Positions 1 through 32,965 of a stretch of 32,965 nt of DNA are shown here, one piece after another. Source of the DNA: Tepidanaerobacter sp. DTU063 (GTDB taxonomy: Bacteria > Bacillota > Thermosediminibacteria > Thermosediminibacterales > Tepidanaerobacteraceae); the NCBI GenBank assembly GCA_001512695.1, contig LFSJ01000123.1:1-32965 (forward strand), written 5' to 3'. The translations under genes were made by a program, and so were the position numbers. The notes beneath the pieces are model-generated. The model was not told where the DNA came from, did not search any database, and worked only from the letters and a program-made list of their open reading frames with translations. Positions within the stretch are counted from its first letter, which is position 1. Every line of letters starts with the position of its first letter.

Positions 1-249
1 GCCGGGACTACTTTAAAGAGTGTAAAGTGCATCCAATGCGGCAGCGAAATTGAAATAAGACGCGAAAAGTTAATAGGAAACTATGCGCTAGATTTTATCG
101 AACGCATCCTAACAAAGCCCTATAGAATGACTGCAGAACTTGAAAGAGACTTAACCAAGTTCATATTGTCACTGCCCATAAGGATTATCACAAAACCATA
201 TCGGATTGCAAAAGAAGTAGGTGAAGTGATAAAAAAAGAACACGACTAA
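1..249 (+). CDS. C-terminal part of an unknown protein with a CxxC motif (partial, 5' end outside window)
   Basis: Frame 1 is open from the window edge to a TAA at 247-249 and gives 82 residues. Near the left edge is a CIQCG knuckle (CxxC), which suggests one half of a zinc ribbon or a redox pair. The rest is charged and probably helical, and contains two similar segments, LTKPYRM and ITKPYRI, about 30 residues apart. The stop lies 14 bases before the ptsI start, so the two genes are probably co-transcribed. It is not HPr, the usual neighbour of ptsI: no HPr active-site motif is seen. I do not recognise the family. Coding is supported by the open frame, the close spacing to ptsI and reasonable codon use. 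Confidence 0.6.
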   Translation, partial: AGTTLKSVKCIQCGSEIEIRREKLIGNYALDFIERILTKPYRMTAELERDLTKFILSLPIRIITKPYRIAKEVGEVIKKEHD

Positions 250-263
250 AAGAGGTGGTTAAA

Positions 264-1988
264 ATGATAAATGGGATTGCAGCATCGCCAGGAATAGAAA
301 TCGGGAAAGCCCATGTATTAAAAATCCAGGAAATCAATATAAGCACCGAGAACATCTCTAAAGACGACATAGATGGCGAAATAAAAAAGCTTGATGTAGC
401 TGTTGCTGCTTCTAAGGAGCAGCTTGAGCAAATTAAAGCAAAAGCTGAAAAAGAACTGGGTGCCGATAAGGCTGCAATTTTTGGCGCCCATTTAATGGTC
501 CTTGAAGATCCGGTGTTTTTGGATGAAGTTAAAACTAAAATTACGGAAGAATTGATTACTGCAGACAATGCGGTATCACAGGTTGTAAACAATTATATAG
601 AAATATTTTCAAATATGGAAGATGAATACATGAAGGAAAGGGCAGCCGATATCAAAGATGTTGGAGAAAGAATTGTAAAAAATATACTGGGGATTGCTGC
701 TGACAGCTTAACTTTTTCGGAAGAAGTCATAATTATAGCCAAAGATTTGACACCTTCAGATACCGCCCAGATGGACAAGGATAAAGTTCTTGCCTTTGCT
801 ACAGACATGGGTGGCCGAACTTCTCACACTGCGATTATGGCCAGGTCCCTGGAAATACCAGCAGTAGTTGGACTTGTCGATATAAGCGATAAAGTGAAGG
901 ATGGCGATACTGTAATTGTAGATGGCAACAAGGGAATTGTCTACATAAATCCAGATGAGTCTACTTTGAAAGAATACGAAGGATTAAAAAGAGAATACAT
1001 AGAGTATCGCAAAAAATTAAAAGAGTTAAAGGATTTACCGGCTGAGACCAGCGACAAATTGCGCAGAGTAGAACTTGCTGCCAATATTGGGACCCCTCGT
1101 GACGTGAAAGGTGCCCTTGAAAATGGTGCCGAAGGTGTTGGCCTCTACCGCACAGAGTTTTTATATATGGACAGGGATGCACTACCTAGCGAGGAGGAGC
1201 AGTTCGAAGCTTATAAAGAAGTAATAGAAAAAATGGCCCCCAGACCCATTATTATTAGGACACTTGACATTGGCGGTGATAAGAAACTTAATTACCTCGA
1301 TATGCCGGAAGAACTAAATCCTTTTTTAGGATGGCGCGCTATTCGCATGTGTCTTGACAGACCCCATATACTAAAAACCCAGCTTAGGGCCATATTGCGT
1401 GCTAGTGCTTACGGAAATGCCAAAATCATGTATCCGATGGTATCTGGATTGGATGAGATAAGAAGAGCCAATGCCATATTAAATGAGGCCAAAGAAGAGC
1501 TCAAAGCAGAAGGCATTCCATTTGATGAGGACCTTGAAGTGGGAATTATGGTAGAAATACCCTCCGCAGCTGTTATAGCGGATATTCTGGCTAAAGAGGT
1601 GGATTTCTTTAGCATCGGAACAAATGACCTTATTCAGTACACATTGGCAGTAGACCGAATGAATGAACATATCTCTCATTTGTATGAACCTTTACATCCT
1701 GCGGTCTTGCGGCTCATCAAAAATGTCATTGATGCTTCCCATAAGGCAGGTAAATGGACCGGGATGTGCGGTGAGATGGCGGGTGACACTTGGGCCACAG
1801 CTATCCTTCTAGGAATGGGCCTGGATGAATTCTCCATGAGCGCAGGTTCCATACCCCAGGTCAAAAACATAATACGCTCTCTAAGCTTTGAAAAGGCTAA
1901 ACAAATAGCAGAAAAAGCTCTCTCCATGGACGATCCGGAAGATATACGCAACATGGTGAAGGAAGAAATGGATAAGATAATAAATTGA
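264..1988 (+). CDS. ptsI: Phosphoenolpyruvate-protein phosphotransferase (PTS enzyme I)
   Basis: Enzyme I takes phosphate from PEP and passes it to HPr, the first step of the sugar phosphotransferase system in the cytoplasm. The product of 574 residues has the usual length. The N-terminus (INGIAASPGIEIGKA) is typical. The phosphohistidine motif GGRTSHTAIMAR places the catalytic His at residue 188, and the PEP-binding C-terminal barrel carries GVGLYRTEFLYM, GTNDLIQYTLAVDR and GMCGEMAG with the catalytic Cys at residue 502. I chose ATG 264 because AGAGGTGG (251-258) is spaced 5 bases upstream; an in-frame GTG at 255 lies inside that ribosome binding site. ptsH is not in the window. A terminator follows directly. 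Confidence 0.97.
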   Translation: MINGIAASPGIEIGKAHVLKIQEINISTENISKDDIDGEIKKLDVAVAASKEQLEQIKAKAEKELGADKAAIFGAHLMVLEDPVFLDEVKTKITEELITADNAVSQVVNNYIEIFSNMEDEYMKERAADIKDVGERIVKNILGIAADSLTFSEEVIIIAKDLTPSDTAQMDKDKVLAFATDMGGRTSHTAIMARSLEIPAVVGLVDISDKVKDGDTVIVDGNKGIVYINPDESTLKEYEGLKREYIEYRKKLKELKDLPAETSDKLRRVELAANIGTPRDVKGALENGAEGVGLYRTEFLYMDRDALPSEEEQFEAYKEVIEKMAPRPIIIRTLDIGGDKKLNYLDMPEELNPFLGWRAIRMCLDRPHILKTQLRAILRASAYGNAKIMYPMVSGLDEIRRANAILNEAKEELKAEGIPFDEDLEVGIMVEIPSAAVIADILAKEVDFFSIGTNDLIQYTLAVDRMNEHISHLYEPLHPAVLRLIKNVIDASHKAGKWTGMCGEMAGDTWATAILLGMGLDEFSMSAGSIPQVKNIIRSLSFEKAKQIAEKALSMDDPEDIRNMVKEEMDKIIN

Positions 1989-2000
1989 TTTAAACAAGTA

Positions 2001-2027
2001 GGCGGTATTAGACCGCCAATTTTTTTA
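2001..2027 (+). terminator. Rho-independent terminator after ptsI
   Basis: GGCGGT (2001-2006) pairs with ACCGCC (2012-2017) around a five-base loop, and a T-rich tract follows. It starts 12 bases after the ptsI stop codon. Confidence 0.85.
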
Positions 2028-2156
2028 TCTATGGGCCATCTTTCTTCCTTTACAGCAAAATCCGTTTTTCGATGCATTCAGATATATAATTCTACTGGCT
2101 ACCAATAAGAATAAAACCGCTTTTCTAAGGCCAACATAAACCTGAGGTGACTTTAA

Positions 2157-2339
2157 ATGAGGAAAAAACAGCCATCCACTGACCCAAATGAGAAACTAAA
2201 GATAGAAGCTGCCATGGAGCTGGGACTTTTGGAAAAGGCTCAGCTTTACGGTTGGGATAAATTAACGGCTCAAGAGACTGGAAAAATTGGTGCCATGGTA
2301 AAGAAAATGTTAAAACGCAAAGAAAAAACCACACCATAA
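2157..2339 (+). CDS. Minor alpha/beta-type small acid-soluble spore protein (SspF-like)
   Basis: These 60-residue proteins coat DNA in the dormant spore and protect it from UV and chemicals. The sequence follows the family pattern: an acidic-basic N-terminus, then LKIEAAMELGLLEKAQLYGW and, after a short linker, GKIGAMVKKMLKR. This matches the two conserved helices (E-x-A-x-E-L-G and G-x-x-V-K-x-M) joined by the Gly-Trp turn. The ATG has TGAGGTGA (2143-2150) six bases upstream. The gene stands alone between the ptsI terminator and the cobalamin riboswitch. It points to a spore-forming host. The assignment rests on pattern recognition; I could not run a profile search. Confidence 0.75.
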   Translation: MRKKQPSTDPNEKLKIEAAMELGLLEKAQLYGWDKLTAQETGKIGAMVKKMLKRKEKTTP

Positions 2340-2421
2340 TCTCACTTCAAAAATTTGCCTCAAATAATGGCCATTTAGGCTATCGCCGAGCAAACCCTGT
2401 GCCAACAGGACAAGACTTGCC

Positions 2422-2450
2422 TTGCACAAGCCAGCTAAGGAGTGTATAAT
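2422..2450 (+). promoter_or_regulatory. Sigma-A-type promoter of the B12 uptake operon
   Basis: TTGCAC (2422-2427), a 17-base spacer and TATAAT (2445-2450), with TG directly before the -10 box. Transcription would start near 2457, just before the riboswitch P1 stem. Confidence 0.7.
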
Positions 2451-2472
2451 AATATAAAATAAACAATATTTT

Positions 2473-2703
2473 AACAGGTGCCGAAAGGTTAAAAGGGAAT
2501 CAGGTGAAAATCCTGAGCGGTCCCGCCACTGTAATCGGGGATGAACTGCTGTACCACTGGGAAACCGGGAAGGGGCAGGGAATATGAACCGAGAGCCAGG
2601 AAACCTGCCTGTTAGAGAAGTACTGCTAGCCTTCGGAAGAAAGGAGGGTACTGTATTGGCTGAGAACCCGATTTTCCTGTAAGGAAGCGGGTTGTTTTAA
2701 TTT
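2473..2703 (+). ncRNA. Cobalamin (adenosylcobalamin) riboswitch with terminator expression platform
   Basis: The aptamer is closed by a P1 helix, AACAGG (2473-2478) with CCTGTT (2608-2613). It contains the conserved GCCACTG (2525-2531) and the B12 box GCCAGGAAACCTGCC (2595-2609), hallmarks of this class. Downstream, AACCCG (2665-2670) pairs with CGGGTT (2688-2693) with an inner TTCCT/AGGAA extension, followed by a T-rich tract: an intrinsic terminator. High coenzyme B12 should favour the terminator and switch off btuF, btuC and cobU. The known logic of the class and the gene content agree. Confidence 0.95.
2665..2703 (+). terminator. Riboswitch-controlled terminator before btuF
   Basis: Six-base-pair outer stem AACCCG/CGGGTT plus an inner TTCCT/AGGAA stem, then GTTTTAATTT. 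It lies 32 bases before the btuF start and is the expression platform of the cobalamin riboswitch. Confidence 0.85.
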
Positions 2704-2734
2704 ATGACCCATATTGAGAAAGGAAGAAACTCAA

Positions 2735-3697
2735 ATGTATAGTAAGACAAAAGCCATATGTCTGATTTTAATAATTTTTCTTACTGTTGTATTTACAATT
2801 GGATGTAACAAAGCGCCTGAAATAACGGAATCAAAAGAGAAAAACAATGTTTCCGAGAGTTACTTTCCATTGACACTTACCGACCAAATAGGTAGAGAGG
2901 TGACAATTGAAACACAGCCGGAGAGAATTATTTCACTGTCACCGGCCAACACAGAAATCTTGTACGCTTTAGGTCTTGAAGACAAAATCGTAGGCGTTAC
3001 AGACTACTGCGATTATCCAGAAGCCGTGACAACAAAAGAGAAAATAGGAGGATACGAAGATCCAAATATCGAAAAAATCATATCCCTAAAGCCGGATTTA
3101 ATATTTTCTACCGGTATATATCTAAAACCTGTGGAAGAACTGGAAAAATTGGGAGTTCCATCAGTTGCCATTGAACCTGGAGATATTGATGAAATGCTAG
3201 ATAGTATAGAACTTATAGGAAAAGCAACCGGACGGTATGAAGAAGCAAGGGCTATGGTTGGCGATTTAAGAGAAAGAATAAAAAAGATAGAGGATATGGT
3301 AGCCGATATTCCGTCGGACAATCGTCCCAAAGTTTTGTATGAATTGTGGCACACACCTATTTTTGTCGCAGGTCCTGGAACGTACGTGGATGATATAATC
3401 CAGAGAGCTGGCGGAGAAAACATAGCAAAAGATAGCGGCAAAGAGTATCCTGAGTACAGCCAGGAAATGATAGTAGCTAAAAACCCTGATATCATAGTTT
3501 TTTCTTACCATGGAACAGACGGGGGAGAAACAGTAGAGAGTATAATGAAGCGGCCGGGCTGGGATAGCATAAATGCAGTAAAGAACAAAAGAGTTTATTA
3601 TATCGATGAGAATTTGGTTCAAAGGGCAACTCCAAGACTTATAGACGGGCTTGAAGAATTTGTAAAAATCATACACCCGGATCTTTTTAAAGACTAA
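2735..3697 (+). CDS. btuF: Cobalamin ABC transporter substrate-binding lipoprotein
   Basis: Probably the extracytoplasmic corrinoid-binding lipoprotein of a BtuFCD-type importer. The 320-residue product starts with a signal peptide (hydrophobic residues 8-22) and a lipobox ending at Cys24 (TIGC). The mature part has the periplasmic-binding-protein-of-iron/B12 fold signatures: DQIGREVTI, PERIISLSPANTEILYALG, VVGVTDY-like VGVTDYCDYP, and a C-terminal VKNKRVYYID. ATG 2735 is preferred because AGGAAG (2721-2726) lies 8 bases upstream; the frame also opens at TTG 2714. It is the first gene after the cobalamin riboswitch, which argues for B12 rather than siderophore as ligand. A hairpin separates it from btuC. 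Confidence 0.9.
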   Translation: MYSKTKAICLILIIFLTVVFTIGCNKAPEITESKEKNNVSESYFPLTLTDQIGREVTIETQPERIISLSPANTEILYALGLEDKIVGVTDYCDYPEAVTTKEKIGGYEDPNIEKIISLKPDLIFSTGIYLKPVEELEKLGVPSVAIEPGDIDEMLDSIELIGKATGRYEEARAMVGDLRERIKKIEDMVADIPSDNRPKVLYELWHTPIFVAGPGTYVDDIIQRAGGENIAKDSGKEYPEYSQEMIVAKNPDIIVFSYHGTDGGETVESIMKRPGWDSINAVKNKRVYYIDENLVQRATPRLIDGLEEFVKIIHPDLFKD

Positions 3698-3723
3698 AGT
3701 CAAGGTCTTAGTGTTACCCAAGC

Positions 3724-3767
3724 TTCCCGGATCCGACGGGAACTCCTACTCCTGGTCGGATGGGGAA
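3724..3767 (+). repeat. Intercistronic hairpin between btuF and btuC
   Basis: TTCCC plus ATCCGAC (3724-3737) pair with GTCGGAT plus GGGAA (3755-3767), 12 base pairs with a small internal bulge and a 17-base loop. No T-run follows, so it is unlikely to be a strong terminator. It may stabilise or process the mRNA and set a different btuF to btuC ratio. Confidence 0.55.
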
Positions 3768-3788
3768 TCTTTCTTGAGGAGAAACATT

Positions 3789-4844
3789 ATGGCTGATAAT
3801 TTTCGAAAAAGTAAAGATCACAAAGTATATTCATTAGTAACAATTGGTATAGTCATGGGTTTAATTATATCTCTTGGAATAGGGTCTGTATATGTTCCGC
3901 CGAAGGAAATTGCAAAAATGTTGTTAAGCAAAATTCCCCTTTTGGGCAGCAAAATCACCAATGATTGGTCAAGTACCAATGAGGCAATTGTTCTTCAACT
4001 CCGGCTTCCCAGAGTTATTCTAGCCTTTTTAGTAGGGGCCCAGCTTTCAGCAGCAGGAGTCATATATCAAGGAGTTTTTCGAAATCCCATGGCCGATCCA
4101 TATATAATAGGTGCTTCCGCCGGAGCTTCTTTAGGAGCGGCCCTAGGAATCTTGTTTTTTCCCACCACTAAAATATTCGGAATAGGTTCAACGCCGGTCT
4201 TTGCTTTTATAGGTTCTGCAGGAACCGTATTTTTAGTTTACAGCCTTGCAAGTATAGGAGGGCGAACCTATTCTTCCACGTTACTTCTTTCAGGCGTTGC
4301 TGTTAGCAGTTTCTTGTCAGCTATTGTTTCCTTTTTTATGTATTTTAGTGATGGAAAACTCCACCATATATATTTTTGGCTTGTTGGTAGCTTTGCGTCA
4401 CAGGGATGGAATGAAATCTATATCAATTTTCCTTATGCCATTATAGGATTTCTTATGGCATACTGGAACTTAAGGTATCTTAATATACTTCAGTTGGGAG
4501 AGGAGACCGCATTTTTTACGGGAGTTGATACTGAGAGACTTAAAAAAGTCACCCTGTCAGCAGCAGCACTGCTTACAGCTTCTGCTGTGGCAGTCAGCGG
4601 AGTAATCGGCTTTGTCGGCCTAATTATTCCGCATATTACTCGAATGATTATTGGGCCTGATCACAGGCAGTTGTTTCCTCTATCCACATTGATCGGTGGA
4701 TTGTATTTAATGATGGCAGATACCGTTTCTAGGGTAATAATTGCTCCGACAGAACTACCCGTAGGAGTGCTTACAGCACTTTTCGGCGGTCCTTTCTTTA
4801 TTTACTTGCTCTTTCAAAAGAAAAACAAGGATTATAGACTATGA
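3789..4844 (+). CDS. btuC: Cobalamin ABC transporter permease (FecCD/BtuC family)
   Basis: Membrane channel subunit for corrinoid import. The 351-residue product has about ten hydrophobic segments and FecCD signatures: LRLPRVILAFLVGAQLSAAG, then NPMADPYIIGASAGASLGAA, a SGVIGFVGLIIPHITRMIIG loop that contacts the ATPase, and LPVGVLTALFGGPFFIYLL at the end. ATG 3789 has GAGGA (3776-3780) 8 bases upstream; an upstream in-frame GTG at 3711 would add an implausible hydrophilic stretch over the hairpin region. The stop overlaps an ATG at 4841 (ATGA), so cobU is probably translationally coupled. The expected ATPase gene btuD does not follow. Confidence 0.92.
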   Translation: MADNFRKSKDHKVYSLVTIGIVMGLIISLGIGSVYVPPKEIAKMLLSKIPLLGSKITNDWSSTNEAIVLQLRLPRVILAFLVGAQLSAAGVIYQGVFRNPMADPYIIGASAGASLGAALGILFFPTTKIFGIGSTPVFAFIGSAGTVFLVYSLASIGGRTYSSTLLLSGVAVSSFLSAIVSFFMYFSDGKLHHIYFWLVGSFASQGWNEIYINFPYAIIGFLMAYWNLRYLNILQLGEETAFFTGVDTERLKKVTLSAAALLTASAVAVSGVIGFVGLIIPHITRMIIGPDHRQLFPLSTLIGGLYLMMADTVSRVIIAPTELPVGVLTALFGGPFFIYLLFQKKNKDYRL

Positions 4845-4858
4845 GATGGGGCGATACT

Positions 4859-5416
4859 ATGAAAATAACTTTTATAACCGGAGGGGCTAGAAGCGGCAAA
4901 AGCAAATTAGCTGAGAACACGGCTTTAAAAACAGGCCAAAAAGTAATATATTTAGCAACTGCCCAAGCCTTGGATGAAGAGATGGCAAACCGGATCAAAA
5001 TTCATCAGCAGCGAAGGCCTGATAACTGGACAACTATAGAAGAACCACGTTTCTTATCGAGGGTGCTTAAAGATATTAGGACAGACAGAAGTTATGAAAG
5101 TTACGACATAATTTTGATAGACTGCCTGGCCCTTTTAGTTTCAAACTGGCTTCCCCTGGAAAAGGCTTCAGATACATCACAGTGGGACAATTTGAGAACC
5201 GAACTGTTAGATGAAATCAAGGCTATGATTTCTGAAATGGAAAAAATACAAAAAGATTTTATTATCGTTTCAAATGAAGTCGGCCTTGGCATAGTGCCTG
5301 AGTATCCGCTAGCGAGGCTGTACAGGGATTTGCTTGGCGAAGTAAATCAAATAGTAGCAGCTTCTGCCGACGAGGTTATTTTTATGGTTTCAGGCCTGCC
5401 GATGAAGTTGAAATAG
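4859..5416 (+). CDS. cobU: Adenosylcobinamide kinase / adenosylcobinamide-phosphate guanylyltransferase
   Basis: Bifunctional enzyme that phosphorylates adenosylcobinamide and then adds GMP, giving AdoCbi-GDP, the substrate of CobS. The 185-residue product has the Walker A loop ITGGARSGKSKLAE at the start, a conserved IIVSNEVGLGIVPEYPLARL motif and the terminal EVIFMVSGLPMKLK, all typical of CobU. ATG 4859 gives the canonical N-terminus (MKITFITGGARSGKS); the alternative ATG 4841 overlaps the btuC stop. It is the third gene behind the riboswitch, linking import to corrinoid salvage. A terminator follows. Confidence 0.93.
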   Translation: MKITFITGGARSGKSKLAENTALKTGQKVIYLATAQALDEEMANRIKIHQQRRPDNWTTIEEPRFLSRVLKDIRTDRSYESYDIILIDCLALLVSNWLPLEKASDTSQWDNLRTELLDEIKAMISEMEKIQKDFIIVSNEVGLGIVPEYPLARLYRDLLGEVNQIVAASADEVIFMVSGLPMKLK

Positions 5417-5432
5417 ATAATAGCTAAACAAA

Positions 5433-5465
5433 AACAAAGGTGGATAAATCTGCCTTTGTTTTTTT
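5433..5465 (+). terminator. Terminator after cobU
   Basis: AACAAAGG (5433-5440) pairs with CCTTTGTT (5453-5460) around a 12-base loop, followed by a T-run to 5465. It ends the btuF-btuC-cobU transcript and separates it from the oxidoreductase gene. Confidence 0.85.
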
Positions 5466-5478
5466 AATGGGGGAACGT

Positions 5479-5607
5479 GATTGTATTATATCGATAAACA
5501 ATGAAAACCTATAAGCCTTGGTAAATAAAGGCTATTACTTCCATTATTACGATAATACTGAAAATAAACACGAGATTAAAGACATTGATTCAAAGTTCAA
5601 ACTATGA
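5479..5607 (+). pseudogene. Possible debris of a lost reading frame upstream of the oxidoreductase
   Basis: In one frame the stretch reads ISINNENL, a TAA at 5512, then LVNKGYYFHYYDNTENKH and on to a TGA at 5605-5607, with coding-like composition but no start codon or ribosome binding site. I do not recognise it. It may be the decayed tail of a gene lost from the cobU-cobS interval, or chance in AT-rich DNA. The rest of 5466-5693 shows no other feature. Confidence 0.2.
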
Positions 5608-5693
5608 TAAATTTTAAACAAGACAGATTTGATAATATATTAGCATAACGAATCGGCAAAAATTTAAAAAAAATGAAAGGGGATTTGATTTAT

Positions 5694-7721
5694 TTGACTA
5701 AAAAGTATCAACATCTATTTTCTCCTATCAAGATTGGTAATGTAGAGGTCAAAAACAGATTTGCCATGATGCCCATGGGTGTTTTTTCTCCGAGATTAAT
5801 GAATCCCGATGGCAGCTATTCAAAAGATGGCGCAGATTATTATATCGAACGTGCCAAAGGGGGCACCGGCCTAATTATTACTGGCCTTGTACCGGTGATT
5901 GGTTTGTTAGGAGGACTTCACATTTGTGCCTCTCCAGAGACCTATATCGAAAATCAAAAGTATCTAGTTGAGGGTATACATAAGTATGGCGCAAAGGTAT
6001 TTATCCAGATGACGGCTCTCTCTGGACGATCCTCTGTTTTTCTAGGTGACCCAGCCCCGAGTGTCATGCCTATGGTCTGGGATCCCACTAAATATACTCG
6101 CGAAATGACAAAAGACGAGATTAAGCAATACATCGAAAACTTTGCAAAAGGTGCTCTCTATGCAAAGAAAGCAGGTATTGACGGCGTTGAAATACATGCT
6201 GTACATGAGGGCTACCTGTTAGACCAGTTTACAATTGCAAATTTCAATCACCGTACAGATGAATATGGCGGCAGTTTGGAAAACCGCTTGCGCTTCCCCA
6301 TTGAAATCGTTAAAGCAATTAAAGAAACCTGTGGCCAAGATTATCCCGTTTCTTTGCGTTATAGTGTACGGAGTTATACAAAAGGCTTCAATCGCGGAGC
6401 ACTTCCCGGAGAAGATTTTGTAGAATTTGGTCGTGATTTGGAAGAAAGCCGTGTAGTTGCAAAGATGCTCGTAGATGCAGGTTACGATATGCTCAACTGC
6501 GATAATGGTACATATGATGCTTGGTATTGGCCCCATCCACCCACATACATGCCAAAAGCTTGCAATCTTGAAGATGTTAAGGAAATCAAGAAGGTTGTTG
6601 ATGTTCCTGTCGTCTGTGCTGGCAAGTTCTACGATCCGGATATAGCGGAAGAAGCTATTGCAAATGGCGATATTGACATTATGGGTATGGGGCGCCCGCT
6701 GCTTGCTGATCCGTACATACCCAAGAAGATAATGGAAGGCAGGTTGGATGACATTCGGCCCTGTATTGGTTGTCATCAAGCGTGCCTGAGTCGTATTTTC
6801 CAACAGAAAGATATCTGTTGTGCTGTAAATCCTGCCGTTGGACGTGAAAAAGCATACGCTCTAAAACCGTCTGAAAGAAAGAAAAAAATTGCTGTCGTTG
6901 GTGGAGGCCTTGCCGGCATGGAAGCAGCACGAGTCTCAGCAATACGTGGGCATGAAGTTGATTTGTATGAAAAGACGGGTGAGCTAGGTGGTGTATTTAT
7001 TGCAGCTGCAGCCTTCGATTTTAAAGAGGAAGATCGACGTTTGCTGAATTGGTATAAAAAACAGTTAGCTGATTTAAAGGTCAATGTTAAACTGAACACT
7101 GAGTTCACCGACGCTGATAAAGATGGCTATGATGAAATATTTGTAGCAACTGGGGCCACCGAAAACAAATTAGATGCACCCGGTTTAGACAGTCCGAACG
7201 TGTCGAATGCAATAGATACCTTGCTAAACAGAAAGATTGAGAACAAAAATGTAGTAATAATTGGTGGTGGATTGACTGGCTGTGAGATTGCATATGAATT
7301 AGCAAAGAAAGGATGCACGGTAACGGTTGTTGAAAAAACCGATACTATCCTGAATACATTCGGCTTGAGTGCTGCGAACTATAACATGCTAGTAGAATTA
7401 ATGGAATATTATAAAGTCAAAATAATTAAGAATGCCGTCCTTGATAAATACGAAGACGGAATTGCATATGTAACCGAAACAATCAAAAACTATCCAAATG
7501 TTGCAGGGCGTGCTGCTTATCCTTTTGGAGTTGGTTTTGGTGTACCAAATCAACACAAGATTCCCGCAGACCATATCGTAATATCTGTCGGGTATACAAG
7601 CAATAAAGAACTCTATGAAAAAATTAAAGCTGACAATGTTCACCTTATTGGGGATGCAATAAAACCCGGGAATGTCATGGATGCAATATGGTCTGCATAT
7701 GAATACGCTATGAATATCTAA
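5694..7721 (+). CDS. BaiCD/FadH-type NADH:flavin oxidoreductase (Old Yellow Enzyme fused to a pyridine nucleotide-disulfide module)
   Basis: This family reduces activated C=C bonds (2,4-dienoyl-CoA, enoates, 3-oxo-delta4 steroids or bile acids) with an FMN barrel, a 4Fe-4S cluster and an FAD/NAD(P) domain. The 675-residue product has LFSPIKIGNVEVKNRFAM at the start, the active-site loop HAVHEGYLLDQF followed by NHRTDEYGGSLENR, and cluster ligands Cys357, 360, 364 and 376 (CxxCxxxCx11C). Two dinucleotide folds follow (VVGGGLAGMEAARVS and IIGGGLTGCEIAYEL). The VHEGYLLDQF form resembles BaiCD/BaiH more than E. coli FadH. Start TTG 5694 has AAAGGGG (5676-5682) 11 bases upstream; ATG 5673 is an alternative. 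The substrate is unknown. It interrupts the B12 genes. Confidence 0.88.
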   Translation: MTKKYQHLFSPIKIGNVEVKNRFAMMPMGVFSPRLMNPDGSYSKDGADYYIERAKGGTGLIITGLVPVIGLLGGLHICASPETYIENQKYLVEGIHKYGAKVFIQMTALSGRSSVFLGDPAPSVMPMVWDPTKYTREMTKDEIKQYIENFAKGALYAKKAGIDGVEIHAVHEGYLLDQFTIANFNHRTDEYGGSLENRLRFPIEIVKAIKETCGQDYPVSLRYSVRSYTKGFNRGALPGEDFVEFGRDLEESRVVAKMLVDAGYDMLNCDNGTYDAWYWPHPPTYMPKACNLEDVKEIKKVVDVPVVCAGKFYDPDIAEEAIANGDIDIMGMGRPLLADPYIPKKIMEGRLDDIRPCIGCHQACLSRIFQQKDICCAVNPAVGREKAYALKPSERKKKIAVVGGGLAGMEAARVSAIRGHEVDLYEKTGELGGVFIAAAAFDFKEEDRRLLNWYKKQLADLKVNVKLNTEFTDADKDGYDEIFVATGATENKLDAPGLDSPNVSNAIDTLLNRKIENKNVVIIGGGLTGCEIAYELAKKGCTVTVVEKTDTILNTFGLSAANYNMLVELMEYYKVKIIKNAVLDKYEDGIAYVTETIKNYPNVAGRAAYPFGVGFGVPNQHKIPADHIVISVGYTSNKELYEKIKADNVHLIGDAIKPGNVMDAIWSAYEYAMNI

Positions 7722-7943
7722 ACGAGCTACCTACATCAATCAAGAAATTACCATTGCACTAAAAAGAAAAATAGGAAGACAGGCCTTTATTGATATGCTC
7801 CCTTTTGAGTAGATACCTGAAACAACAAAAATACAGGACTACGCAAAGGGGAGTTTTTCTATGGGAAAGGGAAGACTTATACTTTAAAGGAAGGATTTTT
7901 AAACCTTATTGTCGAACACATATTTTGTCATAATAATAACTAG
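7720..7943 (+). pseudogene. Remnant of an unidentified gene between the oxidoreductase and cobS
   Basis: One frame from the end of the oxidoreductase gene reads YINQEITIALKRKIGRQAFI up to MLPFE, then an in-frame TAG at 7810-7812, then IPETTKIQDYAKGSF. A shift to another frame near 7855 continues as YGKGKTYTLKEGFLNLIVEH to a TAG at 7941-7943. The composition looks like protein coding with a nonsense change and a frameshift. No start or ribosome binding site is evident. I cannot name the family. It may be chance, but together with similar debris at 5479-5607 it suggests genes were lost on both sides of the oxidoreductase. Confidence 0.3.
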
Positions 7944-7986
7944 AACACCTGAATTAGGATAAACCTTGAAAGGAAGCGTTTTTTCC

Positions 7987-8724
7987 ATGGGATTTTATGC
8001 AGCACTGTTGTTTCTCACCCGCATACCGCTGCCTCAAATGAAACTTGATGAAAATAAAATCGCCTCAGCATTGCCCTTCTTTCCCGTTGCCGGAGCGGTA
8101 ATTGGCGGGTTTTTAACACTTATACATGTATTGGGTGAAGCAATACTTCCCAAACAAGTCCTGGCTGGAATTGTTGTAATAATGAACATAATAATCACAG
8201 GTGGCATGCATTTGGATGGTTTTGCCGATACTCTCGACGGCCTTTTTTGTTTTGGAGACAGAGAGAAAAAACTCATTGTCATGAAGGACAGTCGCATCGG
8301 GGCTTACGGTGTAATAGGCCTTATTTCCGTTCTGCTGCTAAAATACCTGCTCATTTCTTCGTTATCTAAAGCTTACCTTATTCCTGCATTAATTGGTTTT
8401 CCTGTCTTAAGCAGATGGATGATGACTTTTGCCATCGTTTTTTATCCCTATGCTCGAGAAAAGGGATTAGGGAAAGCATTTGCTGGTCAAGGACTCGCAG
8501 CCTTTGTAATTGCCGCGATATTTGCACTGCTCATCAATTACGTAACATTAAAAATGGAAGGCATAATTATAGTTTTGGGAGTCTTTCTATCAGGCCTTCT
8601 CTTTAATCATTACATGTTCGGACAGTTTGGAGGTATGACCGGGGATACTTATGGAGCTTTAAATGAGTTTTGTGAAGTAATGGCGTTACTCATGTTTTCC
8701 ATACTATCTTTTAGAATTGGGTGA
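7987..8724 (+). CDS. cobS: Adenosylcobinamide-GDP ribazoletransferase (cobalamin synthase)
   Basis: Integral membrane enzyme that joins AdoCbi-GDP to alpha-ribazole(-phosphate), closing the lower loop of B12. The 245-residue product begins MGFYAALLFLTRIPLP, the family signature, followed by ALPFFPVAGAVIGG, the metal/substrate motif GGMHLDGFADTLDGLFCFG, KDSRIGAYGVIGL, and several hydrophobic helices. ATG 7987 has AAAGGAAG (7969-7976) 10 bases upstream. The stop overlaps the first codons of the next gene, so cobS and cobC form a pair. It works downstream of CobU, which lies 2.6 kb upstream. cobT, which makes alpha-ribazole phosphate, is not in the window. Confidence 0.92.
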   Translation: MGFYAALLFLTRIPLPQMKLDENKIASALPFFPVAGAVIGGFLTLIHVLGEAILPKQVLAGIVVIMNIIITGGMHLDGFADTLDGLFCFGDREKKLIVMKDSRIGAYGVIGLISVLLLKYLLISSLSKAYLIPALIGFPVLSRWMMTFAIVFYPYAREKGLGKAFAGQGLAAFVIAAIFALLINYVTLKMEGIIIVLGVFLSGLLFNHYMFGQFGGMTGDTYGALNEFCEVMALLMFSILSFRIG

Positions 8725-8728
8725 TACT

Positions 8729-9349
8729 TTGGCAAGATTTTTTTTGGTAAGACATGGTGAAACCATGTGGAATAGACAGCTCAAATACCAGGGCCAGTCA
8801 GACATACCTTTAACAGATGAAGGAAGGGCCCAGGCCAGGATTCTTTCCGAAAGACTTAAGCATGAGAGAATCGATGCGATTTATGCCAGCGACCTTGAAC
8901 GAACAGTAGAAACAGCCGAAATCATAGCTGAACCGCATGGACTGAAAGTTTTGAGGGCTCCCTTGATGCGGGAATTGAACTTCGGACTTTGGGAAGGTAT
9001 GACCTATGATGAGATCATGCAAAAATGGGCTCAAGAATATAGAGACTGGCAAGCTGATCCTTACAATAAAACTCCTCCAGAGGGGGAAAGCCTATCGGAC
9101 CTTTGCGAGAGAGTTTCAGAGTTTTTGAAAGAAGCAGCAAATAAGCATCCTGACGGCCGGATACTTGTGGTAAGTCATGCTGGCCCCATCAGGGCGATAC
9201 TATCGGTGCTATTGAATCTAAGACAGGATTTTTTCTGGAAGTTTAAAATTAGCAACACATCAGTTACCATCATCGAATATGATGGTCAAAAAGAACTGCC
9301 AGAAAGCGATGCCTTTATAGTCACTGTGAACAATACTTATCACTTATAA
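8729..9349 (+). CDS. cobC: Alpha-ribazole-5'-phosphate phosphatase (histidine phosphatase family)
   Basis: Cytoplasmic phosphatase expected to dephosphorylate alpha-ribazole phosphate or cobalamin-5'-phosphate. The 206-residue product has the phosphohistidine motif FLVRHGETMWN at the start, the SDLERTVETAEII segment, RELNFGLWEGMTYDEI, and the second catalytic His in VVSHAGPIRAIL. The family includes phosphoglycerate mutase-like enzymes of other specificity, so the name relies on the overlap with cobS. TTG 8729 gives the usual N-terminus, with GGGTGA just upstream; TTG 8717 is an alternative that would overlap cobS by eight bases. Confidence 0.8.
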   Translation: MARFFLVRHGETMWNRQLKYQGQSDIPLTDEGRAQARILSERLKHERIDAIYASDLERTVETAEIIAEPHGLKVLRAPLMRELNFGLWEGMTYDEIMQKWAQEYRDWQADPYNKTPPEGESLSDLCERVSEFLKEAANKHPDGRILVVSHAGPIRAILSVLLNLRQDFFWKFKISNTSVTIIEYDGQKELPESDAFIVTVNNTYHL

Positions 9350-9362
9350 GGTTTTACTTAGC

Positions 9363-9381
9363 GGGCGACCACAGGTCGCCC
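9363..9381. repeat. Short palindromic hairpin GGGCGACC-ACA-GGTCGCCC
   Basis: Eight-base arms with a three-base loop, perfectly paired and far more GC-rich than its surroundings, 13 bases after the cobC stop. No T-run follows on either strand. It looks like a dispersed intergenic palindrome, or it may protect the cobC mRNA end. Confidence 0.6.
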
Positions 9382-9461
9382 CTACCACTATTTATGTTAC
9401 AACATTGTATGGGCTGGTTGTAGTTGCTTGCTTTTGACTATAATAATACGACATGCAACAA

Positions 9462-9482
9462 GGGGCCAGCTTTGCTGGCCCC
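9462..9482. terminator. Hairpin between convergent cobC and nfu
   Basis: GGGGCCAGC (9462-9470) and GCTGGCCCC (9474-9482) form a perfect nine-base-pair stem with a TTT loop, 12 bases beyond the nfu stop. On the minus strand it is followed by TTGTTG, a weak U tract, so it is a plausible but not classical terminator. Confidence 0.55.
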
Positions 9483-9493
9483 CATAGTGTAAA

Positions 9494-9721
9494 CTAGAAC
9501 ACTTGCTGAACTTCTTGAACTTCGGGTATTACTTGCTTTAATGTTTCTTCTATGCCATTTTTTAGAGTCATTGTTGCAAACGGGCATCCGCCGCAGGCAC
9601 CGGTAAGCCTTACTTTAACGATCCCGCTGGCTTCATCAACATCTACTAATTCGACATCGCCACCGTCGGCTTGCAAGGCCGGGCGAATTTTATCTAAAGC
9701 AGCTTGAACCTTTTCTTTCAA
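9494..9721 (-). CDS. NifU C-terminal-domain (Nfu-type) iron-sulfur cluster scaffold
   Basis: Small scaffold that carries a 4Fe-4S cluster at a dimer interface and passes it to apo-proteins. The 75-residue product is a single Nfu domain: [20 protein letters not shown], then [20 protein letters not shown] with the CxxC cluster ligands, and [14 protein letters not shown] 9721 is chosen because GGGAG on the minus strand lies eight bases upstream; the frame also opens at TTG 9730, but that abuts the ribosome binding site. Stand-alone Nfu proteins of this size are common in Clostridia. It is monocistronic here, facing cobC. Confidence 0.92.
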
Positions 9722-9857
9722 AAAACACAACTCCCTTCAATTCTTTCTATTTAAATCATCCCCATTATATCAGATAATATTTTGGTATTCAATGAGGAAA
9801 ATGAAAACTTTTATCTGTTTCAAGATTTCAAGTTAATACATTGTCATATAAAGATAG

Positions 9858-10541
9858 TTATTTTAATTTGGCCAGTGAAAAACGGGACCAGGGCGGCCGA
9901 TTTTCCGGCAAGGCAGAAAACTCTACTTTTTTTCTCAATGTCGGATGTTCAAAGGAAATTTTATAAGCCCACAGGGCTATATGGTTGTATTTGTCTTTAT
10001 ATCCATAACGTTGGTCGCCTATGATAGGGCAACCGATTTTTGAAAACTGGACTCGTATCTGGTGCGGCCTTCCGGTATGAAGATCAATTTTTACCAGGCA
10101 ATAAGGGTGGGCATAACTTATTACTTCGTAATCCAGAATGGCCTCTTTTGCTCCCTTAACTCCTTTTTTCACAGCTTCAACCCTGTTGGTCTTTGTATTT
10201 TTTAATAAATAGTGAATCAGTGTATCCTTTTCCCTTGGAGGCAAGCCCCGAATCACAGCTATATAAGTTTTTTTAAACAGATTTCTCCTTACCTGGTCTG
10301 AAAGCCTGGCAGCTGCCTTTGATGTTTTGGCGAAAACCATGACTCCACCTACCGGCCTGTCCAAGCGGTGAACCAGGCCGAGATATACATTGCCGGGCTT
10401 ATTATGGCGTTCTTTTAAGTCATCTTTCAAAATGCTAAGCAAATCAGGATCTCCTGTTTTGTCACCTTGGGATAGCAGATTAGGCGGTTTTGTTACTACC
10501 AGCAAATGATTATCTTCATACAGAACATTTATAGTTTTCAT
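9858..10541 (-). CDS. RluA-family pseudouridine synthase
   Basis: Isomerises uridine to pseudouridine in rRNA or tRNA. The 227-residue product has the catalytic motif LVHRLDRPVGGVMVFAKT (Asp in HRLD), an early YEDNHLLVVTKPPNLLSQ segment, LHTGRPHQIRVQF and the C-terminal IALWAYKISFEHP. No N-terminal S4 domain is present, so it belongs to the short RluA group, and the target site cannot be deduced. ATG 10541 has AAGGAG six bases upstream; the frame is open back to 10619, but that extension has no ribosome binding site of its own. Confidence 0.9.
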   Translation of the reverse strand: MKTINVLYEDNHLLVVTKPPNLLSQGDKTGDPDLLSILKDDLKERHNKPGNVYLGLVHRLDRPVGGVMVFAKTSKAAARLSDQVRRNLFKKTYIAVIRGLPPREKDTLIHYLLKNTKTNRVEAVKKGVKGAKEAILDYEVISYAHPYCLVKIDLHTGRPHQIRVQFSKIGCPIIGDQRYGYKDKYNHIALWAYKISFEHPTLRKKVEFSALPENRPPWSRFSLAKLK

Positions 10542-10622
10542 AGGCATCTCCTTGTTAAAACACTTTATCTTGATTCTACCATTTGCAAGGGAAAAATCCA
10601 AACTCAAAAAAGCTTTCACATT

Positions 10623-10647
10623 TTCAACATCAAATATAATTGTTGAA
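10623..10647. promoter_or_regulatory. Inverted repeat flanking a TATAAT box between rluA-type gene and hydrolase
   Basis: TTCAACA (10623-10629) and TGTTGAA (10641-10647) form seven-base arms around an 11-base spacer that contains TATAAT (10635-10640). It sits between two divergent genes and could be an operator over a -10 box, but no good -35 box is seen. Confidence 0.3.
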
Positions 10648-10752
10648 TTTGCAGGAATTATGGATTTAATACCGTATTGAATACAGAGGGACTAAATATT
10701 TATGTTTTGAAACGGCAAGGGTTTTGGCAAAACAAAAGCGGAGTGAAATAAA

Positions 10753-11976
10753 GTGATCAGTCGATTTAAAAAATCAATAACTATTGTTGTATTATTAGTG
10801 ATTATTTTTGTGTTTTTGCATATTAAATCACATCCAAGGCTGAGCGTATTTTATGAAATAAATCAGGACGAAAATAACAGCACATTTGATGCAGAACTTA
10901 CAAGTATATTGATAGATACATTAAACCAATTAGAAATTCCCGGTATGCAGGTAGCTATAAAAATATATGGGGATGTGCACAATTATAATATTGGCACTGT
11001 AGATTATGAAAGAACTGAAAGGGTAGGGGAAGATAATGTCTTTAAAATAGCTAGTGTGACGAAAATCTTTACGTCCACCCTTGTTTTAAAGCTGGCTGAA
11101 GAGGGTTATTTTAATTTAGATGATACAATAGACAAATGGTTTCCCGAACTTATCAATTCAGAGACTATTACAATTCGCACTTTGTTAAATCATACCAGCG
11201 GGGTATATAGTTACACTGAAAATTTTGCATTGCAATGCAAGGCTTTGCTTAATCCCAGAAAATTGTGGACAGAAAAGGAGATTTATGAATATATTCTCAA
11301 GGGGAAACCTGCTTTTGAACCTAGAGAAGAGTACAGGTATTCAAATTCGAATTATGTATTACTAGGCATAATATGTGAAAAAGCTACAGGGATGGAATAT
11401 GAAGAGTTATTATATGATAAAATCATTGATAAGCTGAATTTACAAAATACATGCATATTACCCTATGATGAGACACCGGAAAAATTAGTTAAGGGTTATG
11501 ACAGGGATGTAATTCCCCTTGGGATAAAAAGAATAGAGACATTCAATGATTCTTTGTCAAGTTTAGCTTATTCAGCAGGGGCAATTGTTTCAAACTGCAA
11601 TGATTTGATAGAGTTTTATAGCTCTTTATTATCGGGAGAGATTATTTCCGACAAGTACTTAGACGAAATGATGACTTTTATAGATTGTACCGATGAAGAT
11701 CTGTATGTTCAAACAGGGTACGGCCTGGGACTGCGAAGGTTTGAAATAGGGGGCCATGTATTGATTGGTCATACAGGAACGATTCCCGGCTATGGAGGAT
11801 TATTGATGTATAATGCTGACAAGGATTATATCATTGCAGCACTAGCAAACATTTCTTATTTTAACCAAATTGCCGTGTTGACTGAAATAATTAATTATAT
11901 CGATAGCCGAGAAGCTAATTCATTTATTATGGAGGCATACGATGAAAGCTGTTATATTTGCAGGTGGTCAAATTAA
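10753..11976 (+). CDS. Membrane-anchored serine hydrolase, class C beta-lactamase / DD-peptidase fold
   Basis: A penicillin-binding-protein-like esterase or peptidase (Beta-lactamase family, PBP4*/EstB type). The 407-residue product has an N-terminal hydrophobic anchor (residues about 9-25) and no obvious cleavage site. Catalytic motifs are in order: SVTK with Ser101 and Lys104, YSN with Tyr196, and HTG with His340 in GHTGTIPGYGG replacing the classical KTG. GTG 10753 is preceded by GGAG. The last 35 bases overlap thiN in another frame, so the two genes may be coupled. The natural substrate cannot be told from sequence; antibiotic resistance should not be assumed. Confidence 0.88.
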   Translation: MISRFKKSITIVVLLVIIFVFLHIKSHPRLSVFYEINQDENNSTFDAELTSILIDTLNQLEIPGMQVAIKIYGDVHNYNIGTVDYERTERVGEDNVFKIASVTKIFTSTLVLKLAEEGYFNLDDTIDKWFPELINSETITIRTLLNHTSGVYSYTENFALQCKALLNPRKLWTEKEIYEYILKGKPAFEPREEYRYSNSNYVLLGIICEKATGMEYEELLYDKIIDKLNLQNTCILPYDETPEKLVKGYDRDVIPLGIKRIETFNDSLSSLAYSAGAIVSNCNDLIEFYSSLLSGEIISDKYLDEMMTFIDCTDEDLYVQTGYGLGLRRFEIGGHVLIGHTGTIPGYGGLLMYNADKDYIIAALANISYFNQIAVLTEIINYIDSREANSFIMEAYDESCYICRWSN

Positions 11977-12583
11977 AAACTATGACAAACTGAAAAAATA
12001 TATAGAAGGGTCCGATTTAGTCATATGTGCCGATAGCGGCATAGAGCACGCCTTTAACATGGGAATTATGCCGGATTTGCTTGTGGGAGATATGGATTCC
12101 ATTAACCACGATACTTTAGAAAAGGCCAACAAATTGGGTATAGCAAGACACAACTTTCCTGCAGAAAAAGACTCCACTGATACTGAATTAGCCCTTGATA
12201 TAGCCCTTGCAAAAGGTGCCAGTGAAGCCATACTCTTGGGCGGGCTCGGAGACAGGCCCGACCACGGCCTTGCCAATATTTTTTTAATGGTCAACTTCTT
12301 TAACCGAGGGCTGAAGCTTAAACTTGTGGGTGAAAACTGGGAGATGTTTTTAATAGACAAGATGGCAGAAGTAACTGGGAAAAAAGGTGATATTCTGTCC
12401 CTTATTCCGTTGAGCCCCGAAGTCGCAGGTGTAAATACCGAAGGTTTATACTACACTTTGAAGGGGGAGACCCTTTATATGGGTCCTACCCTAGGAATTA
12501 GCAATGTTTTCTTGGGAAATACTGCCAGGGTTACGATAAAGCAAGGCTTACTTTTGGCGGTGAAATACACACAAAAGGGATAA
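11942..12583 (+). CDS. thiN: Thiamine pyrophosphokinase
   Basis: Transfers pyrophosphate from ATP to thiamine, giving the cofactor thiamine diphosphate. The 213-residue product has the family signatures: ICADSGIEHAFNMGIMPDLL followed by VGDMDS, then FPAEKDSTDTELALDIAL, and LLGGLGDRPDHGLANI, with a beta-rich C-terminal thiamine-binding half (GDILSLIPLSPEV, TKGL-like TEGLYYTLKGETL). ATG 11942 has GGAGG (11931-11935) six bases upstream. It begins inside the 3' end of the hydrolase gene. In many Firmicutes it follows rpe or rsgA; here that context is missing. Confidence 0.92.
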   Translation: MKAVIFAGGQIKNYDKLKKYIEGSDLVICADSGIEHAFNMGIMPDLLVGDMDSINHDTLEKANKLGIARHNFPAEKDSTDTELALDIALAKGASEAILLGGLGDRPDHGLANIFLMVNFFNRGLKLKLVGENWEMFLIDKMAEVTGKKGDILSLIPLSPEVAGVNTEGLYYTLKGETLYMGPTLGISNVFLGNTARVTIKQGLLLAVKYTQKG

Positions 12584-12615
12584 AAAAACCAATTAAAGCA
12601 ATAACAGCCAACTTC

Positions 12616-13069
12616 ATGTTTAAAGAAATCACACAAAACAAATTCCCTATAGCATTATTATACATTATCTCCACTTTACTGGTCATACTTGAGGCTTACC
12701 TAGGATTTTTAACATACGGTCAAACTTATTTAGGCGTGTATACTTCAACTAGACCCACGGTCTTGATTAATTCAATGGCCGCCATTCCCTTATTATTCAT
12801 CGTAGCGCAAATCGTAAAGAAGTCTAGTATAGCTGCAAAGTTTTTTACAGCCGCTTCAAGGTACTCCTATGGAGTATTCTTTGTACATCCACAAATACTA
12901 ACGGTAGTAAAAAAGCTCGTGGGTCTAAGATATGGCACATATACCACCCGGATTTTCCATTTACATATACTATTCAAAACTTACCGTTATCTGTTCTTAT
13001 ATATTTTGTTATATCGTGGATAAGACGCCACTGAGAACAGTGCTACTAGGCACCAGCAAAAACAAGTAA
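12616..13069 (+). pseudogene. Acyltransferase family 3 remnant (truncated and frameshifted)
   Basis: Only the C-terminal part of an OafA/YrhL-like membrane acyltransferase is left. The first frame (12616-13023) encodes three hydrophobic segments and ASRYSYGVFFVHPQIL, the usual late-family motif. The N-terminal half with the catalytic His is missing, and there is no ribosome binding site. Near 12930 the reading appears to shift: another frame gives TYTIQNLPLSVLIYFVISW, and a third gives KTPLRTVLLGTSKNK to a TAA at 13067-13069, which fits the normal family C-terminus. Several frame changes and a lost 5' half make this a pseudogene. Confidence 0.7.
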
Positions 13070-13072
13070 AGC

Positions 13073-13603
13073 TCACCAAGCCCGGTATCGTTTACCTGCA
13101 CTGTAGGCGAAACTGCCATTTTTATAGACTAGCCAGTCATCGGTGGTTAGAAACACGCCCGTTTCCCGGTTGCCCCAAATTTCAGGATAAGTTCCGCCAT
13201 CAGATCCAACTACGGTACCTCCGGTGACGGCTGAAAGTTTTTGAGAAAAAGCACCCAAGTCACAGCCGAATAATAAAATCTGTGAATCCGGTGCAAACCT
13301 GATATTTCCTTCTTGAATCCTGTCAGCCAAGTCCCTTAAATAAGCGGCTTTTTTTGTGTCTTCAGGTCCCGGCTCGTCATAAAAACCGCTCCAATTTGTC
13401 ATAATAATTCCTCGAGTATACGAATGACTAAACACTTTCATTAAAAATATAGGGCCACGGCTCTTCGATAAATCTGCCAACATGTCTAAAAATTCTTGCC
13501 CCGTGCTGGGTTTAATAATTATATGGCCTGTCATTTCAGCCCTGTAGTCAAAAGCTCCTTCGTCTCCATAGCCTTGTGCCGAAACAGCTACGGCAATACT
13601 CAT
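13073..13603 (-). CDS. Uncharacterised protein with a possible caspase-like (clan CD) His/Cys pattern
   Basis: A 176-residue protein that I do not recognise as a named family. ATG 13603 has GAAGGAG eight bases upstream, so expression is likely. It has no signal peptide or membrane segment. A hydrophobic strand ending in VFSHSYTRGIIM (His60) is followed about 50 residues later by SQILLFGCDLGAFSQKLSAV (Cys114) and GGTVVGSDGG. This order of strand-His-x-x-x-x-Gly and strand-Gly-Cys, helix, then VVGS resembles CHAT, gingipain and caspase-type folds, but the usual His-Gly pair is His-Ser here. The function is therefore unproven. It stands alone, convergent with the acyltransferase remnant. Confidence 0.6.
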   Translation of the reverse strand: MSIAVAVSAQGYGDEGAFDYRAEMTGHIIIKPSTGQEFLDMLADLSKSRGPIFLMKVFSHSYTRGIIMTNWSGFYDEPGPEDTKKAAYLRDLADRIQEGNIRFAPDSQILLFGCDLGAFSQKLSAVTGGTVVGSDGGTYPEIWGNRETGVFLTTDDWLVYKNGSFAYSAGKRYRAW

Positions 13604-13684
13604 GTTCCCATCTCCTTCAAGCGATCAGTTTATCTCATTATATTCAAATTCTTTTTCAAGTTTCCTTAACGCTTTAAAACTCTC

Positions 13685-13714
13685 TTGACAACAGAACAGA
13701 TAAATCTGTTAAAT
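13685..13714 (+). promoter_or_regulatory. Distal promoter with palindromic operator (upstream of the DUF166-like gene)
   Basis: TTGACA (13685-13690), an 18-base spacer and TTAAAT (13709-13714). The spacer carries a perfect palindrome, AACAGAT (13695-13701) AA ATCTGTT (13704-13710), which fits a repressor site between the boxes. The -10 box is weak. Confidence 0.45.
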
Positions 13715-13718
13715 ACAT

Positions 13719-13734
13719 TGTGACGAATATCACA
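13719..13734 (+). promoter_or_regulatory. CRP/FNR-family binding site TGTGA-N6-TCACA
   Basis: TGTGA (13719-13723), six bases, TCACA (13730-13734): an exact match to the consensus of CRP/FNR-superfamily regulators. Its centre (13726.5) is 41.5 bases before the start predicted from the TATAAT at 13756-13761, which is the class II activator position. Confidence 0.65.
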
Positions 13735-13755
13735 TACTCTAACTTTAATAACATG

Positions 13756-13761
13756 TATAAT
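13756..13761 (+). promoter_or_regulatory. Proximal -10 box of the DUF166-like gene
   Basis: Perfect TATAAT preceded by TG, with no good -35 box at the expected spacing (CACATA region). A missing -35 box is usual for an activator-dependent promoter and agrees with the TGTGA-N6-TCACA site upstream. Confidence 0.6.
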
Positions 13762-13791
13762 TAAATCGAGGCATTTAAGGGGGGCATTATC

Positions 13792-14598
13792 ATGAAATTA
13801 TTAATAATCTGCTCGGAAAAATCAAATACGCAGCCCAAGAACTCATTTGAAATAAAAACTGATACCAGATTTGCCAATACGAAATTCATTCCTCATCTGC
13901 TAAATAAAAAGGAAGTGTGTACCGTATGTGGGAAAGACTGTTTTTGGTGCAGGGGAAGATACGACCTAGATTTTAAAGAGGATATAGTCCGAATCATAAA
14001 ATTGCCCGACATATACGAGATATTCGTGGACAATACCGATGATTACTTACCGGAAAGCTTTCAAAAGCACGATGTTGCCATAGCTATAGGTATTCACCAA
14101 GACATATTAGTTGAATTGCCCAAACTAATAAAAGAAAGCGGTGGGAAAGCCTTGATCGTGCCCTGTGAAAGCGGTGAGTGGGTTTCCAGATGGACAAGAG
14201 ATGAAGTGATAGAAAGATGCAAGAGGTTCGGTCTTGAATACGCCTTTCCAAAACCATTTTGCAACCTTAGCTACGGAAAATTTCCGATAATAAATGAGTT
14301 TATTGACAAGTTTAAAATAGGCAAGCCGAAGTTTAAACTGTATGTGGATAATAATGATACTATCAAAAGAGCTGAAGTCATAATTTCTGCCCCATGCGGC
14401 AACGGCTACAATGTATGCAAACATCTGGTAGGTAAAAAACTGGGAGATGAAGCAAAAGCTGCGGTAGCCAAGTTTTGGCATAGTTATCCTTGTCTTGGCG
14501 GCATGACAATCGACCCGGAAGTAGGAGATACCATACTCCATATAGGCGGCTACATTCATTATGATGCATTGTCAAATGCACACATTGTTAGAATCTAA
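13792..14598 (+). CDS. Cysteine-rich protein, probable DUF166 family
   Basis: A 268-residue soluble protein that I match from memory to DUF166, a family of unknown function best known from archaea and anaerobes. It has CTVCGKDCFWC (CxxCxxxCxxC, residues about 43-53), an arrangement that could hold a 4Fe-4S cluster. Further conserved-looking Cys motifs are IVPCESGEW, PFCNLSYGKF, SAPCGNGYNVCKHLVGKKLG and YPCLGGMTIDPEVGDTILH. The ATG has GGGGGG (13779-13785) upstream. The promoter region carries a perfect CRP/FNR-type site at -41.5 and a second palindrome, so the gene is probably under redox, gas or energy control. The reaction is unknown. Confidence 0.65.
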   Translation: MKLLIICSEKSNTQPKNSFEIKTDTRFANTKFIPHLLNKKEVCTVCGKDCFWCRGRYDLDFKEDIVRIIKLPDIYEIFVDNTDDYLPESFQKHDVAIAIGIHQDILVELPKLIKESGGKALIVPCESGEWVSRWTRDEVIERCKRFGLEYAFPKPFCNLSYGKFPIINEFIDKFKIGKPKFKLYVDNNDTIKRAEVIISAPCGNGYNVCKHLVGKKLGDEAKAAVAKFWHSYPCLGGMTIDPEVGDTILHIGGYIHYDALSNAHIVRI

Positions 14599-14648
14599 AA
14601 GTGTAAAAAATTTATCGAAATTCACAAAAAAAAGTGTTTATTTGTCCC

Positions 14649-14676
14649 TTGCCCTGTGATATTATTGAATTATAAT
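14649..14676 (+). promoter_or_regulatory. Promoter of the AIM24-family gene
   Basis: TTGCCC (14649-14654), a 16-base spacer and a perfect TATAAT (14671-14676), just upstream of the ribosome binding site at 14681-14690. Confidence 0.5.
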
Positions 14677-14694
14677 CTAGCAAGGGGTGGTTTT

Positions 14695-15378
14695 GTGAAA
14701 TACGAGCTTAGGGGAGATACACTTCCGGTAGTAATCTTAACATTAGAGCAGGGAGAAAGCATCTTTACAGAAACCGGCGGTATGTCTTGGATGAGTGACG
14801 GATTTGAAATGAAAACAAATATGGAAGGCGGAATCTTTGGTGGAATTGCCAGGACCCTGGCAGGAGAAAGTGTTTTTATGACTACATATACCATGAAAAA
14901 GGCATCGGGAATCATAGCCTTCTCGTCATCTTTTCCAGGAAAAATAGTTCCAATACATCTCGAAGCCGGCGAATCAATTATATGTCAGAAGCAGTCTTTC
15001 CTCTGTGCTGAACGCAGTGTAAAACTATCCGCTCACTTAAAGAAGAAGTTGGGGGCAGGGCTTTTTGGAGGAGAAGGTTTCATACTACAAAAAATAACGG
15101 GACCCGGTTGGGCTTTCCTTGAAATAGACGGGGAAGCAGTAGAATATCAATTGGAGCCCGGCGAAAAATTAAAAGTTGATACCGGTCACGTGGCAATATT
15201 TGAACCCAGTGTAGACTTTAATATTGAAATGGTAAAAGGTTTTAAAAATATTCTGTTCGGAGGGGAAGGCTTGTTCTTGACTACCCTGGAAGGCCCGGGA
15301 AAGGTGTGGCTGCAGTCGATGCCTATTGACAACTTGGCAGCAAGGCTTATTCCTTTTTTGCCTAGCTCCGATGATTAA
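14695..15378 (+). CDS. AIM24 / TIGR00266 family protein
   Basis: A 227-residue beta-rich protein of a widespread family with no settled function in bacteria; the mitochondrial homologue Aim24 affects inner-membrane organisation. The start YELRGDTLPVVILTLEQGES and ETGGMSWMSDGFEMKTNMEG are typical, as are the glycine-rich GIFGGIARTLAGESVFMTTY and repeated LFGGEG elements, which reflect internal repeats of the double-stranded beta fold. GTG 14695 has AAGGGGTGG (14682-14690) close upstream; an in-frame ATT/ATG further up would sit on the promoter. It is monocistronic, with its own promoter and a strong terminator. Confidence 0.88.
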   Translation: MKYELRGDTLPVVILTLEQGESIFTETGGMSWMSDGFEMKTNMEGGIFGGIARTLAGESVFMTTYTMKKASGIIAFSSSFPGKIVPIHLEAGESIICQKQSFLCAERSVKLSAHLKKKLGAGLFGGEGFILQKITGPGWAFLEIDGEAVEYQLEPGEKLKVDTGHVAIFEPSVDFNIEMVKGFKNILFGGEGLFLTTLEGPGKVWLQSMPIDNLAARLIPFLPSSDD

Positions 15379-15413
15379 TTCATGCTGCTTTTAATAGACT
15401 TTTAAAAACTTTT

Positions 15414-15456
15414 GACCCAGGCTGTACTTTCTGCGGTACGGCCTGGGTCTTTTTTT
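15414..15456 (+). terminator. Terminator after the AIM24-family gene
   Basis: GACCCAGGC (15414-15422) pairs with GCCTGGGTC (15441-15449), with an inner GTAC/GTAC stem, followed by seven T's. Confidence 0.92.
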
Positions 15457-15635
15457 GCCTAAAGTCCTCTCAGTATTGCAATGGAAATTTTTCGAATTCC
15501 AATTATATCTTCCTATTCATATACTGTATTAAGAAAAAACGTTAAGACAAGGAATTGCATAATCTCTAATGTGGGTTAGTTGTAATATACTACTTTGTTT
15601 GTGCAATTCTTTAGCTGTTGAGAGGAGGATAAAAC

Positions 15636-16679
15636 ATGTCTGAACAGGATAAAAAAATAGAAGTTGATGGTATCACCCCGATAATCTGTGTAAATTTGCC
15701 TCCTGGCATAAGTCCAAAGCTTGCCAAAAAACAAACAAGCCAAGATGAGGAAGCTGACACACAACAATTGTTTTCCGGAGGAATTGCTTATGTGCCCAAT
15801 CTGAGAAGCAATAATGTATCGGTAGTCCACATTCCCACTGCCAGATTAATAACAAACATACCGGTGGGCAATGGCCCATTTGCGGTTGATTTAAGCCCGG
15901 ATAAAAGCTTTGCATATGTGTCAAACTTTAATTCCGCAACTCTTTCAATAATAAGGACCCTTGATAATAGGGTGGTAGACACCGTTAACTTAAACACCCC
16001 ACCCTTTACAGCGGTAGGTTCTTCCGGTGTAAAAGTGACCAGAAACGGAAGATTTGTTTACGTGGCTAATTTTAACAGCAACAACATTTCTGTGGTCGAT
16101 GCCTTGCAAAGAAGCGTGCTCACCGTGATTCCCCTTCCAGGCGGGAGCGGGCCTCAAAATATTGACATCCGGGGAAGCCTTGCATATGTTACACTTTCGC
16201 TTGCAAATCAGGTGGGGGTAATTGACCTGAATGCTAATCTGCTCGTTAAAACCATCAACGTAGGAAACAACCCTGCAGATATTGACATAGCAACAACCAG
16301 GCCTTTGGCATTGGTGACCAATTTGTTATCCGGTGACGTTTCTATTATAAATACCAATATTGCAGAGTCGTCTCCCAACACAATTACCATCGGCACTTTC
16401 CCCGGAGGGATTTCTTTTTCTCCCAATGGCAGAAGGGCTTATGCCGCAAACCAAGCATCAGATAATATATCGGTTATAGATGTAGCCCGCCATACGCAAG
16501 TATTAACCATACCCGTAGGTGACGGCCCCATTGGGGTAAAGGTAAACAGCAGCGGCAAATTTGTGGTGGTATCAAATGCCGGCAGCAACACCATATCTAT
16601 CATCGATACCACGATTAATCAGGTGATAGAGACGGTGACTGTAGGCACCTTTCCTTTGTACCTAGCCATTCTAGACTAA
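15636..16679 (+). CDS. YVTN-type beta-propeller repeat protein
   Basis: A 347-residue protein built of about seven 40-residue repeats of the YVTN form, for example GIAYVPNLRSNNVSVVH, SFAYVSNFNSATLSII, RFVYVANFNSNNISVVD, RRAYAANQASDNISVID and KFVVVSNAGSNTISIID. Each is followed by a VGNGP-like turn. The fold is a seven-bladed propeller, usually a binding surface or part of a cell envelope protein. Unlike most relatives there is no signal peptide: the first 48 residues are hydrophilic with one short ITPIICVNLPPGI segment. ATG 15636 has GAGGAGG (15620-15626) upstream. A spore-surface role is possible but only inferred. The 257 bases before it hold the previous terminator and no clear promoter. 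Confidence 0.85.
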   Translation: MSEQDKKIEVDGITPIICVNLPPGISPKLAKKQTSQDEEADTQQLFSGGIAYVPNLRSNNVSVVHIPTARLITNIPVGNGPFAVDLSPDKSFAYVSNFNSATLSIIRTLDNRVVDTVNLNTPPFTAVGSSGVKVTRNGRFVYVANFNSNNISVVDALQRSVLTVIPLPGGSGPQNIDIRGSLAYVTLSLANQVGVIDLNANLLVKTINVGNNPADIDIATTRPLALVTNLLSGDVSIINTNIAESSPNTITIGTFPGGISFSPNGRRAYAANQASDNISVIDVARHTQVLTIPVGDGPIGVKVNSSGKFVVVSNAGSNTISIIDTTINQVIETVTVGTFPLYLAILD

Positions 16680-16742
16680 TTCATATAGACAGTTAATGGT
16701 TTCAAAAAACTTTTTGATTACTATTATGTGTTATAAAAAGCA

Positions 16743-16773
16743 AGGAAGGATATATCAAAAACATATCCTTCCT
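16743..16773. terminator. Bidirectional terminator between the YVTN gene and the PNPOx-fold gene
   Basis: AGGAAGGATAT (16743-16753) and ATATCCTTCCT (16763-16773) form an eleven-base-pair stem with a nine-base loop. The minus strand has a TTTTT tract after it, the plus strand a weaker CTCTTTC. Confidence 0.8.
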
Positions 16774-16799
16774 CTTTCAATACTATGTAGAAGTTGACC

Positions 16800-17195
16800 T
16801 TAGAACCTGTGTACTTCCGGTTCGGAGAAAAAGGAACAAAAGCTGCATGTAGCATCTTTCAAATAAAAGATGGTGCATTTTCCGTCATCGGCGGAATACA
16901 AGTCTTTTAATTCAGGGTTGTCGTCTAAGAATTGTTGTATTTTATCAATATCGTAATCTTCTACTGCCCTTGCAGAAATTCGAAGCCACGTGCCATCTTT
17001 GCCCATGGTGCAAATGGCTATATTGGGATTTTGAATCATCTGTTTGTAAACTTCTTTTGCTTTTGAAGTCTGGATATATAATTTGCCGTCGATAACTGAA
17101 ACTACACCGAAAGGCCGCACCTGTGGCTTATCACCGTCCACGGTTGCCAAGTAAAAGACCTTGCTATCTCTTAAAAATTGAAGAACCTTTTCCAT
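16800..17195 (-). CDS. Pyridoxamine 5'-phosphate oxidase-fold flavoprotein
   Basis: A 131-residue split-barrel protein of the PNPOx-like family, which bind FMN or F420 and act as small reductases. The pattern FLRDSKVFYLATVDGDKPQV, RPFGVVSVIDGKLYIQTSKA, KEVYKQMIQNPNIAICTMG and WLRISARAVEDYD is typical of the clostridial general-stress/NimA-like branch. The C-terminus has an unusual CSFC pair (DATCSFCSFFSEPE) that might bind metal. ATG 17195 has GAGGTAGG upstream. It is monocistronic, ending at a bidirectional terminator. The substrate cannot be inferred. Confidence 0.85.
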   Translation of the reverse strand: MEKVLQFLRDSKVFYLATVDGDKPQVRPFGVVSVIDGKLYIQTSKAKEVYKQMIQNPNIAICTMGKDGTWLRISARAVEDYDIDKIQQFLDDNPELKDLYSADDGKCTIFYLKDATCSFCSFFSEPEVHRF

Positions 17196-17332
17196 GATGA
17201 ACTACCTACCTCATCTCTTATGAATTTTCAGTACTATTATACCTCAAATTGGCATAGCGAGTAAAATATTGAATTCAACCGGAATGTGCACTGGAGCAGC
17301 AATTTAATTGAATAAACGACAAAAATATAATT

Positions 17333-17372
17333 GCAAGCCTCCTAATATCGATTAAGGATAAGGAAGGCTTGC
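17333..17372 (-). terminator. Terminator after the 5'-nucleotidase gene
   Basis: On the minus strand GCAAGCCT pairs with AGGCTTGC (17365-17372 and 17333-17340), extended by CCT/AGG across a one-base bulge, followed by AATTATATTTTTG. It lies 27 bases after the stop codon. Confidence 0.75.
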
Positions 17373-17398
17373 TTGATTTATGAAGCTAAATACCGATT

Positions 17399-19165
17399 TT
17401 ATATTGCCGGAATACAAATAGTTTGTCCCGGGAAAATAAGGTGAGGATTTTCCAGCCCATTATAATCAGCAAGTTTTTCCCATGTGGTCCCGAACATTTC
17501 TGCTATCCTCCAAAGTACATCGCCCGGTTTTACCACGTAAGACCTTTCTTGGACAGCGGCTGCGGGTTTTTCAAAATTGGCGGATTCTGCTATCTCCATA
17601 GGCTCTCCTTGAAGAGAGGTCTCTTCTCCTCTTGTTTCCTGAGGAACACCAATTACTGCAATTCGTCCTTCCTCTGAAACATCTATATATCCCAATTCTT
17701 TGATATAATCAATAACCAATTCACTGATGTTTGACAATTCTAAAAGGGTTTCATACTGAGGAAACATATAGTATTCATCGCCACCGGAGGCCAAAAAGTC
17801 TGTGAGGGCGATTCTGTACATTTTTTCAGGATCAATGGGCTCACCGGCAATGCGGACGTCGGTTACCCTCTGACCCAGGGGTTTAGTAATATCTATTTGA
17901 AAGGTCATATCTCCGACTTGTGGGAAAGCTCCTTTGGGTTCGGGATAGGAAGAAGTGCCGTGTTCAAGTGCTGCTATAACATCTTTACCGCTGACCTCTT
18001 TTACAACTACGTAATCAGCGAAGGGAAGAGCCATTATTACATCACCTACGGTTATATCTCCCGGCTCAATGGATGCACGGATTACACCGCCATTTACTAT
18101 GGCTATATCGGCACCCGTTCCACTGATAATTGCATCGGTCACTAAATTACCCAGGTTGGTTTCACGGGTTCTGACATGTTCCCTTTCGCCGTCAAGCCTC
18201 ACTGCGGCTTCAGCTATCTTGACAGAAGTTATTTTAGCATAGTCCTCTTCCACCTTGGATATCAACTTGGCTATCTCTTCATCAGGCTGTATATTTCTAG
18301 CTTCTTCTTTGGAGATAAGACCTGCCTTTATAGAAACAGCTTTTTTATTTAGAAACTCAATTTCTATAATGCCCAAGTTTTTTGTGTGTTCGCCTGTCTG
18401 AACGATTAAAGTATCGCCCACCACTTTGCCTTCGGGTAATACGCTATGACTGTGCCCGTCTATTATAATATCAATGCCTTCAACATTATTTGCCACCATT
18501 TCGCTCGTAACTTCGCTATCTTTATCAATACCCAGGTGAGAAAGTACAACGATGAAATCTGCTTTACTTTGAAGCTGCAGCACCATGTCGCTGGCTGCTG
18601 TTATGGGATCAAAAAAAAGGAGATCTTTGACATTGCCGGGATGTGTCTTATAGCGAGTTTCCGGAGTGCTTAGGCCAATGAAGGCTATTTTAATTCCATC
18701 GATTTCTTTTACTATATAAGGCTCAAATAAAGGTTCTCCATCTTTTGCGATATTGGCTGAAATAAGGGGGAAATCCATCATTTCAGAGAGTTCTATGAGT
18801 CTTTGGTAACCGTAATTGAAATCATGATTGCCCGGGACCATTGCATCATATCCCATGGCATTCATGAACTCAACGATGCTTTCTCCTCTAGATAAGATTG
18901 CGATGTTCAATCCATGCAGAGTATCACCCGCATCTACTAAAAGAGTATTGGGATTTTCCTGTCTCATCTGTTTTACTATAGCAGATATCTTGGCAAAGCC
19001 CATCCCCTCGTACTCATCCTCAAAAACCCTGGCATGGGTATCGTTGGTATGGATGATTACGATTTTAGTTATTTCTTCAGCATGAACCGTAGCAAGAGGT
19101 GCAAATACATAAAGCAACAAACTTAAAATTAGTGCTAGGCCAATTCTTTTAAAATTGTGTTTCAT
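17399..19165 (-). CDS. Secreted 5'-nucleotidase / 2',3'-cyclic phosphodiesterase family enzyme with C-terminal LysM
   Basis: Extracellular phosphoesterase that probably releases nucleosides and phosphate from nucleotides at the cell wall. The 588-residue product has a signal peptide ending near Ala29 (ATVHAEE). The metallophosphatase domain shows the dinuclear metal motifs IVIIHTNDTHAR, LLVDAGDTLHG, VPGNHDFNYG, VVLSHLGIDKD and IDGHSHSV. The C-terminal nucleotidase domain has ETNLGNLVTDAI and LTDFLASGGDEYYMF. The last 45 residues are a LysM repeat (YVVKPGDVLWRIAEMF to PGQTICIPAI), expected to bind peptidoglycan in place of an LPXTG anchor. ATG 19165 has GAAAGGGA upstream. It is monocistronic. 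Confidence 0.93.
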   Translation of the reverse strand: MKHNFKRIGLALILSLLLYVFAPLATVHAEEITKIVIIHTNDTHARVFEDEYEGMGFAKISAIVKQMRQENPNTLLVDAGDTLHGLNIAILSRGESIVEFMNAMGYDAMVPGNHDFNYGYQRLIELSEMMDFPLISANIAKDGEPLFEPYIVKEIDGIKIAFIGLSTPETRYKTHPGNVKDLLFFDPITAASDMVLQLQSKADFIVVLSHLGIDKDSEVTSEMVANNVEGIDIIIDGHSHSVLPEGKVVGDTLIVQTGEHTKNLGIIEIEFLNKKAVSIKAGLISKEEARNIQPDEEIAKLISKVEEDYAKITSVKIAEAAVRLDGEREHVRTRETNLGNLVTDAIISGTGADIAIVNGGVIRASIEPGDITVGDVIMALPFADYVVVKEVSGKDVIAALEHGTSSYPEPKGAFPQVGDMTFQIDITKPLGQRVTDVRIAGEPIDPEKMYRIALTDFLASGGDEYYMFPQYETLLELSNISELVIDYIKELGYIDVSEEGRIAVIGVPQETRGEETSLQGEPMEIAESANFEKPAAAVQERSYVVKPGDVLWRIAEMFGTTWEKLADYNGLENPHLIFPGQTICIPAI

Positions 19166-19302
19166 AAGTATCCCTTTCCATTCATATTTTTTTAACTTGC
19201 AGCTATCGAACCGGTAGATGTTAATTTATATCATATTTTAACAAATTGAGCGACAAAGTTAAATATATGCAACAAATTAATGTAAATTTAAGGATTGTTA
19301 AA

Positions 19303-19330
19303 TTGGAAATTAAGCTGGCTTCTATATAAT
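19303..19330 (+). promoter_or_regulatory. Promoter of the ABC transporter / two-component module
   Basis: TTGGAA (19303-19308), a 16-base spacer and TATAAT (19325-19330), with the AGGAGG ribosome binding site of the ATPase gene about 40 bases downstream. Confidence 0.5.
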
Positions 19331-19381
19331 TTGCACAGGATGATGATTTTTTTGCAGATGATGATTTTTAGGAGGCTTAAA

Positions 19382-20317
19382 ATGAGCGGTTTGATTATTG
19401 AAACAAGAGCTTTGACAAAGACTTTTGGAAAAATTGTGGTAGTAAAAGATATAAACCTAAGAGTTCCCAAGAGAGCCATATATGGATTTTTGGGTCCTAA
19501 CGGCGCAGGTAAATCCACAACAATACGGATGCTCCTGGATTTAATAAAGCCGACTGGGGGAGAGGTATATATATTTGATAAAGACATCAGCAAGCATCGG
19601 ATGGAGATATTGGGAAAGGTGGGCTCATTGGTAGAATCGCCCTCATACTACGCAAATTTGACAGCATATGAAAACCTGGAGATAAGCAGGAGAATCCTCA
19701 AAGTGGATAAAAAAGAAATTGACAAGGCCTTGGAAATCGTCAACTTATCAAAATGGAAAAATACTAAAGTTAAAGCTTTTTCAATGGGAATGAAGCAAAG
19801 ATTAGGGATTGCCCAAGCTTTGATAGGTTCCCGGGAACTTTTGATTCTCGATGAACCGACCAATGGCCTTGACCCAGCCGGTGTAAGGGAAATCAGAAAT
19901 CTAATAACTAGTCTGCCAAAGGTATTAGGAGTGACGGTATATATAAGCAGCCACATTTTAAGTGAAGTGGAACAAATTGCAGACTATGTGGGCATAATCC
20001 GAAGCGGTGAATTGCTATTTCAGGGGACCTTAGATGAACTAAGAGCAAGGACCGGCAGTGAAATCGTCATAAGGGCAACCCCCCTTGATGAGGCACAAGA
20101 TTTTATCAGGCGAATGGGCCTTGAAGTAACAAAAAGGGAAGGAAAACTTTGCGTACCAGAAGGGAAAATTAGTCCGGAGGAACTAAACAGGGCTTTGGTT
20201 TTTAACGGCTTTCGCGTATCTCATTTAACCGAGAGCACAAAGAACTTGGAAGAAATCTTTTTAGAGCTGACAGGGGGTGGAAGTGATGCAGGACTTTTAC
20301 CAACTTCTAAACAATGA
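19382..20317 (+). CDS. ABC transporter ATP-binding protein, lantibiotic/bacitracin-type (BcrA/LanF-like)
   Basis: The ATPase of an export or immunity transporter. The 311-residue product carries Walker A (GFLGPNGAGKSTT), the Q-loop region LVESPSYYANLTAYENL, the signature FSMGMKQRLGIAQAL, Walker B (LLILDEPTNGLD) and the switch His (ISSHILSEVEQ). The ESPSYYANLTAYENL segment is typical of the bacitracin/lantibiotic group. ATG 19382 has AGGAGG (19371-19376) upstream. The 3' end overlaps the first codons of the permease remnant by 32 bases. It is intact, but its permease partner has lost most of its membrane domain, so it may no longer work as a transporter unless it pairs with a subunit elsewhere. 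Confidence 0.92.
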   Translation: MSGLIIETRALTKTFGKIVVVKDINLRVPKRAIYGFLGPNGAGKSTTIRMLLDLIKPTGGEVYIFDKDISKHRMEILGKVGSLVESPSYYANLTAYENLEISRRILKVDKKEIDKALEIVNLSKWKNTKVKAFSMGMKQRLGIAQALIGSRELLILDEPTNGLDPAGVREIRNLITSLPKVLGVTVYISSHILSEVEQIADYVGIIRSGELLFQGTLDELRARTGSEIVIRATPLDEAQDFIRRMGLEVTKREGKLCVPEGKISPEELNRALVFNGFRVSHLTESTKNLEEIFLELTGGGSDAGLLPTSKQ

Positions 20318-20640
20318 ATTCTTAAAGCAGAAAGGAAGCTTTACCCGCCCCATGGCCATAATTTCCCCTATGCTGGCATATAAATTATGTAATAAGCTTG
20401 AGATGTTCTCAGATGGCCCTACCTCTGGGAGCGGGTATTGGCCTGGCATTGCCTGCAATGATAGTGGCAAATAGCAGGTACTGGATAATATATCCCTGGT
20501 CATACCCCATAATGGCAGCATTGGGAGGAGATTTTGATGTATTTGACAAGGGAAGTTTGATATTTTTTCTCAGTTTATTTCTGCTACTAGTAGTGTTTGC
20601 TTGGGGATATGCAAATTTTATAAAAAGGGATATCGCATAA
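20286..20640 (+). pseudogene. ABC-2 permease remnant with internal deletion and frame change
   Basis: The expected permease of the lantibiotic-type transporter. The N-terminal start MQDFYQLLNNEFLKQKGSFT is typical and reads from ATG 20286. After about 35 codons the sequence jumps to the C-terminal end in another frame: ALPLGAGIGLALPAMIVANS, then YWIIYPWSYPIMAALGGDFD and one last hydrophobic segment ending in FIKRDIA at 20640. Family members have about 240-250 residues and six membrane helices; only about 118 codons remain, so some 370 bases of the middle appear deleted. The first frame ends at a TAG at 20472-20474. The flanking genes are spaced as in an intact operon. Confidence 0.82.
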
Positions 20641-20696
20641 GGAATAGAATATCTATAGTAGAATTTTGTGCAAAAAATTTTATATCTGAGGTGGCA

Positions 20697-21434
20697 ATGT
20701 TGCTAAACCTAGATATGTCTAAAATGAAGGATAAAAAAATATTATTGGTGGATGATGAAGTAGATATACTGAATTTGCTGGAGGCAGTGCTCAAAAAGGA
20801 AGGCTTTAATAATATCTATAAGACGACTTTAGGTTATGAGGCAATTAAGATGTGTAAACAAATGGCACCTGATTTAATAGTCCTTGATATCATGCTGCCG
20901 GATATCGACGGCTTTGAGGTCTGCAGGCGATTAAGAGAATTCTGCTTGGTTCCTATAATCTTTTTATCTGCTAAAGATGAAGATGTGGATAAGTTGCTGG
21001 GTTTGGGCATTGGTGGCGATGATTACATAACAAAGCCCTTTAGCCCCAAGGAAGTGGCCTTTCGGATTAAAGCACACTTTAGAAGAAGTGAGTATTTCAA
21101 TTTAAAGAGCAAAACAGAGCAAAAGAGGATAATCCGCTTTGGAGATATAGAGATTGATGAAGACAGAGCTGAGGTTAGAAAGAACAAAAAAATAGTAACC
21201 TTGACCAACAAGGAGTACAAGCTTCTTTTATTCCTGGCCCAAAACCCCAATAAGATACTTAGCAAAAGCCAGATTTTAGATAGGGTTTGGGGTTGTGACT
21301 TTGAAGGATACGAAAATACACTGATGGTCCACATAAGGCATCTTCGCCAAAAGCTGGAAGACGATCCGGCAAATCCGAAGCATATTGTTACCGTGAAGGG
21401 ATTAGGTTATAAATTGGTGACAGAGGGCAGCTAA
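20697..21434 (+). CDS. OmpR/PhoB-family response regulator
   Basis: DNA-binding half of a two-component system, probably controlling the adjacent transporter. The 245-residue product has a receiver domain (acidic pair D19-D20, phospho-acceptor D64 in LIVLDIMLPD, switch Ser/Thr in FLSAKDE, Lys in DYITKPFS) and a winged-helix output domain (VTLTNKEYKLLLFLAQNPNK, then LMVHIRHLRQKLEDD and VKGLGYKLV). ATG 20697 directly follows GAGGTGG; TTG 20700 or ATG 20715 are alternatives. The stop is one base before the kinase start, so both are co-translated. The regulator is intact, while its kinase is frameshifted. Confidence 0.92.
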   Translation: MLLNLDMSKMKDKKILLVDDEVDILNLLEAVLKKEGFNNIYKTTLGYEAIKMCKQMAPDLIVLDIMLPDIDGFEVCRRLREFCLVPIIFLSAKDEDVDKLLGLGIGGDDYITKPFSPKEVAFRIKAHFRRSEYFNLKSKTEQKRIIRFGDIEIDEDRAEVRKNKKIVTLTNKEYKLLLFLAQNPNKILSKSQILDRVWGCDFEGYENTLMVHIRHLRQKLEDDPANPKHIVTVKGLGYKLVTEGS

Positions 21435-21435
21435 A

Positions 21436-22831
21436 ATGAAGTGGAAAATGTTTTCAAGGTTTGTGCTGATTATTGTTTTTTCTATTATCATATCATTGAT
21501 ACTTAACTTCATTATCGCCTACAAACTTTTTGTGCAGGAAGAAAATTATGATGATAAATGGGATCATGTGCGTGATTTTTCTTTGACCTTTAACCGCTAT
21601 ATCGAGAAAAAGGATGACAGGGTCAAAGTCACCTCTGAAGGAATAGAAAAGCTTAAAGACTACGGTGCATGGATACAGATTCTAGATGAAGAAGGATATG
21701 AAAGGTACCATTGGAATAAGCCAAAAGCAACCCCGTCACATTACACTCCTAGCGAAATGGTATTTTACAACATTTATGCAGGTGCGATAGAGGATTATAC
21801 TACTTTTGCCGGTACCGCAAAGATTGACGGTTATAAATGGAGCTACATCATAGGCTTTCCCATGGAAGAGGTGGCCAAATACAGCTACTATTATCAACCG
21901 AAAAAATTGAATTCAAACATCATAAAAGTAACGGTTTTTCTGCTGCTTACGCCGACTATCGTAATATTGGTCATGGGCTATGTTTTCGGAAGAAGTCTTA
22001 CCAATCCCATTATCGAAATAATCCGGGGAATACAGGAGCTGTCCAAGGGAAATTATGAAGTATTTTATGCAGAAAAGGGAATATATAAAGAGGTTTTTAC
22101 CAATCTTAACAAACTATCAAATCAACTAAAGCTCAACGAGCGGGAAAGGGAAAAGACGGAGAAGATGAGGGGAGAGTGGATAAATAACCTTTCCCATGAT
22201 TTAAAAACACCCCTGTCCTCCATTAAGGGCTACAGCGAATTGATGGCAGATGGGGATTATTCATTGACTGAAAATGAAATAAAGGAGTACTCCCGCATAA
22301 TAAAAGATAAGGCCGCTTATATGGAAGAGCTCTTAGAAGATTTGAAGTTAGCCCAAGTACTGAAAGCAGGGCTGTTCCCCCTGAACCTCAAAGAGCAGGA
22401 TATGGTTGAACTTTTAAGAAATATTACAATTGATGTCCTCAACAATCCCAAATATGAAAAGCGAAAAATTGTATTCAACATAGGAACCGAGCCGATAATT
22501 TTCTCCTTTGACAAAAAACTTATGCAAAGAGCTTTTGCAAATCTCCTGTTTAAATTCCTTAGTTCATAACGATGAGGATACATGGATAAGCATTAACATA
22601 GACAAAAAAGATAAAATATATATTGAAATAGAAGACGACGGGAGGGGAATTCCCGAGGAAAACTTAGATAAACTTTTCGAAAGGTATTACAGGGGCACCG
22701 ATACGGGGGAAAGTCATAAAGGTTCAGGCCTTGGCCTTAGCATAGCAAAGCAGATAATAGAGCTTCACGGCGGAACAATTGATGTTGAAAGTGCCCAAGG
22801 AGTAGGGACGAAATTCATTGTGCTGTTTTAG
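21436..22831 (+). pseudogene. Sensor histidine kinase with a single-base frameshift in the ATPase domain
   Basis: A 464-codon membrane kinase broken by one extra base. The first part has two membrane segments (residues about 6-30 and 161-184), an extracytoplasmic sensor of about 130 residues, HAMP, and the H-box NNLSHDLKTPLSSIKGYSE with His254. In frame it ends at TAA 22567-22569, right after QRAFANLLFK. Removing one A from the AAA at 22552-22554 restores QRAFANLLFNSLVHNDED, the expected N-box, and the frame continues through EDDGRGIPEENL and GSGLGLSIAKQIIELHGG to TAG 22829-22831. As written, the protein lacks the ATP-binding core. It could be a true mutation or a sequencing error. Confidence 0.88.
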
Positions 22832-22910
22832 TAGGTTTATGGAAAAACTACTGAATAAAGCCTCCTGCAGACAACATCACTGCTTTCTTTTAATTAAAAG
22901 CTTGATATAG

Positions 22911-22916
22911 TATAAT
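22911..22916 (+). promoter_or_regulatory. Possible -10 box upstream of pepF
   Basis: A perfect TATAAT about 70 bases before the pepF start. The region at -35 (TTTTAA) is a poor match, so this is only a candidate. Confidence 0.3.
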
Positions 22917-22983
22917 AAATGGCATCAAAGTAAAATATTACTAATGGGCAGCTTAGCAAAAATACAGTGAAAGGGTGGGACAT

Positions 22984-24774
22984 TTGAGCAATTTGCCTTT
23001 GAGAGAAGAAATTGATGAGATTTATAAATGGAAGCTGGAAGACATATACGAAAATGAAGAGCTTTGGGAACAGGACTACAGTGAAGTAAAAAGCAAGTTA
23101 AGCTTATTTGATGAATACAGGGGCAATATCGATACGGCGGAAAAGCTCCTGGGACTATTGAAGCTCAAAGATGAAGAGACCATGAAGGTGGATAGGCTCT
23201 TTACCTATGCTAGGATGCGCAGGGATGAAGACAATTCCCTGGCCAAGTACCAGGCACTGTCCGATAGGGCCATGAGCCTTGTGGTTGAGCTTTCAAGCAG
23301 GACTTCCTTTATCGAACCCGAAATCCTCGCAATTCCTGAAGAGAAATTGCGGACATTTTTGGGGCAAAATAAAGAGCTAAAGCTTTACGAACATTATCTT
23401 GAGAACCTATTCCGCATGAAAGCCCATATTCTCGATGCGGAAAAGGAAAGGATGCTGGCGGAAGTCAGCGAAATACTCCAATCCCCCGGCGACATCTTCA
23501 AAATGCTGGATAATGCAGATATACGATTCCCAAAGATCAAAGATGAAGACGGCAATGAAGTGGAGCTTACTAAAGGGCGCTATATAACGTTTATGGAAAG
23601 TGAAAACAGAGAAGTGAGAAAGGCAGCCTTTGAAGCCCTTTACAACACGTACAAATCCATGATAAATACCTTGAGTTCGACAACCGCAGCTAATGTGAAG
23701 GCAAATGTTTTCATAAAAAATCAAAGGAAGTTTAAATCATCCCTGGAAGCCTCCCTCTTTGCCGACAAGGTCCCCGTTGAAGTCTATGAAAACCTTATAG
23801 ACACGGTCCATCAGCGAATGGACCTCATGCACAGATATGTAAGTATTAGAAAAAAGGCCTTGGGCCTCGATGAACTACACATGTACGATTTATACGTACC
23901 ACTTGTCAAAGGCTACGATAAAACCGTGACCTATGATGAAGCAAAGCAAATGGTCATAGAAGGCCTTGCGCCAATGGGAGATGAGTACATCAGCATATTA
24001 AAAGAAGGGTTTAATTCCGGCTGGATCGACGTCTACGAAAATAGGGGCAAGACCGGAGGGGCGTACTCCTGGGGAACTTACGGCACCCATCCCTATGTTC
24101 TGCTTAACTTCCAGGGCAAGCTAAATGACGTTTTTACAATTGCCCACGAGATGGGGCATGCCATACACACCTATTATTCTTTTAAAAACCAGCCATATAT
24201 TTACTCGAACTATACCATTTTCGTAGCAGAAGTTGCCTCAACCTGCAATGAAGCCATTCTCATAAATTATTTACTGGAGAAGGCTAGCTCAAGAGAAGAA
24301 AAGATGTATCTCCTGAATCACTTCATGGAGCAGTTTAGAGCTACCCTTTATCGCCAGACCATGTTTGCTGAATTTGAAAAAATCATCCACGAAAAGGCAG
24401 AAGCAGGTGAGCCCTTAAATGCTGAGGTTCTACAGGAGATTTACCACAAGTTAAACGAAGATTACTACGGCCCGGATATCTACATAGACTCCCTAATTGA
24501 TTACGAATGGGCCAGGATACCCCACTTTTACAGCAGCTTTTACGTATATAAATATGCCACGGGATTTTCATCAGCTATAGCCATTTCAAAGGACATAATG
24601 GAAAACGGAATGCCTGCCGTAAATGCGTACAAGGAATTTTTGTCGAGCGGAAGCTCGGATTACTCGCTGGAGCTCTTGAAAAAATTAGGTGTGGATTTGA
24701 CAACGCCCAAGCCCATCCAGGATGCCCTCGATGTGTTCGAAAAGTTATTGGATGAGTTTGAAAAATTGCTGTAA
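22984..24774 (+). CDS. pepF: Oligoendopeptidase F (M3 metallopeptidase)
   Basis: Cytoplasmic zinc peptidase that cuts oligopeptides of roughly 7-17 residues. The 596-residue product has the usual length. It starts LPLREEIDEIYKWKLEDIY as in other PepF proteins, has the long helical N-terminal domain, and carries the HExxH zinc motif in FTIAHEMGHAIHTYYSFKNQ, with the third ligand Glu in FVAEVASTCNEAIL. Near the C-terminus YEWARIPHFYSSFYVYKYAT holds the substrate-binding Tyr/His residues. TTG 22984 is chosen because AGGGTGGG (22972-22979) lies just upstream; GTG 22975 is inside that site. It is monocistronic between a weak promoter and a strong bidirectional terminator. Confidence 0.95.
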   Translation: MSNLPLREEIDEIYKWKLEDIYENEELWEQDYSEVKSKLSLFDEYRGNIDTAEKLLGLLKLKDEETMKVDRLFTYARMRRDEDNSLAKYQALSDRAMSLVVELSSRTSFIEPEILAIPEEKLRTFLGQNKELKLYEHYLENLFRMKAHILDAEKERMLAEVSEILQSPGDIFKMLDNADIRFPKIKDEDGNEVELTKGRYITFMESENREVRKAAFEALYNTYKSMINTLSSTTAANVKANVFIKNQRKFKSSLEASLFADKVPVEVYENLIDTVHQRMDLMHRYVSIRKKALGLDELHMYDLYVPLVKGYDKTVTYDEAKQMVIEGLAPMGDEYISILKEGFNSGWIDVYENRGKTGGAYSWGTYGTHPYVLLNFQGKLNDVFTIAHEMGHAIHTYYSFKNQPYIYSNYTIFVAEVASTCNEAILINYLLEKASSREEKMYLLNHFMEQFRATLYRQTMFAEFEKIIHEKAEAGEPLNAEVLQEIYHKLNEDYYGPDIYIDSLIDYEWARIPHFYSSFYVYKYATGFSSAIAISKDIMENGMPAVNAYKEFLSSGSSDYSLELLKKLGVDLTTPKPIQDALDVFEKLLDEFEKLL

Positions 24775-24796
24775 GAAGGGAAAGTAACTTTAAAAA

Positions 24797-24833
24797 AGCC
24801 ATTCATCACAAATAAAGTATGTGATGAATGGCT
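24797..24833. terminator. Bidirectional terminator between pepF and the aro operon
   Basis: AGCCATTCATCACA (24797-24810) and TGTGATGAATGGCT (24820-24833) form a perfect 14-base-pair stem with a nine-base loop. A T-rich tract follows on the plus strand and TTTTTT on the minus strand, so it ends both pepF and the nine-gene aro operon. Confidence 0.95.
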
Positions 24834-24873
24834 AAATTTTTACGGTGCTAGCTAGATAAACAAAGTCAACAGC

Positions 24874-25308
24874 TCATCTTTTGGTATGATGAATCAAGGC
24901 ATGCATTGCCAGTATATAGCCGTAAAAACCGAAACCGCAAATCTGACCTATGCACGCTCCGGCGGTAACGGATTTCTTTCTGAAGTCTTCCCTTGCATGT
25001 ACGTTGCTAAGATGGACTTCCACCGCCGGGATTTGAACTGCCTTTAATGCATCGTAGATGGCTATGCTGTAGTGGGTATATGCACCTGGATTTATGATTA
25101 TACCGTCATATTCACCTATCGCGCCGTGAATGAAATTGATAATTTCACCTTCAATATTGCTCTGGACGATGTCTAAAGAAACATCAAGTTCCTTTGACTT
25201 CTCATGCAGCAAAGCGCATATTTTCCCGTAATCCATCTTGCCGTAAATGTGAGTTTCCCTCAAGCCCAGCAGGTTGATATTGGGGCCGTTAATTATGAGT
25301 ATTTTCAT
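24874..25308 (-). CDS. aroQ: 3-dehydroquinate dehydratase, type II
   Basis: Third step of the shikimate pathway: 3-dehydroquinate to 3-dehydroshikimate. The 144-residue product has the type II signatures: LIINGPNINLLGLRE, the catalytic Tyr and lid in HIYGKMDY, IINPGAYTHYSIAIYDALKA, VEVHLSNVHAREDFRKKSVT with the catalytic His and lid Arg, and ICGFGFYGYILAM. The ATG overlaps the aroK stop (ATGA, 25305-25308), so translation is probably coupled. It is the last gene of the operon, followed by the bidirectional terminator. Confidence 0.96.
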   Translation of the reverse strand: MKILIINGPNINLLGLRETHIYGKMDYGKICALLHEKSKELDVSLDIVQSNIEGEIINFIHGAIGEYDGIIINPGAYTHYSIAIYDALKAVQIPAVEVHLSNVHAREDFRKKSVTAGACIGQICGFGFYGYILAMHALIHHTKR

Positions 25309-25823
25309 AACAAGTCCCTGTCCTCCAGCACATTTATTATTTGTTTTGTCGTATCCTCAATTCCTTTGAGGTTTAGAATTTCAAAATCGGAGTGTTTTTT
25401 ATAAAGGGATGATCTCTCTCGAAAGAGCTGGTATATCCTGTCAATGTCATTGGCAAGGAGAGGCCTGGTTGATATGTCTATATCTTTAACTATATCCTCT
25501 ATGGGGCGATTTATAAAAAACACAACACCCTTACGCTTTAAATTCACCATGTTCTGACTACAGAGAACCACTCCACCGCCCGTTGATATGACCATGTTTG
25601 TTTTTTGGCTCAGTTTTTCGACGGCAGTCCTTTCAAGGGCGCGAAAATGGCTTTCGCCTTTTTCGTCAAAGATATCTTTTATGCTTTTGCCTGCATTTTT
25701 TTCAATAAATTCATCCACATCGCAAAAATCCATACCGAGTCTTTCTGCCAAGATCTTTCCCACAGAGCTCTTTCCGGAGCCGGGCATTCCGATCAGCACA
25801 ATGTTAATGCCTTTTTGCCTCAA
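25305..25823 (-). CDS. aroK: Shikimate kinase
   Basis: Phosphorylates shikimate at O3 with ATP. The 172-residue product has Walker A (IGMPGSGKSSVGKILAERLG), the shikimate-binding DVDEFIEKNAGKSIKDIF and FRALE segments, the STGGGVV motif, the lid Arg in STRPLLAN and a terminal RSSLYKKHSDFEI. TTG 25823 is preferred because AAGGAG lies eight bases upstream; GTG 25829 overlaps the aroE stop as GTGA, but is only two bases from the ribosome binding site. Either way the gene is coupled to aroE, and its stop overlaps aroQ. Confidence 0.93.
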   Translation of the reverse strand: MRQKGINIVLIGMPGSGKSSVGKILAERLGMDFCDVDEFIEKNAGKSIKDIFDEKGESHFRALERTAVEKLSQKTNMVISTGGGVVLCSQNMVNLKRKGVVFFINRPIEDIVKDIDISTRPLLANDIDRIYQLFRERSSLYKKHSDFEILNLKGIEDTTKQIINVLEDRDLL

Positions 25824-25825
25824 GC

Positions 25826-26635
25826 TCACAACTCCTTTTCAACCTCGAGGAGAACCTCGTCTATTATATTTTTATCAATAGTAATTTTATTCCACAGTTC
25901 CTCAGCCTTAGCAGCCTGGCAAACCAGCATATCCATCCCGTTTACTGTATCCAAACCCAATTCTTGGGCCTTTTTTAATATAAGGGTTTGCTTAGGATTA
26001 TATACAATATCAACTACCACTTTAAACTGCTTTAGCTGAGCAGCTTCTACGGGACTCTCGTCAATATTGGGATACATGCCAACGGGAGTGCAGTTTACTA
26101 AAATATCCCCATCAATTGAATCAAGTTCTTTATATGTAATTATCCGAAAGTCCCTGTATTTCTCAATGGCTCTTTGGGGATCCCTGCTCACAAAGATCAA
26201 TTCTCTTATGCCCTTATCGAGGAGGTGCTGTGAAACTGCCCGGGAAGCGCCTCCCGTTCCCAAGACAGCGGCGACCTTGCCCTTTAATTCTATACCGTTG
26301 TATTCCAGGGCCATACCGAATCCAAAATAATCCGTATTGCTTCCGATTGCCTTGTTGTCAGCAATAGTTATGGTATTTACGGCACCAATTTTTTCGGCTT
26401 CCGGGGACAACTCGTCAAGGTATTCCATTATATCAATCTTATAGGGCATGGTCACGTTTGCACCTTTTATTCCCAAAACTTTCAATGCCCTTACCACATC
26501 CTTCAAATCCTCTCGCTTAACTTCAAAGAGATTATATGTCCCTAAAATACCGGTTTTTTTGAAAAACTTATCATGGATAATAGGTGATAGGCTGTGGCTC
26601 AAGTTTTCGCCTATAACACCGAAACTTTTGAACAT
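25826..26635 (-). CDS. aroE: Shikimate dehydrogenase (NADP+)
   Basis: Reduces 3-dehydroshikimate to shikimate. The 269-residue product starts FGVIGENLSHSLSPIIHDKF with the substrate Ser-x-Ser pair, then GANVTMPYKIDIMEYLDELS with the catalytic Lys, GAVNTI, the NTDYFGF Asp, the Rossmann loop VLGTGGASRAVSQHLLDKG with the NADP-binding VSRDPQR, and NCTPVGMYP. ATG 26635 has AAGGAGG upstream. It begins two bases after the chorismate mutase stop and ends next to the aroK start. Confidence 0.96.
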   Translation of the reverse strand: MFKSFGVIGENLSHSLSPIIHDKFFKKTGILGTYNLFEVKREDLKDVVRALKVLGIKGANVTMPYKIDIMEYLDELSPEAEKIGAVNTITIADNKAIGSNTDYFGFGMALEYNGIELKGKVAAVLGTGGASRAVSQHLLDKGIRELIFVSRDPQRAIEKYRDFRIITYKELDSIDGDILVNCTPVGMYPNIDESPVEAAQLKQFKVVVDIVYNPKQTLILKKAQELGLDTVNGMDMLVCQAAKAEELWNKITIDKNIIDEVLLEVEKEL

Positions 26636-26637
26636 AA

Positions 26638-26934
26638 TCAGTCCTCCTTTGATTTAATCCTATATTTATCAAACTCTCTGATTTGCACCTGCTTGCTTAG
26701 GTGCATCAGGGTTTTAAAGAACTCTATCAGTTCTGCTTCAAAACCCTTATTTTTCAATTTGGCAAGGTTTTTCTCTATGACCTCGGCTTCTCTCTTTTCG
26801 TTGAGTATCGGCAATCCGTTTTTCATCTTGTAGGAAGCAATCTTTAAAGCAATACTCATTCGCATTTCAAAAAGGTCCACCAGGCAGCTGTCAATATTAT
26901 CTATCTGCACTCTTAAACCCTCTAAACAGTCCAT
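26638..26934 (-). CDS. Chorismate mutase (AroQ-fold, monofunctional)
   Basis: Converts chorismate to prephenate, the branch point to Phe and Tyr. The product of 98 residues is an all-helical CM_2 domain: LRVQIDNIDSCLVDLFEMRM with the catalytic Arg, then IALKIASYKMKNGLPILNEK with the active-site Lys, REAEVIEKN, and a third helix FEAELIEFFKTLMHLSKQVQ. There is no fused dehydratase, dehydrogenase or DAHP synthase domain. ATG 26934 has AAAGGG nine bases upstream and lies inside the end of aroC (38-base overlap); ATG 26952 is an alternative. Paired with tyrA in the same operon, it commits chorismate to tyrosine; no prephenate dehydratase gene is in the window. Confidence 0.9.
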   Translation of the reverse strand: MDCLEGLRVQIDNIDSCLVDLFEMRMSIALKIASYKMKNGLPILNEKREAEVIEKNLAKLKNKGFEAELIEFFKTLMHLSKQVQIREFDKYRIKSKED

Positions 26935-28021
26935 GCTCACCATCCCTTTCAAAGAGTAAATCCAGAATTACCACTGCCGCTGCAGCTTCAACAGCAGGAA
27001 TAGCCCTCGGCACAATGCAGGGATCGTGCCTGCCCTTTACCATTATTGTAGTCTCCTGCATCTTCTGTATATCAACGGTTCCCTGGCTAATGCCAATCGA
27101 TGGGGTAGGCTTTATTGCAACCCTGAAGAGCAGGGGCATTCCTGTGGTAATGCCTCCTAGGATGCCGCCATTGTGGTTGGTGGAAGTTACAATTCTATCG
27201 CCTTCCAACACGAACTCATCATTTGCCTGGGAGCCTCTAAGCCTTGTAATGTCAAAACCTGATCCAAACTCTATACCTTTCACCGCCGGAATGGAAAATA
27301 GGGCATGGGCCATTCGGCTTTCAACACCGTCAAAAAAGGGGGAACCCAGGCCAGGCTCAAGGTTAATAACGATGGTCTCAATAATCCCACCGACGGAATC
27401 CTTTTCCTTTTTTGCATCAAGTATCAGCTCTTTCATCTTTTGGCCTGCCAGCGCATCCAGCACCGGAAAATCCGAATTTATTAGTTCCTTCAAGGCTTCT
27501 TCATCGATATTTATGCTGTCAAAGCTTTCATCACACACATCATGAATGCTCTTTATGTGACTTGCTATTATTATATTTTGCATCTTTAAAACCTGTTTTG
27601 CCACGGCCCCTGCAAAAACTAGGGGAGCCGTAAGCCTGCCGGAAAAATGACCCCCACCCCTGTAGTCATTAAAACCTCCATATTTGACAAAACCCGTGTA
27701 GTCAGCATGACCGGGCCTTGGAAGCAGTTTGAGTTCTTCATAATCCCGTGACTTAGTATCTCTATTAAAAATAACGGCGCTGAGGGGGCTGCCGGTAGTC
27801 CTGCCACAAAAATACCCGCTCAGTATTTCAAAGTCATCTTTTTCCTTTCTAGGCGTCGAAAATATGCTCTTTCCCGGCTGCCTTCTTGAAAGTTCCCCTT
27901 TTATGAAATCCATATCAAGCTCTATGCCGGCCGGCAAGCCGTCCAAGACTACACCAATGGCCTTGCCGTGTGACTCACCAAAAATAGAGATTTTAAACTT
28001 ATTGCCGAAGATGGAACTCAT
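26897..28021 (-). CDS. aroC: Chorismate synthase
   Basis: Makes chorismate from 5-enolpyruvylshikimate-3-phosphate using reduced FMN. The 374-residue product has the three family signatures: FKISIFGESHGKAIGVVLDG, LPRPGHADYTGFVKYGGFND followed by YRGGGHFSGR, and KGRHDPCIVPRAIPAVEAAA. ATG 28021 has GGAGG nine bases upstream. The gene starts 23 bases inside the end of aroA and ends 38 bases inside the chorismate mutase gene, so translation along the operon is tightly coupled. Confidence 0.97.
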   Translation of the reverse strand: MSSIFGNKFKISIFGESHGKAIGVVLDGLPAGIELDMDFIKGELSRRQPGKSIFSTPRKEKDDFEILSGYFCGRTTGSPLSAVIFNRDTKSRDYEELKLLPRPGHADYTGFVKYGGFNDYRGGGHFSGRLTAPLVFAGAVAKQVLKMQNIIIASHIKSIHDVCDESFDSINIDEEALKELINSDFPVLDALAGQKMKELILDAKKEKDSVGGIIETIVINLEPGLGSPFFDGVESRMAHALFSIPAVKGIEFGSGFDITRLRGSQANDEFVLEGDRIVTSTNHNGGILGGITTGMPLLFRVAIKPTPSIGISQGTVDIQKMQETTIMVKGRHDPCIVPRAIPAVEAAAAVVILDLLFERDGEHGLFRGFKSADR

Positions 28022-29300
28022 CGATTATACCTCCGAGCTTTCTAAAGTCATTCCAAAAATTGGGGTAGGATTTACCCACGGAATCACTGTTATTGATAAT
28101 AACGGGTTTTTTGCACCTAAGTGCCGCCACAGCGAGGGCCATGGCTATTCTGTGGTCATTCCAACTGTCTACAGCGCCGCCTTCCAGCATGTCCCGGCCG
28201 TAAATCTCAAGGCCATCGGGAGTCTCTGCAATCTTAGCACCAAGTTTGGATAGTTCCGTAGAAATTGCCTTTAAGCGATCCGATTCCTTTATCCTAAGTC
28301 TCCCGGCATTGATTATTCTCGTGGTGCCCTTGCTTAAAGCTCCGAGGACCGCCAAGGGGGGAACTAGATCCGGGCACTGGGACGCATCAATGGTTATGCC
28401 GAAAGTTTTAGATGAACGAGCAGTGACTGAGTTGTCCTTTACAACTAAATCAGCGCCCATTTCGGTCAAAATATCGATGATACATTTGTCACCCTGAAGT
28501 GAACCCGATTCCAGGTCATTGCATGTTATATTTCCGTTTAAAGTGCCGGCTACCAGCCCAAAAGCTGCCTGAGAGTAATCACCCTCAACACGACACCTCG
28601 CAGCCTTATATGATTGCTTTCCCTTTACCTTAAAGTATTCGTAATTGTGATTCTCGACCTCTATTGAAAAATCCTTTATGGTATCTATGGTAAGGTCTAT
28701 GTATCCCTTTGATTCAATAGGGGTAGTTATTATTATTTCCGAATCGCCGTCAAGGAGGGGCAGTGAAAATAGTAGTCCTGAGATGAATTGTGAACTTACA
28801 TTGCCCTTAACCTTAAATACGCCTGGCCTTAGTTTGCCTGAAAAAGTTATGGGAAGTCCTCCCGTCCTTGTATAATAGATTATGCCTTGACTTTCAAAAA
28901 TCCTGCAATATTCATCGAGGGGCCTTTGAGAAAGTCTGCCCCTTCCCGTAAATGTAATTTGTTTTCCGTCAAGCAAGGCAATCGGTATCAAAAATCTAAG
29001 GGTGGAGCCCGATTCGAAGCAGTCTACTGTTTGCTGCACAATTTCAGGATAGCCTTTGCCCTTAATGATTACATCATAGGTCTCAAGATTCGAATTGGCC
29101 TTGACATAACTTACTTTTGCTCCGAGGGCTTTGATGCCTTTTAAAGTAGCCAAAATATCATCGGAAAAATCAATGTTGCTGATGATGCTATCTCCGGCGG
29201 CAAGGGATGCGCAGATCAACATTCGATGGCTTATACTTTTGGATGGGGGAACTGTTATCCGGCCCTTTAATCCAGATGGAGTAATTTTTACGCATTTCAT
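27999..29300 (-). CDS. aroA: 3-phosphoshikimate 1-carboxyvinyltransferase (EPSP synthase)
   Basis: Transfers enolpyruvyl from PEP to shikimate-3-phosphate. The 433-residue product starts with the substrate motif GRITVPPSKSISHRMLICAS, then CFESGSTLRFLIPIALLDGK, GRLSQRPLDEYCR, KVKGNVSSQFISGLLFSLPL, RVEGDYSQAAFGL, LRIKESDRLKAISTELSKLG and SWNDHRIAMALAVAALR. The PEP-binding loop reads SGSTLRF instead of the NAGTAMR of class I enzymes. This variant loop is common in clostridial enzymes; its effect on inhibitor binding cannot be read from sequence. The ATG is 18 bases after the aroB stop, with CGAGGTG upstream. Confidence 0.96.
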   Translation of the reverse strand: MKCVKITPSGLKGRITVPPSKSISHRMLICASLAAGDSIISNIDFSDDILATLKGIKALGAKVSYVKANSNLETYDVIIKGKGYPEIVQQTVDCFESGSTLRFLIPIALLDGKQITFTGRGRLSQRPLDEYCRIFESQGIIYYTRTGGLPITFSGKLRPGVFKVKGNVSSQFISGLLFSLPLLDGDSEIIITTPIESKGYIDLTIDTIKDFSIEVENHNYEYFKVKGKQSYKAARCRVEGDYSQAAFGLVAGTLNGNITCNDLESGSLQGDKCIIDILTEMGADLVVKDNSVTARSSKTFGITIDASQCPDLVPPLAVLGALSKGTTRIINAGRLRIKESDRLKAISTELSKLGAKIAETPDGLEIYGRDMLEGGAVDSWNDHRIAMALAVAALRCKKPVIINNSDSVGKSYPNFWNDFRKLGGIIDEFHLRQ

Positions 29301-29318
29301 AAAAACACCTCGTAATTT

Positions 29319-30380
29319 TTATAGGAAAAACCTTGGAATTTCATCTTTATTGATATTTTTTATAAAGCCGTCACCTATTGAATTCAACAATACAATATCA
29401 ATGCTGTCGCCTTTATTTTTTTTATCCATGGCAATGACTTCAACAATCTCGGCTGCATTTCCTGCAGGCATCTCATAGGGGAGGCCGTACTTTGATAGTA
29501 CTTCTTTAAGCCTTTGACTGGTTCCGGGCTCGGTTAAACCCATGTCTTCACTGTTTTTGGTTACCCGATACATGCCTACTGCTACCGCTTCACCATGGGA
29601 GTATTTGGCATAATGATAATATTTTTCTATGGCATGGCCCAGGGTGTGGCCGAAGTTTAGCATCATTCTTGCTCCTTGGTCGGTTTCGTCCTCTTCAACA
29701 AATTTTTTCTTGATACTTAAACACTTGAAGATAATAGTTTCTATATTGTTAAGGAGCTCGTTTTTGTCAAACCCCGTAAGCTCTTCAAATAGCTGCCGAT
29801 CCTTGATACAACCGTACTTAATCACTTCAGCCATGCCATTACTGAATTCTCTCGCGTCAAGGGTATCCAAAAAGTCCGGGTCAATGAAAACTGCCTCGGG
29901 ATGGTAAAAACTGCCCACTAAATTTTTGCCTTGGGGCAGGTCAACTGCTACCTTGCCGCCTATACTGCTGTCAACCTGGGCAATCAGGGAAGTGGGAACC
30001 TGTACGTAAGGCATACCCCTCAAAAAGGATGACGCAGCAAATCCTCCCAAATCACCTACCACCCCGCCGCCTAAAGCTATGATGATGTCCCTGCGGGTAA
30101 TTCTTGACTTAACCAATCCTTCGAAAACATCGGCAAGGGTCGCCAGGGTTTTACTTTTTTCGCCTGGTTCGATGGCAATCACATCAGTTTCAAATCCCGC
30201 CGAATTTAGGACATTTAAGACCTGAGCTCCATAAATGCGACTTAGGTTTTTATCGGTAATTATTGCTACTCTTTTTGCAGAAGATAATCTTCTCAAAGAC
30301 TTGCCCAATTCCTTAATTATGCCTCGCTTGATATACACCGGATAATCCTTGTTTTTTAAATTTACCTGGAGAGTCTGCAT
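29319..30380 (-). CDS. aroB: 3-dehydroquinate synthase
   Basis: Second step of the pathway: cyclises DAHP to 3-dehydroquinate with NAD+ and a divalent metal. The 353-residue product has VAIITDKNLSRIYG, EPGEKSKTLATLADVFEGLV, IIALGGGVVGDLGGFAASSF, YVQVPTSLIAQVDSSIGGKV, NLVGSFYHPEAVFIDPDFL, the metal ligands in EVIKYG and MLNFGHTLGHAIEKY, and SHGEAVAVGM. ATG 30380 has GGAGGAAC (minus strand) 9-11 bases upstream, so the gene starts 68 bases inside tyrA. That is the longest overlap in this operon. Confidence 0.97.
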   Translation of the reverse strand: MQTLQVNLKNKDYPVYIKRGIIKELGKSLRRLSSAKRVAIITDKNLSRIYGAQVLNVLNSAGFETDVIAIEPGEKSKTLATLADVFEGLVKSRITRRDIIIALGGGVVGDLGGFAASSFLRGMPYVQVPTSLIAQVDSSIGGKVAVDLPQGKNLVGSFYHPEAVFIDPDFLDTLDAREFSNGMAEVIKYGCIKDRQLFEELTGFDKNELLNNIETIIFKCLSIKKKFVEEDETDQGARMMLNFGHTLGHAIEKYYHYAKYSHGEAVAVGMYRVTKNSEDMGLTEPGTSQRLKEVLSKYGLPYEMPAGNAAEIVEVIAMDKKNKGDSIDIVLLNSIGDGFIKNINKDEIPRFFL

Positions 30381-31233
30381 TTAAATCAAGTTCCTCCTTC
30401 AATTTCTGGGCCTTGGAGAAAAGCTCCCTTAAAGACACTGAATCGTTGCCGAGAATGGCTTTTTTGAATTCTTGCAGGTTTGATAGGAATATGTCAAGAT
30501 GTTTGACTACATAGCTGGCGTTTTCAAGCAGCAGCTCCGTCCATAAATCCCCGTTTATCCTGGCTACCCTTGTGACGTCCCGAAAGCTGCCGCCCGTGTA
30601 GATCGATGTATTTTCTATCATGGGATTTAGCACCAGGGATAAAGCCATGATGTGGGGCAGGTGACTGGTGAAGGCCACCATATCATCGTGCTGTTCAGGG
30701 CCCATCTCAACTACATTGGCAAAACCGATTTTAAAAAGCAGGTCTTTTAATAATGAGACATTAGCCCTTTTGCTTTTTGCCGAAGGAGTCATTATATAGT
30801 CGGCACCCTTGAAGATTTTTTCCGAAGCAAATTGAATTCCTTGAAATTCGTTTCCGGCCATGGGGTGGCCGCCGATAAAATCAATGTCATCCCTTAAAAT
30901 TGGAGATATCTCTCTGAAAATTAATCCTTTAAGCCCGGTGACATCGGTGACAATGGCGCCGGTTTTGAAGTGTCTCATGTTTTCCCTGATAAATTTCACT
31001 GCCGCTTTCGGATAGATGCAGACGAAGACCAAATCGGATTCTTGCAGCGGCTCTTTAGAGTCAGTGAAGCCTTTATTTATGATCCCGGACGCCATTGCCA
31101 AGTCCAGCGCATCTCTGTCAATATCAACTCCCCAAAGCTGTTTGGTTTTTATTTTTTTGCTAATCGCCATTGCCAGGGAGCCGCCTATGAGTCCAAGGCC
31201 CACTACTGTTATATTAAAGTCCGAGCAATCCAT
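30313..31233 (-). CDS. tyrA: Prephenate dehydrogenase
   Basis: Oxidises prephenate to 4-hydroxyphenylpyruvate, the last committed step to tyrosine. The 306-residue product has the Rossmann motif ITVVGLGLIGGSLAMAISKK, the acidic end of strand 2 in WGVDID, and the catalytic segments DFIGGHPMAGNEFQGIQFAS, DDMVAFTSHLPHIMALSLVL and FRDVTRVARINGDLWTELLL. It ends without the C-terminal ACT domain that many Bacillus enzymes carry, so feedback control by tyrosine at this enzyme is uncertain. The last 22 residues overlap aroB. ATG 31233 has AGGAGG upstream; aroF ends 12 bases before. Confidence 0.95.
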   Translation of the reverse strand: MDCSDFNITVVGLGLIGGSLAMAISKKIKTKQLWGVDIDRDALDLAMASGIINKGFTDSKEPLQESDLVFVCIYPKAAVKFIRENMRHFKTGAIVTDVTGLKGLIFREISPILRDDIDFIGGHPMAGNEFQGIQFASEKIFKGADYIMTPSAKSKRANVSLLKDLLFKIGFANVVEMGPEQHDDMVAFTSHLPHIMALSLVLNPMIENTSIYTGGSFRDVTRVARINGDLWTELLLENASYVVKHLDIFLSNLQEFKKAILGNDSVSLRELFSKAQKLKEELDLNADSPGKFKKQGLSGVYQARHN

Positions 31234-31244
31234 TTAAAAGCCTC

Positions 31245-32258
31245 CTAAAGCTTGCGATTGTGTATTCGAGCTATTTCCCTGACTCTGTCCATTAAGCGTT
31301 TGAAGTTTTCAGGTGTAACGGATTGATTGCCGTCACATAGGGCATTCTTAGGGTCATTGTGCACCTCTATCATTAACCCATCCGCTCCTACCGCTACTGC
31401 TGCCATGGCCAGGGGTTCAACCATCCACCAGATTCCCGAAGCATGACTGGGATCTACGATCACTGGAAGGTGGCTTAATTTCTTGATTACGGGCACGGCA
31501 CTTATGTCAAGGGTGTTTCTGGTGTAAGTTTCAAAGGTCCTGATGCCCCTCTCGCACAGAATTACATTTTCGTTTCCACCTGCCAGTATATATTCGGCTG
31601 CAGTTAAAAACTCTTCGATTGTGGCTGAAAGACCCCGCTTTAAAAGCACCGGCTTTCTCGTTTGACCGACTGCTTTTAAAAGGTCGAAATTCTGCATGTT
31701 TCTAGCGCCAATTTGGATGATGTCAACATCAGCTTCATACAGTTCAAGCTTATCCACTGACATCAATTCAACCACAATGGGCAATTTGGTCACTTCCTTG
31801 GCATACTTTAAATACTCAAGGCCTTCTTCCTTCAAGCCCTGGAAGCTGTATGGCGAAGTCCTGGGTTTAAAGGCACCGCCTCTTAAAAAACCTGCACCCG
31901 CCTTTTTTACTTCAATGGCCACCTCGGTTATCTGGGACTTGCTTTCTACCGAGCATGGACCTGCAATGATGGCCAGCTTCTCTCCGCCGATAGAGAGGCC
32001 GTTTACCGATATCACCGAGTTTTCGGGATGAAAGAGTCGGCTCACCCTTTTGTACGGTTCCTGGACGTGGATGACCTTTTCAACACCTTCCATCAGCTTA
32101 AAGCTTTCGGCATCCACGCTGCTTGTGTCACCGATCATGCCAATAATGTGATAGTTTACGCCTATAGCCTCACAAACTTCAAGGCCCAAGTCCAGGATTT
32201 TGTCTTTGACAGCATCTGCATCCCGGGCTTCACCATCTGTTCGCATTACAATTATCAT
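31245..32258 (-). CDS. aroF: 3-deoxy-7-phosphoheptulonate (DAHP) synthase, type I-beta with N-terminal regulatory domain
   Basis: First enzyme of the shikimate pathway: PEP plus erythrose-4-phosphate to DAHP. The 337-residue product has a ferredoxin-like N-terminal domain (residues 1-70, MIIVMRTDGEARDADAV), typical of allosteric forms, then the barrel with AIIAGPCSVESKSQI, GAGFLRGGAFKPRTSPYSFQ, IIQIGARNMQNFDLLKAVGQ, KPVLLKRGLSATIEEFLTAA, LCERGIRTFE and LPVIVDPSHASG. ATG 32258 has GGAGGTG six bases upstream; the frame is open to 32291, but that is next to the terminator. It is the first gene after the Phe/Tyr leader, so expression of the whole operon is set here. Confidence 0.96.
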   Translation of the reverse strand: MIIVMRTDGEARDADAVKDKILDLGLEVCEAIGVNYHIIGMIGDTSSVDAESFKLMEGVEKVIHVQEPYKRVSRLFHPENSVISVNGLSIGGEKLAIIAGPCSVESKSQITEVAIEVKKAGAGFLRGGAFKPRTSPYSFQGLKEEGLEYLKYAKEVTKLPIVVELMSVDKLELYEADVDIIQIGARNMQNFDLLKAVGQTRKPVLLKRGLSATIEEFLTAAEYILAGGNENVILCERGIRTFETYTRNTLDISAVPVIKKLSHLPVIVDPSHASGIWWMVEPLAMAAVAVGADGLMIEVHNDPKNALCDGNQSVTPENFKRLMDRVREIARIHNRKL

Positions 32259-32294
32259 TCTAAACACCTCCGCCATGAAAATATTTTGCATAAC

Positions 32295-32328
32295 AAAAAA
32301 GGGAATCTCCTCCAGTGAGATTCCCTTT
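32295..32328 (-). terminator. Attenuator terminator before aroF
   Basis: On the minus strand AAAGGGAATCTC (32328-32317) pairs with GAGATTCCCTTT (32309-32298), a 12-base-pair stem with a seven-base loop ending in six T's. It sits between the leader peptide stop and aroF, about 37 bases before the aroF start. Confidence 0.93.
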
Positions 32329-32380
32329 AGGTATACCTATACTAATGAGTTTTGGATAATTATGCGGTACTAAGGGTAAT
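32320..32380 (-). promoter_or_regulatory. Predicted antiterminator pairing in the aro leader
   Basis: The leader segment ATTACCCTTAG (32380-32370) can pair with CTAAAGGGAAT (32330-32320), giving ten base pairs with one bulged A on each side. The second segment includes most of the 5' arm of the terminator, so the two structures exclude each other. The peptide stop codon (32362-32360) lies eight bases past the first segment, so a ribosome at the stop would mask it and let the terminator form. Pairing was done by eye, without energies. Confidence 0.6.
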
Positions 32381-32539
32381 AATCCTCTTAATACCTCTAT
32401 CATTGAATCTGTTATAAACCTCACCGGAAGGAGGGCCTATTTTATTGCAGAACAAACAACCGCTAAAATAAAAGTAAAAATAGTAGCGGCTAAAGTTAAA
32501 GTATTGTCCTGCAAAGTTCCTTCCTGTGAGATTTTGCAT
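32360..32539 (-). CDS. Phe/Tyr-rich leader peptide of the aro operon
   Basis: A 59-residue open reading frame between the operon promoter and the attenuator. ATG 32539 has a strong GGAGGT (32553-32548) eight bases upstream, so it should be well translated. Residues 9-25 (FAGQYFNFSRYYFYFYF) contain 11 Phe/Tyr residues, seven of them consecutive (19-25), and there is no Trp. A CLFC pair and the polar tail GPPSGEVYNRFND, then RGIKRIITLSTA, follow. A hairpin (32484-32490 with 32459-32465) loops out the run of Tyr and Phe codons. Shortage of charged tRNA-Phe or tRNA-Tyr should stall the ribosome here. The tail brings the stop codon next to the antiterminator. The role is inferred from this architecture. 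Confidence 0.85.
   Translation of the reverse strand: MQNLTGRNFAGQYFNFSRYYFYFYFSGCLFCNKIGPPSGEVYNRFNDRGIKRIITLSTA
32459..32490 (-). promoter_or_regulatory. Candidate pause hairpin around the Tyr/Phe codon run
   Basis: On the minus strand GCCGCTA (32490-32484) pairs with TAGCGGT (32465-32459), seven base pairs including one G-U. The 18-base loop is made of the Tyr and Phe codons 20-25. It is positioned like the 1:2 pause stem of classical attenuators. Confidence 0.5.
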
Positions 32540-32582
32540 GTGCTTTGACCTCCGGGCAAGTTGTGTTTTTGGTATTTTTAAC

Positions 32583-32611
32583 ATTATATTTAATCGGGTA
32601 TTCTATGTCAA
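32583..32611 (-). promoter_or_regulatory. Consensus sigma-A promoter of the aro operon
   Basis: On the minus strand a perfect TTGACA (32611-32606), exactly 17 bases, and a perfect TATAAT (32588-32583). Transcription would start near 32576, about 37 bases before the leader peptide start. Confidence 0.92.
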
Positions 32612-32674
32612 GGAAAATTTTTTCTTTTTGTTCTCAATTTTATGCCTAAGGGATATATAGGCCGAAAAAAGCCT

Positions 32675-32965
32675 TTAATCCCCGCAGTTGATTCTTTTTC
32701 CTTCAAGAAAACGGGCGATAATACTATCGGATTCACCGGTGTAGAGGAATTTTTGCAGCCTATCTTCCAGTGAAAACTCGAGAGTTTCCGGCAGTTTGTC
32801 ATCTACAACAATAGCATCAAAGGAAAAGCCCTTTTCGAAACTTCCTACTTTGCCGAAAAAGCTGCCTCCTCCTTTTGTCCCCAAATAAAAGGCTTCTGGG
32901 CTGCTGAGTGGTTTTACATTCGGTTCAAAAAAACATCTGATCTTTGAAAGCTGAATCGCCCGCAC
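32675..32965 (-). CDS. guaD: Guanine deaminase, C-terminal part (partial, 5' end outside window)
   Basis: Guanine deaminase turns guanine into xanthine in purine salvage. The 96 visible residues match the C-terminal end of the amidohydrolase: AIQLSKIRCFFEPN, LSSPEAFYLGTKGGGSFFGK, VGSFEKGFSFDAIVVDD and a terminal LEDRLQKFLYTGESDSIIAR. The frame runs past the window edge, so the GTG at 32965 is probably not the start; the metal-binding HxH and active-site residues would be outside. Its stop is about 60 bases upstream of the aro promoter on the same strand, with only a weak hairpin between (near 32650-32680). Confidence 0.85.
   Translation of the reverse strand: MRAIQLSKIRCFFEPNVKPLSSPEAFYLGTKGGGSFFGKVGSFEKGFSFDAIVVDDKLPETLEFSLEDRLQKFLYTGESDSIIARFLEGKRINCGD

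Follow-up and report, generated by a model that had tools for sequence, protein, structure and literature searches.

The window, meaning the whole 32,965-nt stretch of DNA from Tepidanaerobacter sp. DTU063 that was analysed, carries a nine-gene operon of aromatic biosynthesis on its minus strand. The gene aroF is followed by eight genes that span 24874..31233 on the same strand, in agreement with the first-pass annotation, which had proposed that one leader governs nine genes from DAHP synthase to prephenate dehydrogenase. The genes, in the order of transcription, are:

31245..32258, minus strand: aroF, DAHP synthase (TIGR01361/NF006421), first gene of the operon
30313-31233, minus strand: tyrA
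29319-30380, minus strand: aroB
27999-29300, minus strand: aroA
26897-28021, minus strand: aroC
26638-26952, minus strand: chorismate mutase
25826-26635, minus strand: aroE
25305-25829, minus strand: aroK
24874-25308, minus strand: aroQ

The start codon of aroF is probably the ATG at 32258 rather than that at 32291, because 32258 is preceded by GGAGG, homologues begin with MIIVM..., and 32291 lies directly behind the T-tract of a terminator. Upstream on the same contig, just past the end of the window, lies pheA, which encodes an ACT domain. It is separated from the aro operon by an amidohydrolase gene, the 3' part of which occupies 32675-32965 of the window. The locus with pheA and then the amidohydrolase gene is at 1676-3830, minus strand, in the numbering of its own stretch. 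A T-box or leader was sought upstream of this pheA, and none was found. At 2459-2626 on the plus strand, the window contains a Cobalamin riboswitch (111.9 bits).

Codon run and alternative pairings of the leader

The region upstream of aroF contains the following elements, listed from the promoter to the terminator:

32583..32611, minus strand: sigma-70-type promoter TTGACA-17 nt-TATAAT, predicted from its match to the consensus at 12 of 12 positions
ATG 32539 to TAA 32360, minus strand: leader peptide frame of 59 amino acids, MQNLTGRNFAGQYFNFSRYYFYFYFSGCLFCNKIGPPSGEVYNRFNDRGIKRIITLSTA, kept in the same genus and family
32515..32539, minus strand: segment 1 (codons 1-8), partner of segment 2 (minimum free energy fold, 1:2 duplex, cross-locus permutation test)
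32457..32492, minus strand: core hairpin TAGCCGCTA...TAGCGGTTG around the Tyr/Phe run (covariation in 38 loci)
32415..32440, minus strand: segment 2 (about codons 34-42), partner of segment 1 or segment 3 (fold, duplex energies, comparison with Clostridium)
32310..32328, minus strand: segment 3, the 5' arm and loop of the terminator, which pairs with segment 2 as antiterminator (2:3 duplex, cross-locus test)
32298..32328, minus strand: intrinsic terminator (3:4) of 12 base pairs with a loop of 7, followed by a T-tract (-17.2 kcal/mol)

The ATG of the leader frame is preceded by a GGAGG Shine-Dalgarno (SD) sequence positioned 10 nt upstream. Phe and Tyr codons occupy positions 9, 13, 14, 16, and 19-25 of the frame, which amounts to 11 of the 17 residues from 9 to 25 and includes an unbroken run of seven. 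The promoter, the well-initiated frame, the codon counts, and the 12-base-pair terminator before the first gene had all been named in the first-pass annotation, and each was confirmed upon re-examination. Such a run is not expected to arise at random: in 5000 dinucleotide shuffles of the 400 nt upstream, an SD-preceded frame with seven Phe/Tyr codons out of ten never appeared. The leader RNA folds with a z-score of -4.6. From the stop codon of the frame, at 32362-32360, it is 31 nt downstream to the terminator and about 55 nt back to segment 2.

The antiterminator escaped the first-pass annotation, which had recognized the frame and the terminator, and was found in the present analysis. The 5' arm of the terminator, GGGAATCTCACTGGAGG, is nearly copied at the start of the frame, AAAATCTCACAGGAAGG, and codons 35-41, CCTCCTTCCGGTGAGGTTT, are complementary to both of them. 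Thus, segment 2 can form either the 1:2 protector duplex (-24.3 kcal/mol) or the 2:3 antiterminator (-27.2 kcal/mol), and these two pairings are mutually exclusive. A 2:3 pairing of equal quality occurred in only 2 of 1000 shuffles of the leader. As far as can be read from the sequence, the 1:2, 2:3, and 3:4 arrangement follows the textbook pattern for leader-peptide attenuators.

Conservation and covariation among relatives

The upstream regions of aroF from 98 loci of Clostridia and relatives were compared. An SD-led frame with at least six Phe/Tyr codons out of ten is present in 45 of them, with none on the opposite strand and 0.3 expected from shuffles. In almost all the leader-bearing loci, a terminator is positioned 20-160 nt before aroF. 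The leaders from the same genus and family can be aligned along their length. A profile built from 32 leaders was used to search 299 genomes of the phylum with no use of aroF, and 14 of the 15 matches with E<1e-3 were located directly upstream of aroF, several of the matched genomes having themselves supplied rows to the profile. The profile identified no further leader of this type in the genome of DTU063, where it is present in a single copy. Carriers include species of Clostridium, Pelosinus, Sporomusa, Gracilibacter, and Candidatus Petromonas, as well as metagenome-assembled genomes (MAGs) assigned to Synergistaceae and Acholeplasmataceae. The comparison indicates that the leader recurs widely in front of aroF, in Clostridia and Negativicutes as well as in some further groups, and is not an isolated case. 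The first-pass annotation had suggested a search for the frame and terminator in relatives as a check and had named a lack of conservation of the codon run there as grounds for refutation; the codon run, the terminator, and the antiterminator are conserved and covary.

In the window, the aromatic signal would be Phe and Tyr only. However, many relatives also have a Trp codon in the core (17 of 32 rows at one column), and the signal of the wider family appears to be aromatic amino acids in general.

The pairings were examined at the level of RNA. For most relatives taken singly, a simple duplex z-score of the terminator arm against shuffled leaders did not reach significance, and a cross-locus permutation test was therefore used. 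Pairing of the terminator arm is better with the leader of its own locus than with those of other loci (mean 19.1 versus 15.4; 0 of 20000 permutations), and the result holds when the family of the window is removed. The test was likewise positive for segment 1. Taken alone, it was not significant inside the family of the window (p 0.30) or in the TGAG class (p 0.13), since the sequences in these groups are too alike. In Clostridium, the RNA of segment 2, TAATGAGT, encodes S-N-E or L-M-S, depending on the leader, and in two leaders it follows the stop codon, which argues that it is conserved as RNA and not as peptide.

The peptide core S-W-G-F-Y-F-S-A-G-Y is specified by nearly fixed codons, and its RNA forms a hairpin with the aromatic codons in the loop. 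Conserved non-aromatic residues also have near-fixed codons (AGC in 27 of 28, GGC in 19 of 19, and AAA in 28 of 28). Among 38 loci with 29 distinct outer helices, 173 of 203 cells of the core hairpin are paired, compared to a permutation mean of 159.4 (0 of 20000 as high), although folding was used to locate the hairpins, and the resulting bias towards pairing is only partly corrected by the cross-locus permutation. The changes occur on both sides of the helix, for example CG, UG, UA, and AU at one pair. The core hairpin occupies the position of the 1:2 pause hairpin of trpL and, by analogy, may serve in pausing. Comparative analysis of the sequences thus establishes the parts of the leader, their conservation, and the covariation of their pairings.

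Several loci lie at the margins of this survey. Leaders of the same type upstream of aroF in Sporomusa (MMLTTAKLYQHEYFFFFAWANFFSAGFFK...) and in an Acholeplasmataceae MAG (MKNSSRNWAVAYAFTYNQGYYFSAWYFVLGKQ...) were missed by the SD filter. A divergent class of short leaders (n=3, Oscillospiraceae/Lachnospiraceae-type loci) has Phe-Cys-Cys codons just behind the aromatic run, and these are complementary to either the arm or the loop of the terminator, as in TTTGCTGTG with CACAGCAAA. A contig from a 'Spirochaetaceae' MAG carries a leader and an AroF that are nearly those of Clostridium frigoris/lacusfryxellense, and the contig is therefore probably mis-binned.

Ribosome position and alternative explanations

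The leader is very probably a classical ribosome-mediated Phe/Tyr transcription attenuator, as had been proposed; this mechanism best explains the codon run, terminator, and antiterminator. Transcription would start from the consensus promoter, and the leader frame would be translated during synthesis. A shortage of charged tRNA-Phe or tRNA-Tyr would stall the ribosome in codons 9-25, where it would prevent the capture of segment 2 by segment 1 and the core hairpin. As the 5' arm of the terminator emerges, the free segment 2 could pair with it to form the 2:3 antiterminator, and the polymerase would continue into all nine genes, from aroF to aroQ. With both charged tRNAs plentiful, the ribosome would continue beyond codon 33, traverse segment 2, and reach the stop codon. 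Segment 2 would be covered, or recaptured by segment 1, and the 3:4 terminator would stop transcription before aroF. Because the stop codon is so far behind segment 2, that segment is not covered by a ribosome that has reached the stop codon, in contrast to trpL. We infer both the termination in the cell and the direction of this response.

The mechanism was modelled by folding with a ribosome footprint of 30 nt and with pairing across the ribosome barred. With the A site at any codon from 9 to 25, the probability of the antiterminator is 0.93-0.99 and that of the terminator is 0.01-0.07, whereas with the A site from codon 36 on, the terminator probability is 1.00. When folded without a ribosome, the leader forms the 1:2 pairing and the terminator. 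If pairing across the ribosome is allowed, 1:2 re-forms around stalls at codons 13-25 and the terminator wins. The model therefore needs segment 1 to be blocked by the ribosome or by a following one at the start codon.

In equilibrium folds of the complete leaders of 47 relatives, the terminator forms almost everywhere, whatever the position of the ribosome. The finished terminator is more stable at equilibrium than the antiterminator in most relatives, and the antiterminator there must therefore act kinetically, while the terminator is still incomplete. Since equilibrium folds are insensitive to ribosome position, truncated transcripts were folded to imitate co-transcriptional folding. The probability that segment 3 is paired upstream is 0.94 when a ribosome is stalled and 0.68 when there is no ribosome (p about 2e-9); this is the fair comparison, as that between stalled and stop-codon ribosomes is biased towards the stall.

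The same RNA switch could be set by a nascent-chain arrest peptide similar to TnaC, with or without a bound aromatic amino acid. The core F-S-x-G-Y-x-x-C-K-K is conserved beyond its aromatic residues across Clostridia, Negativicutes, and Peptococcaceae, as would be expected of such a peptide. However, the near-fixed codons of the non-aromatic residues and their location within a covarying hairpin indicate that RNA pairing explains most of this conservation, and leaders outside the core clade have aromatic codons but lack the motif. We therefore consider peptide arrest improbable. It is more doubtful still that the leader is another RNA element, such as a T-box, a riboswitch, or a protein-bound leader, in which the Phe/Tyr frame is incidental. 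The genome of DTU063 has about 17 T-boxes (RF00230), 13 of them above the Rfam cut-off, and genomes of the same family control pheA-aroF by T-boxes. However, an Rfam search of the window leader that covered T-box RF00230, Phe_leader, Trp_leader, and riboswitches returned nothing, even at permissive thresholds, and the Phe/Tyr run, which shuffling does not yield, is in frame with a start codon and SD sequence in many relatives.

The promoter, SD sequence, frame, and terminator are also those of a small gene, and the frame could encode a functional protein, for example a membrane peptide, with the hairpin as an ordinary gene end. This explanation is hard to credit. Outside the aromatic core, the frame is free to vary in length and sequence; segment 2 is read in different frames in different species, and covariation links the interior of the frame to the terminator arm. 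Moreover, the frame is located directly upstream of aroF and has no match in Pfam or NCBIfam. Ribosome-mediated attenuation is thus retained as the preferred explanation.

Relation to known leaders and exchange with T-boxes

Leader-peptide attenuation is classical in enteric bacteria, where it is known from trpL, pheL of pheA, and pheM of pheST. These attenuators consist of a short translated leader with a run of codons for the regulated amino acid, alternative 1:2, 2:3, and 3:4 pairings, and a terminator before the first gene. The window leader has the codon run, alternative pairings, and terminator in common with them. However, it is 59 codons long rather than about 15, mixes Phe and Tyr codons (and Trp codons in relatives), and has no match to any leader family in Rfam. 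Its aromatic codons are inside a covarying hairpin, its stop codon is far behind segment 2, and it precedes genes of the common shikimate pathway in a Firmicute. T-box leaders also sense tRNA charging and control a terminator, but they bind tRNA directly, without translation.

Classical amino-acid leader peptides have been reported from Firmicutes: Bacillus has a His leader at hisS/hisZ (PMC2965389), and Staphylococcus aureus has an ilv leader rich in Leu (PMC5794164). Both concern other amino acids and other genes than the window leader. Phe/Tyr-codon uORFs upstream of shikimate genes were proposed from comparative analysis by Stav et al. 2019 (PMC6429828, Fig. 6b), in genomes that, to judge from the figure legend, included Clostridium novyi and Thermovirga lienii. 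The uORFC-13-1 motif (PMC8632094, 2021) has 24 representatives from Acholeplasma and environmental DNA, exclusively upstream of aroF, and combines a Phe-codon uORF with a terminator as in the family of the window. However, the motif was reported as limited to Acholeplasma and unknown organisms, and the text describing it gives no Tyr codons or antiterminator. The Acholeplasmataceae MAG mentioned above carries a leader of the type of the window family. The window leader family very probably overlaps with the uORFs of these two surveys. The first-pass annotation had presented the leader as unusual for Firmicutes, in which T-box or TRAP control was considered the rule. The mechanism that it proposed is supported, but the novelty is reduced by the earlier computational proposals (PMC6429828, PMC8632094). 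The present analysis adds an explicit antiterminator, a covarying hairpin that bears the codons, a view of how widely the family is distributed, and its exchange with T-boxes.

Four genomes of the same family lack the leader and have a T-box upstream of a pheA-aroF operon. In a tree of AroF sequences, the proteins of these four genomes fall among those of order-mates and apart from the leader-bearing AroF of the window. The distribution of the leader over this tree is clustered, requiring 13 changes versus 37 in shuffles. The simplest reading of this one gene tree is that the aro operon of the window arrived together with its leader from another Bacillota lineage. We would give an even chance to a broader proposal, that the leaders form one so-far-unclassified family of structured attenuators, inherited with one aroF lineage (Clostridia, Negativicutes, Synergistaceae, and Acholeplasmataceae) and with the aromatic codons in the loop of a covarying hairpin, which was transferred as a cassette of operon and leader to families where pheA-aroF is otherwise under the control of a T-box.

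The analysis indicates that Clostridia and their relatives appear to control the entry to aromatic biosynthesis by reading Phe and Tyr codons, not by T-boxes. In the window, codon reading would govern the whole nine-gene operon despite the many T-boxes in the same genome, which makes these genes a clear natural example of the replacement of one sensing device by another. The leader may provide a ready reporter of Phe/Tyr limitation in anaerobes, and the about fifty leaders with covarying hairpins may be used as the basis for a formal RNA family.

Follow-up and report, generated by a model that had tools for sequence, protein, structure and literature searches.

The window (the whole analysed stretch of DNA, 32,965 nucleotides of contig LFSJ01000123.1 of Tepidanaerobacter sp. 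DTU063) carries on its minus strand an operon whose first gene encodes DAHP synthase, preceded by a leader that comprises a promoter, a short open reading frame (ORF) and an intrinsic terminator. The operon behind the leader makes chorismate, which leads to Tyr and Phe, and the codons of the putative sensor in the leader ORF are those of the same two amino acids. In the direction of transcription, the features are as follows:

32583 to 32611, minus strand: promoter, TTGACA and TATAAT with a 17-nt spacer, matching the consensus at 12 of 12 positions
32549 to 32553, minus strand: GGAGG ribosome-binding site of the leader ORF, seen in the sequence and invariant in eight of eight leaders
32360 to 32539, minus strand: leader peptide ORF of 59 codons plus stop, with homologous ORFs elsewhere
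32518 to 32534, minus strand: segment 1, AAATCTCAC.GGAAGGA, codons 2–8, the 5′ arm of the conserved 1:2 helix
32505 to 32514, minus strand: 5′ arm of the upper 1:2 helix, TTGCAGGACA, pairing with 32454–32445
32465 to 32503, minus strand: putative sensor, codons 13–25, YFNFSRYYFYFYF, with 10 Phe/Tyr in 13 codons
32458 to 32491, minus strand: inner hairpin, AGCCGCTA ... TAGCGGTT, indicated by covariation, with most Phe/Tyr codons in its loop
32445 to 32454, minus strand: 3′ arm of the upper 1:2 helix, TGTTCTGCAA, pairing with 32514–32505
32416 to 32433, minus strand: segment 2, CTCCTTCCGGTGAGGTTT, about codons 36–42, the putative switch segment, on the grounds of pairing, recoding and covariation
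32363 to 32413, minus strand: tail, codons 43–59, including codons 53–57 (32383–32369), not conserved
32309 to 32322, minus strand: segment 3, AATCTCACTGGAGG, 5′ arm and loop of the terminator, by sequence and pairing a near-copy of segment 1
32298 to 32328, minus strand: hairpin of the intrinsic terminator, segments 3:4, with a T run behind it, kept in eight of eight leaders
31245 to 32258, minus strand: DAHP synthase (3-deoxy-7-phosphoheptulonate synthase), first gene of the operon (NCBIfam NF006421, E 2.8e-152)
26897 to 31233, minus strand: prephenate dehydrogenase, aroB, aroA and aroC, the downstream genes of the operon (NCBIfam matches)

The leader of the window combines a promoter-proximal ORF and its ribosome-binding site, a run of Phe/Tyr codons, a terminator ahead of the first gene and mutually exclusive helices, all of which characterise attenuators. 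In agreement with a preliminary description of this DNA, the peptide is 59 residues long (ORF 32539–32360, minus strand, with its GGAGG site), some 100 nt separate the end of the Phe/Tyr cluster from the stop codon, and a CxxC motif (CLFC, residues 28–31) and the segment GPPSGEVYNRFND (residues 35–47) are both present.

In relatives of the same family and order, T-boxes precede the same DAHP synthase gene, and the genome itself has 13 T-boxes above the cut-off at other sites, from which it might be supposed that the leader is a T-box or another riboswitch responding to a tRNA or a metabolite. An Rfam search of the leader, including one at a relaxed threshold, returned neither a T-box nor any credible family, however, and the probability of this reading is negligible. 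Loci L045, L047, L048 and L050, as well as relatives at the level of the order, possess a T-box before the same gene and no leader peptide. Elsewhere in the window, a cobalamin riboswitch was detected (2459–2626, plus strand, 111.9 bits).

A six-frame search of relatives showed that seven further genomes of the family (L002–L008) possess this leader. Their peptides have 48–56 residues, and each of them retains the ribosome-binding site and Phe/Tyr run, the terminator and the DAHP synthase gene, with a similar promoter at the equivalent place in all seven. A covariance model of the 1:2 hairpin (R1) matched the eight same-family leaders only, and more distant members were therefore sought by means of a peptide profile. 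This identified 12 further leaders in eight additional families, each with DAHP synthase downstream, while weaker profile matches (L090–L093, L095 and L097), which had no DAHP synthase within the locus, were dropped. Homologues of the leader ORF are thus present in seven other same-family genomes and in eight more Firmicutes families, bringing the total to 20 leaders from nine Firmicutes families. All of the distant leaders have 45–60 codons, a central Phe/Tyr run and, within the ORF, a segment complementary to the terminator arm. The plasmid collection contained no match.

Segments 1 and 3 are near-copies of each other and segment 2 is therefore able to pair with either. In the window, the duplex energies are −24.3 kcal/mol for 1:2, −26.0 kcal/mol for 2:3 and −17.2 kcal/mol for the terminator, and the competing duplexes of the eight family leaders range from −15 to −25 kcal/mol (1:2) and from −13 to −26 kcal/mol (2:3). 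Near-identity of segments 1 and 3 is also what would be expected of a repeated binding site, and one might envisage a trans-acting protein or small RNA that binds the AATCTCAC motif repeated in the two segments, with translation being incidental. Such a factor is extremely unlikely: in other families segment 3 changes jointly with segment 2 (AATGAG:CTCATT, CATGAG:CTCATG), as pairing partners do, and in every member the ORF is intact and has its Phe/Tyr run. The core pairs of the 2:3 helix are GTGAG:CTCAC in the family of the window and CTAATGAG:CTCATTAG in most distant leaders, with CATGAG:CTCATG and TCTAAGAG:CTTTTAGA occurring in some.

The competing helices of the attenuator are conserved by several measures. 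The 1:2 hairpin and the terminator were recovered unprompted by RNAalifold; across the eight leaders, 97.2% of their cells are paired (97.5% in the upper 1:2 helix) and their covariation is 0.219 compared to 0.150 in shuffled alignments (0 of 500 shuffles as high). For the 2:3 helix, the 20 leaders from nine families, in 17 distinct rows, gave 87.1% paired cells, a covariation of 0.428 against 0.193 when shuffled (0/500) and double changes at six of ten pairs. The segments were anchored at the homologous SNE/SSE peptide position, except in four leaders (three distinct rows) where the anchors were chosen by eye because segment 2 there sits in a different reading frame. With these frame-shifted rows removed, pairing is 90.0% and covariation 0.368 against 0.201 (0/500), while the number of doubly changed pairs, at 3 versus 2.9 in shuffles, is no longer above expectation. 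The four leaders in which the frame of segment 2 differs are L069, L070, L083 and L086, and the complementarity persists in them. The inner hairpin also covaries (0.432 against 0.294 shuffled, 0/500, 12 distinct leaders); its arms consist of the conserved Ser and Gly codons on either side of the sensor, with the Phe/Tyr codons looped out. An unsupervised duplex search returned the same segment 2 in most leaders and a different one in L083, L086 and L089; it yielded no significant 1:2 helix for L070, L083, L086, L088 and L089, and its 1:2 or 2:3 calls for these five are weak or ambiguous. From these sequence comparisons, the assignment of the switch segment to codons 36–42 in the middle of the ORF, where it would pair with either segment 1 or the 5′ arm of the terminator, is well supported.

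This assignment corrects the location of the switch. The preliminary description had placed an antiterminator at codons 53–57, with the stop codon adjoining it, such that a ribosome finishing the peptide would cover it and permit termination. The kind of device that it proposed is retained, namely a Phe/Tyr leader attenuator in which the terminator may lose its 5′ arm to a translated segment downstream of the sensor, but the segment concerned is that of codons 36–42. Some complementarity of codons 53–57 to the 5′ arm of the terminator and the stretch preceding it does exist, although it does not clearly exceed chance: with flanks included, the best duplex is gapped, has an energy of −12.2 kcal/mol and is equalled by 163 of 2000 shuffles, compared to −27.2 kcal/mol and one shuffle in 2000 for codons 36–42 against the identical arm. 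In all seven close homologues the Phe/Tyr run is present and the codon 53–57 segment is missing, an observation that the preliminary description had itself named beforehand as counting against its proposal. In L002 and L003, which belong to the genus of the window, the DNA aligned with the last codons of the window is noncoding and lies past the stop, while in L004 an indel shifts the tail into another reading frame. The codon 53–57 pairs are formed in 68% of cells of the alignment (A1), which is rich in gaps at this point, and two of them occur in the window row only.

The stop codon of the window lies 57 nt past the GAG core of segment 2, this distance being 10–54 nt in relatives, and proximity of the stop to the antiterminator is for that reason not a design feature. 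Nor does a finishing ribosome exert the proposed effect, as masked folding (described below) with a ribosome on codons 49–59 or at the stop alters the probability of the terminator by at most 0.05 relative to ribosome-free RNA. The distance from the stop to the terminator is only moderately variable among the 20 leaders (28–65 nt, mean 43), implying that the position of the stop may matter loosely; in view of this and of the partial complementarity in the window, set against the shuffles, the homologues, the alignment and the folding, it is highly improbable that the tail serves to place an antiterminator (codons 53–57) and the stop where a ribosome finishing translation would cover the former.

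Comparison of substitution rates separates constraint on the RNA from constraint on the peptide, bearing in mind that the sites are few and that the six leader pairs used are mutually non-independent. Codons 1–42 have a pS of 0.15 and a pN of 0.07, while DAHP synthase in the same six pairs has a pS of 0.53–0.70 and a pN of 0.06–0.10; codons 13–27 have the lowest pN of all regions (0.02), and the tail from codon 43 onwards has a pooled pS of 0.45 and pN of 0.40. These values indicate that codons 1–42 are held at the RNA level, the sensor additionally at the amino acid level and the tail at neither. Synonymous constraint is also apparent from recoding of segment 2 in the window, where none of 1000 synonymous versions reached the observed 1:2 pairing and only one of 1000 did so for 2:3; in relatives, up to 9% of versions reach the observed pairing.

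An additional function of the peptide had been suggested should the tail and its CxxC prove to be conserved at the amino acid level. The tail evolves freely, as the above values attest, and the first Cys is replaced by Tyr in all seven relatives, which carry GYLFC or GYWFC; since this Cys is unique to the window and the tail is unconstrained, no sign of a peptide function is discernible. Strong conservation of the sensor residues and the recurrence of the pattern FS..YYFYFS.GY across several families could nonetheless be taken to mean that the peptide itself acts beyond codon counting, through nascent-chain arrest or as a small protein with its own task. This is very unlikely, as the near-invariant Ser and Gly codons belong to the covarying arms of the inner hairpin, the tail shows no constraint, the CxxC is private to the window leader and four leaders translate segment 2 in a different frame. 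There is a correspondingly small chance that the aromatic peptide stalls the ribosome itself, as an arrest peptide tuned by Phe/Tyr, in which case the leader would read more than starvation at the level of codons.

It is thus highly probable that the leader is a ribosome-mediated transcription attenuator which senses charged tRNA-Phe and tRNA-Tyr and which very probably turns the aromatic operon on when Phe or Tyr is scarce. The sequences show the anatomy, its conservation, the mutually exclusive complementarity, the covariation and the synonymous constraint; how ribosomes stall and queue, when transcription terminates and in which direction the operon responds we infer as follows. Where no ribosome is present, or where one has traversed segment 2 and departed, the 1:2 hairpin would sequester segment 2 and the 3:4 hairpin would terminate transcription. 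Under Phe/Tyr shortage, the ribosome would stall on the codons between segments 1 and 2 and thereby block 1:2, probably with a second ribosome queued over segment 1; the freed segment 2 would then capture the nascent segment 3, allowing the polymerase to read into the DAHP synthase operon.

Masked folding, in which the ribosome footprint is masked and the RNA upstream and downstream of it is assumed not to pair mutually, is consistent with this course. The probability of the window terminator is 0.92 in free RNA, 0.00–0.07 with the A site at codons 5–25, and at least 0.92 from codon 34 onwards. Before segment 4 is made, the 2:3 helix of the window has a probability of 1.00 with the ribosome on codons 13–31; with the ribosome on codons 13–22, it forms with probabilities of 0.54–1.00 in every leader except L089, and in free RNA it is rare (0.00–0.19) except in L068 (0.64). 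With the ribosome at the stop its probability is zero, a value built into the first folding variant and obtained in a second variant without that assumption, except in L007 (0.56). When the RNA flanking the stalled ribosome is allowed to pair, 1:2 survives and the terminator retains a probability of 0.75–0.92 with the ribosome on the sensor; the model therefore needs pairing across the ribosome to be sterically excluded or segment 1 to be covered by a queued ribosome, and the spacing of the leader would permit the latter. Exclusion of pairing across the stalled ribosome is the weakest step of the proposed mechanism. In most relatives, the terminator is favoured at full equilibrium for almost every position of the ribosome, which implies that the switch must be kinetic there.

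The E. coli trp, phe, his, leu and thr attenuators resemble this leader in having a short ORF with a run of end-product codons, RNA helices that exclude each other and an intrinsic terminator before biosynthetic genes. The peptides differ in length (45–60 residues here, 14–28 in the five E. coli leaders examined), and, unlike in the E. coli leaders, segment 2 is entirely translated and is separated from segment 1 by the sensor codons. In a crude scan of the E. coli leaders, which probably missed the known segment of trpL, the stop is at or before the antiterminator segment in pheL and hisL, while in leuL and thrL that segment lies partly or wholly within the ORF. The translated segment 2 is therefore unusual in extent and, in view of leuL and thrL, not new in principle.

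A search of the open literature for a prior description yielded only one close system, the uORFC-13-1 motif upstream of aroF in Acholeplasma, a Phe-containing uORF with a terminator for which attenuation has been proposed (PMC8632094). Compared by description only, this motif likewise has a uORF with Phe codons, a promoter, a ribosome-binding site and a terminator before a DAHP synthase gene, but it has been described only from Acholeplasma and environmental sequences and its text contains no competing-helix model (PMC8632094). Histidine leader-peptide attenuators are known in Firmicutes (PMC2965389, PMC9413887); again by description only, they resemble the present family in that leader-peptide attenuation replaces T-boxes, and differ in the amino acid and the genes concerned (PMC2965389, PMC9413887). 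The T-box leaders of relatives (RF00230) precede the same DAHP synthase gene and also sense tRNA charging, but they do so by direct tRNA binding and have no leader peptide. As far as the open literature shows, the leader family is undescribed and of an ordinary device type, with uORFC-13-1 as its nearest known counterpart by description.

The Phe/Tyr attenuator family spans at least nine Firmicutes families, in a group in which the same gene is otherwise under T-boxes, and within one family the control of a single operon has been swapped between tRNA sensing and translation sensing. The near-identity of segments 1 and 3 and the wholly translated switch segment render the competing-helix model easily testable by compensatory mutation.

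Further leaders and repeats were encountered in the course of this analysis. L042 (G039) has a 30-codon Phe/Tyr leader, MDKLIKMTTEYFYYFFSSNFFGWAFCVGSE, before DAHP synthase, with a terminator further on and an antiterminator candidate past the stop; it was excluded from the family counts and could be an attenuator of another or of a more canonical type, perhaps akin to uORFC-13-1. At L106 (G392:C1, about 880787–880629, minus strand), the DAHP synthase leader has a paralogue some 1.9 kb upstream of it, a second Phe/Tyr leader of 53 codons, MKVLSSLPMTIASVFTYFSWSFFSAGYFGYGEYNRDNGDMGIGKTAEPVFSGV, which has its own terminator and precedes the gene of an apparent ACT-domain protein. Tandem GGTAGGATGGTAGGA-type repeats with a period of about 8 bases precede DAHP synthase in L044, L057 and L062, and repeats of the same type are located near the ribosome-binding site upstream of DAHP synthase in L045, L047, L048 and L050. 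These repeats have no Rfam match of their own, and it is possible that they constitute an operator or an RNA-binding repeat.
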